DNA of 64,000 nt. Origin: Natronorubrum sulfidifaciens JCM 14089. GTDB lineage: Archaea; Halobacteriota; Halobacteria; Halobacteriales; Natrialbaceae. The stretch covers positions 1 through 64,000 of the forward strand of contig NZ_AOHX01000002.1 in the NCBI RefSeq assembly GCF_000337735.1, written 5' to 3'. Under the pieces are notes generated by a model. That model was not told the origin of the DNA and did no database searches. It saw only the letters and a list, made by a program, of their open reading frames with translations. The position numbers were made by a program, and so were the translations under genes. Positions 1 through 64,000 of this stretch are shown piece after piece; the stretch's first letter is position 1, and each line of letters begins with the position of its first letter.

Positions 1-33
1 CCTCGCGCCATCAGAGATGTGTATAAGAGACAG
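1..33. other. Sequencing adaptor (Nextera, Tn5 mosaic end)
   Basis: Bases 15-33 are the 19-bp Tn5 mosaic end used in Nextera libraries (AGATGTGTATAAGAGACAG). Bases 1-14 match the end of the Roche/454-compatible Nextera primer. This is an untrimmed library artefact, so the reading frame through it is meaningless and the contig really begins at base 34. Confidence 0.95.
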
Positions 34-633
34 GAGTGTCTCTTTGCTCTCTTCGGTCAGCCGGTAGTCCGTGAGCCCGAGGACGACACGAACGGTGTCT
101 TCGTCCGCGTACGACGGCACGTACTCCTCGTCGAGTTGTGTGCCGACCAACTCATTCGGGGTGCCGTCGGCCTCGCCGATCGCCAGTTCGTCACCCTCCT
201 CGAGGCTGCGTCCCTCGTGGCCGCCGATTCCGACGAGGGTGTACGTCGAGCGACTCCCCATCACTTCGGGGACGTCGACCCCGCCGGCGACGGCGAGATA
301 CGCGCGCGCGCCTTCGGTCGCGAACGCCAACTCGAGTTCGTCGCCAGCGTCGACGGCGACGGTCTCCCACGTCCCGATCGACTCGCCGTTGAGGGTTGGC
401 GACATGTCGGCCCCGGTGATGGCGATGACGCTGTCCTCGTCGAACGTCGCCGTGATCCCTTGGTAGGTCATCTCGATCGTCGCGGCGTCGGCGTCGTTGC
501 CGACGAGGTAGTTCGCGACCGTGTGGGCGTACTTGTCCATCGCTCCCGATGGCGGCATGCCGATGTGGTAGTGGCCAAAACGGCCGCGGTCCTGTACCGT
601 ACTCGCGATCCCGCCTTCCTGGATGGTGATCAT
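34..633 (-). CDS. pxpC: 5-oxoprolinase subunit C / biotin-dependent carboxyltransferase family protein (3' end missing)
   Basis: This is the first 200 codons of a KipA/PxpC-family protein, cut off by the contig edge and adaptor. The N-terminus reads MITIQEGGIASTVQDRGRFG, followed by GMPPSGAMDKYA and later TGADMSPTLNG, AYLAVAGGVDVPEVMGS and YTLVGIGGHEGR, all typical of this family. Full members have about 300-350 residues, so roughly a third is missing. With PxpA and PxpB it should form the ATP-dependent enzyme that opens 5-oxoproline to glutamate in the cytoplasm. Its start codon overlaps the stop of pxpB by four bases (ATGA), so the two genes are co-translated. An allophanate-hydrolase-like role is the main alternative, but the pairing with a PxpB-like gene favours oxoprolinase. 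Confidence 0.85.
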
Positions 634-1529
634 GCTAGGTCCTCCGTGAGTTGGTCGTTGTACTCGAGTGGCGATTCGAAGAACTCCTCAGTCGAGAAGT
701 TCACGCGCTTGTAGGTGTACTCGTACGTTCCGGCCTCGATCTCCTCGCGGATCGCGTCGTACTCCTCGCGGTCGATCGGTCTGTAGTTTAAGATGTCGCC
801 GGGGTTCGGGAGCACCATCGAGTCGCTGAAGTCGGCCAACTGCTGGTCGACGTCGAGCACTTCGACAGGGGTCCGGCCGTAGAGCTGATACCCGCCAGCG
901 CCCTGTACTGGGTAGATAACCGAGAACGCACCACCGAAGCCGACCGCACGGCTGGGCGTGTCGGTCCGTGGCTCGACGTATTTCGGCACCTCGAGTTGCT
1001 GGTCTCGTGGCACCATCTGGAAACACCACGGTAGGCCCGGCACGAATCCAACCATCGTGACCATGTGCGGGGCCGAGACGAACGCCTCGAGGAAGGAGTC
1101 GACGTCGTCGAAGCCGTTGAGTTCGGCGGAGTACTCGAGGTCGGTCCCGTCCGGGTCCTGATGGCGGTCACGAAACTCCATGAGCGTCTCGTGGGTCCAC
1201 GGATCTTCGAACAGGACGGGAATGTCGATGACGCGGGTGTCCCACTCGTAGTTCTCGATGTCGAGTTCCGATTCGATCGCTTTGAGTTCCGCAATCACGT
1301 CGTCCGGGTGGATGACGCCGGGATCGATACGAAGCATGTAGGAGGCGTTGGCCGGACAGTTCTCGATGATCCCGTCGATATCGCGCTCGGCGACCTGCTG
1401 GGTGATCGCCATCGCCTTGAAATTGGCAGTAAAGCTCATTTCTTCCGCGAGCTCGACGAATACGTGGTCGTCAGCCCCGTACTCGTATCGTGGCTCCGGA
1501 AGCTCTTTCGGTGTAATCTCGTTTGCCAT
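630..1529 (-). CDS. pxpB: 5-oxoprolinase subunit B (KipI/allophanate hydrolase subunit 1 family)
   Basis: This is a 299-residue cytoplasmic protein, the usual length or slightly long for the KipI/PxpB family. The signature region is seen as VGFVPGLPWCF (near residue 160), followed by VPKYVEPRTDTPSRAVGFGG and QGAGGYQLYGRTP, which match the conserved GFxPGFPY and YPxxTPGGWQLIG regions of the family. It should bind PxpC and activate 5-oxoproline with ATP for conversion to glutamate. I chose the ATG at 1529 (MANEITPKEL) over an in-frame ATG at 1556, because the nine extra residues look non-coding and an AT-rich stretch at about 1562-1575 lies at promoter distance. It overlaps pxpC by ATGA. A pxpA (LamB/YcsF) gene is not in the window. 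Confidence 0.88.
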   Translation of the reverse strand: MANEITPKELPEPRYEYGADDHVFVELAEEMSFTANFKAMAITQQVAERDIDGIIENCPANASYMLRIDPGVIHPDDVIAELKAIESELDIENYEWDTRVIDIPVLFEDPWTHETLMEFRDRHQDPDGTDLEYSAELNGFDDVDSFLEAFVSAPHMVTMVGFVPGLPWCFQMVPRDQQLEVPKYVEPRTDTPSRAVGFGGAFSVIYPVQGAGGYQLYGRTPVEVLDVDQQLADFSDSMVLPNPGDILNYRPIDREEYDAIREEIEAGTYEYTYKRVNFSTEEFFESPLEYNDQLTEDLA

Positions 1530-1707
1530 GCTGTACGATGACAATTCAGAGTACACGCTTGAATAGATATTGGTCCGTGGTTAACATTCCCATCAGATCT
1601 CGAATCAAGTTCAACCAACGGACTGTCTAGGAAATAGAATGCAACCCCGAAACGTCTGTGCGGTTCGACCCCAAACGCACTTCAGGGCTGACGTGGGAGA
1701 ACGCGTA

Positions 1708-2082
1708 ATGGGAGTTCGAACACGTCTGTCCGGTGGTCCGACATCGGGCTCGAGGGGGTCGACGGCGGCGCCATCCGCGAGTGGTCGCCTCGGATATTCC
1801 AGATACCTCTTGGCTGCGGTTGTCGTCCTCGTCGCCGCCTACGTCGTGACTCGAGTGCTTGGCTCGAGCGATGACGCCGGTGATGACCCGCTGGACCGAA
1901 CGACGGACGCGATGGGGGACGAGCGAAGCCGGCCTGGAAGCGAGGAGCAGGACCGAGCCGGTGATCTCGTGACGATTCCGATCAAGGAGCCGAGAAGCGA
2001 CGACTCCGCAGCGGATGCCGAGCCGTCTACGGACACGAACGAACGCGACGACGCGACCGACGAGGACGTTTCGGAGGAGTAA
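1708..2082 (+). CDS. Small haloarchaeal membrane protein of unknown function
   Basis: About 124 residues. I see a basic N-terminus rich in Gly and Ser, one hydrophobic helix (YLLAAVVVLVAAYVVTRVLG) and a strongly acidic tail ending in DDATDEDVSEE. This layout suggests one membrane anchor with an acidic, probably disordered outer or cytoplasmic tail. An in-frame ATG at 1639 would add 23 residues with poor coding character, so 1708 is preferred. It is divergent from pxpB and upstream of the helicase gene. No family is recognised. Confidence 0.55.
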   Translation: MGVRTRLSGGPTSGSRGSTAAPSASGRLGYSRYLLAAVVVLVAAYVVTRVLGSSDDAGDDPLDRTTDAMGDERSRPGSEEQDRAGDLVTIPIKEPRSDDSAADAEPSTDTNERDDATDEDVSEE

Positions 2083-2198
2083 CCCGACGGTGACATCACG
2101 GGCCGATATCGTCTCGTCTACCGATCGTCCTCTCGAACCCTGCTCTCGAGTCAACCGGAGCGTGGCGCTTATCCGCCGTTCGACCCTACCTCGGGGCG

Positions 2199-5033
2199 AT
2201 GACTGACGGGGACGTCGCGGCGTTTACGCATCTCGGGTCGACAGTTCGTGGGGCGCTCTCCGAACGCGGTTTCTCGAGGCCGACGCCGCCACAGCAGCTG
2301 GCGATACCGCCGCTGTCGGCCGGCCAGCACACGCTCGTGATCGCCCCCACTGGCAGCGGCAAGACCGAGACGGCGATGTTGCCTGTCTTCGACCACCTGC
2401 TCGAGGACCTGCCCGAGGGGTTCGGCGCACTTTATGTCACCCCGCTGCGGGCACTCAACCGCGACATGCGCGAACGCCTCGAGTGGTGGGGTGACTATCT
2501 CGACCTCGAGGTCGACGTTCGCCACGGTGATACGACCCAGTACCAGCGCGGAAAGCAAGCGGAGAACCCACCGGACGTGCTGGTGACGACGCCCGAAACC
2601 CTGCAGGCGATGCTCACCGGCGAGCGGCTGCGGGAGGCCCTCCGAGACGTTTCTCACGTCGTGATCGACGAAGTTCACGAGCTCGCGGCGTCGAAACGCG
2701 GCGCCCAGCTTGCGGTTGGCCTCGAGCGATTACAGGACCTCTCAGGGCCAATCCAGCGAATCGGCCTCTCGGCGACGGTCGGCGATCCTGCCGAGGTCGG
2801 GCAGTTTCTGACCGGCGGTCGACCCTGTGAAATCCGGGAGATCGACGTCGGAAGCAACGTCGACGTCACCGTTCGTGAACCCGAGATCACCGACGAAGAC
2901 GAACGGTTGGCAGGCGAACTGATGACCGAAGCCGACACGGCCAGCCACGTTCGCCTGATTCGGGACCTCGTCGCCGACCACGAGTCGACACTGATCTTCG
3001 TCAACACGCGACAGACAGCCGAGGCGCTTGGCTCGCGGTTCACCGAACTCGATCTCCCGATCGGCGTCCACCACGGCTCGCTCTCGAAGGAAGCCCGGAT
3101 CGACGTCGAGGATCGGTTCAAAGCCGGCGAACTGGACGGCCTGCTCTGTACGTCCTCGATGGAATTGGGGATCGATGTCGGCCGCGTCGATCACGTCGTC
3201 CAGTACAAAAGCCCGCGGCAGGTGACGCGATTGCTCCAACGGATCGGGCGTGCGGGCCACCGCCAAGACGCGGTCTCGAGCGGTACGATCGTCACAACTC
3301 GCCCCGACGACACGCTCGAGGCGGTCGCAATCGCCCGCCGAGCGCGCGACGGCGAGGTCGAACCGGCGGCGATCCACGAGGGGAGTCTCGACGTGGTCGC
3401 AAACCAGATTCCGGGCTTCGTCCAGAGCCGCGGTTCGACACCTCTTCGAGAGGCCTACGAGACGGTTACGCGCGCGTATCCGTTTCGCGACCTTCCCGAG
3501 GAGACGTTTCGAGAGGTCGTCTCGGAACTGCATCGTAACCGAATCGTCTGGTTCGACGAGAGCGAGGATCGCCTCGAGACCACCGGCGGCACCTGGCAGT
3601 ACGTCTACGCGAACCTCTCGATGATCCCCGACGAGGAGACCTACGAGGTCCACGACATCGCCTCGAGCACCCAGATCGGGACGTTAGACGAGCGGTTCGT
3701 GGTCAACTTCGCCCAGCCCGGCGAGGTGTTCATCCAGCGCGGCGAGATGTGGCGCATCGCCGAGATCGACGACGAGGAGGCGCGAGTGAAGGTCAGCCCG
3801 ATCGAAGACCCCGCGGGTGAGGTGCCGTCGTGGACCGGTCAGGAGATTCCCGTCCCCGCTGCGGTTGCCGGTGAGGTCGGCGAGATCCGAGCCGTCGCCG
3901 AGCCACAGCTGTCGGCTGGTGCGGATGCCGGGGCCGTTTCGCGAGACCTCGTCCAGCGCTATCCGGCTGACGAGGAGACGCTTACGCGTGCCTGCGAACA
4001 ACTCGAGCGCCACGTCGCGGCCGAGGCCCCGATGCCGACGGCTGATCGACTCGTCCTCGAGCGGCGAGGCCGAACGCTCGTCCTGAACGCGCCGTTTGGC
4101 CACATGGTCAACGAAACGCTCGGGCGCGTGCTTTCCTCGCTGCTCGGCCAGCAGGCCGGCTCGTCCGTCGGCCTCGAGACGGACCCTTACCGGATCGAAC
4201 TCGAGGTACCGAGTTCGGTGGCGACCAGCGACGTCGTGGCGGTGCTCGAGGATACCGATCCCGACCACGTCGAGGCGATCATCGAACTCGGCCTCAAGCG
4301 CTCGGATGCACTCGCCTTCCGGCTCGCACAGGTGTCGGCCAAGTTCGGCGCGCTCAAACGCTGGCAGCACAGCGGTTCCGGACGACTCTCGAGTGAGCGA
4401 CTGCTGGCGGCACTCGAGGACACGCCGATGTACGACGAGGCGATTCGGGAGGTGTTCCACGAGGATCTCGACGTCGACCGGGCGAGTGTGGTCCTCGAGC
4501 GACTCCAGTCGGACGAGCTGGAACTGCTCACCTACCGCGGGCGGACGCCGGTTGGACAGGGCGGCCGCTCGGCTGGTGGAAAGGAGTTGCTAGCACCCGA
4601 GAACGCCGATGCGAGCGTGATCGAGACGGTCAAAGAGCGTCTGCAGAACGACCGTATCATCTTACTCTGTACCCACTGCAAGGCGTGGAAAGCCACGACG
4701 AAAGTCAGGCGCGTTGCCGACCAGCCCGAATGTCCCGAGTGTGGCTCGACGCGAATCGCGTCGCTGAACCCGTGGGCCGACGAGGTCGTGCAGGCGGTCC
4801 GCGCCGAGGAGAAAGACGACGAACAGGCGTCGATGACCGAACGCGCCTATCGGAGCGCCAGTCTCGTCCAGAGCCACGGTAAACAGGCCGTTATCGCGAT
4901 GGCTGCCCGCGGCGTCGGGCCGCACAACGCCGCCCGGATCATCAACAAGCTTCGGGAGGACGAAGCCGAATTCTATCGCGACATCCTCTCGAAAGAACGC
5001 GAATACGCGCGAACACAATCGTTCTGGGAGTGA
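2199..5033 (+). CDS. lhr: Lhr-type superfamily 2 DNA/RNA helicase
   Basis: A 944-residue Lhr-family helicase. Walker A is APTGSGKTE at residues 49-57, the DEAH-type box is DEVH at 157-160, and motif III is LSATVGDP. Motif VI is QRIGRAGHR near residue 347. The two RecA domains (about 1-390) are followed by the winged-helix and Lhr-core beta-sheet region typical of the family (about 400-800). Near residues 825-850 a CTHC...CPEC pair forms a likely zinc knuckle. Lhr proteins are ATP-dependent 3'-5' translocases that unwind nucleic acids, with a proposed role in repair or fork restart. The gene stands alone, in the same direction as the kinase gene 160 bp downstream. Confidence 0.93.
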   Translation: MTDGDVAAFTHLGSTVRGALSERGFSRPTPPQQLAIPPLSAGQHTLVIAPTGSGKTETAMLPVFDHLLEDLPEGFGALYVTPLRALNRDMRERLEWWGDYLDLEVDVRHGDTTQYQRGKQAENPPDVLVTTPETLQAMLTGERLREALRDVSHVVIDEVHELAASKRGAQLAVGLERLQDLSGPIQRIGLSATVGDPAEVGQFLTGGRPCEIREIDVGSNVDVTVREPEITDEDERLAGELMTEADTASHVRLIRDLVADHESTLIFVNTRQTAEALGSRFTELDLPIGVHHGSLSKEARIDVEDRFKAGELDGLLCTSSMELGIDVGRVDHVVQYKSPRQVTRLLQRIGRAGHRQDAVSSGTIVTTRPDDTLEAVAIARRARDGEVEPAAIHEGSLDVVANQIPGFVQSRGSTPLREAYETVTRAYPFRDLPEETFREVVSELHRNRIVWFDESEDRLETTGGTWQYVYANLSMIPDEETYEVHDIASSTQIGTLDERFVVNFAQPGEVFIQRGEMWRIAEIDDEEARVKVSPIEDPAGEVPSWTGQEIPVPAAVAGEVGEIRAVAEPQLSAGADAGAVSRDLVQRYPADEETLTRACEQLERHVAAEAPMPTADRLVLERRGRTLVLNAPFGHMVNETLGRVLSSLLGQQAGSSVGLETDPYRIELEVPSSVATSDVVAVLEDTDPDHVEAIIELGLKRSDALAFRLAQVSAKFGALKRWQHSGSGRLSSERLLAALEDTPMYDEAIREVFHEDLDVDRASVVLERLQSDELELLTYRGRTPVGQGGRSAGGKELLAPENADASVIETVKERLQNDRIILLCTHCKAWKATTKVRRVADQPECPECGSTRIASLNPWADEVVQAVRAEEKDDEQASMTERAYRSASLVQSHGKQAVIAMAARGVGPHNAARIINKLREDEAEFYRDILSKEREYARTQSFWE

Positions 5034-5192
5034 TCGACCACGACGGTACAACTGCACTAGACCAGGGGCCAAACTGGAGACGGCCAACCAAGCGGGCTGT
5101 ACAGCAACGTTCGGTGGTGACACGACTCAGCAGTGTGTGGTAATCCCACAGTGATCCCAGTCCTTATCACCTCGACAGGGTAACCACGAACA

Positions 5193-7238
5193 ATGGAACC
5201 CGGGTCCCCTTCCTCTCCGTCCGCCGGACGGACGGGACAGAACGATGGACCGAGCAGTCACGAGCTGGGATCGCTCCTCACTGCGGCGGGCGTCGCCAGC
5301 GTCTGGATGGAGCCGGACGGTACGGTTGTCGATGCCAACGACGCCTTCGTATCGGTGACCAGATACGACCGCTCGGAGTTGCTCGGAACCGCGTTTTCGA
5401 CGCTCGTTGGGGACGACTGTCCAGCCATCGAGTCGCTCATCGCCGACGATGCGACGCGCAAGGTCTCGACGACGCTTCCGATTCGAACCGGCGCGGAGAC
5501 GAGCCGTTCCGTCGAGATCCACCTCGAGCGATTTGAGACCGAGAACGGGTCGGCACGGATTGTCGGGCTCGTCAACCGTCGAGCAACGCCGACGGAATCC
5601 GCGTCGTCGTCCGAGTTCACCTACGGACGGACGTTTCAGGCGCTCGCCGACGCGCTCGCCGACGGGATTATCGTTTTGGATACGAACAGCGATATCCAGT
5701 ACGCCAACCCTGCCGTCGAACGCATTCTCGGCTATCCGCCCGACGAACTGGTCGGCTCCAGTAAAGTCACGATCATCCCGCCGCGGCTCCGACAGACACA
5801 CCTCGACGCGTTACAGCGGTATCTCGAGACCGGGGAGCGAAAAATAAACTGGACGTACGTCGAACTCCCGGGCCAACACGAAGCCGGCCACGAAGTCCCA
5901 CTCGGGGTGTCACTCAACGAGTTCTGGTACGATGACGATCGCTATTTCGTGGGGCTGTTCCGTGATATTTCGCCACGGAAGGAGGCCGAACGAACGCTCA
6001 CGGCGAAAGTCGCCCAACTCGAGTCGATCGCGTATCTTGGCCGCCATGCACTCGAGACCAGAGATACGGACGCGCTGCTCGAAAATGCGACCGAACTGAT
6101 CGCGGCAGCACTCGATATCGAGTGCTGTGCCATCTATGACTCCGAGACGGGCGGCACCGACGACGCGTTTCAGGTTCGCTCACGCGTCGGCTGTGACGAC
6201 GCCACCCTCGAGACCGAAATCCAGCGCTCGAGTGCCGACTCGCTGCCCGAGGCCACGCTCGCCGCACGCGAACCGATCGCCGTCGAATCGTTCGAGACCG
6301 ATACTCGAGTTCCCGGTTCGACCGGGGTGACTGACCACGGACTCACGAGCGGGGTCGGCGTTCCGATCGGCCCGACGACCGATTCACCGGGCGTCCTCGC
6401 CGTCTACAGCGCTGGCGAACGGGAGTTCGCTGACCACGACATCGACTTCCTCGAGAGCGCTGCGACGATCCTCGCGACGGCGATCGAACGGCAGGCCTAC
6501 GAGCGTCGACTCAACGACACGGTCGCCGAACTTGAGGTCTCGAACGAGCGCTTAGAACAGTTCGCCTACGCGGCCTCGCACGATCTGCAGGAACCACTAC
6601 GGATGGTTTCGAGCTATCTCCAACTCATCGAGAGCCGGTATGCCGACGACCTCGATGCCGACGGTGAGGAGTTTATCGAGTTCGCCGTCGACGGCGCTGA
6701 GCGAATGCGCGACATGATCGATGGCCTCCTCGAGTACTCTCGAGTCGATTCGAAGGGTGCGCCGCTCGAACCGGTCGATCTCGACGTGGTACTCGAGGAT
6801 GTCCTGACCGACTTGCAGGTGATGATCGACCAGTCCGACGCCGAGATTACGGCGGCGTCGTTGCCCGAGGTACAGGGCGACGCCGGCCAGCTTCGGCAGG
6901 TGTTTCAGAACCTGCTGTCGAACGCGATCGAGTACAGCGGTGACGGTCAGCCTCGGGTCCACATCGATGCCGAGCGAACCGGCTCGATGTGGCGTCTCTC
7001 GGTCCACGATGAGGGGATCGGAATCGACGCCGAGGAGACATCGCAGATCTTCCAGGTGTTCCAGCGACTCCACAGTCGCACGGAGCACGATGGGACGGGA
7101 ATCGGACTTGCGCTCTGTCAGCGTATCGTCGAGCGCCACGGCGGGGAGATCTGGGTCGACTCACAACCCGGTGCGGGCTCGACGTTTTCGTTTACCTTGC
7201 AGCCGGCCGAGACTCCCCAGCGAAACCATTGCGTGTGA
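5193..7238 (+). CDS. PAS-PAS-GAF sensor histidine kinase
   Basis: A 681-residue, apparently soluble kinase with no membrane helix. Order: PAS about 25-130 (SVWMEPDGTVVDANDAF), PAS about 145-265 (ADGIIVLDTNSDIQYANPAV), GAF about 280-425, then HisKA with the phospho-acceptor in FAYAASHDLQEPLRMVSSYL (His463). The HATPase domain follows, with N-box NLLSNAIEYS and G-boxes DEGIGID and GTGIGLALCQRIVERHGG. It should autophosphorylate on His463 in response to a cytoplasmic signal, perhaps redox or a small ligand through PAS/GAF. No response regulator is next to it, as is common in haloarchaea. Start chosen at the ATG of MEPGSP. The partner and signal are unknown. Confidence 0.92.
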   Translation: MEPGSPSSPSAGRTGQNDGPSSHELGSLLTAAGVASVWMEPDGTVVDANDAFVSVTRYDRSELLGTAFSTLVGDDCPAIESLIADDATRKVSTTLPIRTGAETSRSVEIHLERFETENGSARIVGLVNRRATPTESASSSEFTYGRTFQALADALADGIIVLDTNSDIQYANPAVERILGYPPDELVGSSKVTIIPPRLRQTHLDALQRYLETGERKINWTYVELPGQHEAGHEVPLGVSLNEFWYDDDRYFVGLFRDISPRKEAERTLTAKVAQLESIAYLGRHALETRDTDALLENATELIAAALDIECCAIYDSETGGTDDAFQVRSRVGCDDATLETEIQRSSADSLPEATLAAREPIAVESFETDTRVPGSTGVTDHGLTSGVGVPIGPTTDSPGVLAVYSAGEREFADHDIDFLESAATILATAIERQAYERRLNDTVAELEVSNERLEQFAYAASHDLQEPLRMVSSYLQLIESRYADDLDADGEEFIEFAVDGAERMRDMIDGLLEYSRVDSKGAPLEPVDLDVVLEDVLTDLQVMIDQSDAEITAASLPEVQGDAGQLRQVFQNLLSNAIEYSGDGQPRVHIDAERTGSMWRLSVHDEGIGIDAEETSQIFQVFQRLHSRTEHDGTGIGLALCQRIVERHGGEIWVDSQPGAGSTFSFTLQPAETPQRNHCV

Positions 7239-7332
7239 ATCGGTGGCCCCATTCGGCCTTCGTTCACCGTTACATCGCCCGGCTCTGCCCACCATCGTAA
7301 CGGCCATACGACCTGATTGCGTGTGTTCGGGC

Positions 7333-8037
7333 ATGAACTTCGCGCCGGGGGCCTGGAAGTACGCCGTTCTTCCCCTGCTTGCTGCACCGTTCGCGCTCGT
7401 GTTCAGCGTGACGGCGAGTCTCCTTGCACTCGCCGCCAGTGTCGGAACACTCGCCTTTTTCCGCGACCCCGAGCGGACGCCGCCGCCGACTGGCGTCGTC
7501 TCACCGGCCGATGGGAACGTCTCCGTGCTCCGTGAGGAGGGCGACCGCGTTCGACTGGGCGTCTTCATGAACGTCTGGCACGTCCACGTCATCCGCGCGC
7601 CGTTCGACGCCGCCGTGACGGACGTCGAACACGTCTCCGGTGCGAACCGCCCGGCGTTCTCGAAGGAGTCGGATCGCAACGAGCGCGTGCACGTTCGATG
7701 TGAGACGGACTCTCCGAACCTCCCTGCAGCCGAGGGATCGGCGACGGGGGCGACTCGAGACACCGACGCGTCGGATTCGAATGCGAACGACGCCGAAGTC
7801 ACGTTCATCGCCGGCGCGTTCGCCCGTCGCATTCACCCCTACGTCGAACGCGGCGACGATGTCACCCGCGGCGATCGACTCGGCCACATCGCGTTCGGTA
7901 GCCGCGTCGACCTGCTCTTTCCACCTACGGTGGACCTCGAGGACATCGATGTCGACGTGGGGGACTCGATGACCGCTGGCGAGACGGTGGTACTCGAGTC
8001 GACGGCCGAGTTCGACCTCGAGATTGCCTCCGAGTAA
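7333..8037 (+). CDS. asd: Archaetidylserine (phosphatidylserine) decarboxylase
   Basis: A 234-residue archaeal-type decarboxylase that converts archaetidylserine to archaetidylethanolamine at the membrane. The N-terminus carries two hydrophobic helices (residues about 10-45), then FFRDPER, VVSPADGNVSVL, LGVFMNVWHVHVIRAP and the C-terminal HIAFGSRVDLLFPP. In this family the chain cleaves itself at the Gly-Ser bond, here Gly189-Ser190, and the serine becomes the pyruvoyl cofactor. The insertion of about 40 polar residues around 125-160 (TRDTDASDSNANDAEV) is longer than in many relatives. The start at ATG 7333 gives the normal N-terminus. A longer upstream reading frame is only overlap with the kinase gene. 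No archaetidylserine synthase gene is visible. Confidence 0.93.
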   Translation: MNFAPGAWKYAVLPLLAAPFALVFSVTASLLALAASVGTLAFFRDPERTPPPTGVVSPADGNVSVLREEGDRVRLGVFMNVWHVHVIRAPFDAAVTDVEHVSGANRPAFSKESDRNERVHVRCETDSPNLPAAEGSATGATRDTDASDSNANDAEVTFIAGAFARRIHPYVERGDDVTRGDRLGHIAFGSRVDLLFPPTVDLEDIDVDVGDSMTAGETVVLESTAEFDLEIASE

Positions 8038-8121
8038 GGGAAGACGGAAACACGATGCAACCGAGACACGGAACGCACTCCCTTTTATCACTCACGTGTC
8101 CATCACTGAACCATCGCCCAG

Positions 8122-8130
8122 CTATATTTT
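8122..8130 (+). promoter_or_regulatory. TATA box of the small gene at 8153
   Basis: CTATATTTT lies 23-31 nt before the ATG at 8153, the classic spacing for a leaderless haloarchaeal transcript. This supports 8153 as the start codon rather than the in-frame ATG at 8024. Confidence 0.65.
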
Positions 8131-8152
8131 GCTGGCCGTCGTTCGGACGGGT

Positions 8153-8329
8153 ATGTACCGTGCAATCCTGCCGGAAGGACAGATCGCCTGTGAGCGGTAC
8201 GAACACACGGAGACAGGGCTCGAGTTATACGACGAAGACGACGAGTTCCTCGCGTTCGTTCCGTACGCGAACCTCCACGCACTGGCTGATGACGAGATCT
8301 ACGCGGCCGACGAACGATCGATCATGTAA
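8153..8329 (+). CDS. Small conserved haloarchaeal protein
   Basis: A 58-residue acidic protein starting MYRAILPEGQIACERYEHTE and ending DEIYAADERSIM. It has no membrane segment and no cysteine pair. The length, acidity and a well-placed TATA box make it a real gene. Its stop codon abuts the stop of the convergent tfb gene. I recognise no function. The alternation of hydrophobic and charged residues suggests a small beta-rich fold. Confidence 0.75.
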   Translation: MYRAILPEGQIACERYEHTETGLELYDEDDEFLAFVPYANLHALADDEIYAADERSIM

Positions 8330-9280
8330 TCAGGCCGGGGCTTGATCGATGGCCTCGAGTTGCTCGCGGTACCGATTTCGAACGGTGACGACGGTCGTCT
8401 GTGCGGTGTCGGCGACTGCTCGCTGGGGAATCGTCTCGTCACAAAGCAGGCCGGCGGCGTAGATCGCTGCGGCGGCGAATCCGGTCGGCGATTTCCCCGA
8501 GTGGAGCCCCTGCTGGGTCGTTTCGTCGATAATCTCGACGGCTTTCGTCTCGACGTCTTTGTCGACGTCGAGTTCCGAACAAAAGCGGGGGACGAACTGG
8601 CGTGGGTTCGTCGGCTCTAAGTTGATGTCGAGCTCGTCGGCGATGTATCGGTACGTCCGTCCGATCTCTCGCTGATCGACCCGTGAGACAGCGGTTACTT
8701 CCTCGAGACTGCGTGGAATGTCCTCCTTTCGGCAGGCAGTGTAGAGGGCGCTGGTTGCAACGCCTTCGATCGATCGGCCTCGGATGAGGTCCTGCTCGAG
8801 TGCTTGCCGGTAAATGACGCTTGCCGTCTCTTTGACGGGCTTTGGGACGCCGAGTGCGCTGACCATTCGGTCGATTTCCGAGAGCGCGTACTTGAGGTTC
8901 CGTTCGCCCGCGTTTTTCGTTCGGATGCGCTCTTGCCAGACACGGAGTCGATGGAGCTGGCCGTGTTTGTCGGCCGACATCGAGTGGCCGTTGGCGTCTT
9001 TGTTCCGCCAGTCGATCGTGGTCGTTAGCCCACGGTCGTGCATCGACTGTGTGAGTGGCGCACCGACACGGGAGAGTTCGTCGTGTTCTTGGGCGTTAAA
9101 CGCCCGCCACTCCGGACCGTAGTCGATCGGATCTTCGGTGAGGACGAGCCCACACTCCTTGCAGACTCGTTCGCCGCGGTCCGGATCGTGTACGATCGTA
9201 TCGGTTTCGCAGTCCGGACATAGCCCGGACTCTGTCTTCGCTGATTCTGTCTTCGTGTGATCGATGAGGGACCGCGTCAT
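8330..9280 (-). CDS. tfb: Transcription initiation factor B (TFB)
   Basis: A 316-residue TFIIB homologue. The N-terminal zinc ribbon reads CPDCETDTIVHDPDRGERVC followed by KECG (from about residue 21). It is followed by a B-finger region and two cyclin-like repeats (about 115-205 and 210-305), with the helix-turn-helix in the second repeat that contacts the BRE. It recruits RNA polymerase to TBP-bound promoters. Haloarchaea carry several TFBs with different promoter preferences, and I cannot tell which paralogue this is. I chose ATG 9280 (MTRSLIDH), because TTACAA lies about 30 nt upstream and an in-frame ATG at 9307 would leave no room for it. Its stop is adjacent to the convergent small gene. 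Confidence 0.95.
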   Translation of the reverse strand: MTRSLIDHTKTESAKTESGLCPDCETDTIVHDPDRGERVCKECGLVLTEDPIDYGPEWRAFNAQEHDELSRVGAPLTQSMHDRGLTTTIDWRNKDANGHSMSADKHGQLHRLRVWQERIRTKNAGERNLKYALSEIDRMVSALGVPKPVKETASVIYRQALEQDLIRGRSIEGVATSALYTACRKEDIPRSLEEVTAVSRVDQREIGRTYRYIADELDINLEPTNPRQFVPRFCSELDVDKDVETKAVEIIDETTQQGLHSGKSPTGFAAAAIYAAGLLCDETIPQRAVADTAQTTVVTVRNRYREQLEAIDQAPA

Positions 9281-10044
9281 CAGTAATAAATCGATCCGTG
9301 CCGGCATTGTAAGGGTGTAACATGGTTTCGCGAGAAACCCTGACTTACTGGAGTGCTCGTTGAGGCCAAGAGAAAAAGAGCAAACAGCGACATACCGCCG
9401 CTGTGCCCGACTGTGACGATCGACTGAATCGTGCTGAAACCGTGTCCCATCGGTCCGCTGTGGGCGAAGCGCCTCGTTGACGTCCTCACCCTACCATGTG
9501 GGATGTGGACACAACACATGAAATGTGGGCATAGTTTCGATGATTGGACGCCGTAAATCGTCCATTCACTCCGTAAATTCACCTTTCTGAATCGAACTGT
9601 CGCTCGTCTTTATATCGCGGGCATCAAACGTTCCGTACCAGTGTCGTGTCGCATCTCCCCCAGCCGGTTTTCATCCACGCGCTGCCGTCCCTTCACCTGT
9701 TATACACGTACGCGAACGATAAACACGGACAGGTGTCCGATACTGCCCGCCGTCAGTCGCGACGGCAACCGAGTGTTCTCCCGGCGGTCTACCCGGGCGC
9801 TGTCACAGCCGGGAAGTCAACCCGTACTGCGTCGCACTGCGCGTGCTTTGCAGCCGGTGCGAAACGTGGCTGTGCTTAAGAGTGTCAGTATTGGTGTACA
9901 ACTTGGTGTGTCAATCGTGACTGCGACTTGTCGACTACGAACGGTGCGGGTTCCGTTGACCGGAACAGCTGGCTGTCGTTTCGCTTCCCGTAACTCGTCA
10001 GTATCAAACCCGAACGCAGTTTCAGACCCCGGAGGCGACGACTA
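9281..10044. other. Long divergent intergenic region between tfb and the winged-helix membrane protein gene
   Basis: This holds 764 bp with no convincing gene. The tfb promoter (TTACAA at about 9309-9314) is at the left. Around 9492-9535 there are three ATGTGG-type repeats. A Shine-Dalgarno-like GGAGG at about 10,030 precedes the gene at 10,045. Short open frames inside have a composition unlike haloarchaeal proteins (Ser/Arg/His-rich, not acidic). Confidence 0.6.
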
Positions 10045-10641
10045 ATGTCGTCGATCGATACCTCGCTTCCGGACGAGATCGCGTCGGTGACCGAGTCGGG
10101 TGAGGAGAAACGGCTCTCGAAAGACGTTATTTTCGAACTCCTGAAGAACCGCCGTCGGCGGGAAGTACTCGCATACTTACTCGAGGCTGACGAAACGGTG
10201 ACGCTCGGTGAACTCGCCGAACAGATCGCTGCTTGGGAGAACGATACTGAAGTCAGCGCGCTCAGCTCCGACCAGCGAAAGCGGGTGTACGTCGCCCTCT
10301 ACCAGACTCATCTTCCGAAGATGGACGATGCCGGGATCGTCGAGTACGATCAAGACCGGGGGCTGATCTCGCTCGCGGATAACGCCGATCTGCTGATGAT
10401 GTATCTCGATACGGATACACACCGGCAGGATCGGTGGGATCGATGGTACGCAACACTCAGTGTCGTCGGCGCAGCGTTCGTTACTGGTGCCTTTCTTGGC
10501 CTGCCACCGCTGTCTGCCATCCCGATGCTCGGTGTTGCTGGCATCGTCGTCGTCGCGTTTTTCCTCCTTTCGGCTGTCCACGCCGTTACGAACCGGCAAC
10601 AGGAGCGTACCGTCGACGGTAAACTCTCACGAATAGAGTGA
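10045..10641 (+). CDS. DUF7344-type winged-helix membrane protein, putative transcription regulator
   Basis: 198 residues. The first 115 form a winged-helix domain (LSKDVIFELLKNRRRREVLA, GELAEQIA, RKRVYVALYQTHLPKMDDAG, then IVEYD), typical of the haloarchaeal DUF7344 group. Two membrane helices follow (about 137-160 and 163-183), then a short tail. Such proteins are thought to be membrane-tethered DNA-binding regulators. A GGAGG at 10,030 sits about ten bases before the ATG, so this gene probably has a leader, unlike many neighbours. It is the last gene before the surface-polysaccharide locus and could regulate it, but nothing in the sequence proves this. Confidence 0.8.
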   Translation: MSSIDTSLPDEIASVTESGEEKRLSKDVIFELLKNRRRREVLAYLLEADETVTLGELAEQIAAWENDTEVSALSSDQRKRVYVALYQTHLPKMDDAGIVEYDQDRGLISLADNADLLMMYLDTDTHRQDRWDRWYATLSVVGAAFVTGAFLGLPPLSAIPMLGVAGIVVVAFFLLSAVHAVTNRQQERTVDGKLSRIE

Positions 10642-11071
10642 CTACTCCGGGGGGAGTTGGGTCACTGATTTTCTGCCGCTCTCACTGACTGCACCGGCGG
10701 CGACAGGTCGTCATCGTCGCGTCTCAACTGCGACGATGTTCACATCCGATCACCTGGATGCGGTCCGATCTGGTGTGTCGTGACGATCAGTGGCCACGCT
10801 CGTCGATGCTGTGTGTGACTGGTGTTGGGACCCCGTCTCAGTAATGTGTATGATGGGAAGAAGGACTTTTATTCACTGCTCCCGAACGGACGAGTGGCTC
10901 CCGACGACCGTCATCCAGTACCGGAGCAGTTCGCGTGCCAGCATCTGTTCCCGTTTAGGCGCGGGGGCCATTTCCATACTCGGTCTCTCTCGTCGTTTTT
11001 CACGTCAGATCGCTCGCTGAATGTCTGATCCGGATCTGTGTGATCACCGGGACACAGTGGATCGAGCCGTA
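10642..11071. other. Convergent intergenic region
   Basis: 430 bp between the 3' ends of the winged-helix gene and a glycosyltransferase gene. It contains repeat copy A. The remainder shows no coding character that I can support. Confidence 0.6.
10719..10797 (-). repeat. Dispersed 80-nt structured repeat, copy A
   Basis: Read on the minus strand it starts GTGGCCACTGATCGTCACG, continues ACACACCAGATCGGAC and ends AACATCGTCGCAGTTGAG. It matches copies at 35,832, 50,279 and 56,462. Its left hairpin arm is intact but its right arm has drifted. It lies between two convergent genes. Confidence 0.7.
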
Positions 11072-12241
11072 TCATGCCGTATCCACTTCCATCTCGAGCG
11101 GCTCGTGGGGTGGTAGATCTGCTGGCTCAGGTTGTGCGACCGCATCCTGACAGAACTGCTCGAGCCGTCGCGCCTGTTCGTCCCAGGTGAACGCCTGAAC
11201 GTCCTCGCGGGCCTGCGTGCCGAGTGTGTCTCGGAGCTCGGCCGACTCGAGGACCATGGTGAGCTTGTCGGCCAGATCTTGCGGGTCGTTGACCCGTGCG
11301 AGGAGCCCGTTTTCACCGTTGACTAGATACGTTTTGATCCCCTCGAGAGCCGTCGTCACGACCGGAAGCTCACAGGCCATCGCTTCGACGTTTGCCATCC
11401 CGAAACTCTCGTTGTGGCTCGGCAGACAGAACACGTCGGCACCGGCGTGGTAGGCCGGCAGGTCCGGATGTGGGACTTCGCCGTGGAGTTCCACTCGCTC
11501 CCACATCCCGAGTTCGCGGGCCCGGCGTCGCAACTGCGCTTTCTCGCTGCCACGACCAACGAAGTGGAGTTCCTGTTCACCCTCGAGACGAGACACTGCC
11601 TCGAGTAGGTCGTAGATCCCTTTCGATTCGACGAGCCGACCGACGAAGAGGATGATCGGATCGGCACTCGAGATCGTGGGTTCGACCCCTGGCTGGAACC
11701 GATCTTCGTCGACGCCTGGATAAATGAGTTCCTCGACGCTGGAATCGAGTGCGTTCGTCACTCGCTTTGCGGTTTCGTCCGAGTTTGCCAGAAGGTGTTC
11801 TGTCTGTGATAGCTTGTCTCGAAGTGTGACGCCAAGACCGAATCCCGTGAGTCGATGGAACGTGTAGACGGTTGGTACGTCGACCACGTTCGAGAGGAGG
11901 AGATCATCGAGAAACTGGTACGTAAAGAGGACGTCGAGGTGCTCGTTCATGTGATCGATGAGGCCGTTTCGGACGGTCCACTGGGTCATCAGGAGCTTGC
12001 TCCGGTTTTGGGGACCAAGTGGATGCACTGGATCGAGTGACTGCGTCCAGTGGTCTTCGAAGGAGGGCGTTTCGATCACGGTCACGTCCGACTCAGTCAG
12101 CAGTGGTGACAGGTCCCCTGCCTGCGTATAGAGGTAGACATCGTTCGATCGGCTGAGTGCCGCCGCCATCTGTTGGGTGTAAATCGCGATTCCACCCGCA
12201 TGACGAGTCCCAGCAGCGTCGTGATAGAACCCGATTTTCAT
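11072..12241 (-). CDS. GT4-family glycosyltransferase
   Basis: A 389-residue GT-B fold retaining glycosyltransferase. The N-terminus MKIGFYHDAAGTRHAGGIAI has the usual glycine-rich acceptor-side loop. The C-terminal half has ILFVGRLVESKGIYDLLEAV, LHGEVPHPDLPAYHAGADVF and the donor-binding CLPSHNESFGMANVEAMACE motif with its E-x7-E pair. It should transfer a sugar from a nucleotide donor to a lipid-linked glycan at the cytoplasmic face of the membrane. No membrane helix is seen. An ATAACAAA motif lies 20-35 nt upstream. It is the left border of the surface locus and is divergent from a flippase gene. The sugar specificity cannot be read from the sequence. Confidence 0.9.
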   Translation of the reverse strand: MKIGFYHDAAGTRHAGGIAIYTQQMAAALSRSNDVYLYTQAGDLSPLLTESDVTVIETPSFEDHWTQSLDPVHPLGPQNRSKLLMTQWTVRNGLIDHMNEHLDVLFTYQFLDDLLLSNVVDVPTVYTFHRLTGFGLGVTLRDKLSQTEHLLANSDETAKRVTNALDSSVEELIYPGVDEDRFQPGVEPTISSADPIILFVGRLVESKGIYDLLEAVSRLEGEQELHFVGRGSEKAQLRRRARELGMWERVELHGEVPHPDLPAYHAGADVFCLPSHNESFGMANVEAMACELPVVTTALEGIKTYLVNGENGLLARVNDPQDLADKLTMVLESAELRDTLGTQAREDVQAFTWDEQARRLEQFCQDAVAQPEPADLPPHEPLEMEVDTA

Positions 12242-12633
12242 ACTTCAACTAGTCTGTCACGAGTATTTTGTTATCTATTTCGTACTGTCTGTATTCTTCA
12301 CGTATCGGTGTTCGCCCCGAAAACGCAGTCTCGTCGCCGACGAACCTGTTGCCGGGGTTGCTGGAGTCGCTACTCGTCGATATCTTTCGGCCACCGGTAG
12401 ATATGGCACGGAAAACGGAAGGTACGGGAGGGATTACAATGACTGTGTCCGGAGTAGTGAGGGTCCAGTGTTCCTGACTCTCTCTCCGCGTAGTCAGCGG
12501 GCGACGTCAGCAGTGGTTCTTTCCGCCCGTGTCAACAGCCGCTCATGGCGTCGGTTCCGGATCACCAGCGATGGCTGGCACACCGGCGACGAACTGTCCC
12601 GAAACCGAACTGCTGACGGACGAGTTGTCGAGC
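12242..12633. other. Divergent intergenic region
   Basis: 392 bp between the GT4 gene and the flippase gene. It holds the ATAACAAA motif at its left end. An in-frame ATG/GTG extension of the flippase (from 12,529) lies in its right part and may be translated. Nothing else is recognisable. Confidence 0.5.
12261..12276 (-). promoter_or_regulatory. ATAACAAA motif upstream of GT4 gene
   Basis: The minus strand reads AGATAACAAAATACTC, 20-35 nt before the ATG at 12,241. It belongs to the recurrent motif class of this locus. Confidence 0.5.
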
Positions 12634-14100
12634 ATGTCGCTCACTGATCGTATCCTCGACGGGTTCAAGGCAACACTCGGTGCCCGACTCGTAAACAACA
12701 TCGCGAACGGACTCCTGTTGCTGTTGCTTGCCCGTTTTCTGTTGAGCAACGACCAGTATGGGCTGTTGTTCACGATTATCTCCATCGTCGCCATCGCGCA
12801 ACTCGGTGCGGACCTCGGACTCGCTCGCTCGGCAGCGCGCTACATCTCCGAAAAGAAAGAAACCGAGCCATCGGTCATCCCGTATCTCGTGCGGACGTCG
12901 CTTCGCTATCGAATGCTCTTGCTCGGCATTGTCGCTGTCGCCCTCATTGTAACGCGTGACGTTCTCGCGACCGTCCTCGAGATTCCTGAACTCTCGACGC
13001 TGATGTGGTTGGCCGCCGGCTATCTGCTCTTCCAGTCGCTGTACTCGTACCACCTGTCGCTGTTTCAGGGCTTCAACCGGGTGAATCTGAGCGCCGTCCT
13101 CGAGGTCATCAACAACGTTACACGTGTCCTGTTCGTCGTTGGCCTGACAGCGCTCGGGCTGGGTGTTGCTGGGGCACTGTTTGGGTACATTTTGGGCGCT
13201 GCTCTCGCAACGGTCGCTGGGCTGGTATTGCTCTACCGCCGGTTCTACACCCAGTATGTGGACGGCGGTGGGGACAAATCGCTCCGGAACCGGATGCTCA
13301 AGTACAGCGTTCCGCTGACGGCCTCTCACAGCGCGAACATCCTTGATCGGCAGGTCGATACGATTCTGGTTGCGTTCTTTATCAATCCGGTTGCGGTCAG
13401 TTACTATGTCTTGAGTAAACAAGTCACAGAGTTCGTTCTGGTTCCGGCCAGCTCGCTCGGATTTTCCGTCTCACCGGCCTATGGCGAGGAGAAAGCGAAC
13501 GAGTCGCTCGATCGTGCGGCCCGGATCTACGAGACGACGCTTCAGTATATGTTCTTGCTGTACATTCCAGCCGCGGTGGGAATCTTACTCGTGGCTGAGC
13601 CTGCTATTACGCTTATTTTTGGGACTGAGTATGCGGGTGCAACACCGGTGTTGCAAGTGCTCTCGGTCTACGTCGTTTTCCAGGCAATCACGGGCGTCAC
13701 GACGCAGGGACTCGATTATCTCGGTCGAGCGAAAACGCGCGCGTACGCGAAAGGTGCGACATCGGTCGCAAACGTCGGTCTCAACATCGCTTTGATCCCG
13801 ATCTACGGCGTCACCGGGGCCGCCGTTGCGACAGTGCTCACGTTTGGCACCTACACGCTGGTCAACGTCTACGTCATGCACAGCGAACTGTCGCTGGATT
13901 TCGTTCGGATCGGTCGTTCGCTCGCGGTGACGTCGGCTATCGCCTGCGGAATGGGGTTGTCAGTGCTGTTTCTCGTTCCGTACGCCTCGTCCATTCCGGC
14001 GTTGTTCGGCGTAATCGCGCTCGGCATCGCTATCTGGGGCGTTCTGGTCACAGCAAGTGGCGTCGTCGATCCACGTGAGACGATCGCACAGCTGACGTGA
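12634..14100 (+). CDS. Wzx-like polysaccharide flippase (MOP/MATE superfamily)
   Basis: A 488-residue integral membrane protein with about 12-14 helices. It is a close paralogue of the protein at 32,920-34,413. Shared stretches include ARFLLSNDQYGLLFTIISI, SYHLSLFQGFNRVNLSAVLE, ILDRQVDTILVAFF and VTEFVLVPASSLGFSVSPAYG. It should flip lipid-linked oligosaccharide across the membrane. I chose ATG 12,634 (MSLTDRILDGFKATLGA) because it aligns with the start of the paralogue (MSTIEKAVNGFKANLVA). A longer form from 12,529 adds 35 non-conserved residues. Confidence 0.9.
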   Translation: MSLTDRILDGFKATLGARLVNNIANGLLLLLLARFLLSNDQYGLLFTIISIVAIAQLGADLGLARSAARYISEKKETEPSVIPYLVRTSLRYRMLLLGIVAVALIVTRDVLATVLEIPELSTLMWLAAGYLLFQSLYSYHLSLFQGFNRVNLSAVLEVINNVTRVLFVVGLTALGLGVAGALFGYILGAALATVAGLVLLYRRFYTQYVDGGGDKSLRNRMLKYSVPLTASHSANILDRQVDTILVAFFINPVAVSYYVLSKQVTEFVLVPASSLGFSVSPAYGEEKANESLDRAARIYETTLQYMFLLYIPAAVGILLVAEPAITLIFGTEYAGATPVLQVLSVYVVFQAITGVTTQGLDYLGRAKTRAYAKGATSVANVGLNIALIPIYGVTGAAVATVLTFGTYTLVNVYVMHSELSLDFVRIGRSLAVTSAIACGMGLSVLFLVPYASSIPALFGVIALGIAIWGVLVTASGVVDPRETIAQLT

Positions 14101-14210
14101 CTCGCTGTCGATTTATTTTCAGATATGGGTTGCTCGAGCGTCGAGAATCTGTGAGACTGTTCTTTTCGAGTGATAACGGCGCTATCAGTGTGCGAGCAGT
14201 AGCGAGTCGG

Positions 14211-16037
14211 TCACTGATCGCGGACGTTGTACTGGACGTCCACAGCGGCATTCCCACAGAGGGTGAACGCCTCGATGTCGCCGTCGAACCAGTAGGCATC
14301 GAGCCAGTTGCCGACCGCGCCGCGAACGGCCTTTCCTTCGATGACGTCCTCATCGTCGATCGAGGCACCTCGGTAGGTGGATTTGACGACTGCACCGCTC
14401 ACCTCGAAGGAGTACGTACTCGGATTCTCTGCTTCAGTTCCGTCGATAACGAGGACGTGGGGAAGCAGTTCGTGGTCGCCGTAGTCGGCTGGATCGATCT
14501 CTTCACCGTCGAGGCTCACTGTTGCCTCGCCGTCAATGACGGTGACATCAGTCAACGTCCCCGAGAACCGGAACGTCTGGCTTCCGTCGGTGAGCGTGCT
14601 CTGGACCGTCGACCCCGACACGGTCGTCGCTTCCTCTTTCGGCTCGTCGTCGCTCTCGAGTTCAATCCTTCCCTCGACTGTGATCTCGAAACTCGTCGGT
14701 GAGTCACGGCTCTCGACGTCGAGCACGTGGGGGAGTTTCTCACCGTAGTCGGCGGCATCGATCTCCTCGTCGTTGACCAGCACCGTTGCCGGCCCATCGA
14801 CCGTGAGTTGCTCGAGGTCACCACTGAAACGGAAGGCGTCTTTCCAGTCTGCGACGACACCGCTTGCGAGTGAGCCGTCGACCTCGGCTCCGTCGTCGAT
14901 CGTCGCCCCGTCGTGGTTCGATGGCTCAACGTCGCCGCTGACTTCGAACTCGTATCGAGTTACGTCCGCGGCGTCTCCATCGAAGAGGATCACGTTCGGG
15001 AGTTGCTCGTCACTCTCGTCGTCGTCGCTCTCGTCGCTGTTTGTGCTTCCGGTGGAGTCGGTGTGTGCCGTTCCAGACGCAGCGGCCTCTGCCGAGGTCG
15101 GAACGCCGTCGGGGATCGAGAGATCCGGATTGGTCCCGACGGCGTCACCGACTGTGACGCTTGAGCCGCTTGCACGCTGAATACTCCCTTGGTAACCGCC
15201 GCTCTCGAAGCGCACACGACCGGGCGAGCCGTTTGCCCCGGCGACGAGTGCGTAGGGGTACGGTCCGTCGGCGAACTGTGAGTCGCGAATAGCCACGGTG
15301 CCGCCGTTCCAGACCCAGACGGGGCGGCCGTTGGTTTCGGTGTAGCCGCCGTAGCCGGGGCCGTAGTCGGTGTTGTCGTTGTACGCGACACAGTTTTCGA
15401 TCACGTCGTTGCCGCCCGCACAGCGGAACGTCGAGACGCCGTTGTTTTTCCCGAAACAGGTATCGAAGTGGACACTGCTCGGTCCAGACGCGGTGTTAGA
15501 ACAGTAGAAGCCGTTGTTCGGGAAGCCCTGGACGTTACAGCAACGGAACGTCAGGTTCGCGTCACTGCCACGGTGCATAAAGACCGCACCGGGACCGTGG
15601 ACGAAACTCGAGCCCTCTTTGGTCGCCCCATCGCCCATATAGATGTTTTCGAAAAGGATGTCGCCGCGGCCGGCGTTGATCGAGATCAGGAACTGATCGC
15701 CGCGGTAGAGACCTTTGAAGCCGATGTTTCGAATCACCGAGTTCGCTCCTGTGACGTTCAGCAGGATACTGTCGCCAGTCGAAACGTCGATGAGTTTGTT
15801 CTCGAACGTTTCTCCGCGGCCGATGTTGATCACCTGACCGCGTGCGCGGATGACATCGTAGTCTTCGCCGTCGGCGCTTGCGCTCGCCCCGAACACTGTC
15901 GCCGCTGCAGTCGTTGCACCGGCGAGTTTCATATACGATCGTCGGTGGAGTAATCCAGTATTACCGCGTTCATCCGCCGACTCGTCCTCGCTGTCGACGG
16001 ATCCGTCTTCGTTCAGTACCGAAGGTTCGCGTGCCAT
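14211..16037 (-). CDS. Tat-exported parallel beta-helix protein with three C-terminal repeat domains
   Basis: 608 residues. A twin-arginine signal (HRRSYMKLAG, Arg32-Arg33, then an Ala-rich core) directs folded export. Residues about 58-320 form a right-handed parallel beta-helix of the kind found in polysaccharide lyases and epimerases (VIRNIGFKG, ILFENIYMGDGA, CCNVQGFPNNGFYC, VIENCVAYNDN). After an acidic linker (about 325-345) come three tandem domains at about 346-434, 435-524 and 525-608. Each begins LPxV and carries a YxFEVSG-like strand, a DAFRFSG-like strand and a VxVxxxDEEID-like end. The same domain forms the small protein at 21,740. No catalytic residue can be assigned. It is probably a surface glycan-acting or glycan-binding protein. 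Confidence 0.85.
   Translation of the reverse strand: MAREPSVLNEDGSVDSEDESADERGNTGLLHRRSYMKLAGATTAAATVFGASASADGEDYDVIRARGQVINIGRGETFENKLIDVSTGDSILLNVTGANSVIRNIGFKGLYRGDQFLISINAGRGDILFENIYMGDGATKEGSSFVHGPGAVFMHRGSDANLTFRCCNVQGFPNNGFYCSNTASGPSSVHFDTCFGKNNGVSTFRCAGGNDVIENCVAYNDNTDYGPGYGGYTETNGRPVWVWNGGTVAIRDSQFADGPYPYALVAGANGSPGRVRFESGGYQGSIQRASGSSVTVGDAVGTNPDLSIPDGVPTSAEAAASGTAHTDSTGSTNSDESDDDESDEQLPNVILFDGDAADVTRYEFEVSGDVEPSNHDGATIDDGAEVDGSLASGVVADWKDAFRFSGDLEQLTVDGPATVLVNDEEIDAADYGEKLPHVLDVESRDSPTSFEITVEGRIELESDDEPKEEATTVSGSTVQSTLTDGSQTFRFSGTLTDVTVIDGEATVSLDGEEIDPADYGDHELLPHVLVIDGTEAENPSTYSFEVSGAVVKSTYRGASIDDEDVIEGKAVRGAVGNWLDAYWFDGDIEAFTLCGNAAVDVQYNVRDQ
15950..15964. promoter_or_regulatory. 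15-bp palindrome GTAATCCAGTATTAC, within the start of a beta-helix gene
   Basis: A perfect GTAAT/ATTAC inverted repeat with a 5-bp spacer, inside the codons just before the Tat motif. Close matches lie at 16,190 and 17,382. It may be an operator, or simply reflect a conserved N-terminal peptide (Asn-Thr-Gly-Leu). Confidence 0.35.
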
Positions 16038-16061
16038 GCAATCGGGTAATATGATACTACC

Positions 16062-16101
16062 ACCATAAACTTTCTCTTCTATTTTACTTAAAATTTACAG
16101 A
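16062..16101 (-). promoter_or_regulatory. Promoter of the three-domain beta-helix gene
   Basis: The minus strand has GAGAAAGTTTATGGTGG, with the TATA-like part about 27-33 nt before the ATG. About 20 bp further upstream is CTGTAAATTT. The beta-helix gene at 17,448 has both elements too, so the two genes are probably co-regulated. Confidence 0.6.
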
Positions 16102-16189
16102 CCTTAGATACACTCTGTATGTTACGTGGGAAAATAAGCAAATTATCTATCGATATTTTATATGTCGTAGATTCGTATGTGTTCGTCGA

Positions 16190-16204
16190 GTAATCCGCTA
16201 TTAC
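16190..16204. promoter_or_regulatory. 15-bp palindrome GTAATCCGCTATTAC, intergenic
   Basis: A perfect GTAAT/ATTAC inverted repeat with a 5-bp spacer, about 150 bp upstream of the beta-helix gene that starts at 16,037. It is non-coding here, which favours a DNA-level role over peptide conservation. Confidence 0.4.
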
Positions 16205-16440
16205 GTATCGTCTCTCCTCGAGATATTCGCCAATCGCTCGATAATCTCTGCTTACCCGGCCGCCTCGTTCACTCGCTTCTCGAACGGTGTCTTCGATGAC
16301 CGGCCGTCTGGAGTGATCGGTGAAAAACAGCCAGCGACGAACTCGAGGGAGGGCACCTGTGACGGCGTCTGCAGGGGAGAGAATGCGTCAGCGGGGAGGG
16401 GGAGGAGAAAGCGTCAGCGGGGGATACTTTGACTCTCGTC

Positions 16441-17448
16441 TCAGTTACTGCCGGCGGCTGCCTCTTCGGGACTGGTTGGTGTTCCCGCTGGAACGAATGC
16501 TTCGGGGTCGGTACCCGTGTCGTCCTCGAGTTGGACGCTCGAGCCGGCGTGCTCGGCGATACCGCCGTCCGCGTCGTAGTCGGTGTTCCGGAGCACGACA
16601 TTCGTTCCTTGGCCGTTCGCACCGGCGTCGATCGCGGTGTGGTGGCCGTTCATCTCGATCTGGCAGTCTTCGACTTCGACCGTTCCCGGCGACCAGGCCC
16701 AGATACCCCGGCCGGCATAGCCTTCGTTGTCGACGTACACACTGGAGTTCGTTACCTTGCTCCCTTCCGTCGCGAGTCGATAGTGCGAGACATAACAGTT
16801 GGCAGCGAAACAGCTATCGATGTGGATCGTCCCACCGCCGCTGTTTCCGGGTGCGGAGGCGTAGATCGCGTTATCCGCAAAGCCCTGAATGTTGACGTTT
16901 TTGAAGTCGATGTGTCCGGAGTGGTCGGGGGCGACCCAGAACGCGGTCTGGCCGTGCCCGTTCGGATTGCCGTTTCCGTCACTCGAGCCATCTCCGAGGT
17001 AGACGTTCTCGACGGTGCTGGTGCCGCCAGCGCCATCGGAAATGCCGAACGTGGCGGACCCGGTTCCGGAGGTGTTCTCGCCTTTGAAACCGATGTTCCG
17101 AACCGTCCACTCGCTGCCGTGTGCGGTGATGACGATATCCTGGCCGGTCGTCATGTCGATGAGCTTGTTCTCCCAGGCTTCGCCATCGCCGATAGTGATG
17201 GTCTGGCCGGCGGCTTCGATCACTTCGTAGTCCTCGGCGGCTGTCCCACCGGTGGATTCGGGGTCCACACTGGTGGTTCCGGACTCCTCGTAGTCGTCCT
17301 CGGCGGATGTCGTGCCGGCTGCACCGAGCGTGGCTGCCGCGGTCGCGACTGCGGCGAACGAACGCACGTAGCTGCGTCGGCTTAATCCACTATTACGGGT
17401 TGCTTTCGGCGTAGTGTCCGTCTCGGACGTACGGGGGTTCTGCGCCAT
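16441..17448 (-). CDS. Tat-exported parallel beta-helix protein
   Basis: 335 residues. The Tat signal is SRRSYVRSFAAVATAAATLG (Arg24-Arg25). The mature part is a single parallel beta-helix (about 75-315) with the family hallmarks: DYEVIEAAGQTITIGDGEAW, WTVRNIGFKGEN, VENVYLGDGSS, NVNIQGFADNAIYAS and HIDSCFAANC. It ends in an acidic linker-like tail (TPTSPEEAAAGSN) at the point where the neighbour at 14,211 continues into three extra domains. It is probably a secreted or wall-associated protein acting on the surface polysaccharide. A lyase, epimerase or adhesin role all remain possible, and no catalytic triad is identifiable by eye. Confidence 0.83.
   Translation of the reverse strand: MAQNPRTSETDTTPKATRNSGLSRRSYVRSFAAVATAAATLGAAGTTSAEDDYEESGTTSVDPESTGGTAAEDYEVIEAAGQTITIGDGEAWENKLIDMTTGQDIVITAHGSEWTVRNIGFKGENTSGTGSATFGISDGAGGTSTVENVYLGDGSSDGNGNPNGHGQTAFWVAPDHSGHIDFKNVNIQGFADNAIYASAPGNSGGGTIHIDSCFAANCYVSHYRLATEGSKVTNSSVYVDNEGYAGRGIWAWSPGTVEVEDCQIEMNGHHTAIDAGANGQGTNVVLRNTDYDADGGIAEHAGSSVQLEDDTGTDPEAFVPAGTPTSPEEAAAGSN
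17382..17396. promoter_or_regulatory. 15-bp palindrome TTAATCCACTATTAC, within the start of a beta-helix gene
   Basis: It matches the palindromes at 15,950 and 16,190 with one outer mismatch, and lies in the Asn-Ser-Gly-Leu codons before the Tat motif. Confidence 0.3.
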
Positions 17449-18168
17449 ACATCTTCGTAACCTGGGCTTACAGCTATAAACTTTTCTTTGTCGAAGTAGG
17501 TTAAATTTACAGAATATATTTCTAACGCTGTATAATACAACAAAAACTGTGGCAATTCGCTCACGAAACTATGATTAAAACACCACCGATCTCCCCCTCG
17601 AGTAATTCGGCTTTAGGGCAGAAATATCATCTTACACCCCTCGAGAGGCGCTGTTCCAGCCGATCCGTCACTGCAATCATCGACACCGAACTGTCGACAC
17701 TATCGTCCTCGAGAACATTTTGTTTGGGGATAGTCGACTATTACCCGTCAAGAATGGCTGTGAACTGAGGCAGATGAGTGACGGCTGATGTCGCCGTCGT
17801 TGATCGAAACACCACCTCGAGTTCGAAGCCCGTGTTGTCCGTCGTCAGTCTAGACGACGACCGTCGCTGGAGCGGTACTCGACTCGAGCCGTGAGCACAG
17901 GGAGGCGTGTGTCGGGTTTCGATCGTGGGCCGCTGATGTGTGCGTTCACATGTGGAGTCTGGAGTGCTGTTCGCGCGCGCGAAAGAAACAATATAATGAC
18001 TTATCGCACGACACAGGCTGGCATGCGTACGAGTGTGTCGTGGCGGGTAATGGATTCCACACGCACCGTCCACTCGAGTGTGTCACACGGTCCGATGCCG
18101 CCGGTACTGCTCGGTACCGTCCGGGGGACAACTGCGTTGGGAACTACCAGTCTGTCGCGACGATTCAG
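17449..18168. other. Long intergenic region
   Basis: 720 bp. The promoter at 17,474-17,522 is the only firm element. Partial matches to the local palindrome occur near 17,600 and 17,735. Short open frames here look non-coding. Confidence 0.5.
17474..17522 (-). promoter_or_regulatory. Promoter of the beta-helix gene at 17,448
   Basis: The minus strand has AAAGAAAAGTTTATAG with the TATA part about 26-32 nt before the ATG. CTGTAAATTTAA lies some 30 bp further upstream. Both elements recur at the neighbouring beta-helix gene. Confidence 0.6.
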
Positions 18169-19959
18169 TTACTCCGCGCCGGAGACGGCGTACATCCGGA
18201 ACTCGTCGTTCGAGATCACTTTGTTGGCTTCTGAGGACGTCTCGAACGTCTCGAGTGAGTCCTCGCTGTAGTAGAGTTCCTGATAGACCTCGAGTTCACG
18301 GGTCATATCGTACTGGGTTGTGATGAAATAGTAGTCGATATCGTTGTATGCCTCGTTGTAGTTGCCGGCTTCGAACGCCTCGGCATCGACCGTCCCGCTT
18401 GCGACCGTCGCTCCGCTCAGCGTGCCTTCACCCTCGACGCCGTTGATGCCGTGATCGTATCGGTACGGATCATACCCCATTCCGACGTGGGGAACGTCGT
18501 CGTCTGCGTGTTCGAACCCGGACTCGTAGCCGCTGAACTTCTGTTGGGTGACGTGCTGTCCGGGATCGTAGATCATCGGCGATGCGAACACCGTCATCAG
18601 TCCGAGGACGAGACAGGCACCGAGGACGAGTGCTGCGACGACGTTGCCGCCCGGCCTCGAGATATACCTCGAGAGCGTGCCGATGCCGCGTGAGATGGCG
18701 ACACCCGCGAGAATCGTCAGGACAACGGCCAGAAAGCCGACTTGGCGGAACGCCATCGTCGGCGTTCCGACGAAGTAGACGGCGAACAGCCCGGTTAGGG
18801 GCACCATCGAGATCGCGAGGTAGTTGACGAGTGACTTCGCCTCGGGATCGAGGCTGGTCCGCCCAAACCACACCAAGAGGATGAAGACGCCGACTAGCAG
18901 CGAGATCACAGCCAACTCGAGAAACATCGCTACGAACAGTTCGCCGAGACTGCCGCCGATCTCTGTGAGTGACGATTCACGCTGTTCGACCTCAGCACTG
19001 CTGCCGACGTCTGCGGTGAAGATCCCGGTGAGCAGTCCCAGAAGTGCGTCTCTGAACCGCTCGTTGCTCAATGCCCACAGCCCAAACAGCGAGCCGAGAA
19101 CGACTGTGTGCGCGTACGTGGTTGGATGGTCGAGAACCGGGTGGTCATCGTAGCGGCGTCGAACGACGTACTGGATGGCGCTGATCGTTCCGAGCAGGAT
19201 AACGACGTTGATCATCTGCTGGGGGTGGATCAACAGGAGTCCAACCCCGGACAGGACGATGAGGAGGCTAAACGGTGAGAGACCGAACGGGAGTCGCTCA
19301 ATCGCTGCTCGGCGACGGAGATAGGCGAGAAACGCGAAGATGACAACGGGAACGACAAAGAGCGCGTTCGAGTTCGTATGCACCCCCATGTGCGTCGCGA
19401 TATTGTTGATCGGGAGGGCCATCCACGAGACGATCGCGCCGACGCCGACCGCTAGCCCGGGACCTGTCACCTCCCGTACGACCAACGGAACGAAGAGCAA
19501 AAACGGCACGAACAGGATGACCATGCTGAACAGGAGTCCCCGTTCGACCGGGATTCCGCCAGCGTAGTAAAAGACGGACGCGATCGAGTGCACCGCCGGA
19601 TAAAACAGTTCGTGGGGTGCTAGCTCCCCAGTGGTGATGTTTCGCGTCCATCCCAGGTGCGTAAGCGCATCCCCCATCCCGGAAAAGCGGTAGTTTCTGA
19701 TCACCGGGAGACTGACGATCCCGGTGACCGTTATCGCGCCAAGACCGATCCCAAATGCCTGCTCGCGGCCACGGCAGATCAGTGCCGTACTGATGGCGAT
19801 CGCCAACGCCACGGCGAACGCGATCCACGTCGTCGTCGGTGTGCCCGTATATATCGATGGCTCGTAGTTGGTTGCGGGATTTGCCCGTGCGATGAGGAGG
19901 CCAGCTGCAGCCGCAACGAAGCCAACGGCGAGCGTGATATTGAGCGTCGCCCGTTTCAT
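18169..19959 (-). CDS. Large multi-spanning membrane protein, GT-C / polymerase-like
   Basis: 596 residues with about 12-13 membrane helices and a C-terminal extracellular domain of about 110 residues. It is a paralogue of the protein at 30,795-32,618: shared features include IARANPATNYEPSIYTGTPT, a DALTHLGWTRNITTGEL loop, ELFYPAVHSIASVF and a PGQHVT...GYESGFEHADDDV segment after the last helix. An acidic DALTH-type first outer loop is what one expects of a lipid-phosphosugar-using GT-C transferase or Wzy-like polymerase, but this is inference. A GATAACAAAC motif lies 71-85 nt upstream. It is convergent with nothing close by and faces the PP-loop gene. Confidence 0.75.
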   Translation of the reverse strand: MKRATLNITLAVGFVAAAAGLLIARANPATNYEPSIYTGTPTTTWIAFAVALAIAISTALICRGREQAFGIGLGAITVTGIVSLPVIRNYRFSGMGDALTHLGWTRNITTGELAPHELFYPAVHSIASVFYYAGGIPVERGLLFSMVILFVPFLLFVPLVVREVTGPGLAVGVGAIVSWMALPINNIATHMGVHTNSNALFVVPVVIFAFLAYLRRRAAIERLPFGLSPFSLLIVLSGVGLLLIHPQQMINVVILLGTISAIQYVVRRRYDDHPVLDHPTTYAHTVVLGSLFGLWALSNERFRDALLGLLTGIFTADVGSSAEVEQRESSLTEIGGSLGELFVAMFLELAVISLLVGVFILLVWFGRTSLDPEAKSLVNYLAISMVPLTGLFAVYFVGTPTMAFRQVGFLAVVLTILAGVAISRGIGTLSRYISRPGGNVVAALVLGACLVLGLMTVFASPMIYDPGQHVTQQKFSGYESGFEHADDDVPHVGMGYDPYRYDHGINGVEGEGTLSGATVASGTVDAEAFEAGNYNEAYNDIDYYFITTQYDMTRELEVYQELYYSEDSLETFETSSEANKVISNDEFRMYAVSGAE

Positions 19960-20029
19960 AAACTCTCGAGTGGCTGCCTGTCGGTTCCGATATCGATACG
20001 CATGTCTTGTCGAGCAGTCATCGACCCAG

Positions 20030-20044
20030 CCGTTTGTTATCCGG
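20030..20044 (-). promoter_or_regulatory. ATAACAAA motif upstream of the GT-C-like gene
   Basis: The minus strand reads CCGGATAACAAACGG, 71-85 nt before the ATG at 19,959. This implies a short leader if the motif is the promoter. Confidence 0.4.
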
Positions 20045-20177
20045 CTCCTATCCGATCGGCTCCCAGCCAGTCTACAGCCGACCGACTCTCACGGCTTGCA
20101 CTCGATCATGATGGCTGTTAGCGTCCCTCTTCCCCGTGGTTGTGGCTAGCGGTCGTTTTCGAGCGGCTCTCGGCTGT

Positions 20178-20220
20178 ATGCAACCCCTATCGATTGTGAA
20201 CTGACCTGTATGGGTTGCAT
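20178..20220. repeat. Inverted repeat with 9-bp arms
   Basis: ATGCAACCC (20,178-20,186) and GGGTTGCAT (20,212-20,220) form perfect arms around a 25-nt loop, about 108 nt before the PP-loop gene. It could be a regulator site or an RNA hairpin in the leader. Confidence 0.5.
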
Positions 20221-20327
20221 TTGTGATTCCTGAACGATCAACGGTTCTGATGGTTTTTGTACTCCGTCGTGATCCCTCGAGATGACTGCGATCAGTGTGC
20301 GTCCACTGCCAGTTCGTTCGACCAGCT

Positions 20328-21635
20328 ATGTCATCAATTGTTATCGACCACGTCAGCGCCGACGGTACGACCCTCGAGTGTGACGTCCGGACGTCTGCCG
20401 ACCTCGAGCGGTTTTTCACGACCGAATCGTTTCGAACCAACTACGATGTCCCGATCGAGACCGTCCCCGAGGGCATCCTCGCGATTCCCGTCCTCGCGCA
20501 GGTCTGTCCCGTCGCGTGGGCGAACGGGGCCGACGTCTACGTCGACGAGGTCGACGCGACGTTTGCAAGCGCTCTCGAGGACGTCAAGGAAACGCTGTGC
20601 TCGATGCACGACTTTCTCGAGGGTGGGACGCTGTATGCAAAGCGCACGACCGATCCCGAACCCGAACCGGGTGGTGAGAGTGGCCTGCTCTTTACCGGTG
20701 GCGTCGACTCGACGTACTCCTATGTCCGCCACCGCGAGGAGTCACCGACGCTGATTAGCATTCGTGGGTGGACGATCACGCCCGAGCCAGCCGACGACGA
20801 CGACTGGGACGCCCTCCGCTCGCGTGTCTCGTCGTTCGCCGCCGATCACGACCTCGAGACGGCCTTCGTCGAGTCGAACATGCTCTCGTTTCTCGCCCAC
20901 CCGATGTTGCTGGCTCACTACAAACGCTACGTCGATGGCGCGTGGTACAGCTCCGTCGGCCACGGCCTCGGGCTGCTCGGACTCTGTGCGCCGATGGCCT
21001 ACGCTCGCGGCATCGAGGACCTCTACGTCGCTGCGACCCACTGGCAGGGGATCGACCTCGAGTGGGGGTCACGGCCCGATATCGACGACTACGTCCGGTG
21101 GGCTGGCACACAGTGTCATCACGATGGCTACGAGTTGACCCGACAGGAACGGCTCGACCGCATCGCCGACTACGTCCAAACGGCGGAGCCGACGCTCGAA
21201 CTCCAGACCTGCAACGTCCGAATGGACGGCAACTGCGGTGAGTGTGAGAAGTGTTACCGGACCGCTGTCGGCCTTCGACTCGCCGGCCTCGAGCCAACGG
21301 CACACGGCTATCTGTTCGTCGACGAGGACTATCACGAGATCCGAACTGCACTCGAGGAGGGTCGGTGGGTCCTCGGACAGGACGAACGCTACATGTGGGA
21401 CGATATCCGCGAGCGCGCTCGCGAAACGGAGCCGACGTCGGACGCCGAAGCGGCGTTTTTCGAGTGGCTCGATGCGGCTGCTCTCGGCGACCTCGTTTCC
21501 GACTCCTCGCCGCCGCTGTCGCACCGACTGCTCCGTGCGGGCGCGAGAAACGCGCCAGCTCCCGTCTACAACACCGTCTATCCTGCTTGGACGTCCGCGA
21601 AGTCGGGACTGCGCCGCGTTCGATCCGACCGCTAA
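20328..21635 (+). CDS. PP-loop ATPase family protein with a C-terminal cysteine cluster
   Basis: 435 residues. The PP-loop is LLFTGGVDSTYSYV (near residue 130), the adenylating signature of the ATP-pyrophosphatase superfamily (QueC, asparagine synthase, sugar amidotransferases). Near residue 300 a CNVRMDGNCGECEKCYRT cluster gives four cysteines that could bind zinc, as in QueC-type enzymes. It should activate a carboxyl or carbonyl group with ATP for amination or thiolation. Its place in a polysaccharide locus points to modifying a sugar rather than a nucleoside, but that is inference. I chose ATG 20,328 (MSSIVIDHVSADGTTLECDV). An in-frame start at 20,295 adds only 11 unlikely residues. Confidence 0.8.
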   Translation: MSSIVIDHVSADGTTLECDVRTSADLERFFTTESFRTNYDVPIETVPEGILAIPVLAQVCPVAWANGADVYVDEVDATFASALEDVKETLCSMHDFLEGGTLYAKRTTDPEPEPGGESGLLFTGGVDSTYSYVRHREESPTLISIRGWTITPEPADDDDWDALRSRVSSFAADHDLETAFVESNMLSFLAHPMLLAHYKRYVDGAWYSSVGHGLGLLGLCAPMAYARGIEDLYVAATHWQGIDLEWGSRPDIDDYVRWAGTQCHHDGYELTRQERLDRIADYVQTAEPTLELQTCNVRMDGNCGECEKCYRTAVGLRLAGLEPTAHGYLFVDEDYHEIRTALEEGRWVLGQDERYMWDDIRERARETEPTSDAEAAFFEWLDAAALGDLVSDSSPPLSHRLLRAGARNAPAPVYNTVYPAWTSAKSGLRRVRSDR

Positions 21636-21739
21636 CGGACTCGTGACTTCCGACTGCGGTGTCGGTGTCGTTCCGGGCGAATCGCTGTGCGCTCACGGAC
21701 TGTTGATCGCAAAACTGACCCCTTCCCGGCTCGGCCGAA

Positions 21740-22069
21740 CTATCGTTCCGGAACGCCGTAATCGATATGCACGTTCGGAACGCTCGCGGAGTCCGGTGCT
21801 TCGACGCCGTTCCAGTCGACGACACGAACGTTCGTCACTTGGCCGGCAAAGCGGAATCGCTGAACGCCGACGTCGATCGCTCCCTCCGCGACGCTGCCCG
21901 AGACGATCGTTGCCTCCTCAACGGGGTCTTCAGCGTCCATCTCGATCTCGCCATCGACGGCGATTTCGAAACTCGAGGGGACGCCGCGGCCGACGATCGT
22001 CACGAGATTCGGAAGTGGTTCTGTCTCTGTCGTGGCAACCTGGTTCTGTACCGGTGTGTCGCGTGCCAT
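21740..22069 (-). CDS. Free-standing copy of the beta-helix C-terminal domain
   Basis: 109 residues and no signal peptide or membrane helix. Residues about 19-105 align with the C-terminal domains of the protein at 14,211. PSSFEIAVDGEIEMDAEDP matches PTSFEITVEGRIELESDDE, EEATIVSGSV matches EEATTVSGST, and QRFRFAGQVTNVRVVD matches QTFRFSGTLTDVTVID. It ends VPNVHIDYGVPER, resembling the start of a further unit. The rest of the beta-helix protein is absent, so this is either a decayed relic or a cytoplasmic partner using the same fold. The clean open frame and sensible acidic composition favour a real gene. Confidence 0.7.
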   Translation of the reverse strand: MARDTPVQNQVATTETEPLPNLVTIVGRGVPSSFEIAVDGEIEMDAEDPVEEATIVSGSVAEGAIDVGVQRFRFAGQVTNVRVVDWNGVEAPDSASVPNVHIDYGVPER

Positions 22070-22290
22070 ACTTCGGTAAGTTTGTCTCTTCGGTATAAGC
22101 CTTCTTGTCGACTCATTGGTAGCAGTTCAAGAAATATAGGCACTCAGATACGGCACAACGAGCTGATAGTCATCCAAGATATGACGACAAGTGGAGAGGT
22201 AGTGAACGGCGACGGCACGCTACTGACAGCCGACGCACAGCAACTCCTCGTCCGCGTTGTACTGGTGTCGCCGTCCGTTGACGCTGCTGG

Positions 22291-23493
22291 CTACCGAAGC
22301 GTCGAGAACGTGTTCAGGAGGTCACGAACGAACGGGCGTGGATCGTCACGGCTGAGATAGTCGAACCGCGGCTCCTCGTAGAGCGTTCGGGCCACTTCGG
22401 CCACCGCCGCCGTCACTGGTGGCTTCTCGACGAGGTCGATGTCTTTTCTAAGTATCGAATGCAGATACAATAGCTCGCCTCGCAGTAGGTGTCCACCGAT
22501 TCCTGGCTGGTAGCTGTGGTCAATCCGATCACGCGCCCCGTTTGCCAGCAACCAGTAGTAGTACGGGAAGTCCGCACCGGCCTGCACCGAGAAGGGAAGC
22601 GACGACCAGAACCGCGGATTGACCTCCATAAGCTTGAACTCGCCTGTCTCCTCATCGCGCAGGAACTCGACCATCGCGAGCCCGTGCCACTCTAACTCAT
22701 CGAGCAGCGCCAGCCCGGATTCCTCGAGCGCCGGAATGTCGACTGACTCGCGAAACGCACTGGGGCCGCCCGCGTAGCTGTAGCCACGGCGCTGTCGGTG
22801 CTGGAAGGTCGCCACTGGCTCGCCTTCGTCGTAGAGTGCGAAGAAGCCGTACTCGTCGGTCGTCGAGACGTACTCCTGAATCAGTGGCACGTGGTGCATC
22901 TCGGTGTGGACGGCCTCGGTCGCGGTAGTTCGAGCCGACTCGAGATACTGGGTCGACGGCGGGGCGACACAGGTTTCTGGCGTGTACTCATCGACGTACT
23001 CGTCTCCGAGGATTGTATACCGTGGCTTGATGATCCACTTCTGGCCGTCATCGGGTGCGGCTGTAAACAGCGCTGTTTCCGGTGCGCCAACACCGGCCGT
23101 GTCGGCGGCTTCGAACAGTCGCATCCGGTCTTGTGCTCGCGCGAGCGTGTCGAACGTCGGCCAAGGGGTGCTAACGTACTCGGCGAACTCGTCTCTGTAC
23201 TTCGATAACACGTAGATGTCCGGCTCTCGAACCGGGATGATCGTCCGCACGTCCGGGCGCATCGCCAGCGAGCGCAGCGCGTCCTTATATGCCACGAGGT
23301 CCTCGTGTGGCGACGGCACACGAACCGCCTCGTTACAGTATTTCGACTGAAACGCAGGGGTCGTTTCATCACTCGAGACGACGATCGTTCGGATACCGCG
23401 TCGACCAAGCGACCTCGCACAGGCGACCGTACTCGGCGCGGCGATCCCCGGAACGACGACTGATTCGTTCCCGTTCCAGGCGGAGTTGTCCAT
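22291..23493 (-). CDS. ATP-grasp family carboxylate-amine ligase
   Basis: 400 residues, cytoplasmic. An N-terminal Rossmann-like part (VVVPGIAAPSTVACARSLGR, then RGIRTIVVSSDE) is followed by the ATP-grasp fold (KWIIKPRYTILGDEYVDEYT, VPLIQEYVSTTDEYGFFAL, LALLDELEWHGLAMVEFLRD, LMEVNPRFWSSLPFSVQAGA). The final E-x-N-P-R motif coordinates Mg-ATP. The family joins a carboxylate to an amine or similar nucleophile through an acyl phosphate. Here it may add an amino acid to a sugar of the surface polymer. A CATAACATTTC variant of the locus motif lies 20-35 nt upstream. The substrate cannot be told from sequence. Confidence 0.85.
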   Translation of the reverse strand: MDNSAWNGNESVVVPGIAAPSTVACARSLGRRGIRTIVVSSDETTPAFQSKYCNEAVRVPSPHEDLVAYKDALRSLAMRPDVRTIIPVREPDIYVLSKYRDEFAEYVSTPWPTFDTLARAQDRMRLFEAADTAGVGAPETALFTAAPDDGQKWIIKPRYTILGDEYVDEYTPETCVAPPSTQYLESARTTATEAVHTEMHHVPLIQEYVSTTDEYGFFALYDEGEPVATFQHRQRRGYSYAGGPSAFRESVDIPALEESGLALLDELEWHGLAMVEFLRDEETGEFKLMEVNPRFWSSLPFSVQAGADFPYYYWLLANGARDRIDHSYQPGIGGHLLRGELLYLHSILRKDIDLVEKPPVTAAVAEVARTLYEEPRFDYLSRDDPRPFVRDLLNTFSTLR

Positions 23494-23511
23494 ACAGCCA
23501 CTCCAATATCG

Positions 23512-23528
23512 GATAGAAATGTTATGTC
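23512..23528 (-). promoter_or_regulatory. ATAACA-type motif upstream of the ATP-grasp gene
   Basis: The minus strand reads GACATAACATTTCTATC, 20-35 nt before the ATG at 23,493. It is a weaker match to the locus motif and similar to the site at 38,027. Confidence 0.35.
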
Positions 23529-23767
23529 GTCTCTAATCGCTGCCTCGGGGACGCCCAGTCACCGACTACTGCGCTCTCGAGTCCGATTTTGCCACTCGAG
23601 TCACGATTGCGAAACGACCTCGACGGTGATCGTTCCACCCACGCGGCCAACACTCGTCCGTCGAGATCGACACGATAACGGCGGGCTATCGGGCGTTTCT
23701 TCGAACGGGGTAACGGCGTTTCGCACTGGATACTCGTCGCCCCTGTTGGTCGATGCTCACTCCGTCG

Positions 23768-25381
23768 CTACTCGAGATAGCCGAGGTCTGCGAGTCGCTT
23801 CTCGACGGTGTCGTCAGCTGTTTCGACCGACCGCGTGCCATCGAAGCGCGGATACTGTCGTGTGCCAGCCGAGTCGACACACGGTAGTGGGGACCCATCC
23901 ATTCTCTCGTCGAACGGAATCCCGAACGTCGACAGGACAGTTGGGGCGATATCGAAGAGGTGGGCGTCCCCGACCCCAGCCGCGGGCTCGATATCCGCTC
24001 CCCGAGCCGCGACCGTTCCCTCGAGTTTGTGGTTCCACGGCTCGCTTGGCGGCCCGAACTGCTCGTTCAGCAGCGTCGCCGACAGGAAGTGCTCGAAGTC
24101 GGCCGGAACGGTCACGATATCGACCGCGCGCTCGCTTTCGGGACCGTGAAAGTACTCCTCGCTGGGTCTGACAGCCTCGAACACGGGCTCGCCGTCGGGT
24201 GTCGTCACCGATCGCAAGGCGTCGATGAGTCGCGTTCGAACTTCCTCGTACGCGCCCGGCGGGACGACGCCGTCCGGTTCGCGCCCCTCGAGGTTGATTC
24301 GAACGCCGAGTTCGATCCGCGAGCGCACGTACGCCGTCGAGTTGGGGAAGTCGACCTGCGTTGCTCCCGCGTTGACCATCCCGGCTGGGGCGTACGACGC
24401 GACGACCTCGTCGAGGCCGAGTCGCTCGAGGACGGCCCCGATCCGCTGGCTCGTCAGCCCGAATCCGGCGGCGGTCGCCATCGCTCGCTCGGCGACGCTG
24501 GCCTCGTGGCGCGTCGTGTCGTCACCGTCTTTCAGATTACCGTCCCGAACTGTCGCCCAGTTTGGCATCCCTCGGCCGCCGCTTGCAGTCGTCACGAATC
24601 CCTCCTCGCGGAGGAACTCGTTGATGCGGAACTCCTGTCCGTTGTACGGCCCCATCCCGTGGTCGCTCGCGATGATCACGTTCGCTGGCTCCGTTGCCTC
24701 GAGGATCTCGGCCAGCTGTCGGTCGACCTCGCGGTAGATCGACCGAATCGCGTCGTCGTTATCCGGCTGTTCATGGAAGATCGAATCAGTTGCCTGAAAC
24801 TCGACGAACCCGAACTCGGGATCGTACTCCGCGGCGAGGTAGCGAAACGCCTCCCCTCGCATACGCACGCAATCAGTGTAGGCCTGTCCGAGGTTGGTTG
24901 CGTCCTCGTCGGGGTAGACACGGTACTCACCGATCGCCGCTCGGACCTCCTCGAGCAACCCCGACGGATGGCAATCGGGGTCTTCGGGCGCGGTGTAACC
25001 CGGAATCAGTGCGCCGTCGAACTCCCGCGGCGGATGGGTGACGGGGACGTTAACGACGACACTCGAGATCCCGTGTCGATCGAGCAGTTCCCACAGCGTC
25101 CGCTCGCGAACGTCAGTGGCGTTGACCACGTCCCAGTCGTAGCCGTCGAAATCGAGAAAGCCGTAGACGCCGTGTTTGCCGGGATTCATGCCCGTATACA
25201 GCGACGGCCACGCGCTCGCCGTCCACGGCGGAATCTGTGACTCTAACGGGCCACTCGTTCCGTCTCGGTAGATCGACTCGAGGGTCGGTATCTCCTCGGC
25301 GTCGAACAGCGGCTCGAGTACCCGGTCACAGGCTGCGTCGATACCGACGAGTAGCGTTTGGAGCGAAGCGTCGTCGTTCAT
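23768..25381 (-). CDS. Alkaline-phosphatase-fold phosphodiesterase/phosphotransferase
   Basis: 537 residues of the type I phosphodiesterase/nucleotide pyrophosphatase family. The metal-binding start is LLVGIDAACDRV, the likely Thr nucleophile is in PPWTASAWPSLYTGMNPGKH, and the second metal site is IIASDHGMGPYNG. No signal peptide or membrane helix is seen, so it probably works in the cytoplasm or at the inner membrane face. Such enzymes in archaeal surface loci may transfer or remove phosphate-linked groups on glycans. It is a paralogue of the protein at 50,392-51,984. A CATAACGAAAGGG motif lies 21-36 nt upstream. Confidence 0.87.
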   Translation of the reverse strand: MNDDASLQTLLVGIDAACDRVLEPLFDAEEIPTLESIYRDGTSGPLESQIPPWTASAWPSLYTGMNPGKHGVYGFLDFDGYDWDVVNATDVRERTLWELLDRHGISSVVVNVPVTHPPREFDGALIPGYTAPEDPDCHPSGLLEEVRAAIGEYRVYPDEDATNLGQAYTDCVRMRGEAFRYLAAEYDPEFGFVEFQATDSIFHEQPDNDDAIRSIYREVDRQLAEILEATEPANVIIASDHGMGPYNGQEFRINEFLREEGFVTTASGGRGMPNWATVRDGNLKDGDDTTRHEASVAERAMATAAGFGLTSQRIGAVLERLGLDEVVASYAPAGMVNAGATQVDFPNSTAYVRSRIELGVRINLEGREPDGVVPPGAYEEVRTRLIDALRSVTTPDGEPVFEAVRPSEEYFHGPESERAVDIVTVPADFEHFLSATLLNEQFGPPSEPWNHKLEGTVAARGADIEPAAGVGDAHLFDIAPTVLSTFGIPFDERMDGSPLPCVDSAGTRQYPRFDGTRSVETADDTVEKRLADLGYLE

Positions 25382-25401
25382 CGTTCATAGACCCGATGCG
25401 G

Positions 25402-25417
25402 GACCCTTTCGTTATGG
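25402..25417 (-). promoter_or_regulatory. ATAACRAA motif upstream of phosphodiesterase gene
   Basis: The minus strand reads CCATAACGAAAGGGTC, 21-36 nt before the ATG at 25,381. The paralogous gene at 51,984 has CCATAACAAAGCGGT. Confidence 0.5.
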
Positions 25418-25661
25418 ATATAGTTACTGAGATGATGACAGTGTCTCCAGACATCTTGTCTCCAGTGACGAGCGTAATAGACGGGCTGTGATCCGGCTCA
25501 GTGGCCAGACAAGAGAATCGGTCCCGTAGCAACGGAGCGTTCGAAACCGGTCTCGAGCCTATCGTTGTGAGCTCTCAACAGGTGATTGTACTGTCCCGGT
25601 GAGTGTATTCGAAGCGGAAATTTATGGCTAACTAACTTCTTGTACCGGTTCGGGCCTCCGT

Positions 25662-26600
25662 ATGGGCAGTGTCGTAATTTCGATCGATACCGAACTCGCA
25701 TGGGGATTTCACGATCAAGCGGATCGGCCTACTTCTCGGATTCGGTCCGCTCGTAATGCGTGGCAACGAGCCGTCGACGTGTTCGATCGCTATTCGATAC
25801 CCGCGACCTGGGCCGTCGTCGGTCACCTGCTACTCGATGAGTGTCAGGGTACTCATCCTGATCATCCCGCATCGGATACGGGCTGGTTCGAGTCCGATCC
25901 GGGTGGTTCTGAAGCGACGAACGAGCGTTGGTTCGGTTCGACGCTCATCGAAGCGATCGATGAGGCAGACACCGATCATGAACTCGGCTGCCACTCGTTT
26001 TCTCACGTTCTTTTCGATAGCGATCAGATTACGACAGAGATCGCCGAAGCCGAGTTACAGCAGTGTGAAGCCATTGCCCGTGAACACAACCTGTCTTTCT
26101 CGTCGTTCGTGTTTCCACGGAATATTATCGGGTTTCGTGAACTTCTCCCCAAATACGGATTCCGGGCGTATCGTGGTCGGTCACCGAACCGATGGCACGA
26201 CGAATCACTGATCTACCCGGTTGCGAAATTCACGAACTACACCGTTGGCAACACGCCGCCACCGCTTGTCCATCCCGAAGTGGATGAGCACGGCCTCGTC
26301 AATATCCCGGCATCGCTCGATCTCTTCTCGCTCGAGGGCACTGCTCGGCGGTTTGCATGTTCTTTCGGGGAGGACCCAGTCCTTAGACAGGCGAAAATGG
26401 GAATTGATGCAGCAGCGACAGACCAGTCCGGCGTGTTCCACATTTGGTTACACCCGAACAATCTCGTTCGTGATGCCGACTTCGATCGGCTCCAGCGAGT
26501 ACTCTCGTATATCGCCGACCAGCGTGATCGCGGCCAAATCGCCGTTGAAACGATGGCCGATGTGACAGACCGAACGGTCGCACAACCGTTGTCACAATGA
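25662..26600 (+). CDS. NodB-type polysaccharide deacetylase
   Basis: 312 residues, no signal peptide. The NodB fold is seen as VVISIDTELAWGFHD (Asp and Glu of motif 1), TWAVVGHLLLDECQ, ELGCHSFSHVLF (the metal-binding His-x3-His of motif 2), SFVFPRNIIG and YGFRAYRGRSPNRW. It removes N- or O-acetyl groups from a sugar, probably on the cytoplasmic precursor because no export signal is present. It is a close paralogue of the protein at 52,273-53,226. It overlaps the next gene by ATGA. An AAATTTATGG TATA-like element sits about 40 nt upstream. Confidence 0.88.
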   Translation: MGSVVISIDTELAWGFHDQADRPTSRIRSARNAWQRAVDVFDRYSIPATWAVVGHLLLDECQGTHPDHPASDTGWFESDPGGSEATNERWFGSTLIEAIDEADTDHELGCHSFSHVLFDSDQITTEIAEAELQQCEAIAREHNLSFSSFVFPRNIIGFRELLPKYGFRAYRGRSPNRWHDESLIYPVAKFTNYTVGNTPPPLVHPEVDEHGLVNIPASLDLFSLEGTARRFACSFGEDPVLRQAKMGIDAAATDQSGVFHIWLHPNNLVRDADFDRLQRVLSYIADQRDRGQIAVETMADVTDRTVAQPLSQ

Positions 26601-27682
26601 GCCGATATACGATACGTCCGTTTCAAGCGGGTGATCTCGACCAGTACCTTTCGTTGTATAACGCTGTGTTCGGTACTCGTCCGGACGAAACGTGGTTTCA
26701 ATGGAAGTATCTAGATAATCCGTATATCGACCATGTTCCGATCTACGTTGCGGAAACGGATGGGGACATCGTCGGTGCTCGTTCGTTCTTTGCACTCCCG
26801 CTTCGAACCACTCAAGAGACAGTCCTCGCTCTCCAGCCCTGTGACACGATGGTGCACGAAGCACACCGGCGTCAGGGGTTGTTTACCAGAATGACGGCGG
26901 TCGCCATCGAGGGGTACCGTGATGGCGCTCCTGAACTCTTTTTTAACTATCCGAACAGCAAGACTCGAGCTGGCAATCGAAAACTCGGCTGGCAAGTAGT
27001 GCAGGAAAAAGAACTCTTCTATCGGTTACAACACCCGGCCGTGATTGCGCAGTCGGCAGGTGACAGAAGCGTGGCGAATCTCGCCTCGAGCGTTGTCTCA
27101 CCAGTCGTCAAAGGATACGTGACTGCTCGCGACGCTCTCGCGAACGAGACCCGACTGGAGGGGACCATCGAACGGCACGAACGAGTCCCGACTGAACGAC
27201 TCGCCTCGTTCTATTCTACGGCCGTTCCCGACGCATTTCACGTGGTACGAGACGAACGCTTCTTGCAGTGGCGATTTCGCAATCCCGAATGGGAGTACAC
27301 TACCTATATCGCCATTGTCGGGGGCGCTGATGTTGCTGCAATTGTCACTGGGAGTCAGCAGACCGGCGGAATAACGAAGACTACGATTATCGACGTCCTA
27401 TCCAGAAGCGATACTGCGGCCGCTGTCTGCGATGGGCTTCTCTCTGCCGTCCTCGAGTATAATCAGGAGACTGATCTGATCGTCGCCATGGGTGAGTCGA
27501 TTGCCCGTGAGACGTTACTGAAACGCGGGTTTCTTCCGGACAGCAAACCTCCCCTGTCTCCTGTAACGGAGACGACGACACTGATGGTCCGATCTCTTTC
27601 GGACGACGGGATACTCGATGGGAATGCAATAACCGAAGCGGAAAACTGGCAAACGACGTTCCTCAGTCACGACACGGACTGA
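26597..27682 (+). CDS. GNAT-family N-acetyltransferase
   Basis: 361 residues. The first 150 hold the GNAT core: YTIRPFQAGDLDQYLSLYNA, WFQWKYLDNPY, VAETDGDIVGARSFFALPLR, then the acyl-CoA loop MVHEAHRRQGLFTRMTAVAI (the RRQGLF stretch is the R/Q-x-x-G-x-A/G equivalent). The C-terminal half is a second acetyltransferase-like domain (FLQWRFRNPEWEYTTYIAIV). Its start overlaps the deacetylase stop by four bases, so an acetyl group remover and an acyl adder are made together, presumably acting on the same amino sugar. It is cytoplasmic. Confidence 0.83.
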   Translation: MSRYTIRPFQAGDLDQYLSLYNAVFGTRPDETWFQWKYLDNPYIDHVPIYVAETDGDIVGARSFFALPLRTTQETVLALQPCDTMVHEAHRRQGLFTRMTAVAIEGYRDGAPELFFNYPNSKTRAGNRKLGWQVVQEKELFYRLQHPAVIAQSAGDRSVANLASSVVSPVVKGYVTARDALANETRLEGTIERHERVPTERLASFYSTAVPDAFHVVRDERFLQWRFRNPEWEYTTYIAIVGGADVAAIVTGSQQTGGITKTTIIDVLSRSDTAAAVCDGLLSAVLEYNQETDLIVAMGESIARETLLKRGFLPDSKPPLSPVTETTTLMVRSLSDDGILDGNAITEAENWQTTFLSHDTD

Positions 27683-27748
27683 TATCGTGGCTCCGAATCG
27701 CTCTTTGTTACAAATGATTTTCAGCGGTAGAATCGACCGAGAACGGTC

Positions 27749-28759
27749 TTATTTGACTGAATCGTACAGCGATGCGACCGTCCGCATCCCCCATGAGCCG
27801 TACTCGAGGCTGTAGTACGTCTCCAGTTCGGGATTGAACTTCGCTTTGTACCGGTTGATCCGGCGCGTGTCGGCCCCGACGAGATCGTACGTTTCGAGAC
27901 CGTTCTCGAGACCGTCGCTCATGATCGCCCAGTCGAGCAGGTCGTTCGTCGGCACGTCGACGTCGGCGTCGGTCCGCACTCCGCCCATCCACCGACCCGT
28001 GGTGCCATCGTACTCGAGTGCCAGAATGCCGCCGATAAACTCGCCGTCTACACGGAGGGTGTACGGCCGCACATGGCCGTTTTCGGTTCGGTCGGCGAGC
28101 TCGAGGATGAACTCGACTGGCACACCAAAGCTGATGTCCTGTGACTCGTACCGATGTTTCACCTGCTCGTGGATCAGGCGCAGCTCTTTGGGGCCGCCGA
28201 CCGTGACCTCGTAGGCGTCGTCGTCGGTGTTCCGGATGTTGCTCCGGGCGTCGCTGCTGAACGACATCAACAGGTCCTCTTTCCCGACGGTGAGGTCGAC
28301 GGCATAGGTGTACTCCGGCGTCACGTCGTAGGCGTTCCACTTGAACGGGCGCGAATCCTCGAACGCCGTTGCCGTCCGGATGTGGCCGTACTTCGGATTC
28401 AGTGCCGACTCGATCCACTCGAAACAGCCATCCATGAAGCGCTGACGGCGACGCTCGCGCTTTCGCTGTTTCAGCTTCCCCATGTTCAGAAACGCCGGCC
28501 CGAGGTACGGCACGCGGAGGTGTGGAGGCGGGGAAAACGCCGTCGTGACGAACTGCTTTCGGATCTCAAAGACGGGAAACAGCCCAACCGGCTCCTGTCC
28601 TTTGAACCCGATCAGTGGGTGGACCGTCGCGTCTGCGTGTTCGGCCTGCACCCGCAGCGCCTCGAGTTCGTGACACAGTGTTCCCTGTGGCGACTGTGCG
28701 ACGTAGTCGTTCCACTTCTCGAGGTCGTCGTCCGTCGCGACGTGGACATCGATGCTCAT
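27749..28759 (-). CDS. FemAB/GNAT-type acyltransferase (peptidyl-sugar ligase-like)
   Basis: 336 residues. It resembles FemAB-like proteins, which carry two GNAT folds: GFKGQEPVGLFPVFEIRKQF, FSPPPHLRVPYLGPAFLN, SFSSDARSNIRNTDDDAYEV, then FIGGILALEYDGTTGRWMGG and TYDLVGADTRRINRYKAKFN. Bacterial FemAB enzymes add aminoacyl groups from tRNA to peptidoglycan. Archaea lack that polymer, so here the likely target is a surface glycan. It is paralogous to the protein at 39,398-40,417. I chose ATG 28,759 (MSIDVHVATDDDL). The upstream ATG at 28,771 adds four residues. A weaker TTACAAAG element lies about 85 nt upstream. Confidence 0.78.
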   Translation of the reverse strand: MSIDVHVATDDDLEKWNDYVAQSPQGTLCHELEALRVQAEHADATVHPLIGFKGQEPVGLFPVFEIRKQFVTTAFSPPPHLRVPYLGPAFLNMGKLKQRKRERRRQRFMDGCFEWIESALNPKYGHIRTATAFEDSRPFKWNAYDVTPEYTYAVDLTVGKEDLLMSFSSDARSNIRNTDDDAYEVTVGGPKELRLIHEQVKHRYESQDISFGVPVEFILELADRTENGHVRPYTLRVDGEFIGGILALEYDGTTGRWMGGVRTDADVDVPTNDLLDWAIMSDGLENGLETYDLVGADTRRINRYKAKFNPELETYYSLEYGSWGMRTVASLYDSVK

Positions 28760-29162
28760 CTGTTCGACCACCCGGAGACGGACGCTCGAGTGTCGTCATC
28801 GGTTTCTCGGTGTCTCATACGAGAGTGATCCCTTCACGAGCACTTTGTAAGCAACTTGTTTCCGTCTTCGATGCGTTTCAGTCACGACTGCTGTCACTCC
28901 TTTCGATCGGTGCGGACGACGTATGCCCACACTACGAACGTCATGTCCCGCAAAGCGTTTTCCTCGCGTGCTGTTCGTGATCCACACGTGCTCGTGCGAC
29001 TGTGGTCGGCTCGTCGGCGTCGTCTTCGAGTTGGTGTTTTGGCGCGTGACTCCGAGATCAGCGGGCCGCCGGCTCAGCGGAACTGTCCCGGTGACCAGTC
29101 AGTCGGTTATGCGACTAGTAACAATGTTCGAACCAGTCGACAGACCGATAACTGACGGATAT
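28760..29162. other. Divergent intergenic region
   Basis: 403 bp between the FemAB-like gene and the DUF1616 gene. It contains a GCTTACAAAGTGC variant of the locus motif on the minus strand near 28,842-28,857. Two in-frame upstream ATGs of the DUF1616 gene lie at 29,109 and 29,124. Nothing else is supported. Confidence 0.5.
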
Positions 29163-30662
29163 ATGAAAGACATCTTGACTCGAACGTTTCGTCCGTTCGT
29201 CGCCGCCGATACCGAAACGACACACCTTCGGGATCGAATCCCGATTGATCTGGTCGGTGTCACTGGATTCGTCGTCATTGCAGCCGTCCTGCTGGCTGTC
29301 GTCGATGTTTCGTCTCCGGTCGTGCGGGCCACAGTTGGGATTCCGCTGTTGTTTCTCGCACCGGGATACGTGACCGTAGCGGCCCTGTTCCCACGCGCAT
29401 CGCCGGTCGATCCGATGCAGTCGACGCTGTTGATCGGTCAGACACGGGACGTAACCGATGTCGAACGCGCAGCACTCGCGTTCGGTATGAGCGTTGCTCT
29501 CCTTCCGCTTCTCGGCCTGCTCATCACTGCCCTCTCGTGGGCGTTTACGACGACGACGGTGGTCGGAACCGTCAGCGGATTCGTCCTCGCCGGTGTCGTC
29601 ATCGCGACTGGCCGACGGACTCGCCAGCCCGTTCATGAGCGCTACCAGTTCCGTCTCGGCCGCAAGCTCGGTGCCGTCCGCGCGGCGATCTTCGGGACGG
29701 GATCGACCGTCCACACTGTTGTCAACCTCGTCCTCGTTTTCAGTCTGCTTCTCGCGCTGACCAGCGTTGGCTACGCGCTCGTCGCCCCACAACAGCAGGG
29801 CGAACAGTACACCTCTCTCCAGTTACTCACGGAAAACGAGTCCGGTGAACTCGTCGCTGGCGGTTCGCCGGGTGCCGTCGAACCCGATGAACCGATTTCG
29901 TTCACGACCGCGATCGAGAATCAGGAAGAACAGGAGATGGAGTACACGGTCGTCATCCAGGAACAATGGCTCGAGGATGGGTCAGTCTTCGATCGCACGG
30001 AGGTACAGCGGACCGACCACCGCGTCAGTGCTGGTGACACCCTCACCACTGACCGGGACGTAACGCCGAACGCCGAAAGCGGCACCGTTCGGATCGCAGT
30101 GTTGCTGTACGAAACTGACGACGTTCCCGAGACGCCAACGACTGACAACGCCTATCGATACGGCTACCTCTGGATCGATGTGACTCCAGATGGTGAGCTC
30201 GCGTCCGATGATGGTGCTGAGGATAGCGACGACGCTGATACAGACGATGGCGATGCGGATGATGTTGACGAGGATGACGACGCTGATGCCGACGACGGTG
30301 AAGCGGATGACGCTGACGGAGATGACGACGCTGATGCCGACGACGGTGAAGCGGATGACGCTGACGAAGATGACGACGCTGATGCAGACGACGATGGAGC
30401 GGATGACGCTGACGAAGATGACGACGCTGATGCAGACGACGATGGAACGGATGACGCTGATGAGGATGACGACGCTGATGCAGACGACGATGGAACGGAT
30501 GACGCTGACGAGGATGACGACGCGGATGCCGACGACGACGGGGCTGATGACACTGACGAAGATGACGACGCTGATGCCGACGACGGTTCGGATGATGCTG
30601 ACGAGGATTCTGATGCCGATTCGGACGCTGATGAAGACGACGATACTGACGAAGACGACTAG
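29163..30662 (+). CDS. DUF1616 membrane protein with long acidic repeat tail
   Basis: 499 residues. The N-terminal half has about five membrane helices (for example LVGVTGFVVIAAVLLAVVDV and ALAFGMSVALLPLLGLLITA), as in the haloarchaeal DUF1616 family. An outer beta-rich domain of about 120 residues follows (ESGELVAGGSPGAVEPDEPI, WIDVTPDG). The last 150 residues are almost only Asp, Ala, Gly and Glu in units of 16. The tail is probably disordered and outside the cell, where it may bind cations or fill space in the envelope. The start is uncertain among ATGs 29,109, 29,124 and 29,163. The gene precedes a GT-C-like gene on the same strand, and no function is known. Confidence 0.75.
   Translation: MKDILTRTFRPFVAADTETTHLRDRIPIDLVGVTGFVVIAAVLLAVVDVSSPVVRATVGIPLLFLAPGYVTVAALFPRASPVDPMQSTLLIGQTRDVTDVERAALAFGMSVALLPLLGLLITALSWAFTTTTVVGTVSGFVLAGVVIATGRRTRQPVHERYQFRLGRKLGAVRAAIFGTGSTVHTVVNLVLVFSLLLALTSVGYALVAPQQQGEQYTSLQLLTENESGELVAGGSPGAVEPDEPISFTTAIENQEEQEMEYTVVIQEQWLEDGSVFDRTEVQRTDHRVSAGDTLTTDRDVTPNAESGTVRIAVLLYETDDVPETPTTDNAYRYGYLWIDVTPDGELASDDGAEDSDDADTDDGDADDVDEDDDADADDGEADDADGDDDADADDGEADDADEDDDADADDDGADDADEDDDADADDDGTDDADEDDDADADDDGTDDADEDDDADADDDGADDTDEDDDADADDGSDDADEDSDADSDADEDDDTDEDD
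30273..30608 (+). repeat. 48-bp tandem repeat coding for an Asp-rich tail, about seven units
   Basis: Units begin GATGACGACGCTGATGC at 30,273, 30,321, 30,369, 30,417, 30,465, 30,513 and 30,561, exactly 48 bp apart. Each codes for a 16-residue unit such as DDADADDDGADDADED. The high DNA-level similarity suggests recent expansion and likely length variation between strains. Confidence 0.9.
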
Positions 30663-30752
30663 TTGACGACCGTCAGCGCCACTCTCCCACAAATCGACTC
30701 ACAGCATGGCCTTTCGAGAAGGGTATTACCCGGTTTACATGTAGAAACTAGT

Positions 30753-30765
30753 GAATAACAAGGAC
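30753..30765 (+). promoter_or_regulatory. ATAACAAG motif upstream of second GT-C-like gene
   Basis: GAATAACAAGGAC lies 30-42 nt before the ATG at 30,795 and belongs to the recurrent motif class of the locus. Confidence 0.4.
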
Positions 30766-30794
30766 TGCAACTGGTGACCCTCGAACCAGTTCGA

Positions 30795-32618
30795 ATGTCT
30801 ACTCAGTCAGCAATCGATGACGACCTGTTCCCAAAGCTGGCGCTCGTGATCGGATTTCTCGCAGTTGCTAGCAGTGTCCTCGTCGCCCGTGCTAACCCAG
30901 CACCAGGCTACGAACTCTCGATATACACGATGACGTCGCCGTTCGTCTGGGCGGGACTGATGGCCGCGCTTGCCGTCGCGCTCGCCATCGCGTTCGTTTC
31001 GTCGTCGGACACAAGTCCCACTCGAGCGAATCAGTCACTCGCGATCGTTCTCGGTGGCCTCGTAATGGTCGTTTTCGCCGGGTTGCCGATCATCCGCGGC
31101 TATCGATTCTACGGCCATCACGATGCGCTGACCCATCTGGGCTGGGCTCGAGCGATCAGTGAGGGAACGATTGTCCCGTTCGATCTGTACTATCCCGGCA
31201 TCCACACGGTGACAGTGCTCGTTAACTCAACACTGGAACTCTCGCTTTCACAGTCGATGCTCCTCGTCGTGCTCGTCTCTGTGATCGTGTTCTGCGTCTT
31301 CGTCCCGCTCTGTGTCGGGACGATCACGCGGAGCCAGCAGGCAGTCACCATTGGTGCGTTTTCGGCGTTCCTGCTGTTGCCGATTACGACGATCTCGATG
31401 TATCTCGTGGCACACGCGATGTCACAGGCGGTGTTGTTTTCGGCGCTGTTGTTCTATCTCTTCACGAAGTACCTTCGCACCGATCGAGCGTCGGCATCAA
31501 TCTCCGCGATTGGCGTCCTCTTTGCGCTCACCGCGACTGCGACTGTCGTCTATCATCCCCAGCTTGTCGCTCATCTGATCGCCGTTTTCATCGGCATCTC
31601 TCTCGTACAGTACGTCGCTCGGCGGTTCTGGAGCCGGGGTCAGATCGCCGGACAGACGCCGATGTACAGCGTGACGGTCTTTTTCATCGCGTTGTTCCTG
31701 ATCTGGACGGCCAATCACGGCTTTTTCAGCGGCATGCTCGAGTACTTTTTTAACTCCGTGATCGAGTACGTCTTCGAGCGCGGGGACGGCGGTGAAGCGA
31801 CCATCGCGACACAGGGTGCATCACTTGCAGCGGCTGGTGGGGGCCTGCTCGAGATCTTCCTCAAACTGTTCTTCCCGCAGCTGGTGTACAGTCTCCTCGC
31901 CGGTGGCCTCGCGCTTGGCCTCTTGCGCGTTCGACAGTCGGTGTTCGTCTCCAGTGTCCGTGCCGAGACGACGTACTTCGTCACTGCACTCGTCGCACTC
32001 GTCCCGCTGTTTTTGGTGTATTTTGCGTCGGCAGGCGCGACGATGTACTTCCGTGTCATGGGGCTGATGATGGTGTTCGTCACGATTCTAGGCTCGCTCG
32101 TGATCTACGGGCTCGTCTCCTGGCGTGCAGATCGCAGCCAGCAGCCATCGTCGACCGGGCGGCCGTTGCTCGCTGCTGGGTTCGCGGTGTTGCTCACACT
32201 GTCTCTCGTCGCCGTGTTCCCGTCACCGTACATCTACAATCCGTCACCCCACGTCACCGACACACAGATGGATGGGTACGAGACTGCCTTCGCGACGCAG
32301 GATGACGACGTCGAATTCGTCGGACTGCGAGATGGGCCGAATCGCTTCGACGATGCGGTCCACGGAAATGCTGAACGGATGCGACTCCATCAGGACGTTC
32401 CGGAGGCAGCTCTCGGTTCTCTTGGCGAGCAGTACGATGATGATCGATACCTCGTTCTCACGCAGGCGGACCGAGAGCGAGAAACGATCGCGTATGGTGA
32501 ACTTCGCTACTCCGAGGCCGAGTTCGATTCGCTTGCGACACAGCCTCGAGTGGATCGTATCCAGACCAACGGTGACCTCGAGACGTATTACGTACACGGC
32601 GGAACTGCGACGGCGTAG
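30795..32618 (+). CDS. Large multi-spanning membrane protein, GT-C / polymerase-like (paralogue)
   Basis: 607 residues with about 12-13 helices. It matches the protein at 18,169: VLVARANPAPGYELSIYTMT, IIRGYRFYGHHDALTHLGWA, FDLYYPGIHTVTVLVNS and, after the last helix, SPHVTDTQMDGYETAF. The conserved DALTH outer loop suggests a GT-C type transferase or a Wzy-like polymerase using lipid-linked sugars, as inference only. Start at ATG 30,795 (MSTQSAIDDDLFPK). An in-frame codon at 30,774 adds seven residues upstream. The gene is followed by a second flippase, so this half of the locus has its own polymerase-like and flippase genes. Confidence 0.77.
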   Translation: MSTQSAIDDDLFPKLALVIGFLAVASSVLVARANPAPGYELSIYTMTSPFVWAGLMAALAVALAIAFVSSSDTSPTRANQSLAIVLGGLVMVVFAGLPIIRGYRFYGHHDALTHLGWARAISEGTIVPFDLYYPGIHTVTVLVNSTLELSLSQSMLLVVLVSVIVFCVFVPLCVGTITRSQQAVTIGAFSAFLLLPITTISMYLVAHAMSQAVLFSALLFYLFTKYLRTDRASASISAIGVLFALTATATVVYHPQLVAHLIAVFIGISLVQYVARRFWSRGQIAGQTPMYSVTVFFIALFLIWTANHGFFSGMLEYFFNSVIEYVFERGDGGEATIATQGASLAAAGGGLLEIFLKLFFPQLVYSLLAGGLALGLLRVRQSVFVSSVRAETTYFVTALVALVPLFLVYFASAGATMYFRVMGLMMVFVTILGSLVIYGLVSWRADRSQQPSSTGRPLLAAGFAVLLTLSLVAVFPSPYIYNPSPHVTDTQMDGYETAFATQDDDVEFVGLRDGPNRFDDAVHGNAERMRLHQDVPEAALGSLGEQYDDDRYLVLTQADRERETIAYGELRYSEAEFDSLATQPRVDRIQTNGDLETYYVHGGTATA

Positions 32619-32919
32619 TTCCGAGGCGCCGATCCCATGACACGGTTGCAGACACGCCCGTGACAGACGGCGTGTTGAAGTGGTAGGAGAGTCATAACAA
32701 GGGGTGAACCACTGTACTGGCTGACTGTCTTGATGATTCATTCCATCGAACAGCAGTTTCACAATTCGGTACGTGTAGTCGGGTGTAGTCGGGTTCTGGA
32801 CCTGTCACGTGACACTGTCTCTGTTGAGAAACGCCGTCGCTGCGTCTGTCGAGACGACCGTCAGATTTCAACTGATGTTTCGGTGAGTTCGCAAACCGTG
32901 CTGTCTGGGCTGTCCATTC
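32619..32919. other. Intergenic region with motif and a doubtful leader ORF
   Basis: 301 bp. A TCATAACAAGGGG motif lies at 32,692-32,704. The only open frame (ATG 32,733 to stop at 32,933) starts 28-40 nt after it but has a non-haloarchaeal composition. I read the stretch as a long untranslated leader of the flippase, or a leader peptide. Confidence 0.4.
32692..32704 (+). promoter_or_regulatory. ATAACAAG motif upstream of second flippase
   Basis: TCATAACAAGGGG lies about 216 nt before the flippase start, far more than at other sites. This implies a long 5' leader if it is the promoter. Confidence 0.4.
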
Positions 32920-34413
32920 ATGTCCACAATTGAGAAGGCCGTCAACGGATTCAAGGCAAACCTTGTCGCGAAAGCCGTCGAAATCGGTGTCAACGGCCTC
33001 CTCATACTGCTCCTCACACGAGTCTTCCTGACAACTGAAGAGTACGGACTGTTGTATCTCGCAATTTCGATTTTCGGAATGGCGGTGTTTTTCAGTCGGA
33101 TGGGATTCGCCAAATCGGCTGCGCGCTATGTCACCGAGTATCGAGAAATCGATCCATCCAAGATTCCCTTCATTGTCCGCCGTTCGCTTACGTTCAATCT
33201 CATCACGATTGCAGTGATGGTTATCGGCCTCATCGTGTTTCGTGATCCGATCGCGACACTGGTCGGCGAACCGGAACTGGTGCCGCTCCTTTCGTTCGGC
33301 TTTCTGTTCGTCATCACTCAGACGTTGCACTCGTATGGCTACGTCCTCTGTCAGGGCTTCAATCGAGTCACGTGGAGTGCAGCCTTGCTGATCGTCTCAA
33401 ATCTCGGTATCCTCGTATTCGTGCTGGTCTTTCTCGGGCTCGGATTCGGCGTTGTCGGGGCGCTGTTCGGGTACATCGCTGGGTACGCACTCGGTGCTGG
33501 ACTCGGCCTCGTCGTTCTCTATCGGTGGGTGTCACGTATCGACCGCGAGCCACCCGACGCTGTGAACGATCGAACAGGTTCGGACGACGATGGCCTCTCG
33601 AGACGCATTCTCGAGTACAGTTTACCACTGACGGTCACGGGTTCGGCGTCGATTTTGTACAAACGCGTCGACATCGTGCTCGTTGGTGCATTCCTTACGC
33701 CCGTGGCTGTCGGGTACTACGTACTGGCGAAACAGCTGACGGAGTTCGTGACAGCACCTGCAAGCTCACTCGGATTTGCACTTGCACCCACCTACGGTGA
33801 GTCCAAGTCGAGCGACCAACTCGCCAGAGCTGCCGAGATTTACGAAACGACGTTTCAATACACCCTGCTTTTTTATATTCCGGCGGCAGTCGGCATCGTT
33901 CTCGTCGCTGATCCTGCCATCCGATACGTCTTCGGGGACGGCTATCTCGGTGCGATTCCGATCATTCAGGTGCTTTCCGTGTTCGTCGTCTTGCAGTCGA
34001 TCAACAAAATCACGAACGATGCGCTCGATTTCCTCGGCCGTGCACGCCACCGGGCCATCTCGAAGGGAAGTGCGGCGATACTCAACTTGGGACTCAATCT
34101 CGTGCTCATCCCGACGATCGGTGTGATCGGCGCGGCGGTATCAACGATACTCAGCTACGCGTTGATGGTCATCGTGAATATTTATTTAATCAATGCAGAG
34201 CTGTCACTTTCGCTTCGACGACTGTTTGCAACCGTCGCTCGGGTGTGTGGTGTCACGATTGGCATGGCACTCGTCGTCATACTCTTCCTTCCGTTTGTCT
34301 CGAGTGTCGTCTCGCTGCTCGTAATCGTGGCGCTGGGTGTCTGCGTCTGGCTTGCACTCGCGGTCACCAGCGGACTACTCGATCTCAGGTGGGCTGTCGG
34401 GCAGCTTAGCTGA
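32920..34413 (+). CDS. Wzx-like polysaccharide flippase (paralogue)
   Basis: 497 residues, about 14 membrane helices. Closely related to the protein at 12,634: AVNGFKANLVAKAVEIGVNG, EEYGLLYLAISIFGMAVFF, GYVLCQGFNRVTWSAALLIV, YYVLAKQLTEFVTAPASSLG and DFLGRARHRAISKGSAAILN. A conserved arginine-rich loop lies near residue 65. It should move a lipid-linked oligosaccharide across the membrane. Having two flippases in one locus suggests two products or two substrates. The start MSTIEKAVNGFKANLVAK is clear. Confidence 0.9.
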   Translation: MSTIEKAVNGFKANLVAKAVEIGVNGLLILLLTRVFLTTEEYGLLYLAISIFGMAVFFSRMGFAKSAARYVTEYREIDPSKIPFIVRRSLTFNLITIAVMVIGLIVFRDPIATLVGEPELVPLLSFGFLFVITQTLHSYGYVLCQGFNRVTWSAALLIVSNLGILVFVLVFLGLGFGVVGALFGYIAGYALGAGLGLVVLYRWVSRIDREPPDAVNDRTGSDDDGLSRRILEYSLPLTVTGSASILYKRVDIVLVGAFLTPVAVGYYVLAKQLTEFVTAPASSLGFALAPTYGESKSSDQLARAAEIYETTFQYTLLFYIPAAVGIVLVADPAIRYVFGDGYLGAIPIIQVLSVFVVLQSINKITNDALDFLGRARHRAISKGSAAILNLGLNLVLIPTIGVIGAAVSTILSYALMVIVNIYLINAELSLSLRRLFATVARVCGVTIGMALVVILFLPFVSSVVSLLVIVALGVCVWLALAVTSGLLDLRWAVGQLS

Positions 34414-34635
34414 TCTTTCATACGGTTTACTGTAATCAATCGGGGTGGCTCGAGGCACGGTCACAACGACCAGTATGACACGAGACACCCTTTCGTGCGA
34501 TTGTTTTTCGACGAGATGGGTAACAATCTGCACCAGTCGCTGAACGTCTATTATTACTCGATAGCTATCGCTCTCCCTCTTTGAATATACGGAGTTGTTC
34601 TGGACATTCAAACAAAACAATTCCATTGAGGGTGT

Positions 34636-34654
34636 GGATATAAAAACTGATCAG
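34636..34654 (+). promoter_or_regulatory. Promoter/leader shared by two beta-helix genes, first copy
   Basis: GGATATAAAAACTGATCAG is followed by AAGAGATACT and CTGTTCTT before the ATG at 34,698. The same order and spacing occur before the paralogue (36,080-36,098). The TATA box lies about 60 nt from the ATG, so a leader of some 30 nt is expected. Confidence 0.65.
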
Positions 34655-34697
34655 CTGAAGAGATACTGACTTTCATACACTGTTCTTTCCAGATTGT

Positions 34698-35813
34698 ATG
34701 ACAACTAACGACGACAGTCAGGGAAACGCTACGGAGCGATCCGTGATCGGCCGTCGATCCTATCTGAACGCGATCGGAAGTGCAGCTGCGTTGGGTGTCG
34801 TCGGTGCTGGCTCGGCCGCTGCCGACGACGGAACCGATTTTGCCGTCATTGAGGTTCCAGCGGGAAGTACGCACACGATCCAACTCGGAGACGACGACAC
34901 GCTCGAGAACACGCTGATCGATATCTCTGCCAGCGGCGCACAGTATCAGATCTCCGCCGCCGGAAGTGGTTGGACGATTCGAAACGTCGGTGTTCGCGGG
35001 GTCTGGGACGGCAACGACAAGGCGGAACCGCTGACTGCCACCGTTCCCGACGAAAACGGCACTGCTCACATCGAAAACCTCTATCTCGGCGATGGGGCCT
35101 ACGACGATACCTACCCCGGTGCGACCGGCATCTACGTCGCCAACAACCACGCCGGGACCCTCGAGATCGACCGCGTAAACATTCAGGGCTTCCCTGACAA
35201 CGCGATTTACGGCAGTTCGCCGGGCGATACGGACGCTCACTCGAGCGGCCGTGGCGGTGGTGGCGTCGTCCGAATCACGAACTCCTATGCGGCGGATTGT
35301 CGCGCCGGTGGATTCCGTGTCGGTTCTGATGGGTCGTCCGTCGAAAACTGTGTGGCGGTCGGCTGTGACCGAAACGTCTGGGGCTTTTACAACAGCACTG
35401 ATGTGATCGACTGTGATTTCTCGAACGGTCGTATCGGTGATATCGGGACGGGAGATGGCGTTTGGCAAGCTGACGCCACAGTTACGGTCACGAACTCCCG
35501 GTTCGAGACCACTGTCGAACACTCGGGTCGGGTTGTCGGCCAGTCTGCGGGAACACCACGGCGTACTGAACCAAGCGACGTCGAGGGTGTGCCACTGACT
35601 GCAACGGACGCCGCGTCCAGTGACTCGCTCACTGCGGCGGACGATTCAGCCACCGACTCGTCGACTGTCGCGGACGATTCATCCGACACCTCGCTGACCG
35701 CAGCGAACGACGTATCCACTGTCTCGAATTCGTCTCCAGTGGCTGTTGACCAGCAGTGTCTGGTCGATGAGACGACGACCTCGAGATCGCTGTGGGACCT
35801 GTTCCGGTTCTAG
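34698..35813 (+). CDS. Tat-exported parallel beta-helix protein
   Basis: 371 residues. Tat signal GRRSYLNAIGSAAALGVVGA (Arg19-Arg20). Residues about 48-300 are a parallel beta-helix: VIEVPAGSTHTIQLGDDDTL, ENTLIDISASGAQYQISAAG, ENLYLGDGAYDDTYPGATGI, VNIQGFPDNAIYGSSPGDTD and VENCVAVGCDRNVWGFYN. A Ser/Thr/Asp-rich tail (about 305-371) follows and ends SRSLWDLFRF. Over residues 48-300 it is nearly the same as the next gene, so a recent duplication is clear. It is likely to be secreted and to act on or attach to the surface polysaccharide. The tail may be O-glycosylated, but this is not shown. Confidence 0.85.
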   Translation: MTTNDDSQGNATERSVIGRRSYLNAIGSAAALGVVGAGSAAADDGTDFAVIEVPAGSTHTIQLGDDDTLENTLIDISASGAQYQISAAGSGWTIRNVGVRGVWDGNDKAEPLTATVPDENGTAHIENLYLGDGAYDDTYPGATGIYVANNHAGTLEIDRVNIQGFPDNAIYGSSPGDTDAHSSGRGGGGVVRITNSYAADCRAGGFRVGSDGSSVENCVAVGCDRNVWGFYNSTDVIDCDFSNGRIGDIGTGDGVWQADATVTVTNSRFETTVEHSGRVVGQSAGTPRRTEPSDVEGVPLTATDAASSDSLTAADDSATDSSTVADDSSDTSLTAANDVSTVSNSSPVAVDQQCLVDETTTSRSLWDLFRF

Positions 35814-35831
35814 CCGGTCACGAGCGCTCTC

Positions 35832-35911
35832 GTAGCCACTGACCGTCACGACACACCTGATCGAACGATAGCTGTGCGATTGGTGTGTCCATCGTTTCAG
35901 TCGGTATCGTA
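35832..35911 (+). repeat. Dispersed 80-nt structured repeat, copy B
   Basis: It starts GTAGCCACTGACCGTCACG about 20 nt after the stop of a beta-helix gene. Arms ACACACCTGATCG (35,851-35,863) and CGATTGGTGTGT (35,877-35,888) form a hairpin, and it ends ATCGTTTCAGTCGG. By eye it is about 80% identical to copy D without gaps. Confidence 0.75.
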
Positions 35912-36079
35912 CTCCACTGACATTCCCTTTTTATTGTTCTCGAGCCCTTCGGCAACGGTCTCTATTTCCCTTCCGGAGAATCCTCTAACTCGCTTAAAAT
36001 ATGGTAGTTCTGTCTATAATAACAATCCCCTCGAAACGGCACTCTGTGCAATCTGACTATCGCAAAATTCTGATGGTAT

Positions 36080-36098
36080 GGATATAAAGACCGATCAG
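36080..36098 (+). promoter_or_regulatory. Promoter/leader shared by two beta-helix genes, second copy
   Basis: GGATATAAAGACCGATCAG followed by AAGAGATACT and CTGTTCTT, as before the gene at 34,698. It supports ATG 36,144 as the start. An in-frame ATG at 36,078 would lie on the promoter itself. Confidence 0.65.
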
Positions 36099-36143
36099 TT
36101 TAAGAGATACTTACTTCGACCAACTGTTCTTCGACAGAAATGT

Positions 36144-37862
36144 ATGATGAACAACGACGAGAGTCGCGAGGAAGCTGACGAGAGGTCTCCACTCGGTCGT
36201 CGATCCTATCTGAAAGCTGCTGTCAGTGCGGCTGCGGTGGGTATCGCCGGTGTCGGATCGGCTACCGCTGCTGGTGCTGACTACGATGTTATCGAGGTTC
36301 CCGCGGGAAGTACGCACACGATCCAACTCGGCGATGGCGAGACGCTCGAGAACACGCTGATCGATATCTCCGCCACTGGCGCACAGTATCAGATTACCGC
36401 CATTGGCAGCGACTGGGCGATTCGAAACGTCGGTGTTCGTGGTGTCTGGGACCGCAACGAGAAAGCAGAACCGCTGATCGTTAGCGTTCCTAACGGAGCC
36501 GGTGCTGCCCGAATCGAAAACCTCTATCTCGGCGATGGGGCCTACGACGATACCTACCCCGGTGCGACCGGCATCTACGTCGCCAACAATCACGCCGGGA
36601 CGCTCGAGATCGACCGCGTGAACATTCAGGGCTTCCCGGATAACGCGATCTACGGCAGTTCGCCGGGCGATACGGACGCTCACTCGAGCGGTCGTGGCGG
36701 TGGTGGCGTCGTCCGGATTACGAACTCTTATGCGGCGGACTGTCGCGCCAGCGGGTTCCGTGTCGGCTCCGATGGGTCCTCCATCGAAAACTGTGTGGCG
36801 GTCGGCTGTGACCGAAACGTCTGGGGCTTCTACAACGACACGGACGTGATCGACTGTGACTTTTCGAACGCTCGTATCGGTGACATCGCGACGGGCGATA
36901 GTGTCTGGCGCGATACTGCAACGGTCTCCGTCACGAACACGCGGTTCGAGACGACAGCCAGCCATTCGGGACAGGTTGTCGGCCAGTCTGCGGGAACACC
37001 ACAGCGAACCGAACCAAGCGACGTTGATGGGGTGCCGCTGACAGCAACGGACGCCGCAGCTGGTGTCTCGAGGTCGTCTTCTAGTAACACGCCCGAGAGT
37101 AACGAAGACGAGGAAGAAGCGGTTGAGGAAGAGGAAACTGAGGACGAACAAGCCGTCGAGACCGAAAATCACCTGCTCGCCTTCGTCACTGAACCAGATT
37201 CGAGCTTTGCCGGCTACGAATTCACTGCTGAGGGGACTGTGGAATTCGCTGCAGCCCCATATGACAGTCCGTCTGGCCGTAGTATCGAGGGCGGCACATA
37301 CGTCGCAGCGGACTTCATCGACGAAGACGGTGAAACCGTCCGCGCTGGCGGGATCACCGGCGGCGGCCACGGTGATGCGTTCGTGGTCGACGGATCGATC
37401 ACGTCGATCGAGATCGAGCAGTCGGACGTGATGTGGGTCGAACTCGACGGCGAGGTGTTGGCTCCCGACGAGATCATTGAGGCGACGGGTGGCGACGAGG
37501 AAACCAAAGATGAAGCGACTGAAGATGCTGACGAACCGGACCTGCTCGCGTTCGTGACCGAACCCGACGCTCGATTTGCGAGCTACGAGTTCACTGCCGA
37601 CGGTCCTGTTGAGTTCACCGAAGCGCCGTACGACAGTCCGTCTGGCCGCAGCATCGAGGGTGGCACGTACGTCGCAGAGGACTTCATCGACGACGACGGA
37701 GAAACCGTCCACGCTGGCGGCATTACCGGCGGCGGACACGGTGATGCGTTCCGTGTCGACGGGCCGATCACGTCGATCGAGATCGAGCAGTCGGACGTGA
37801 TGTGGGTCGAACTCAACGGCGAGGAACTGTCTCCTGACGAAATCGTCGACGAGAGCTGTTAA
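36144..37862 (+). CDS. Tat-exported parallel beta-helix protein with two C-terminal repeat domains
   Basis: 572 residues. Tat signal LGRRSYLKAAVSAAAVGIAG (Arg19-Arg20). The beta-helix (about 50-300) is nearly identical to the gene before it (VNIQGFPDNAIYGSSPGDTD and neighbours). A Glu-rich linker (about 320-340) leads to two tandem domains of about 105 residues, starting LLAFVTEPDSSFAGYEFTAE and LLAFVTEPDARFASYEFTAD. Each has a GRSIEGGTYVA strand, GGITGGGHGDAF and SDVMWVEL. They have the same strand order as the three domains on the 14,211 protein, though sequence similarity is modest. It ends in a cysteine (DESC). The likely role is in the cell envelope, and the activity is unknown. Confidence 0.85.
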   Translation: MMNNDESREEADERSPLGRRSYLKAAVSAAAVGIAGVGSATAAGADYDVIEVPAGSTHTIQLGDGETLENTLIDISATGAQYQITAIGSDWAIRNVGVRGVWDRNEKAEPLIVSVPNGAGAARIENLYLGDGAYDDTYPGATGIYVANNHAGTLEIDRVNIQGFPDNAIYGSSPGDTDAHSSGRGGGGVVRITNSYAADCRASGFRVGSDGSSIENCVAVGCDRNVWGFYNDTDVIDCDFSNARIGDIATGDSVWRDTATVSVTNTRFETTASHSGQVVGQSAGTPQRTEPSDVDGVPLTATDAAAGVSRSSSSNTPESNEDEEEAVEEEETEDEQAVETENHLLAFVTEPDSSFAGYEFTAEGTVEFAAAPYDSPSGRSIEGGTYVAADFIDEDGETVRAGGITGGGHGDAFVVDGSITSIEIEQSDVMWVELDGEVLAPDEIIEATGGDEETKDEATEDADEPDLLAFVTEPDARFASYEFTADGPVEFTEAPYDSPSGRSIEGGTYVAEDFIDDDGETVHAGGITGGGHGDAFRVDGPITSIEIEQSDVMWVELNGEELSPDEIVDESC

Positions 37863-38026
37863 CGGAGCCGACGGCTCCCGCGCCCCTTTCGGTCCGACGA
37901 TCGGGAGCGATTCTCGGAGCCACGTCGAACGACTGGCAGCCGTCGTCCAACTCGATCGAACCGTTCCGTTCTATCATAAACTGTCGGTAAGGTCCGTGTT
38001 TCGAGTCTTTCAGGAAAGAACGTCTT

Positions 38027-38040
38027 TCATAACAATTTAC
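38027..38040 (+). promoter_or_regulatory. ATAACAA motif upstream of lipoprotein deacetylase gene
   Basis: TCATAACAATTTAC lies 22-35 nt before the ATG at 38,062. It includes a TTTA stretch and may act as the TATA region itself. Confidence 0.45.
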
Positions 38041-38061
38041 CTGCTGGTCGGATCGTTGTGT

Positions 38062-39237
38062 ATGAGACGACGAGCAGTGCTTTGTTCGATCGGTGCAACC
38101 GGGCTTGCAGGCTGTGTGGGATCGTACTGGAGCGAAAGTAGTCGGTCCAGCGATGATGCCGATCCTATCGAGGGTGTGCTCGACGATTTCGAAGAGTTGT
38201 CACGGTGGCGAACGATCGGCGGTACGCTTTCTGCTGACGAAGAAACGTATCTTGGTGGTTCACAGGCTGCTCGCCTCGAGGCCGGGACCTCTGACGAACG
38301 GGCTGGTATCGGCCGGCAGTTCGACCAGCCGATCGATCTCTCGGACCGAACGCTTTCGCTTGCAGTGCGCGCCGACGACCTCATTTATCCGTGGATTCAG
38401 CTCGTGGATGACGACGGCAATCGGATGGATCTACGAACGAGTGTCAGAGGTAACTTCCCGTTCAAGCAGTACGATTTCGGCGTCGAATCAGTGACTGGAT
38501 CGGTCGATCTGACGGCGATCACCGACCTTCGAATTATCGAGTACGTCGGCGAGTCGGAGCGGACGATCTGGTGTGATTCACTCCGGGTTGTCGACCGCCC
38601 GGACACGGGGGCTGTGATGATTCAGTTCGACGACGGCAACGTCACTGATCACACGCAGGCGCGACCGATCCTCGAGCAGTACGGATATCAGGCCGTGACG
38701 TTCGTCAATCCGGGGACGATCGGCACGGACGGGCATCTGACACTCGAGCAAGTGTCCGAACTCCACGATGCCGGATGGACCGTTGGGAGCCACTCCTACG
38801 ATCACGTCTCGCTGCCGGCACAAGACGTCTCGACACAGGAAGACCAGATTCGAGAGAGCAAGGAGTGGTTGCTCGACCACGGATTCGAAGACGGTGCGGA
38901 GTACTTCGCGTATCCATACACCGACTACGACGAGACGACGTGTTCGCTCGTCGATGAGTACTACACGCTTGGGTTTGCCGGTGGCTTCCCCGCTGGCGGG
39001 AACGTGACGAACCCGCTCGAACTCCACCGACTCGGTGATCTCAACGCGGCGGACGCACGCGATGCGATCGATGCTGCAGTTCAGTGGAACGGGATCACGC
39101 AGCTGTTTTTCCACTGGCTCGGCGGTGAGACGCTGGCTGAGTTCGAGCAAACGATCGAATATCTCCACGAACGGGAGCAGGCGGGTGAGCTCGACGTTAT
39201 CTCGCCTGCGGAGTTGGAAGCTGCGTATATGGTATAA
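38062..39237 (+). CDS. Exported lipoprotein polysaccharide deacetylase
   Basis: 391 residues. The N-terminus MRRRAVLCSIGATGLAGCVG has a twin-arginine-type start and a lipobox (LAGC), so it is a lipid-anchored protein outside the membrane. Residues about 40-180 look like a beta-sandwich carbohydrate-binding domain (LGGSQAARLEAGTSDERAGI). The NodB domain follows from about 185: VMIQFDDGNVTD, then AGWTVGSHSYDHVSLPA with His-x3-His, and YFAYPYTDYDETTCSLVDEY. Unlike the two cytoplasmic deacetylases here, this one should act on the finished surface polymer. ATG 38,062 is chosen because it gives the signal. The longer frame from 37,996 does not. Confidence 0.87.
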   Translation: MRRRAVLCSIGATGLAGCVGSYWSESSRSSDDADPIEGVLDDFEELSRWRTIGGTLSADEETYLGGSQAARLEAGTSDERAGIGRQFDQPIDLSDRTLSLAVRADDLIYPWIQLVDDDGNRMDLRTSVRGNFPFKQYDFGVESVTGSVDLTAITDLRIIEYVGESERTIWCDSLRVVDRPDTGAVMIQFDDGNVTDHTQARPILEQYGYQAVTFVNPGTIGTDGHLTLEQVSELHDAGWTVGSHSYDHVSLPAQDVSTQEDQIRESKEWLLDHGFEDGAEYFAYPYTDYDETTCSLVDEYYTLGFAGGFPAGGNVTNPLELHRLGDLNAADARDAIDAAVQWNGITQLFFHWLGGETLAEFEQTIEYLHEREQAGELDVISPAELEAAYMV

Positions 39238-39397
39238 TCTGCCTTGGGGAAAATCTCCGAAGCACTCGCCTTGGACTTCTGTAGATGCTCCGTTCGAGAG
39301 GTCGGTCCCGAACTGTAACCTGTTCGTTCGCAATCGAGAAATAGTTCGCCGAGAACGCCACTATCGACGACCGTTCGAGGATGATGGCTGGTGCTGA

Positions 39398-40417
39398 TTA
39401 CTTCAGTGAGCCACTCACCCGTTGATACACCGACTTCGCGAGCGTCATCTCGAGCCCCCCCGACTCGACGACATAGTACGGTCGCAACTCGCCGTTGAAC
39501 TTCCCTTTGTATTCACAGAGCCGTTCGGTGTTGGCCCCGACGAGATCGTAGCCTGTCACCGACTCGAGGGCGGGATCGGTGACGATGTCCTCGAGGATGG
39601 CGCGGTGGAGGAGGTTGTTGACGCTGACGTGTTCGTAGGAGGCGGTGACGCCGCCTTGCCAGTAGTAGGCCAAGTCGGGCGAAAACAGTGTGATGATTCC
39701 GCTTTTATAGGTCCCGTCGGGGGTTCGGGCCGCGTACACACGCCACCGATCGTCGTCCAGACTCGAGAGCAGGTCACGGAGGAACGGGCGGGTCATCGGG
39801 GCGGTATCGTCGTACTCTTCGTACTGCTCGACGACGTCGTCGTAGATCCGGAGGGCGGTGTCGATGCCTTCGGTGTCGATCGTCAGATCGAGCTCATCGT
39901 AGCGGCGCATCTCGTTTCGGAGGCTCTTGCTGAACCCGCTCATTGCGTCCTCGAGGTCGGCACAATCCTCGAGGTCGACGACGTACGTAAACTCGGGCTC
40001 AATCGAGAACTCGTTCCAGCCGTACGGCCGGGGGTCGGGATACTCGAGTGGGCAGGTCATCCGAAACAGCGTCGACCGGTTGTCGGTCTCGAGGTCCTCG
40101 GCGACCGCGTCGGCCAATTCGCTGTTGATTCGCTCCCACTTGCGGCGTTTCGGGCTGTTGGGGTTGATGATCGGCCCGAGTCGAGGGACGCCGAACGAAA
40201 GCGGCGGCGAGAACGCCGTTTGGCCGACCGATCTCTCCTCGACGAACACGGGTAATAGGCCGACGATCTGTTGGCCTTTGGCCGTCCCGTAGAGTCGCAA
40301 CTCGGCGTCGACGTGGGCGTCGAGGACGGCAAGGGCGTCCGGATCGTGAAACACTTCGTACCCCGACCGTGGTAACGCCTCGCCCCACTCCTCGAGCGTC
40401 AGTCGTTCAGTCTCCAT
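39398..40417 (-). CDS. FemAB/GNAT-type acyltransferase (paralogue)
   Basis: 339 residues, related to the protein at 27,749: GQQIVGLLPVFVEERSVGQT, FSPPLSFGVPRLGPIINPNS, GFSKSLRNEMRRYDELDLTI, then YYWQGGVTASYEHVSVNNLL and GYDLVGANTERLCEYKGKFN. The double GNAT fold suggests aminoacyl or acyl transfer to a glycan, which is inference. It has no signal peptide. A GATAACAAAACG motif lies 22-37 nt upstream. It is convergent with the lipoprotein deacetylase gene. Confidence 0.8.
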   Translation of the reverse strand: METERLTLEEWGEALPRSGYEVFHDPDALAVLDAHVDAELRLYGTAKGQQIVGLLPVFVEERSVGQTAFSPPLSFGVPRLGPIINPNSPKRRKWERINSELADAVAEDLETDNRSTLFRMTCPLEYPDPRPYGWNEFSIEPEFTYVVDLEDCADLEDAMSGFSKSLRNEMRRYDELDLTIDTEGIDTALRIYDDVVEQYEEYDDTAPMTRPFLRDLLSSLDDDRWRVYAARTPDGTYKSGIITLFSPDLAYYWQGGVTASYEHVSVNNLLHRAILEDIVTDPALESVTGYDLVGANTERLCEYKGKFNGELRPYYVVESGGLEMTLAKSVYQRVSGSLK

Positions 40418-40438
40418 GTGAGTCTTCGTGTGATGACT

Positions 40439-40454
40439 ATTCGTTTTGTTATCG
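40439..40454 (-). promoter_or_regulatory. ATAACAAA motif upstream of FemAB-like gene
   Basis: The minus strand reads CGATAACAAAACGAAT, 22-37 nt before the ATG at 40,417. Confidence 0.5.
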
Positions 40455-40501
40455 CGTTGTTACTGCTTATAATGTCGGCTGTAACTGTGTCTCGGGCCTT
40501 C

Positions 40502-41698
40502 TCACGCCTCGAGTGTCGTCAGAATGCGACGCCAATCCTCGCCCGCTTGCGCCAGCGAGAACGAGGACCGAACGTCAGTCGCGTTCGCCGCGAGCGCGTC
40601 GCGCTCGTCGGGCTCGTCCAGACACCGCACCATCGCGGCCGCGAACGTCGCTGGCTCTCGGTCAGCGACGACGAGGCCGTTGTGGCCGTCGACGACGACA
40701 TCCGGGATCGACCCGACCGGCGGCACTACGGGTGCGAGTCCGGTTGCCATCGCCTCGAGCATCACCAGCGGCAACGCGTCGCGACTCGAGGTGAGAACAA
40801 ACGCTGCAGAACGGTGGTAGTAGGAGAGAGGGTCGTCGATCCAGCCGACGAGGTCGATTCGATCGTCAACCCCCAGCCGATCGATTTCGGCGACGACGTC
40901 GTCTCGAAGCACGCCGTCGCCGACCATCGCTGCCCGGAACTCTCGGCCGGTTGCGTCGAGTTCGGCGACCGCGCGGACGAACCGTACCGGGTCTTTTTCC
41001 TCGCTGAAGCGGCCGACCCAGACGAACTCGTAGTCGGGGTCGACGTCGTCGTCGGGCGGTCGGTAGGTCTCGATATCGATCGCGTTGGTCAGGATCTCGA
41101 CCCGGTCAGGGGCGACGCCACACCCGACGAGGCGCTCGACGTGATCCGTTCCGGGGACGGAAACCGCGTCGAACTGCCTGAACGCCCACCGGGGGCCAGC
41201 ACCGTACCACTCTCGTGCGTGATGGTCGAGATCGATACCGATGATGCCGAGGTGGGCCGGATAGCCGTAGAGTGCTTTCAGGACGAGCGCGTAGATCCCG
41301 TAGGGAACCAGTGAGATCGACGCGACCGCGTCGTACTCGTTTCGATACCCCTCATAGAGGGCGAAGAAAAACAGGAGGACGACCCGGACGATCCGTGGGC
41401 CGATATCCGGCACTGGCACGGCGGTCGCGCCGTCGATGTCGGTGTCCGGATCGAGACACACGAGCGTTGTCTCGCCGGCGACGTCCGCGAGCGGCCCGTA
41501 GTGGCGCTCGTTTTTGTGTGCCAGTCCCGTGATGACGAGGACGCGCATCTCCTCGGCACTGGGCTCGCTCGCCGGTGACGGCCGCTGCCGATCGTTTATC
41601 CCCGCTCGAGTCGACGTGTCTCCGTCGCTGTCGGCTGACGTGGTATCACGGCGATTCGATTCGTGTGCTGCACTCTGCTCGGTTATGGGCTGGCTCAT
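40502..41698 (-). CDS. GT4-family glycosyltransferase
   Basis: 398 residues from ATG 41,698. The GT-B core starts at MRVLVITGLAHKNERHYGPL, and the C-terminal half shows FVWVGRFSEEKDPVRFVRAV, LVGWIDDPLSYYHRSAAFVL and TSSRDALPLVMLEAMATGLA. The first 50 residues (SAAHESNRRDTTSADSDGDT) are polar and probably disordered. An alternative start at 41,548 would remove them. I kept 41,698 because it overlaps the upstream stop by ATGA, the joining pattern used at other operon junctions in this window. It works in the cytoplasm at the membrane. The sugar is unknown. Confidence 0.85.
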   Translation of the reverse strand: MSQPITEQSAAHESNRRDTTSADSDGDTSTRAGINDRQRPSPASEPSAEEMRVLVITGLAHKNERHYGPLADVAGETTLVCLDPDTDIDGATAVPVPDIGPRIVRVVLLFFFALYEGYRNEYDAVASISLVPYGIYALVLKALYGYPAHLGIIGIDLDHHAREWYGAGPRWAFRQFDAVSVPGTDHVERLVGCGVAPDRVEILTNAIDIETYRPPDDDVDPDYEFVWVGRFSEEKDPVRFVRAVAELDATGREFRAAMVGDGVLRDDVVAEIDRLGVDDRIDLVGWIDDPLSYYHRSAAFVLTSSRDALPLVMLEAMATGLAPVVPPVGSIPDVVVDGHNGLVVADREPATFAAAMVRCLDEPDERDALAANATDVRSSFSLAQAGEDWRRILTTLEA

Positions 41699-42996
41699 GA
41701 CGGCAGTGGTGTCCGTTCGCGTTCGGCAGTTGATTCCGACTCCAATCGATCCTGACTCGCCAGCAGGAACTCGGACAGCGCATACGACATCCATCCTTGA
41801 CACCATCGCATCAGCGTCACTCGTTTCGTGTGGTGGCGATACTGCCGGTAGTAGAACTGTCCCTCCTTGACTTGCAGATTCGCGAGCACCCACCGGAGGA
41901 TTCGCTCGGCGAACTCGAGATCACCTTCGTTCACAAAGACGAGCATACCCTGTGTGCTGGCGTGGATATCACGTGGATAGGCGCTTTTCTCGTCGAAGTT
42001 CGGCGCGCCGTCCAGTTCGAACAGGTCGGTTCGGTAGAACTCGAGGGCGTCCGCGAGTGTCTCGGCGTAGCGGTCCGCATCGACGACGTCGCGGTAGCGC
42101 TGGAACGCTTCGATCACGAACCCGTTGTGGTGGCTGTCCATCGAGAGGTGTGACGCCGACGCGGGCAGCCGGTACGGCCATCCGCCGATATCGGTCTGGT
42201 TGGCCGCGATGTGATCGAGGATCTTCGTCGCCGGTTCGCGGAGGTCCTCGTCGCCGAAGTGCTCGTAGAGATCGACGAGCATTCCGGCTCCCAGCGCGGC
42301 CGCGTTGACCGTGTAGGAGTCCTCGGGATGGTTCATGTGGTAGTCGACCTTTGCGCCGTCCTCGGTCTCTCGGTAGTTCAGGTCCTCGACCAGAAACGCC
42401 GTCGCCGTCCGGGCGACTTCGGCGTATTCGTCGCCGAGCCCACGCTCTGTGGCTCGCAGGAGCGCCTTGACCGCGTACGCCGTCGAGACGATATCCGGAT
42501 CGCTCGGCACGCCTTTCGTGTGGAAGTGTTGGATCTCGTGTCGGTGGCCGCCACAGAAGCCGCTGTACCCCGTTATCCGTTCCTCGAGGAGCCACTCGGC
42601 GAGTCGGTCGGCTTCGGCGACCGGATCGAACGCGAGGTCGTCGACCTCGCCCCGGCGACTCGCGAGTTCGTGATAGTTGAGGTTGGCCATCGCGAACAGT
42701 GCCGCACCCTTGTAGTTTCGCCGGTGTTCGACACGGAGCAGCGGTCTGCTGTCGACCGGCGTGCGTTTGACGACCTCCTGGACGACCAGATTGAGGACCC
42801 TGTTCTCGAACGGCAGCGACTGCAGGAGTCGGCTGCTCATCCCGTCTCCATAATCCGGGCCAGTGTAGTCCCGACGGCGGGCGTATGCGAGGGTCGAATC
42901 GAGGACTGAGACGTAGTCGTCGACGGCTCGCGGGTGCCACCGTGGCTCGACCTGTCCGTCCGGCTCGGGAGACGTTCGTGACTGCATTGGGAGCAT
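41695..42996 (-). CDS. Alpha/alpha-toroid protein, glycan-processing candidate
   Basis: 433 residues, no membrane helix or signal. The protein is built from helical hairpins with conserved polar turns (ITGYSGFCGGHRHEIQHFHT, DYHMNHPEDSYTVNAAALGA, GGWPYRLPASASHLSMDSHH, YPRDIHASTQGMLVFVNEGD), as in (alpha/alpha)6-barrel glycosidase-like or prenyltransferase/cyclase-like toroids. Haloarchaeal relatives are often labelled antibiotic ABC transporter permease, which does not fit a soluble protein. Co-translation with a GT4 gene (ATGA overlap) suggests a role in glycan synthesis or editing. A TATAATAATG box sits about 20-27 nt upstream. Catalytic residues cannot be named with confidence. Confidence 0.7.
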   Translation of the reverse strand: MLPMQSRTSPEPDGQVEPRWHPRAVDDYVSVLDSTLAYARRRDYTGPDYGDGMSSRLLQSLPFENRVLNLVVQEVVKRTPVDSRPLLRVEHRRNYKGAALFAMANLNYHELASRRGEVDDLAFDPVAEADRLAEWLLEERITGYSGFCGGHRHEIQHFHTKGVPSDPDIVSTAYAVKALLRATERGLGDEYAEVARTATAFLVEDLNYRETEDGAKVDYHMNHPEDSYTVNAAALGAGMLVDLYEHFGDEDLREPATKILDHIAANQTDIGGWPYRLPASASHLSMDSHHNGFVIEAFQRYRDVVDADRYAETLADALEFYRTDLFELDGAPNFDEKSAYPRDIHASTQGMLVFVNEGDLEFAERILRWVLANLQVKEGQFYYRQYRHHTKRVTLMRWCQGWMSYALSEFLLASQDRLESESTAERERTPLPS

Positions 42997-43099
42997 ACTC
43001 AGAACATATTCACATTATTATACGCTCGCTACCGAGCCAGCCCGCGAGACAGGGTTTGGCTGCTCTCGTTCCGGCTGTCCGTTACATTCCGTACGAGCT

Positions 43100-43115
43100 A
43101 GATAACAAACCCTCC
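43100..43115 (+). promoter_or_regulatory. ATAACAAA motif upstream of DUF354 gene
   Basis: AGATAACAAACCCTCC lies 41-56 nt before the ATG at 43,156. Confidence 0.45.
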
Positions 43116-43155
43116 TGATGGAATACCTGTCTCTCATGCGAGGGTGCTATTCAGC

Positions 43156-44274
43156 ATGAACTACCTGTTTTTCACGAACACGCCGGCACACGTCCACCTG
43201 TACAAACACGCTGTCCAGCGGCTGCGTGACCGCGGCCACGAGGTCCTTGTCCTCGCTCGAGATTACACCTGCACGGTTGATTTACTCGAGTGGTACGATC
43301 TGCCCTACGTCGTCTACGGTGCCTGTGAGACGTCGAAAGGCTCGCTGTTGAGTCGGTTGCCGGCCCACTACGCCCGTGCGATCACGCACGCTCGACGGTT
43401 CGATCCGGACCTCGTCTTCGGCATGGGTGGGTACGCGGCACACACCGGCGCAGTAACGCGAACACCGACGGTGTTACTGATCGACTCCGAGCCCGCATCG
43501 TTCGATCACACGATCTCGACGCCGTTTGCCCGCACTATTCTCACACCGAATACCTTCCGGAAAGAATTGGGCGAGAACCACTACGTGTTCCCCGGATTCA
43601 AAGAGTGTGCGTACCTCCATCCGGAAACGTACGAGTCCGACCCATCGGTCAGACAGCGACTCGGCCTCGAGGCCGACGAACCCTACGCCATCCTCAGACT
43701 CAACGCCTTCGGCTCACAGCACGATGTCGGAAAACGGGGGCTCTCTGATGACGACTGTCGCCGACTCGTCGACCGACTCGGCGACGACGTGACAGTGCTC
43801 GTCTCCGACGAGGGCGGCGACACCGACCTCGAGGGGCTCTCGGCTCGCTCCTTCGATCTCCACCCCGCGTTGATGCACGACGCACTCGCCGAGGCCGACC
43901 TGCTCGTTGCCGATACGCAGACGATGGTTACCGAAGCAGCGCTGCTCGGCACGCCGGCGATTCGGTCGAACTCTTTCGTCGGCGACGACGACATGGGGAA
44001 CTTCGTCGAACTCGAGAACCGGGATCTGATCTACAACGTCTCGTCGGCGGACGAGATCATCGACCGGGCGGTGGCGCTGCTCGAGGCCGACGATATCGCA
44101 CAGACGTGGCAGCGGCGACGAAACGCACTGCTTTCGGACAAGGTCAATCTCACCGACGTTATCGTCGACGTGGCGAAAAATCAGGGCTTCGTCGCTGACC
44201 TCGAGGCACTCGAGCAGTTCGGACAGACGCCAGAGCCCGAACCGGTGACGTCGGTCGGTGTCGGTGGCGACTGA
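43156..44274 (+). CDS. DUF354 family GT-B-like protein
   Basis: 372 residues. The DUF354 signature is FFTNTPAHVHLYKHAVQRLR, then VLARDYTCTVDLLEWY, DPDLVFGMGGYAAHTG, FPGFKECAYLHPE and, in the C-terminal half, ADTQTMVTEAALLGTPAIRS. The fold is like UDP-GlcNAc 2-epimerase or a glycosyltransferase. DUF354 proteins are frequent in exopolysaccharide loci but their reaction is not settled. It is a paralogue of the protein at 57,797-58,912. ATG 43,156 aligns with the start of that paralogue; an in-frame codon at 43,144 is disfavoured. Confidence 0.85.
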   Translation: MNYLFFTNTPAHVHLYKHAVQRLRDRGHEVLVLARDYTCTVDLLEWYDLPYVVYGACETSKGSLLSRLPAHYARAITHARRFDPDLVFGMGGYAAHTGAVTRTPTVLLIDSEPASFDHTISTPFARTILTPNTFRKELGENHYVFPGFKECAYLHPETYESDPSVRQRLGLEADEPYAILRLNAFGSQHDVGKRGLSDDDCRRLVDRLGDDVTVLVSDEGGDTDLEGLSARSFDLHPALMHDALAEADLLVADTQTMVTEAALLGTPAIRSNSFVGDDDMGNFVELENRDLIYNVSSADEIIDRAVALLEADDIAQTWQRRRNALLSDKVNLTDVIVDVAKNQGFVADLEALEQFGQTPEPEPVTSVGVGGD

Positions 44275-44727
44275 ACGGGCTGTGAACTGATCGACTGTGT
44301 CTGTTCGACTCCAGCGTTTTTCTGACCCTGTCCGATGGACGTGACGGGACTCGACTCGCTCTGATGAGGAGTAACTGGTTCGGCAGGGACCGGATTACTC
44401 GAGTTCAGCGAGCGGATCGACGGCGAGTTCACTGGCGGCGATGTGGGCCACGGCTACACATTCGAGGCCACTGCAGACATCCAGTAGAGCACCGAGGTCC
44501 CGCTCCCAAGGAAGCGGTCAAAACGCATTACTGCACGGCAATGAGGTCAGGCGCTCCCAACGATCCCGACTGCACTATCGTTGCTAGTAGATAATCGCAC
44601 GATTTCGTTATTCACAAGTGCTCTTGAAACTGAACCAGGGATTTCGGCAACTATCCGTGCGAACTGAGCGTTATTGATAGATATTCTTGGCAAAACATAT
44701 AGTGATGTGTGTTAAAACAATAACAAG
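44275..44727. other. Intergenic region with possible gene remnant
   Basis: 453 bp, more AT-rich towards the right end. It holds a coding-like fragment at 44,368-44,487 and an ACATATAG TATA box at about 44,693, which is 28-35 nt before the next gene. Confidence 0.5.
44368..44487 (+). pseudogene. Possible decayed fragment of a repeat domain
   Basis: A frame open from just after a stop to TAG at 44,485 has no start codon. It reads GLLEFSERIDGEFTGGDVGH and then GYTFEATADIQ. The GHGYTFEATADI part resembles GHGDAFVVDGSI in the two-domain beta-helix protein at 36,144, so this could be the tail of a lost copy. The stretch is short and the similarity weak. Confidence 0.25.
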
Positions 44728-44979
44728 ATGGTTTCAAACCACACACAAAGCCGTCGCTCGCTGGCACTGTCCAGTGTGGTCTATTTCGGTTCCGCCTTTG
44801 CAATCGGTTTACCCGTGATGTATGTCGTTTACGGGGTTTTTGTAGGGGTACTTAATAGCTTTCAACTCAACTGGTTAGTTACCTCTGCTGTAGGAATTAC
44901 AGTCGTCGCAGCAGCATTTTTAGTCGGTATGTGGGTCGCTGGAAAAGTCGCCGAGCAGGTCGTCAATCGACTCTCTTAA
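44728..44979 (+). CDS. Small two-helix membrane protein
   Basis: 83 residues with two membrane helices (SSVVYFGSAFAIGLPVMYVV and LVTSAVGITVVAAAFLVGMW) and short polar ends. Its base composition is clearly more AT-rich than its neighbours, and a clear TATA box (ACATATAG) lies at leaderless distance. It resembles short haloarchaeal membrane proteins without known function. The AT-rich island may have come by transfer. Confidence 0.7.
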   Translation: MVSNHTQSRRSLALSSVVYFGSAFAIGLPVMYVVYGVFVGVLNSFQLNWLVTSAVGITVVAAAFLVGMWVAGKVAEQVVNRLS

Positions 44980-45066
44980 ACAATCCCAACGGTCTGTACC
45001 CTCCCCCGTACTGAGTGCGAGTTTCACGACCAACGCTGAATAACGAAATTGTGCTACCAACGACTG

Positions 45067-46392
45067 TTACTGATCGCGACTGCGCACCGCCCACAGCGCG
45101 GCGAGCAGTGCGATCGCCACGACGGCGATCCCGACCTCAAATCCGGGGATCGCCGACTCGGACCCCGTCGACTGCTGTTGGGCCACCGTGACGGCCTCGA
45201 GCGAGTCGATCTCCGCGGTGAACTGATACGTCGTGCCCGATTCGCCGCTCACCGTGGTTTCGGCTTCGATCCACTCGCCACCGCTGGCTTCGTAGAGTGC
45301 GAGTTCGTCGGGCTCGAGGCCGTGTTCCTCGAGGAGTTCTGCCTCGACGCTGACGGTGACTGTCGCCGAGGCGTTCTGGATCGAGTCGCCGGTCATCGTC
45401 AGGGACGATAGCGAGTCGACGTCAGGCGGGGCGGATGGCAGGTCGTCGGGCTGTCGGTCTTCGAACGTGACCGACGCGCTGTCTTCGATTCCGGTCACGT
45501 CGACCTGCTCGAACGTGACGCCGTCGGCCGTTCCAGCCGTTGGCTGCAGGGCGATTCGGTCCTCGGCTGTCGCACGGTCGATACTGGCGGTTGTCCCGTC
45601 GTCAGTTCGGTCGTACGAGACCGACGGGCTGTCACACGTTCCGGTCCGGATCGTGACTGGCTCCTCGAGCGATGGAAGCGCCGTGCGGTCCGGGTCGTCG
45701 GCGTCGCCGGAGAGCACTTCCCAGTCGTCGATCACACCGTCGCCGTGGAACTCGGGATCGTACAGGTCGTCGTTGTCGTAGTGTTCTGCGTCCTCGTTGA
45801 ACGCCGGCTGAATCGTCACGGCGAACTCGTCGTTGAGACCACCCTGAATCGCCCCGCCGTCGGTTCTGGCATCGCTCCAAATCCAGGACGCGGAGGCCCA
45901 ACCGTCACCGCTCCCCCACGTTGCCATGTTCGTCTCGCCGTCGTAGAGGTCGTCCTGGACGACCCACGCTGCCTCGGCTGGCAGGCCGACGATATCGAAC
46001 GTGACAGCGCCGCCTTCGGTCTCGCCATCGACCTGATCGTGGATCATGACGAGGCTCATCCCATCGGTTCCCTGATGTAAGAAGAGCAGACTGGTGTCGT
46101 CTTCTTGCAGGTGTTGGGTGCCGTAGGAACTGTACATTCGGTCCACGTCTTCGGGATGCGTTTCGTGGTTTCGGTAGTCGTAGAACGACTCGACTGTGCC
46201 GCCAGTCGTCAGTGGCTCGATCGGATGGCAGAACTCGCCTTGCTCGACGACGTAGCTATCGGCTGGTTGAACATTTGTCGACGCGGTACCCGTATTCGCG
46301 GCGGACGGCTGCACGAAGCCACCGACGCCACCGACGCCACCGACGATCAAGAGGACGGCGACGGCGATGACGGCTAGCGAGTTCGCCCTCAT
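45067..46392 (-). CDS. Secreted surface protein with PGF-type C-terminal sorting signal
   Basis: 441 residues. An N-terminal signal helix (SLAVIAVAVLLIVGGVGGVG) and, at the end, IPGFEVGIAVVAIALLAALW followed by Arg mark a PGF-CTERM-like substrate of archaeosortase A, which would be cut and lipid-anchored outside. The mature part is acidic and beta-rich, with repeated STVSGES/ASVTFE-type strands. No enzyme motif is seen. Near residues 90-190 there is a domain with WVVQDDLYDGETNMATWGSG, which I do not recognise. The ATG at 46,392 overlaps the deacetylase stop (ATGA), so both are made together. Confidence 0.8.
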   Translation of the reverse strand: MRANSLAVIAVAVLLIVGGVGGVGGFVQPSAANTGTASTNVQPADSYVVEQGEFCHPIEPLTTGGTVESFYDYRNHETHPEDVDRMYSSYGTQHLQEDDTSLLFLHQGTDGMSLVMIHDQVDGETEGGAVTFDIVGLPAEAAWVVQDDLYDGETNMATWGSGDGWASASWIWSDARTDGGAIQGGLNDEFAVTIQPAFNEDAEHYDNDDLYDPEFHGDGVIDDWEVLSGDADDPDRTALPSLEEPVTIRTGTCDSPSVSYDRTDDGTTASIDRATAEDRIALQPTAGTADGVTFEQVDVTGIEDSASVTFEDRQPDDLPSAPPDVDSLSSLTMTGDSIQNASATVTVSVEAELLEEHGLEPDELALYEASGGEWIEAETTVSGESGTTYQFTAEIDSLEAVTVAQQQSTGSESAIPGFEVGIAVVAIALLAALWAVRSRDQ

Positions 46393-47480
46393 ACGTCGTC
46401 CTCCACGGGTGATGGGCGAGCGCTCGAGGGCGTTTCTGCCCCTCCGGGTGCTACTGGTGCCGTCTGTGCGTCTGTGGCGCTTTCGTGGTCGCTTTCTTCT
46501 GCGATTGCGTTGCGGAACGCACCGGGTGAGCCGATCCACGCGCCGAGTTCCTGTGCTCGCTCGATCAGCCAGCGATACAGCGTGCGGTGGCCGGGAAACT
46601 CCTGTTCGTTGAAATACCGTGGATGCCAGAGCACCGTCATGACGGCGTCGTTGGCCGCAGCCTCCGTCAGCAGTCGCTCACAGGTTCGGCGGGCAGCCTC
46701 GAAGCTCGTTCCGGGGTCCGGCAACGCCTGATCCATAATTGTCAGCGGGAAGACGACGAACTCGTCGTCGAACGGCCTGAGCGGCTGGTAGCCGCCGTGG
46801 AAGCCACACTCCGTCGTCGAGCCGAGACTCGTGTCGTACTCGAGGCCGATCTCCCGATGGTGGTGCCACGTCTCCGGCACTGTCAGCCGGAGGTGATGTT
46901 GGCGGCCACCGGTGACGGGGCCTCCAAGAACGGCCTCGAGAGCGGTTTTCTCTTCGTGTAACCGATTTCGATCGGTCGGCGAGTGATAGGAGCCGTGAAG
47001 GCCAACCTCCCAGCCGCCGGCGTCGAGCGCCTGAATGACGGCACTGATTTCGTTGCTGGTAATGTCGTATCGTCCGAGGTGTTGAACCCAGTTCGACGGT
47101 ACCACCCACTCGCTGGCCGGCCGGTCTGTGAGCAGATGTTGCTCGTTCAGGAAATAAAACGCAGAGCGGACACCCAACTCGTCCTCGAGTTGCATAATCT
47201 CGCCGAACTGCCAGTACGGGTTCGACGAGTCCAGCGCCGTTCGGAGGTGGTAACGGGGACGTTCCTGAGTTGCGTAGTACAGCGACCGGAGGCCTTTGTG
47301 CGGCCGGTCGACGTCGTGGGTTAGACACAGCCCGAACTCGGCATCAGTTGGGAGGTCGTCGACACGCGAGAGCTGTTGGTCGTCGGACGGCACCTGAATG
47401 GTTCGGTCGTGTCCGTCGACGATCGACCTCGAGGCAGGGCCACCTCTCGAGAGCCGATCGCGCCGAATCGGTTCACTCAT
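46389..47480 (-). CDS. Polysaccharide deacetylase-like protein
   Basis: 363 residues, no signal peptide. NodB-type features: FGLCLTHDVDRPHKGLRSLY (paired Asp of motif 1), GGWEVGLHGSYHSPTDRNRL (His-x3-His of motif 2), EIGLEYDTSLGSTTECGFHG and VMTVLWHPRYFNEQEFPGHR (terminal His motif). It belongs to a longer variant than the proteins at 25,662 and 52,273. It probably hydrolyses acetyl groups from a sugar precursor in the cytoplasm. I chose ATG 47,480 (MSEPIRRDRLSRGG). The upstream extension from 47,534 looks non-coding. It heads a two-gene operon with the PGF-CTERM protein. Confidence 0.85.
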   Translation of the reverse strand: MSEPIRRDRLSRGGPASRSIVDGHDRTIQVPSDDQQLSRVDDLPTDAEFGLCLTHDVDRPHKGLRSLYYATQERPRYHLRTALDSSNPYWQFGEIMQLEDELGVRSAFYFLNEQHLLTDRPASEWVVPSNWVQHLGRYDITSNEISAVIQALDAGGWEVGLHGSYHSPTDRNRLHEEKTALEAVLGGPVTGGRQHHLRLTVPETWHHHREIGLEYDTSLGSTTECGFHGGYQPLRPFDDEFVVFPLTIMDQALPDPGTSFEAARRTCERLLTEAAANDAVMTVLWHPRYFNEQEFPGHRTLYRWLIERAQELGAWIGSPGAFRNAIAEESDHESATDAQTAPVAPGGAETPSSARPSPVEDDV

Positions 47481-47608
47481 TACTACTTCACTATCACCGG
47501 ACCCAATAGGATAGTAAACGACGACATTACGCATTCATTGGATGTCCATACCGCCAGCCGAGCGACTGTTTCACAGACGACAACGGTGTCTCGGGTATCG
47601 TTTCACCG

Positions 47609-48232
47609 CTATTTCCGTCCGTTCGACTCTGAGCGGTTGCGCTGCGGACGCAGGCTCGTGAGAAGCCGTTTCCCACCGAGAAGACACTCCCGAAGCACGG
47701 GTGCACCGTCTGCAATCCAGACGATCGCTGCAACCGTCGCCAGCCCGAGCTGGAGCCAGACGTACGTCGAGAGGTCGCCCGCCAGTAGCGCCTGCTGGTA
47801 CTGGCTGAACAGCCGCGTGAACTGCTCGAGAAACCCCTGACCGTGGTCGTGTGCTCCGACCGTCTCGACGGGCCAGAACATCAGTTCGGGATGGTACGCT
47901 CCGCCACGGAGGTAGCCGTCGAGCACGTCCGAGGGCAAGTGCAGCAGATAGCCGATTCCGAACGCGATTCCGGCCGGCGTCCGACCGACTGCTCGAGCCA
48001 CGAGCCCAACTCCGATTGCGAGCGGAATCGCAAAGAAAACCGAATGTCCCAGCGCATAGCCGGTCTGAAACACGCCGAACTCCCAAGCCAGTGGCTTATC
48101 GATGAGATCCGGGAGGACCGACGCGAACACGGCCGCAAACGCCGCGAGTCCGGTCGGCGACTCTCGGTAGTAGAGCCGACTGAACAGTGAGTAGGCGAGA
48201 TAGCCGACTATCGCATGCTCCCATGGCCACAT
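47609..48232 (-). CDS. DUF457-type membrane-bound putative metal-dependent hydrolase
   Basis: 207 residues, four to five membrane helices. The family pattern is seen in MWPWEHAIVGYLAYSLF (conserved His near the start), SVLPDLIDKPLAWEFGV, YALGHSVFFAIPLAIGVGLV and IGYLLHLPSDVLDGYLRGGA. The His and Asp residues in these helices are typical of the YdjM/DUF457 group, thought to be membrane metal-dependent hydrolases. No substrate is known. A CCATAACTAACC motif lies 24-37 nt upstream, as for neighbouring glycan genes. Confidence 0.8.
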   Translation of the reverse strand: MWPWEHAIVGYLAYSLFSRLYYRESPTGLAAFAAVFASVLPDLIDKPLAWEFGVFQTGYALGHSVFFAIPLAIGVGLVARAVGRTPAGIAFGIGYLLHLPSDVLDGYLRGGAYHPELMFWPVETVGAHDHGQGFLEQFTRLFSQYQQALLAGDLSTYVWLQLGLATVAAIVWIADGAPVLRECLLGGKRLLTSLRPQRNRSESNGRK

Positions 48233-48255
48233 CAGGGGAACGCAGCCGCCTCGAG

Positions 48256-48269
48256 TGGTTAGTTATGGG
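48256..48269 (-). promoter_or_regulatory. ATAACTAA variant motif upstream of DUF457 gene
   Basis: The minus strand reads CCATAACTAACCAC, 24-37 nt before the ATG at 48,232. Confidence 0.4.
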
Positions 48270-48379
48270 CGCGGTACTGGGTGCCTGCAGCGATACGAGT
48301 CGGTTCAGCGGAAGTCTGTGGTCGATCTTCAATCGACCCCTTCGTGTCGATCGAGTCTGCGTCCGTCGCTTGAGGCCGC

Positions 48380-49441
48380 TTACGACTCGACCTGTTGCTC
48401 GAGGTGGCGGACGATTCGCGTCGCCGCGTTGCCACTGCCGTAGAGGTCGGGCTTTGCCGGCGGGTCGGCAGCGGCGCGGACGGCGTCGACGATCTGATCC
48501 GTGTCCGCGCCGACGAGTACGTTCCATCCGGCATCGACAGTCTCGATCCACTCAGTCGTCTCTCGAAGGGTGACACAGGGTGTATCCAGATAGAACGCCT
48601 CCTTCTGGACGCCGCCGGAGTCCGTCGCGACACAGGTGGCTCCTTCGACGAGCGTGATGAACCGCCCGTAGTTGACGGGCTCGATGACATGGGTTGCCGC
48701 GGCTGTGCGCTCCCAGAGCCCGTACTCGCGGAGGGCGGCGACCGTCCGTGGATGGGCGGGGAAGACCACCGGGGTGTCGAGGTGTTCGAACGCGTCGATG
48801 ATCGACTCGAGCCGATCCTGGTTGTCCGTGTTCTTGGCGCGGTGGACCGTCGCGAGGACGTACTCGTCTGGAACGTCGGACTCCTCTGTTCCGTGCGTAT
48901 GGAGCCTATCACGAATCTGAAGCAACGTATCGTACATCACATCGCCCGTGACGAACACGCCGTCGGTGATCCCTTCTTGTTCGAGGGTCGCTTTCGCGTG
49001 GGGGCCCGGCGTGAACAGCAGATCCGAGCAGTGGTCGGTGAGTCGCCGGTTGACCTCCTCGGGCATCGACCAGTCGTGTGATCGCAATCCAGCCTCGACG
49101 TGAGCGAGCAGTGGCGACGACTTCGCTGCCACGAGTGCGCCCGCGAGCGTCGAGTTGGTGTCGCCGTAAACGAGGACGACATCCGGCGATTCGTCGTCGA
49201 TGATCCGCTCTAGCTCGGTCATCATCGCGGCGGTCTGGCGGGCATGGGAATCGGAGCCGACGCCGAGGTGAAACTCGGGTTCGGGCAGCGCGAGTTCGTC
49301 GAAAAACACCGCTGAGAGCTCGGTATCGTAGTGTTGACCGGTGTGAACGAGGCGTTCGTCGTGCTCGCCTCGGAGCTGCTGTGAGACGGCAGCCGCCTTG
49401 ACGAACTGTGGTCTGGCACCGACGACCGACAGGACGTCCAT
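48380..49441 (-). CDS. wecB: UDP-N-acetylglucosamine 2-epimerase (non-hydrolysing)
   Basis: 353 residues. Signatures: VVGARPQFVKAAAVSQQLR, HTGQHYDTELSAVFFDELAL, VLVYGDTNSTLAGALVAAKS, LAHVEAGLRSHDWSMPEEVN, NYGRFITLVEGATCVATDSG and GVQKEAFYLDTPCVTLRETT. It turns UDP-GlcNAc into UDP-ManNAc in the cytoplasm and so supplies ManNAc-type sugars for the surface polymer. It is a GT-B fold enzyme of normal length. It stands alone on its transcript, with no locus motif that I can see upstream. Confidence 0.93.
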   Translation of the reverse strand: MDVLSVVGARPQFVKAAAVSQQLRGEHDERLVHTGQHYDTELSAVFFDELALPEPEFHLGVGSDSHARQTAAMMTELERIIDDESPDVVLVYGDTNSTLAGALVAAKSSPLLAHVEAGLRSHDWSMPEEVNRRLTDHCSDLLFTPGPHAKATLEQEGITDGVFVTGDVMYDTLLQIRDRLHTHGTEESDVPDEYVLATVHRAKNTDNQDRLESIIDAFEHLDTPVVFPAHPRTVAALREYGLWERTAAATHVIEPVNYGRFITLVEGATCVATDSGGVQKEAFYLDTPCVTLRETTEWIETVDAGWNVLVGADTDQIVDAVRAAADPPAKPDLYGSGNAATRIVRHLEQQVES

Positions 49442-49734
49442 CAGACGATCACCTCGTTCGATCGGTTGGCGTCGACGCCGACGGCGTCTCTCTCAGCACC
49501 GGGAGCGCTGTCCGCGTCATTCTCGAGTCGCCCGTGGACTACTGCTGGTCCAATCTCTCGGCGGTTTCGTCCGTTACTCGCGGTCGAATCGTCGTGCCAT
49601 TGCCCTCGAATCATACTCTGGTCGATCATCTATGCCCGCGACAGACACGCTCTTAGTAAAGAGTCGAATAACAGACACTCTCTCGCAGTGGAGAGACGCA
49701 CAGACTGATATGTTCGCACTCGAGTCGACGACTC

Positions 49735-50082
49735 CTACGGCGTTCGGAAAATCGGATCGAGATACCGGGATGGCAACTCGGTGAGTCTGTTCCACAGCCC
49801 TCGAGCCCGCGTTCGGATGGGGGCGACCTTCCCATCTGCCTCGAGGTGGACCGTCGCTGTTGACTGCGAACGTTCGGTTCGCTCGTCAGTGCCTGACGCG
49901 AACACGCTGGCCCTGATACGTGCCACGACGCCGACCGCTGTACGTGCAATGCCAAACAGTGTTTTGTACCGGTTCATTGGTCTCACGTTGGTGGTCCGCG
50001 TACTCGAGTACGCCGCGTTCGATCGGGTTCCGTCGCGGTCGACCGGAGCTGGCGTCTCGGCGGACGTATGCGCCGTGAACAT
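49735..50082 (-). CDS. Hypothetical small protein
   Basis: 115 residues, basic overall (RTAVGVVARIRASVFASGTD), which is unusual in this window. A CTATAATTAAG stretch lies about 11-21 nt before the ATG, and another start at 49,977 (MNRYKTLFGIARTAVG) would move it to a more normal distance. The Arg-rich C-terminus (RTRARGLWNRLTELPSRYLD) could be an amphipathic helix. It is either a small real gene or a relic of a longer one. Confidence 0.35.
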   Translation of the reverse strand: MFTAHTSAETPAPVDRDGTRSNAAYSSTRTTNVRPMNRYKTLFGIARTAVGVVARIRASVFASGTDERTERSQSTATVHLEADGKVAPIRTRARGLWNRLTELPSRYLDPIFRTP

Positions 50083-50278
50083 GGTTCGATCGCTTAATTA
50101 TAGCCATAGTTATGTATATAACGCATCGCCTACCGACCTCTCCTCTGTCGATGCGACCTCGGCAACCGGTCTGCTGTCCCGACCACGGCGGCGGGGTTGG
50201 TGAGCAACGGTCATCGACGACAGCAGCCCGGTCACGCGTCGGTCGTGGTCGACAGTTCGCACAGACTTGAGTAGTATC

Positions 50279-50362
50279 GTCGCCACTGACCATCACTGTA
50301 CAGTCCATCGCACAATGGCCCTGCGATGGGTGTGCAAATCAGTTCAGCTGTCGTTACAGTAC
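50279..50362 (+). repeat. Dispersed 80-nt structured repeat, copy C
   Basis: It starts GTCGCCACTGACCATCACTG. Arms CCATCG (50,305-50,310) and CGATGG (50,324-50,329) pair where copy D has AGATCG and CGATCT, so both arms change together. It ends near GTTCAGCTGTCGTTAC. It lies just beyond the 3' end of the phosphodiesterase gene. Confidence 0.7.
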
Positions 50363-50391
50363 GGTCCGCGGCGCTCCTGGCTGGTCGGCGC

Positions 50392-51984
50392 TCACTCCAT
50401 GTAGCCGAGTCCTTTCAGCCGATCCTCGACGTCGGTGAAGTCGTCGTCGACGCCCTCGCCGTGATCGGTTTTCGACACGCCGGTTCGTTCGACTTTGGTC
50501 CCTGCGGGTGTGCTCTCTGCGTCGAAGGCGTCGAACAGCACGCGCCCGTCGGCGTTTTTCGGAACCGGTTCGCCGATACCGTGAAGCAGGGTCGGGGCAA
50601 TGTCGACGACGCGTGCACCGCGAAGCGTTGCGCCGGCGTCGACCGACGGCCCACGACAGAGGACGATTCCCTCCTTTTCGTGACTCGCAGCGTACGTCCC
50701 GGTGTCACCGGTCGGCTCACCAGTGAGTGCGTTGCGAGCCTCATAGACGCCGTGGCCGTTGACGACCAGATCCGGCGATCCGTCGTCGGTCGGGAACAGT
50801 TCGTCGCCATCGAAGACATCGAGCATCCGCTCGCCGCTGTCGTCCGTTACCGACTCGAACAGGTCGGTCAGTTCGGCTTTGATCGTCGGAATCTTATTCG
50901 GTTCGACCACACCGCTTTCGAAGCGCTCGGTGTCGTTGATATAACAGTTGCCGGCACCGTGAACGAACGCAACCGTCCGGTCGTAATCGACGTCGTACAG
51001 CGCGTGATCGCCCGGAATCTGTTCGGCGACCGAATCGACGAGCGCCCGGGGGAGCGTCGAGACAATCATCTCCTCGGAGATCCCGATTCGGTCGAGTGCG
51101 TCCGTGATACGATCCCGAGAGATGCCGAGACTCGCCAGTGCACCGCGAGCGCCGTCGTCTTCTTCTCTGAACAGGTATCCTTCCGTCTCGAGGAAGTGGT
51201 TGACGTAGACCAGTTCCTCGATCGGGCCAAAGCCGTGGTCGGAGACGACGTAGAGGTCGGCGTCGTGGCGATCCGTGTATTCTATCACCTCGCCCAAAAT
51301 TTCGTCGAGTTTTTTGTAGTGGTTTCGCAGTCGATCCATATCCCAGATGAGATGCTGGAAGCGGTCAGGGGCCGTGTAGACGAAAAAGAAGAGTCGCCAG
51401 TCGTCGCCGGCCTCGTCCATCTGCAACTGCATGAGTTTCCGGCGATTTGCGAGCATGTCGTCGACGGCTCCCTCGAACTCGTCGAGTCGGTTGGCGTAGT
51501 CGGGGTAGTCGAGGCTAATCTCGTAGTCGGGAATGTGCGACTCGATCCGCGATTTGAGGTCGGGCGGATGTGTGTACGATTTTTCCGTCGATGGCGTCAT
51601 CATCCCCGTTACCATCGTCCCATCGATCTCCTTGGCGGGATAGGTCATTGGGACGTTGCCGACGTGGGCTGGTTCGACCTGCTCCCAGAGCGTCGGCTGC
51701 TGGAGATCGTGGCTCGTGTACATCTCGTGGGAGTAGCCGGACGAGAGGTTTTGAAAGCCATAGATCCCGTGTTTGTCCGGCCACACACCCGTCGCAATCG
51801 ATGGCCACGCCAGCGGTGTCGTTGCGGGCTGTGTACTCTCGAGCGTTCCGGACGCGCCCTCATCACGCATTCGGGCGAAGTTCGGGAGTTCGCCCTCGTC
51901 GCTCCATTGCTCGATGAGTTTCCACGGTACGCCGTCGAATCCGAGCACGAATGCTCGCTCGGCTGTCGGAGAGGACCTGCTCAT
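50392..51984 (-). CDS. Alkaline-phosphatase-fold phosphodiesterase/phosphotransferase (paralogue)
   Basis: 530 residues. Metal site FVLGFDGVPW, nucleophile region TTPLAWPSIATGVWPDKHGI (Thr), and second metal site YVVSDHGFGPIEEL followed by VYVNHFLETEGYLFREEDDG. It aligns with the protein at 23,768 along its length. It lacks signal and membrane segments. Likely substrates are phosphate-linked glycan or lipid groups. ATG 51,984 (MSRSSPTAERAFVLGFDG) is preferred over 52,062, which would put the promoter motif inside the coding sequence. Confidence 0.87.
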   Translation of the reverse strand: MSRSSPTAERAFVLGFDGVPWKLIEQWSDEGELPNFARMRDEGASGTLESTQPATTPLAWPSIATGVWPDKHGIYGFQNLSSGYSHEMYTSHDLQQPTLWEQVEPAHVGNVPMTYPAKEIDGTMVTGMMTPSTEKSYTHPPDLKSRIESHIPDYEISLDYPDYANRLDEFEGAVDDMLANRRKLMQLQMDEAGDDWRLFFFVYTAPDRFQHLIWDMDRLRNHYKKLDEILGEVIEYTDRHDADLYVVSDHGFGPIEELVYVNHFLETEGYLFREEDDGARGALASLGISRDRITDALDRIGISEEMIVSTLPRALVDSVAEQIPGDHALYDVDYDRTVAFVHGAGNCYINDTERFESGVVEPNKIPTIKAELTDLFESVTDDSGERMLDVFDGDELFPTDDGSPDLVVNGHGVYEARNALTGEPTGDTGTYAASHEKEGIVLCRGPSVDAGATLRGARVVDIAPTLLHGIGEPVPKNADGRVLFDAFDAESTPAGTKVERTGVSKTDHGEGVDDDFTDVEDRLKGLGYME

Positions 51985-52036
51985 GATTGGATATTGAGAC
52001 GTCGAAGACGCCTGCTGTCCTCCAGATACCGAGATG

Positions 52037-52052
52037 ACCGCTTTGTTATGGG
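52037..52052 (-). promoter_or_regulatory. ATAACAAA motif upstream of second phosphodiesterase gene
   Basis: The minus strand reads CCCATAACAAAGCGGT, 53-68 nt before the ATG at 51,984. Confidence 0.5.
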
Positions 52053-52195
52053 GAGATTTCATGCCACACTGTACCGGTGTGTGGTCGATTTAGTCGTTCT
52101 ACTGCCGAAATTCACTAGATAGTGTACGACGGGTTTCGTTCCCCGTACTGACCCACTACGTCGCCCGTTATCGAAGCTATCAGCAACGAAAGGTA

Positions 52196-52213
52196 ACCCA
52201 TAACAAAACCGTC
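52196..52213 (+). promoter_or_regulatory. ATAACAAA motif upstream of second deacetylase gene
   Basis: ACCCATAACAAAACCGTC lies 60-77 nt before the GTG at 52,273. It is about 145 bp from the oppositely oriented motif of the phosphodiesterase gene, so the divergent pair shares the motif type. Confidence 0.5.
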
Positions 52214-52272
52214 CGTCGGACAGCATCGCTCTATGAGCCACATGCTATGGGTGTCCGCTGGTGGTGGATACT

Positions 52273-53226
52273 GTGGGTAGCGTCGTGCTCTCCCTCGATG
52301 CCGAACTCGGCTGGGGGTTTCACGATCTCGAGAGACTGCCGATCGAGCGGGTCGAATCGGGTCGTCGCGGCTGGACAGTGATGCTCGAGTTGCTCGAGGA
52401 GTTCGACGTTCCGGCGACGTGGGCCGTCGTCGGCCACCTCATGCTCGAGTCCTGTGACGGGACCCATGCCCAGCACCCGGCCCCGGATGGCTGGTTCGAA
52501 CGCGAACGCGGCGAGTGGCAGGATCGAAAGGACCTGCGATTCGGCTGTGATCTGGTGACTGCCCTCCTCGAGTCGGACGTCGACCACGAGTTCGCCAGCC
52601 ACACGTTCTCGCACGTGCTGTTCGGCCATCCCGAGACGGATCGGGAACTCGCCGCTGCCGAACTCGAGCGGAGCATCGAAATCGCGACTGAGTGGGGCTG
52701 TTCGTTCGAGTCGTTTATCTATCCGCGAAACGCCGTTGGCCATCGCGATGTCCTCGCGGAGTACGGTGTCTCGGCTTATCGAGGGTGGACCCCGAACCGC
52801 GAGGGTGCACGCGCCGTGTTCGATTCGATGGTTCGCGATCAGTCGTTGCTCGTCGACCCCTACATCGACGACTACGGGCTGGTGAACGTGCCGGCATCGC
52901 TGTTTCTGTTCGGGTTCGAAGGGACGGCTCGGACGCTTGCGGAGTCGATCTGGACAGATCCGATGGTCGCCCTTGCTCGCCGCGGTATCGACGAGGCTGT
53001 GACTCACGACGGCACGTTTCATATGTGGCTGCACCCGAACAACCTGACGACCGAACGCGATGACAAACGAATGCGGGCGATTCTCTCGTATCTCGAGCGT
53101 CGTCGCTCGGAGTCCGATCTCGTCGTCGAAACGATGGCCGATGTGACACGTCGAGTCCGGCAATCACGCGGTGTCGATGGCGTCTCAACTCGCCTCAACA
53201 CCGAGGCGAAAGCGAGCTGGAACTGA
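52273..53226 (+). CDS. NodB-type polysaccharide deacetylase (paralogue), GTG start
   Basis: 317 residues. NodB motifs: VGSVVLSLDAELGWGFHD, TWAVVGHLMLESCDGTHAQH, HEFASHTFSHVLFGHPETD (His-x3-His), IYPRNAVGHRD and YRGWTPNREGARAVFDSMV. It aligns from the first residue with the protein at 25,662 (MGSVVISIDTELAWGF). The matching first codon is GTG at 52,273, so I use that instead of the GTG at 52,261, and no in-frame ATG is available. No signal peptide is present, so it acts in the cytoplasm. It is divergent from the phosphodiesterase gene, as its paralogue is from the other copy. Confidence 0.87.
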   Translation: MGSVVLSLDAELGWGFHDLERLPIERVESGRRGWTVMLELLEEFDVPATWAVVGHLMLESCDGTHAQHPAPDGWFERERGEWQDRKDLRFGCDLVTALLESDVDHEFASHTFSHVLFGHPETDRELAAAELERSIEIATEWGCSFESFIYPRNAVGHRDVLAEYGVSAYRGWTPNREGARAVFDSMVRDQSLLVDPYIDDYGLVNVPASLFLFGFEGTARTLAESIWTDPMVALARRGIDEAVTHDGTFHMWLHPNNLTTERDDKRMRAILSYLERRRSESDLVVETMADVTRRVRQSRGVDGVSTRLNTEAKASWN

Positions 53227-53425
53227 AGTCGTCCTCGAGCGTGACGGCCGCAGTCGCGCGACTGCTCTTCGAAGAGTGCTGTCCAACACCAACAGTATGA
53301 ACGGTCGTTAGCAAGGTGCTTGTCCGCTTAGCTGGACGACCAGCGCCGTCCCAAACCCGTCGTCGGTATGTGAACGGAGAACACGACCGATCCGAAGGGG
53401 CGTACTACAGCTGTGGATATGAAAA

Positions 53426-53441
53426 CGATAACAAAGCCCGC
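53426..53441 (+). promoter_or_regulatory. ATAACAAA motif upstream of the oxidoreductase operon
   Basis: CGATAACAAAGCCCGC lies 22-37 nt before the ATG at 53,463. Confidence 0.5.
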
Positions 53442-53462
53442 TCCCGGCCCGGTCTGGAGCAG

Positions 53463-54566
53463 ATGCCATCAACACTTCTCGGTCGATGGGCCGACTCGAA
53501 CGCACTCTCTCTTGGCGTCCTTGGTGTCGGAAACATCGGCATGGTTCACCTGAAATCGGCACTCGCGATGCCCGACGTCGACGTCGTCGCGGCTGCTGAT
53601 GCGCTCCCGGCGAATCGCGACCGGGCCGAACGCGCCGGTGTGGCCCGCACGTACGACGACTACACGACGCTGCTCGAGGCCGAAGACCTCGACGTGGCGG
53701 TCGTCGCGCTCCCACCGTTTCTCCACGCCGACGCCGTTGAGTGTGCCGCAGACGCTGGTGTCGACGTTTTCGTCGAGAAACCACTCGCTCGCTCGACTGA
53801 CGAAGCCGACGAACTGCTCGAGACGGCTCGTGAGGCGAATATCGCCGTCGGCGTCGACCACACGCTTCGCTACCAGCCCGATATGGCTGGCGTCAAGGAC
53901 GACTACGACGACGGCGCTGTCGGCCACGTCCCGTACGCCTCGATCACGCGGCTCAACGACCACCCACTCGGTCGGCCACCCGCCGACGACGCGCCGCCGG
54001 AATGGCCGCTCGATCCCGATGCCGCTGGTGGCGGCTCGCTGATCGAACTCGGCGTTCACTGTTTCGACGTCCTCGAGTGGCTCTTTGGCGACCTCGAGGT
54101 TCGGGACGCGACGATGGGACAGAGCCTCGACATTCCCGCCGAAGACGCCGCGACGGTGTTGCTTCAGGCACCGGAGACGGGGACGGCGATCACGCTCCAC
54201 TGTGGAACCTACCAGTGGGAACAGCTTCCGGAAGTCAATACGCGATTACGGCTCGAGGGGATCACGGGGACGATCAGCAATCAAGATCATCTCCCCGAGA
54301 ACTTCTATGCGAGTGCAGCGACGTCCGCCCTGTCGAACGTCGCAAGCCGGCTCACTGGCAGTGGACCGGACGTCTTCGGCCCGACGTTCTACTTGCAGGC
54401 TCACTACGACGCGCTGGCGGACTTCTGTACTGCCGTTCGCGAAGGCGAGACGCCGCCAGTCGATGGGGCCGACGGCCGGCGGACACTCGAACTCGCCGAG
54501 ACCGCCTACGAACTGGCCGAGGCGGCCGAGAGCGACACACTCGAGGTGCCGGAGGTGATGACGTGA
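53463..54566 (+). CDS. Gfo/Idh/MocA family oxidoreductase
   Basis: 367 residues. The NAD(P)-binding Rossmann motif is LGVLGVGNIGMVHLKSALAM, then VFVEKPLARSTDEADELLET (the conserved EKP), and in the C-terminal domain GGGSLIELGVHCFDVLEWLF. Such enzymes oxidise or reduce a sugar or sugar nucleotide at a ring carbon. The start at 53,463 (MPSTLLGRWADSN) is placed by the motif 22-37 nt upstream. The longer frame from 53,316 would cover that motif. It is the first gene of a three-gene operon joined by four-base overlaps with a DUF362 protein and a sugar epimerase. Confidence 0.88.
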   Translation: MPSTLLGRWADSNALSLGVLGVGNIGMVHLKSALAMPDVDVVAAADALPANRDRAERAGVARTYDDYTTLLEAEDLDVAVVALPPFLHADAVECAADAGVDVFVEKPLARSTDEADELLETAREANIAVGVDHTLRYQPDMAGVKDDYDDGAVGHVPYASITRLNDHPLGRPPADDAPPEWPLDPDAAGGGSLIELGVHCFDVLEWLFGDLEVRDATMGQSLDIPAEDAATVLLQAPETGTAITLHCGTYQWEQLPEVNTRLRLEGITGTISNQDHLPENFYASAATSALSNVASRLTGSGPDVFGPTFYLQAHYDALADFCTAVREGETPPVDGADGRRTLELAETAYELAEAAESDTLEVPEVMT

Positions 54567-55498
54567 GCGTCCACGTCGCCACCGTCGACGTTCCAGAGCG
54601 ACGCGGCGGCTGGACGACCGATACCGACCGGCGGCTAGCCCTTCTCGAGTCGCCAGTTCGCGCCGTGCTCGAGCCGTATGCAGACTCGCATTCTGACGTC
54701 GACCGAATTACGCTCGTTCCCGACGCTCACTACCCGTTCCATCCCTCATCGGGGATGGTCACCGATCCTGCCGTTGTCGGCTCGATCGCTGCCGTGCTTC
54801 AGGCTCAGACCGGGGCTGACATCGCCGTTTCCGGGGCGACCGACGACACCATCGCGTTCGACCGCGCTGCCGGCTATCTGGGGTACCCCTCCGTTCTCGA
54901 TCGGTTCGATGTCGACCTCGTCGACCTCGCCGAGGAGTCTCGACGGGACTGTGTCGTCTCGGTTCCGGAACAGCAGCTTTCGGTCTCCGTCCCAGATCGA
55001 CTGCTCGAGAGCACTGTAATCGTCGTGCCGACGTTGCGCCCCACTCGAGCCGGCTCCGTCGCTGGCGGGATACGAACGCTCGGCCGACTCACCGCCAGCG
55101 TCGCCGACGCTGATCTGACTGCTCTCGGCGCGATGCGTGCGATCGAGCCCGCGTTCTCCGTGCTGGACGCGACGACTGCCTACGGCGGCGACCCGATCGC
55201 AGCCGACACGTTGGCGACGGGACCGACACCACAGGTCGACGCGATCGGTGCGTCGTTGCTCGATCGCTCGCTCGAGTCGGACCCGGTGCTCAAACACGCA
55301 CTCGGTGCCGACGAGCCGTCGATCACTGTCGAAAGCGCGACGGGCGACGATGTCGACCTCACAGCACTGCGACGGCGGCTGCCTGATGGCGAGTTGCCGC
55401 CGCCGGATGACACGCACCCGGCTGTCTCGACTGCCTATCGACTGTACGCGGCGGTAGCCGGTGACGCCGTCCCGCCACAACTGGAGCAACGCCGATGA
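54563..55498 (+). CDS. DUF362-like protein
   Basis: 311 residues from the GTG at 54,563, which overlaps the oxidoreductase stop (GTGA). The pattern VDRITLVPDAHYPFHPSSGM, VVVPTLRPTRAGSVAGGIRT and DLTALGAMRAIEPAFSVLDA resembles the DUF362 core. Ferredoxin-type cysteine clusters found in some family members are absent: only one cysteine is seen (RRDCVVSV). It therefore probably does not carry iron-sulphur centres. It is tightly coupled to an oxidoreductase and an epimerase, so a role in making a modified sugar is likely, but its reaction is unknown. Confidence 0.72.
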   Translation: MSVHVATVDVPERRGGWTTDTDRRLALLESPVRAVLEPYADSHSDVDRITLVPDAHYPFHPSSGMVTDPAVVGSIAAVLQAQTGADIAVSGATDDTIAFDRAAGYLGYPSVLDRFDVDLVDLAEESRRDCVVSVPEQQLSVSVPDRLLESTVIVVPTLRPTRAGSVAGGIRTLGRLTASVADADLTALGAMRAIEPAFSVLDATTAYGGDPIAADTLATGPTPQVDAIGASLLDRSLESDPVLKHALGADEPSITVESATGDDVDLTALRRRLPDGELPPPDDTHPAVSTAYRLYAAVAGDAVPPQLEQRR

Positions 55499-56472
55499 CG
55501 GACCACACTGCAGCCGTCACCGGCGCGACGGGCTTTCTCGGCTCGCGACTCTGTGAGCGCTTGCTCGAGGATGGCTGGGACGTTCGTGGCCTGAGCCGGC
55601 CGACGTCGGATCGTGGCGACCTCGAGGGCGTCGACTGGCACGTCGGCGATCTGTTCGACGACGGGACGCTACGATCGCTGGTCGACGGAGCCGACGTGGT
55701 CTTCCATCTCGCTGGCGTCAGTCTCTGGAACGCCAGCCCCGAGACGGTCGAACGGGTCAACGTCGACGGGACCCGAAACGTCATCGAGGTCTGTCGCGAC
55801 TGTGAGGCTGGGCGACTCGTCTTTACCAGTACGGCCGGGACGCGCCGACCGCCCGACGATGCCGTCGTAGCGGACGAAACCGACGTCGCCACGCCCGTCG
55901 GGGCCTATCAGTCCTCGAAAGCACAGGCTGAACAACTGGTCGACCAGTACGCCGAGACCGACGGCGACGCCGTCACCGTCCATCCGACGTCGATCTTCGG
56001 CCCCGGTGACGAGGCCTTTACCGCCCAACTGCTGTCGATGGGACTCGAGCCGACGATGCCTGCCTATCTCCCCGGTGGGCTGAGTATCGTCGGTGTCTCG
56101 GACGTCGTCGATGGCCTGCTCGCGGCTGCCGAACGCGGCACGAACGGCGAGCACTACATCCTCGGCGGCGAGAACCTCACGTACAATCAGGCCGTCTCTC
56201 GGATCGCCAACGCCGTCGACGGCTCGCCCGCCCGAATCCGCGTTCCGGCGACGGCGATCCACGCTGCCGGCCCGGTCGCCGAAGTCGCGGGTTCAGTCGC
56301 CGGCGTCCGGATGTTTCCCTTCGACCGACAGATGGCCCAACTTGCGACCCAGCGGCTGTTTTACTCCTCGAGAAAAGCCAGCGACGAACTTGGGTACGAG
56401 TACCGGCCACTCGAGGACCAGCTCCCCGAGACGATGGACTGGTATCGGTCGGAGAACTATAGTCGCCACTGA
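55495..56472 (+). CDS. NAD-dependent sugar epimerase/dehydratase (SDR family)
   Basis: 325 residues of the extended short-chain dehydrogenase type. The NAD-binding glycine motif is TGATGFLGSRLCERLLEDGW, the Thr/Ser region is VFTSTAGT, and the catalytic Tyr-Lys pair is in GAYQSSKAQAEQ (Tyr-x3-Lys). It should epimerise, dehydrate or reduce a nucleotide sugar in the cytoplasm. It overlaps the DUF362 stop by ATGA and ends the operon. Repeat copy D begins in its last codons, and its TGA stop is inside the repeat. Confidence 0.88.
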   Translation: MTDHTAAVTGATGFLGSRLCERLLEDGWDVRGLSRPTSDRGDLEGVDWHVGDLFDDGTLRSLVDGADVVFHLAGVSLWNASPETVERVNVDGTRNVIEVCRDCEAGRLVFTSTAGTRRPPDDAVVADETDVATPVGAYQSSKAQAEQLVDQYAETDGDAVTVHPTSIFGPGDEAFTAQLLSMGLEPTMPAYLPGGLSIVGVSDVVDGLLAAAERGTNGEHYILGGENLTYNQAVSRIANAVDGSPARIRVPATAIHAAGPVAEVAGSVAGVRMFPFDRQMAQLATQRLFYSSRKASDELGYEYRPLEDQLPETMDWYRSENYSRH

Positions 56473-56542
56473 CTGTCACTGCACACCAGATCGCACGACT
56501 ACTGCGCGATCTGTGTGTACATCGTTTCAGTTGTTACTATAG
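56462..56542 (+). repeat. Dispersed 80-nt structured repeat, copy D
   Basis: It starts GTCGCCACTGACTGTCACTG, overlapping the epimerase stop codon. Arms ACACCAGATCG (56,483-56,493) and CGATCTGTGTGT (56,507-56,518) form a near-perfect hairpin, and it ends ATCGTTTCAGTTGTTACTAT. It fills the gap between two convergent genes. Confidence 0.75.
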
Positions 56543-56584
56543 CCATTCCGTGTGCGTTTCGTGCGTGAGACGTCGGATTTGCCG

Positions 56585-57568
56585 TCAGCGATGTCGCTGC
56601 ATGACTGCGTCGACGGCAGCCGTCACCCGTTTCGGTCGTCCCGCATCCGCAACTCGTTCGTAGACCTCGAGCAACTGATCCGTGGTTCGTTCGATACTGA
56701 CCTCGTGGACAGCCTCGCGGCCGTTCGAGCGTTCCTCGCGTTGGAGGACGTCGATCAGCCCGTCGATCAGTTCCTCGTCGGTCGTCGCGACGTGAGAGGG
56801 AGAGACTCCAGCTAGCCGTTCGCGAACGTCGCCGACGTCGGTGGCGACCACGGGCAGGTTACAGGCCAGCGCCTCTTTCACCGAGTTCGGCGACCCCTCG
56901 CTGTCGGAAGTCAACAGCAGCGCGTCTGCAGCGTTCATGTAGTCCGAAACCGCGTCGTGATCGACGCCGTGGACGACGCGGAGTTCGACGGGGCGCTCGA
57001 GCAGGTTGTCGACCACCGAGACGATGCGTTTCGCTCGTGGGTAGTTTTTGACCGTGCGTTCGGGTGGGTACGGAAAGAGTACCTGATAGGCGTCGCCGAC
57101 ATCGTCCCAGCCGACGGCCTCGCGGGCCCGTTCCTGTGGTTTCGGCTGGAATCGTGCGACATCGACGCCGTCGGGGATCACCCGACAGTCCTGTCCCAGT
57201 TCCGTTCGCATCCCCTCGGACATGACGATTACCTCGTCACACAGCGGCGCAGACGCGACGCTGATCGGTTTGACGGGACCGTGAACGTCCGAGCCCCACA
57301 GCGACAACACGACCGGCGTCTGACGCTGTGCAATCGCCATTGGAGCCGTCAGCCCGTAGTGTGCGTGAATCAGGTCGTACCCGTTGCCCGCTTCGGTGAT
57401 CACCGACGGCACGGTGCGGAGGTAGTCGGTCGGCCCCCGTGCGGTGTCGGCGTCGACCTCGCCGGCGACCGATAGCGTCGAAAACGAGACGCCGCGATCC
57501 TCGAGAGCGGCCATCTGCTGGGTCATGAAGGGGGCGTCGGCGTGTGTCGTGAGTGTGAGGACGTGCAT
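56585..57568 (-). CDS. GT4-family glycosyltransferase
   Basis: 327 residues, short for the family. N-terminal half: MHVLTLTTHADAPFMTQQMA, LIHAHYGLTAPMAIAQRQTP, VVLSLWGSDVHGPVKP. C-terminal half: CRVIPDGVDVARFQPKPQE, YMNAADALLLTSDSEGSPNS and VKEALACNLPVVATDVGDVR (the E-x7-E donor motif region). A retaining GT-B enzyme acting on a lipid-linked glycan. A GGATAACAAAACGGC motif lies 29-42 nt upstream. It is convergent with the epimerase operon. Confidence 0.88.
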   Translation of the reverse strand: MHVLTLTTHADAPFMTQQMAALEDRGVSFSTLSVAGEVDADTARGPTDYLRTVPSVITEAGNGYDLIHAHYGLTAPMAIAQRQTPVVLSLWGSDVHGPVKPISVASAPLCDEVIVMSEGMRTELGQDCRVIPDGVDVARFQPKPQERAREAVGWDDVGDAYQVLFPYPPERTVKNYPRAKRIVSVVDNLLERPVELRVVHGVDHDAVSDYMNAADALLLTSDSEGSPNSVKEALACNLPVVATDVGDVRERLAGVSPSHVATTDEELIDGLIDVLQREERSNGREAVHEVSIERTTDQLLEVYERVADAGRPKRVTAAVDAVMQRHR

Positions 57569-57596
57569 CTCGAACTGCCGGAAAGAGGGGCTGTAG

Positions 57597-57610
57597 CCGT
57601 TTTGTTATCC
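57597..57610 (-). promoter_or_regulatory. ATAACAAA motif upstream of third GT4 gene
   Basis: The minus strand reads GGATAACAAAACGG, 29-42 nt before the ATG at 57,568. Confidence 0.5.
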
Positions 57611-57760
57611 AGTCTGCAGCGTCGATGGCTCCGCCGTCAATCCCGGAATACGTGCTGTAACGGTTCGTTCGCTGGCGATCACTGGCGGGTTTTCTTCACA
57701 TACACGCATATGTCCGTTTCCGGCAGTCGCGGCGTGTTGCCGTCTCGAGCCGTAGCAATA

Positions 57761-57775
57761 CGATTACAAAGCACC
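57761..57775 (+). promoter_or_regulatory. ATTACAAA variant motif upstream of second DUF354 gene
   Basis: CGATTACAAAGCACC lies 22-36 nt before the ATG at 57,797. It differs from the class in one base of the core. Confidence 0.45.
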
Positions 57776-57796
57776 GACGGCGGCTATCTCGATTCA

Positions 57797-58912
57797 ATGC
57801 GGATCCTCGTCTTTGCGAACACGCCCGCGCACGTTCATCTGTATCGACACGCCGTTGATCGCCTCGAGTCTGCAGGCCACGACGTGCTGGTCTTGACTCG
57901 AGAGTACGCCTGTACGACTGACTTACTCGACTTTTTCGGGATGCCGTATCGGGTGTACGGCACACACGGAACCGAGAGCTACTCGAAACTCAGGTTCGCC
58001 CGTGAACTCGGTGGCCAGTTCGTCACGATCGCCCGCGAAGCGGTCCGATTCGATCCGGACGTCATCTTCGGTCGGGGACCGTACGCCGCCTATGCGGGCA
58101 CGCTCACTCGGTCGCCGGTTGTGCTCGTCCTTGACGACGAACCGGGTGATTTCAACCACACCGTCTCTCGTCCGTTCGCGGAGACGATCCTCTCACCGGC
58201 GGTCACCCGCCGTGATCTCGGCGAGAACCACTATACGTTCACCGGATTCAAAGAGTGTGCGTATCTCCATCCCGACGTCTTCTCCCGCGACGAAAACGTC
58301 CGTGAGTTCCTCGGCGTCGGCCCGGATGAGCCCTACGTCATCGCTCGATTCAACGCCCTCGATGCGCTGCACGATGCAGATATCGAAGGCTTCTCTCCCT
58401 CCCAGCGACGTGACCTGCTCGAGCGACTGAGCGAGCACGCGACCGTCTTCGTCTCGGACGAAGGGGGTCGGATGGAGTTGCGGGACCTACCCGCCCGGCC
58501 GTACGATCTTCACCCCGCCTTGATCCACGACGCGATGGCCGAGGCGTCACTGCTGGTCGCCGATACGGGCACGATGGCCACCGAAGCGGCACTGCTCGGG
58601 ACGCCCGCGTTCCGGTATCGTGGAACGGACACCCACGAGTACGGCGAGTTTCAGGAACTCGAGCGCGCGGGGCTGGCAGAGCAGTTCGACGAGTACATCG
58701 ACGTTCGCGAGCGCTCACTCGAGATCCTCGCTGACGACGACGCGCCGGCTCGCTGGCAACGGCGGCGACAGGAATACATCGCAACCCTGACGAATTTGGC
58801 CGAGTTGCTGGTTGCGGTTGCCGAAGCTCGCGGATCGATCGACCGACTGAGTCCGGCGATACGGCAGACGGTCCAACCTGTTCAGCGGGAAACAGCGTGG
58901 CCGGAACAGTAG
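57797..58912 (+). CDS. DUF354 family GT-B-like protein (paralogue)
   Basis: 371 residues, aligned with the protein at 43,156: FANTPAHVHLYRHAVDRLES, VLTREYACTTDLLDFFGMPY, DPDVIFGRGPYAAYAG, FTGFKECAYLHPDVFSRDEN and ADTGTMATEAALLGTPAFRY. It is probably a sugar transferase or 2-epimerase-like enzyme of the surface pathway. The ATG at 57,797 (MRILVFANTPAHVHLYRHA) is supported by that alignment and by the motif 22-36 nt upstream. The frame open from 57,542 runs over that motif and is not used. It is the right border of the polysaccharide locus. Confidence 0.85.
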   Translation: MRILVFANTPAHVHLYRHAVDRLESAGHDVLVLTREYACTTDLLDFFGMPYRVYGTHGTESYSKLRFARELGGQFVTIAREAVRFDPDVIFGRGPYAAYAGTLTRSPVVLVLDDEPGDFNHTVSRPFAETILSPAVTRRDLGENHYTFTGFKECAYLHPDVFSRDENVREFLGVGPDEPYVIARFNALDALHDADIEGFSPSQRRDLLERLSEHATVFVSDEGGRMELRDLPARPYDLHPALIHDAMAEASLLVADTGTMATEAALLGTPAFRYRGTDTHEYGEFQELERAGLAEQFDEYIDVRERSLEILADDDAPARWQRRRQEYIATLTNLAELLVAVAEARGSIDRLSPAIRQTVQPVQRETAWPEQ

Positions 58913-59003
58913 AGCGAAGCACGCTTTCTGTATTTAGAACATCCCGGGCAACTCGTGTCACGTGCAGGTGAAGCCATTAACACCACGGCAATCAGAATCT
59001 ACG

Positions 59004-59231
59004 TTAATTATCATTTTGATTGCGGTTGCGTCGTGGTTGAGCTTTCCTGAATAGCGGCCTCGCAGCTACCGACAGTCCGATGAATAAGATAAAAAATGTG
59101 ATTCCCAGCCATGAAGCTGGCAGTCCGAGGAGATATACTCCAACAGTTCCGATGAGTGCCAGCACGAGAACTGTTATAAGATCTAAATGAACATCTCCGA
59201 AAGCACCAGTGACCTTCGAATCACCGTACAT
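59004..59231 (-). CDS. Small two-helix membrane protein
   Basis: 75 residues. Starts MYGDSKVTGAFGDVHLDLIT, followed by two membrane helices (ITVLVLALIGTVGVYLLGLP and LGITFFILFIGLSVAA) and a basic tail (RPLFRKAQPRRNRNQND). An AT-rich CATATATATGAATAAAAT stretch upstream gives a strong TATA region. The gene is clearly more AT-rich than its surroundings, like the small membrane gene at 44,728. Function unknown. Confidence 0.65.
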   Translation of the reverse strand: MYGDSKVTGAFGDVHLDLITVLVLALIGTVGVYLLGLPASWLGITFFILFIGLSVAARPLFRKAQPRRNRNQNDN

Positions 59232-59445
59232 ATCATACTCTTCATTTTATTCATATATATGCATGGTGTATAACCCGATATCGGATTTTACATTTAGATC
59301 TGATAACAGATACTGAAGCCGTATTACCAATTACTGGTACCCGTACTGTCAACTCCTGCTGGTAACAGTCGGCCTCGAGCCACGGGGACCCGGAGACGGC
59401 AAGTCCGGGATGTATCCGCGTCTCCGTCGAATGTCTAGCCACACG

Positions 59446-59856
59446 ATGTACCAGGATCTGTTGCTCGCCACCGACGGGAGTGAGGGCGCTCGCCAGGCCA
59501 CAGAGCATGCGATCGAACTCGCCGCCCAGCTCGATGCGACCCTGCACATCCTCTCGGTGTCCGAGGAAGGACCGCACAGTTCGGAGAAACAGGATCGAAT
59601 GCGCACTGATCCGGAATCCGAAGCTACCGACGCGCTCGAGAACGCCGACCGAGCAGCCACCGACGCGGGCCTCGAGACGACGACGACCGTCCGCCACGGG
59701 GTCGCACAGGAGGAAATCGTCGCCGTCGCCGAGACGAACCCGATCGATATGATCGTCATGGGAACTCACGGTCGAACCGGCCTCGATCATCTGGTCGTTG
59801 GGAGCGTCGCCGAAGAGGTCGTCCGAAACGCACCGGTTCCGGTCGTCACGATATGA
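59446..59856 (+). CDS. Universal stress protein (UspA family)
   Basis: 136 residues. The fold is seen in MYQDLLLATDGSEGARQATE, LDATLHILSVSEEGPHSSEK and the ATP-binding loop GTHGRTGLDHLVVGS, followed by AEEVVRNAPVPVVTI. It is an ATP-binding type USP. Family members help cells survive stress, with no defined reaction. Start at ATG 59,446 gives the usual MYQ-type N-terminus. ATG 59,431 adds five residues and cannot be excluded. It stands alone. Confidence 0.9.
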   Translation: MYQDLLLATDGSEGARQATEHAIELAAQLDATLHILSVSEEGPHSSEKQDRMRTDPESEATDALENADRAATDAGLETTTTVRHGVAQEEIVAVAETNPIDMIVMGTHGRTGLDHLVVGSVAEEVVRNAPVPVVTI

Positions 59857-59950
59857 GAGCGGACCTGAGCCTGCGCCTCGTGTCTCCGACTGATCGCGCT
59901 TTGTCATACGGATGCTGGTAGCACAGCCTCTCCCGTGTCCGAACGCGCCT

Positions 59951-59985
59951 TGACATCCTCCCCGCTGAAGGGCGAGAATTCCCGA
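59951..59985 (-). repeat. Right-end palindrome of the IS element, possible guide-RNA region
   Basis: TTGACATCCTCCCCGCTGAA followed by GGGCGAGAATTCCC. In active elements this region and the end of tnpB give rise to the omega RNA guide. Here the stem has mismatches relative to the usual CCCCGCC/GGCGGGG form. Confidence 0.5.
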
Positions 59986-59996
59986 ACATTGGGATA

Positions 59997-61085
59997 TTAA
60001 GGTTCGCAACCCACCTGTTCACTCGGTGCGAAACGCCCCGAGGTTTGGTTGAACAGGTAGGCTACTGGCCGTGCCAAACGACCGTTACTCATATCCCCCG
60101 AAGGAGGATTCTGAGTTATCTTTCTCCGAATGTTCACCGCGCCATTCACGTCCGCGTTCATCGTCACACCACACGACTCACAGACGTACAAGCCACGCTC
60201 TACACGATTCGCGTCACGCTTCCGACCACAGCACGAACACGTCTTGCTCGTGTCGCGCTCGCTCTTGCGGTCGACGAGAATACCGTGTTCTTCGGCCTTG
60301 TATTCGAGCAACGTGGTGAAACGGTCGAACTCCCAGCCGTGGAGTTTCTTGTTCCCACGCTTACCCCAGTTTCGAGACTCGCCGTTCTCGTCCTCACGAA
60401 TCTTGCTCAAGTCACCGATAGCGATACGACCAACATCATGGTCGATACATCGCTCAACAATGTGTTTGGCGAGAGCGTGCAGGAAGTGGTTTTTCCGACG
60501 CGAGAGTTTCTGCCGAGCGCGAAGCGCACGGCGTGACGGGCCGTTCTCACCTTCCGTGTCGTACTCGTCGCGGGTGAAGTAGTGCTTGTCTTGATTCAGC
60601 ACGTTCCCCGGATACAACTCGGCGTCCCCATTGTCGTAGGCGGTGGCGAGGTAGTTCTTGATACCGGGGTCGATTCCAGCGGTGTTGTCGCCGGGGGCGT
60701 CCTCGACGGAGATTTCGACCTTGCAGACGAGATGGAGTTCCCAGCGGTCGTCGTTCCAGACGGCACGTACTTGCTGGATGTTCTCCACGATTACGTCCGG
60801 GCGTGTCTCGTACTCTACGAGGATGAAGTCCGAACGGTGTTGTTTGAGGTTGAATCCCTTACTCAGACGGAGTTTGTTGTGTTTGGAATCGTGTTTGATG
60901 CCGTTTTGCTTCCACGTCACGGTGGAGCGTGGGTGGTTGTCACCTCGCTTCCGGTAGCCGGGTGGATTCGCGTCTGTGTCCCCGTTTTTGCGCTTTTTGA
61001 ACCAGCCATTGAACGACTCAGCAAGCTCTTCTAGGATAGTGGTTGTGCGTGGAATATCCAGTCGTGCAGTAATCGGTAGAAGGCG
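59997..61085 (-). pseudogene. tnpB: TnpB (IS200/IS605 OrfB), N-terminally truncated
   Basis: A frame of 362 residues, open from just after a stop at 61,086-61,088. Recognisable parts are ILEELAESFNGWFKKRKNGD, NPPGYRKRGDNHPRSTVTWK, RuvC-I TAGIDPGIKNYLATAYDNGD, RuvC-II RIAIGDLSKIRE, the zinc finger CSCC...CESC and RuvC-III ADVNGAVNI. Full haloarchaeal relatives have about 420-430 residues. Here the first 65 or so are replaced by non-homologous codons that continue into the left end, with no ATG. An internal GTG at 60,920 could start a 307-residue product, but this would lack the N-terminal domain. I therefore call it a pseudogene. The downstream Bat gene is on the other strand. Confidence 0.8.
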
Positions 61086-61122
61086 TCATCCCGTGACGGC
61101 GCGTATCCCTGCCGTAAACGGC
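61083..61122 (-). repeat. Left-end hairpins of the IS element
   Basis: CGTCATCCCGTGACG and GCCGTAAACGGC are two short perfect hairpins next to each other just upstream of the truncated tnpB, as expected for the subterminal structures of IS200/IS605 ends. Confidence 0.45.
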
Positions 61123-61320
61123 GAGGTTTTGCGCCTGTTCATCTCATAATCCGGCACTACTCGAGGGTATGGAACTGATAATTAACCAGTTCGCACTGCA
61201 ACACCGCGTCATCGTGGCCGTTCGTCGTGCGAACTCCCGCAGTCGATCGCTGGCTGAGCAGCAGCCACCTCCCCTCGAGCGACCACGCTGGCGACCATCT
61301 CGAACGACGGTGAGCGGCCG

Positions 61321-64000
61321 GTGAGCGATGAGTCGACTGCTGCTGTCGGCGATGTCGTTCGCGTGCTCGTCGTCGGCGACTCGAGGCCGGTCGATGCGGC
61401 GATGGACGCACTGTCGTCGCAACTCTCCTCCATCTCGCTCGTCAGGGAGCGAACGCTGTCGAGCGCCGTTGAACGACTGACACAGCTCGAGATTCACTGT
61501 GTCGTCTGTCCGTTCGAGCTGTCGACACTCACCGCGCTTCGAGAGCGAGCCGATGCCGTGCCGATCGTCGCTGTCGTCGACAGCGAGACGGTCGACGAGG
61601 AGACGATCGAACAGGCACTCGAGGCGGGGGCAACCGACCTCGTCGAATCCGATGCGCCACGGTCGCTCGTCGCCACGCGAGTCAGCAACGTCGCGGCGCG
61701 GTCCCGACTCGAGGGCACGTCTGATCAGCGCAGTCGGTCGATCCTCGAACGATCCGACGCGCTCGTCTTGGTGCTCGACGAGGCGGGTTCGATCGCGTAC
61801 GCAAGCGCAGCTGTCGAACCGCGGCTCGGATATACGCCGGCCGAACTCGAGCGAACGGCCCTCCCACAGCTCGTCCATCCGGACGACCGCGAACCGATCG
61901 AGAAGACGCTCGAGACCGTGTCAGCGGCTGCGTTCGGTGCGACCGAGCGGGTGGCCGTGCGGCTCGGTCACGCCGACGGCACGTGGCACGCGTACGAACT
62001 GACCGTCACCAATCGGATTGCCGACCCGCTCGTCGATGGCCTCGTGGCGACGCTCTCGGCGACCAGTGTCGCCGAGTCAGCCGACGACGCTCGGACGGCG
62101 TTCGAACGCCTCGAGGAGCCGGTGTTCACGCTCGGTCCGCAGTGGGAGCTTCGATACGCAAACGCGGCCGCACATCAGCTGTTCGATCCCGATTCGGCTC
62201 CCGAGCCCGGAACCGTCGTCTGGGATCTTCTCGACGACGCCATCCGAGAGCAGTTCTACGAACGCGTTCTCGAGGCGACAACGACGAACGCCACCGTCGA
62301 GTTCGAGACCATCGTTCCCACACTCGAGACTCGGTTCGTGGTGTCCATCTACCCCGGTGACGACGGCGTCACGGTGGCTGCACACGAGACACCCGACGCT
62401 GAACCTGTCGGGGTCGATCGGGAGCGGTTCGACCTCCTCGAGTCAGTCGTCGACACGCTCGATGACGGCCTGCTCGTCCTCGAGGGGGCGACGATCCGGT
62501 TTGCCAACGCGACGCTGTTCGAGCTTGTAGCTGGTGACACGCTCGTCGGCCGCGAACTCGATGCCGTCTTCGATGACGACCTCGTGGCGGCAGTTCTCGA
62601 GCGCGCGCAGTCGCCGGTCGTCAGGTGGATGGACCCCGTTTCGGGCGCACTTGTGGCTGGTGACGCTCGCCGTCCGGTCGACGTGTTCGTCGCACCGCTT
62701 CCCGGCGACGACCGAACTCTCTGTGTCGTCCGCGATAGACGCCGCTCACCGGCTGCGTCCCTGTCGACGATTCAACGCATGATCCGCGAAATGGGTGACG
62801 CCGAGAGCCACACCGCCGTTCGGCAGTCGGCCGTCGACGCGATGGTGGAGTGCTCGGAGGCCGATCTCGCCGGCTGGTATCTCGTCGAGGAAGCCGTCTT
62901 CAGACCGGCGGCCGTCGCCACTCGAAACGAGTCCAACGCTGTCGACCTTCCGCCGATCGAACGTTCCGGTCTCGAGTTGTTCGAGCGTCTCGAGGCCGAG
63001 ACAGCCGGTGCTGGAGAGTGTGTGATCTTCGATCGGCCCGACATCGAGCCAGCGCTCTCCCGCGCTGGACTCCGAGCCGAGCGGGTGCTTGTCGTTTCAG
63101 TCGCCGATCACGGCGTTCTCCTCGCGACGAGTCCCGATCCGATGGCCTTCGAGGCACGCGAGCAACTTCCCGTCGAAATCGTCGCTCGAGCGGCGACGAG
63201 TGCACTCGACGCCCTCGAGTGTGAGTCGACGGTCCAGCGTCAACGCGGTGACCTCGACCAACTCGAGACCGCGGCAGATCGGTGTCAACATCTACACGAA
63301 AGCGAGCGGACGCTGTTAGCCTGTGACTCTCGGGACACCCTCGAACAGCGCCTCTGTGACGCCCTCGTTTCCCTCCCGTTCGACGAGCTGTCAGGGTCGA
63401 TCGAGCAGGCATGGGTTGGCGACAGTACGACCGGTTCGGAACGAATCACGCCGAGCGCGTGGGCTGGCCGGAACGGTGACTTCGTCGAGTCGATCTCGGT
63501 GCCGATCAGGGGTGTCGATGAGCCGCCCCATCCTGCAGCACAGGCAGCCGAAACCCTCCAACCGGCGAGTATCGACGACCTCGACGCTGAGGGTATCGAT
63601 CAGGCGTGGCGACGTCGCACGCTCGAGGCGGAGTTTCGGTCCGTGCTGAGCGTGCCACTCGTCGTCGATAACTTCTGTTATGGGACGCTGACTGTCTATG
63701 CGGATCAGCCGTCGCTGTTCGACGCCAACGTTCGACAGCTCTGTGTCCACCTCGCCGCGGTCGCCAGTGCCACCATCGCGTCGATCGAACGGAAACGCGC
63801 GTTGCTGGCCGATCGCATCACTGAACTCGAGGTCGTCATCCGGGACGAGTCGGCGGCGCTGTCGGCGCTTGCACAGCAGTTCCAGCGGCGGCTCGACGTA
63901 CAGACGGTCGTCCCCCGGTCGTCAGGCGGCTCGACGGTGTTCTGTACGGTTCCCGATGTCTCCGAAGACGAAATTCACGCCGCCATCGAGTCAGTTTCGG
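61321..64000 (+). CDS. Bat-family multi-PAS sensor/regulator (3' end beyond window)
   Basis: At least 893 residues from the GTG at 61,321. Order: a receiver-like domain (about 8-125, DVVRVLVVGDSRPVDAAMDA), PAS about 135-245, PAS about 255-370, PAS about 375-475, a GAF-like domain about 480-620, another GAF about 650-800, then ITELEVVIRDESAALSALAQ, the bacterioopsin-activator domain that normally precedes an HTH_10 DNA-binding domain. That last domain should lie just past base 64,000. In the receiver the usual phospho-acceptor Asp is replaced: where relatives have CDYE-like residues, here it reads CVVCPFELS, so phosphorylation is unlikely. It probably senses light, redox or oxygen through PAS/GAF and controls transcription. 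Confidence 0.85.
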   Translation, partial: MSDESTAAVGDVVRVLVVGDSRPVDAAMDALSSQLSSISLVRERTLSSAVERLTQLEIHCVVCPFELSTLTALRERADAVPIVAVVDSETVDEETIEQALEAGATDLVESDAPRSLVATRVSNVAARSRLEGTSDQRSRSILERSDALVLVLDEAGSIAYASAAVEPRLGYTPAELERTALPQLVHPDDREPIEKTLETVSAAAFGATERVAVRLGHADGTWHAYELTVTNRIADPLVDGLVATLSATSVAESADDARTAFERLEEPVFTLGPQWELRYANAAAHQLFDPDSAPEPGTVVWDLLDDAIREQFYERVLEATTTNATVEFETIVPTLETRFVVSIYPGDDGVTVAAHETPDAEPVGVDRERFDLLESVVDTLDDGLLVLEGATIRFANATLFELVAGDTLVGRELDAVFDDDLVAAVLERAQSPVVRWMDPVSGALVAGDARRPVDVFVAPLPGDDRTLCVVRDRRRSPAASLSTIQRMIREMGDAESHTAVRQSAVDAMVECSEADLAGWYLVEEAVFRPAAVATRNESNAVDLPPIERSGLELFERLEAETAGAGECVIFDRPDIEPALSRAGLRAERVLVVSVADHGVLLATSPDPMAFEAREQLPVEIVARAATSALDALECESTVQRQRGDLDQLETAADRCQHLHESERTLLACDSRDTLEQRLCDALVSLPFDELSGSIEQAWVGDSTTGSERITPSAWAGRNGDFVESISVPIRGVDEPPHPAAQAAETLQPASIDDLDAEGIDQAWRRRTLEAEFRSVLSVPLVVDNFCYGTLTVYADQPSLFDANVRQLCVHLAAVASATIASIERKRALLADRITELEVVIRDESAALSALAQQFQRRLDVQTVVPRSSGGSTVFCTVPDVSEDEIHAAIESVS

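Follow-up and report, generated by a model that had tools for sequence, protein, structure and literature searches.

A conserved short protein of Natrialbaceae, related to the repeats of an exported protein, with paralogues beside genes for DNA-binding proteins

The window (the whole stretch of DNA analyzed here, 64,000 nt) contains a gene for a small free-standing protein, its upstream element, its two neighbors and a longer paralogue in which the same domain is repeated.

14211–16037, minus strand: exported paralogue of 608 aa with a Tat-like start, a middle region and, at the C-terminus, the domain in three copies (from its translation and its matches to the 109-aa protein)
14214–14465, minus strand: repeat 3 of the 608-aa protein, the most divergent (20% identity in alignment A2)
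14469–14735, minus strand: repeat 2 of the 608-aa protein; nothing else in this genome is more closely related to the 109-aa protein (40% identity, E 9.2e-16, alignment A2)
14736–15005, minus strand: repeat 1 of the 608-aa protein (E 0.0026, alignment A2)
20295–21635, plus strand: downstream convergent neighbor, 446 aa, conserved in six related loci (cluster 10)
21740–22069, minus strand: free-standing single-domain protein of 109 aa, class A (from the ORF and its translation), the subject of this report
22092–22121, minus strand: conserved element TACC..TCGACAAGAAGGCTTATACC, whose core begins 36 nt before the ATG
22291–23493, minus strand: upstream neighbor about 220 nt away, ATP-grasp-like, with ATP-grasp-type matches under curated cut-offs

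The 109 codons run on the minus strand from an ATG at 22069 to a stop codon ending at 21740; a preliminary description of positions 21740–22069 had given no strand. We rejected an overlapping plus-strand ORF (21767–22360) as the true gene because its GC3 is lower (0.64 vs 0.71) and relatives conserve the minus frame. The ATP-grasp-like neighbor is kept in five related loci (cluster 16) and is called “ATP-grasp protein” in the Natronorubrum bangense annotation, the 446-aa neighbor has no Pfam or NCBIfam match, and Rfam gave no family at gathering score across positions 1–64000.

In a search of its own genome (3.46 Mb, 63 contigs) with the 109-aa protein, the self-match (E 1e-67) was followed by repeat 2 of the 608-aa protein, matched over residues 15–98, and by repeat 1, with no further match at E ≤ 10; repeat 3 was missed by this search. 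The match to repeat 2 bears out the earlier claim that the product aligns with one repeat domain of the protein at 14,211, and in alignment A2 FRFAGQVTNVRVVD of the 109-aa protein pairs with FRFSGTLTDVTVID of the repeat domain. By eye the start of the 608-aa product looks Tat-like, with RRSYMKLAG ahead of an alanine-rich stretch, and the middle region of the product is a beta-helix according to the preliminary description. Tat-like starts are found on two tandem minus-strand genes, 14211–16037 and 16441–17448, of which the first alone has the C-terminal repeats; gene sizes suggest the same tandem order in N. bangense (L241) and Haloterrigena turkmenica (L238).

The free-standing protein starts with MARDTPVQNQVATTETEPLP, polar over 20 residues and by eye without a twin arginine, and the first hydrophobic stretch in it coincides with strand 1 of the modeled domain. 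Because the two proteins are alike in their 19-residue hydropathy maximum (0.93 for the 109-aa protein vs 0.91 for the 608-aa start), our agreement with the earlier view that the product has neither a Tat nor a Sec signal rests on motif and layout as judged by eye. It also holds that the product is without a beta-helix: it is a single domain, modeled with eight strands, with neither a beta-helix region nor tandem repeats. By eye, there was no Tat motif or leader layout in 37 class A products and no export signal in 20 paralogue products. Could the 109-aa protein nonetheless be exported by an unrecognized route and act at the cell surface like its paralogue? The domain does have other copies in long proteins of exported type, namely the 608-aa protein and the products of two plasmid genes whose annotation is right-handed parallel beta-helix, but with no signal seen by eye in those products of classes A, B and C that were inspected, and with paralogues that pair with genes for DNA-binding proteins, we consider export very improbable.

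A model of the 109-aa protein built from 39 aligned rows has a mean pLDDT of 77.1, a pTM of 0.65, eight strands and no helix (an earlier model from 37 close rows had a pLDDT of 69.5), and predicts a beta-sandwich of unassigned type. Neither model had a Foldseek match in the PDB at E ≤ 0.001; the best VIA-align score for the 39-row model was Z 5.1, to the PA-IIL lectin and rated common by the tool, and the lectin and carbohydrate-binding folds among the top structural rows are at noise level. Sequence searches with the 109-aa protein gave no Pfam or NCBIfam family at E ≤ 1, a best PHROG match of only E 0.23 and four PDB matches at E 0.11–3. In the open-licence literature there was no paper on the protein or its regulator pairing, accession and locus-tag names included.

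Taking all free-standing classes together, 41 of 61 genomes (our own and 60 relatives) match the 109-aa query, with 32 of the 37 genomes of its own family at E 3.4e-34 or better and the 24 genomes of other families at 6.5e-7 at best (hand count). On the scale of the whole class, 144 of 391 genomes match at E ≤ 1e-4, again with all free-standing classes together; 93 of 101 own-family genomes match, 85 of them at E ≤ 1e-45, and other families reach no better than 5.5e-13 (hand count). Strong matches of the free-standing domain family are confined to Natrialbaceae among the genomes searched. The 39 class A search loci come from Natronorubrum, Haloterrigena, Natrinema, Natrialba, Natronococcus, Halopiger and other genera that we assign to Natrialbaceae, a placement that the tree tool confirmed for the genera displayed there.

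We tallied 98 loci by profile score, with class A at 176 bits or more, class B at 130–176, class C at 110–130 and the remainder at 90–110. The 59 places L094–L153 were picked from match lists and are a subset only; L041, with a frame open for 469 codons, and L126, a duplicate of L094, were left out. Locus L107 (score 117) falls in the class C band, though the domain tree groups it with rows adjacent to HalOD1. Class B products are about 100–109 aa long and frequently plasmid-borne, and those of class C are about 140 aa, with a longer start.

The search for orthologues of the same length that the preliminary description had proposed gave 37 class A products (the window gene and 36 of the 39 loci) of 106–119 aa, with a length of exactly 109 in 24 when the aligned ATG is taken as the start. 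Lengths and distances throughout depend on the start codon, taken as the aligned methionine or from the longest ORF. Loci L069–L071 were left out of the class A alignment and of the dN/dS values, which by the NG86 method are 0.08–0.38 for the window gene against 36 orthologues and have a median of 0.27 and a maximum of 0.51 across 663 of 666 class A pairs. A 330-nt CDS with the same start is annotated as “hypothetical protein” in RefSeq plasmid records of H. turkmenica (pHTUR04) and N. bangense.

Upstream of the class A ATG stands TACC-RTT followed by TCGACAAGAARGCTTATRCC, an element that we take to be BRE/TATA-like; its long form, sought with up to three mismatches, has no second match in the genome beyond 22092–22121. 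The core, AGAARGCTTAT, is common to the three classes: it occurs with at most one mismatch in 35/36 class A, 33/41 class B, 12/13 class C and 2/8 other loci, and in four of the 1046 control ORFs taken from these loci (each of at least 200 aa, with several possible starts scored), counts that are descriptive because the motif was chosen after viewing those same sequences. It mostly starts 35–38 nt before the ATG, and the 36 nt in the window suggest a leaderless transcript. The core is not exclusive to domain genes, since by coordinates only 10 of the 16 exact sites in six genomes precede them and six lie elsewhere, and we rejected it as a regulon marker on this count. Among these six, one (L242) lies apart and five (L243, L244, L246, L248, L253) precede another conserved, GC-rich element. 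This element, GTGGACGCCGGGCGGCCTCCCGGG, stands behind the same core in five of the six genomes (L253, which is G000:C46 near 28166, L246, L248, L243 and L244); it may be a small stable RNA, with no Rfam match in the three loci tested (L253, L246, L248). In three loci it is followed by an ORF resembling the MptE-type cluster, MptE, GHMP and HemA being names that we presume for ORFs.

The preliminary description had also entertained a decayed exported gene, that is, a relic which lost its signal and beta-helix and kept a single repeat. Besides the homology to repeat 2, the gene is similar over its first 27 nt to the beginning of the 608-aa gene (score 29 vs a maximum of 27 in 100 shuffles), so that an old internal deletion is possible as its origin, and single copies have indeed decayed (L070 of Natrinema gari is short by about 30 residues and L086 has one in-frame stop). 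Against a relic as the present state of the gene stand the uniform length of the 37 class A products, the low dN/dS, the promoter element at a fixed distance and two residues, E62 and H101, which are conserved in 96–100% of 108 free-standing rows and absent in alignment A2 from all three exported repeats of the window. We conclude that the 109-aa ORF is, on comparison of its sequences, a conserved gene under purifying selection and not a truncated relic, an explanation that we find hardly credible.

What, then, do the neighbors of the paralogues say about function? In class B, a PadR-type gene (Pfam PF03551, E 8e-15) lies within 250 nt in 30 of 41 loci, upstream on the same strand in 22 (17 of them at 81–96 nt) and on the opposite strand in eight, and HalOD1 does so in one of 41. 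In 12 of the 13 class C loci, a second winged-helix type (PHROG phrog_2440, “transcription regulation”, E 2.4e-18), which we take to be PhiH1-like, follows on the same strand, 35–173 nt downstream, and the thirteenth has HalOD1 7 nt downstream. The best copy of the PhiH1-like regulator adjoins class C in all six genomes compared, one of which supplied the query. HalOD1 is found 1–4 nt downstream on the same strand in three of the eight loci of the 90–110 band, and starts 1–7 nt 3′ of four Natronococcus paralogues (L143, L146, L147, L107), with which it likely forms an operon. The names PadR, HalOD1, TBP, CBS, DUF1616 and DUF7344 are those given by Pfam.

As a baseline, ten genomes (about 46 Mb) hold 132 PadR matches, 7–29 per genome, from which we estimate that a chance PadR neighbor within 250 nt would be seen at far fewer than 1% of loci, rising to about 1% on PadR-rich plasmids, bearing in mind that the locus counts are not independent trials because the loci are related to one another. 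Class A, with 0/36 in the same family, provides an internal control for PadR adjacency. A tree built from 76 PadRs has one subgroup of 52 rows (97/87) that is made up of 29 of the 30 adjacent PadRs and 23 others. The domain tree, in which class A was thinned to 21 of 43 rows and from which, as from the residue-conservation rows, L070 and L145 were omitted, places the PhiH1-adjacent rows in one group (84/84). The rows adjacent to PadR cluster (10 changes, with none of 500 shuffles as low) but share with class A a 72-row group, inside which the branching order is poorly resolved.

The domain thus lies repeatedly beside signaling or DNA-binding genes of three kinds, for which the simplest account is that it is one half of a split regulator. 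The explanation that we prefer, tentatively and as a good possibility rather than a probability, is that the 109-aa protein works inside the cell with winged-helix regulators, as a beta-sandwich subunit that serves as sensor or co-regulator, and does so in trans for class A. The class A product would be a small, acidic, probably cytoplasmic beta-sandwich protein, the winged-helix protein, PadR-type or PhiH1-like, would bind DNA, and the detached beta-sandwich protein would sense a ligand or modulate the regulator, by a physical interaction and with a direction of effect that we infer. The window copy would act in trans, because no regulator gene adjoins it. Besides the neighbors of the paralogues, this reading has in its favor the constraint on class A, the promoter core common to classes A, B and C, and the retention of E62 and H101 in free-standing forms. 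The cytoplasmic partner proposed in the preliminary description would in part survive: a cytoplasmic location accords with the lack of a recognizable signal and with paralogues beside DNA-binding-protein genes, and a partner it likely is, but of winged-helix regulators rather than of the exported protein.

Several observations, among them the absence of a significant fold match, count against a sensor of this kind, and gene adjacency does not in itself establish that the products interact. An adjacent PadR is missing in 11 of 41 class B loci, of which two lie behind a TBP gene and one behind what by eye is a PadR-like remnant; unrelated genes, too, have neighbors from the subgroup of the adjacent PadRs, and 0/20 further PadR loci hold a domain gene; and in class A a PadR or PhiH1-like gene occurs within 250 nt in 0/36 loci, and none was found in flanks of up to 6 kb. 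HalOD1 is within 250 nt in one of these 36. In another set of 51 loci with 1.5-kb flanks, in which many of the genes are ones already tallied, 48 have no PadR. In favor of the sensor, one genus (g11) has a PadR divergent from class A, 240–456 nt apart, in 5/5 genomes, a hint that the linkage between class A and PadR may be older and have been lost elsewhere.

Three of the class B loci without PadR have other neighbors. L117 and L132 lie directly behind a TATA-binding-protein gene (by Pfam for L132, to which L117 is near-identical by eye), with an ORF that we presume to be TFB-like about 1.0–1.3 kb downstream. At L112 the divergent neighbor is HTH_10-like by eye, and the cut piece tested had no Pfam match.

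The contig of the window also has, beyond the window itself, an orphan PadR that belongs to the subgroup of the adjacent ones, at G000:C2:154430–154696 beside a DUF1616 gene. With 91 aa and an upstream GATAACAAATA element, such an orphan stands beside a DUF1616 gene in seven genomes (including L204–L208, L222 and L223). A partnership of class A with the orphan PadR is a lead only, and we rejected the orphan as a class A marker, because at least four genomes that lack class A (G023, G024, G081, G291) also have a close orphan related to the adjacent PadRs. In eight family genomes without any domain match, copies of the orphan PadR are of 73% identity or less only.

Is the domain gene a partner of these regulators or merely one of their targets? 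If it were simply under PadR or PhiH1-like control, the protein would do some other intracellular job, for example bind a glycan intermediate or assist the exported protein. The conserved promoter element fits such a role, as do the lectin and carbohydrate-binding folds noted above, at noise level, and the clustering of class A with glycosyltransferase or polysaccharide deacetylase genes near exported genes in the window, N. bangense and H. turkmenica. About 6–10 kb separate class A from the exported paralogue in the window, Natronorubrum, Haloterrigena and Natronolimnohabitans; in the other compared genera (G013, G015, G016, G027, G032, G034) the two are on different contigs or hundreds of kilobases apart. 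Its surroundings vary by genus, with a glycan-type cluster in Natronorubrum and Haloterrigena but other genes in Natrinema, Natrialba, Halopiger and Natronococcus, and no conserved operon partner of class A was seen. Moreover, class C stands 5′ of a regulator that shares its strand, and only 1–7 nt separate HalOD1 from the domain gene ahead of it, arrangements that a shared function fits better, and we regard a role as target only as somewhat doubtful.

A third possibility is that PadR and the small protein form a module of plasmids or mobile elements that spread by duplication, with class A as a settled copy. Class B copies are indeed carried by complete plasmid records, at times several per genome, and an ORF that by eye we take to be transposase-like lies near three copies (cluster c5). 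However, all 31 plasmid records with a match were typed as non-mobilizable, at least 7 of 41 class B loci lie on contigs of more than 3 Mb, and free-standing members occur at E ≤ 1e-45 in 85 of 101 family genomes, with low dN/dS in class A. PADLOC found 0 anti-phage defense families for the 109-aa protein, the 608-aa protein and one class B protein, and 59 pattern matches in viral contigs included 0 relatives. We judge a module of this kind quite improbable.

Returning to the split regulator, a broader version of it is that these are lineage-specific split one-component systems, in which a detached beta-sandwich sensor, homologous to domains on exported proteins of the same cells, was paired at least three times (with PadR, PhiH1-like and HalOD1 proteins) and one kind of ligand would be read inside and outside the cell. 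This extension strikes us as unlikely. The results make a regulatory partner that can be tested out of a “hypothetical protein” whose family is present in most of the Natrialbaceae genomes searched, and they offer a handle on the signals to which short haloarchaeal PadR-type proteins respond. If the sensor idea is true, it also hints at the ligand of the unnamed domain on the exported proteins.

How does such an arrangement compare with known systems? Passages of Galperin et al. (2018; PMC5847659) describe HalOD1 (PF18545, halobacterial output domain 1) as a small stand-alone haloarchaeal domain that is present in many copies and tied to signal transduction. The free-standing family is likewise small and stand-alone and has HalOD1 beside some of its members, but it is a different sequence family, with no HalOD1 match for the 109-aa protein. 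In CsmR, an Lrp/AsnC-like regulator of Haloferax volcanii, a beta-sandwich part within the regulator mediates dimerization, according to an excerpt of PMC13286277. The likeness to CsmR is an analogy only, the beta-sandwich lying inside that regulator but in a separate gene here. With the PadR family (PF03551) the connection is one of gene neighborhood, short PadR genes of one subgroup adjoining the paralogues, whereas the 109-aa protein itself is modeled as all-beta and has no Pfam winged-helix or PadR match. The closest comparison is with the C-terminal repeat domain of haloarchaeal exported proteins of the 608-aa type, for which we found no Pfam or NCBIfam name: the core strands are homologous and both have the FRFSG motif. 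The exported proteins, however, carry the domain as repeats joined to a Tat-like start and a long middle region, whereas the 109-aa protein has it singly, and E62 and H101, missing from the three exported repeats, are kept by the free-standing forms.
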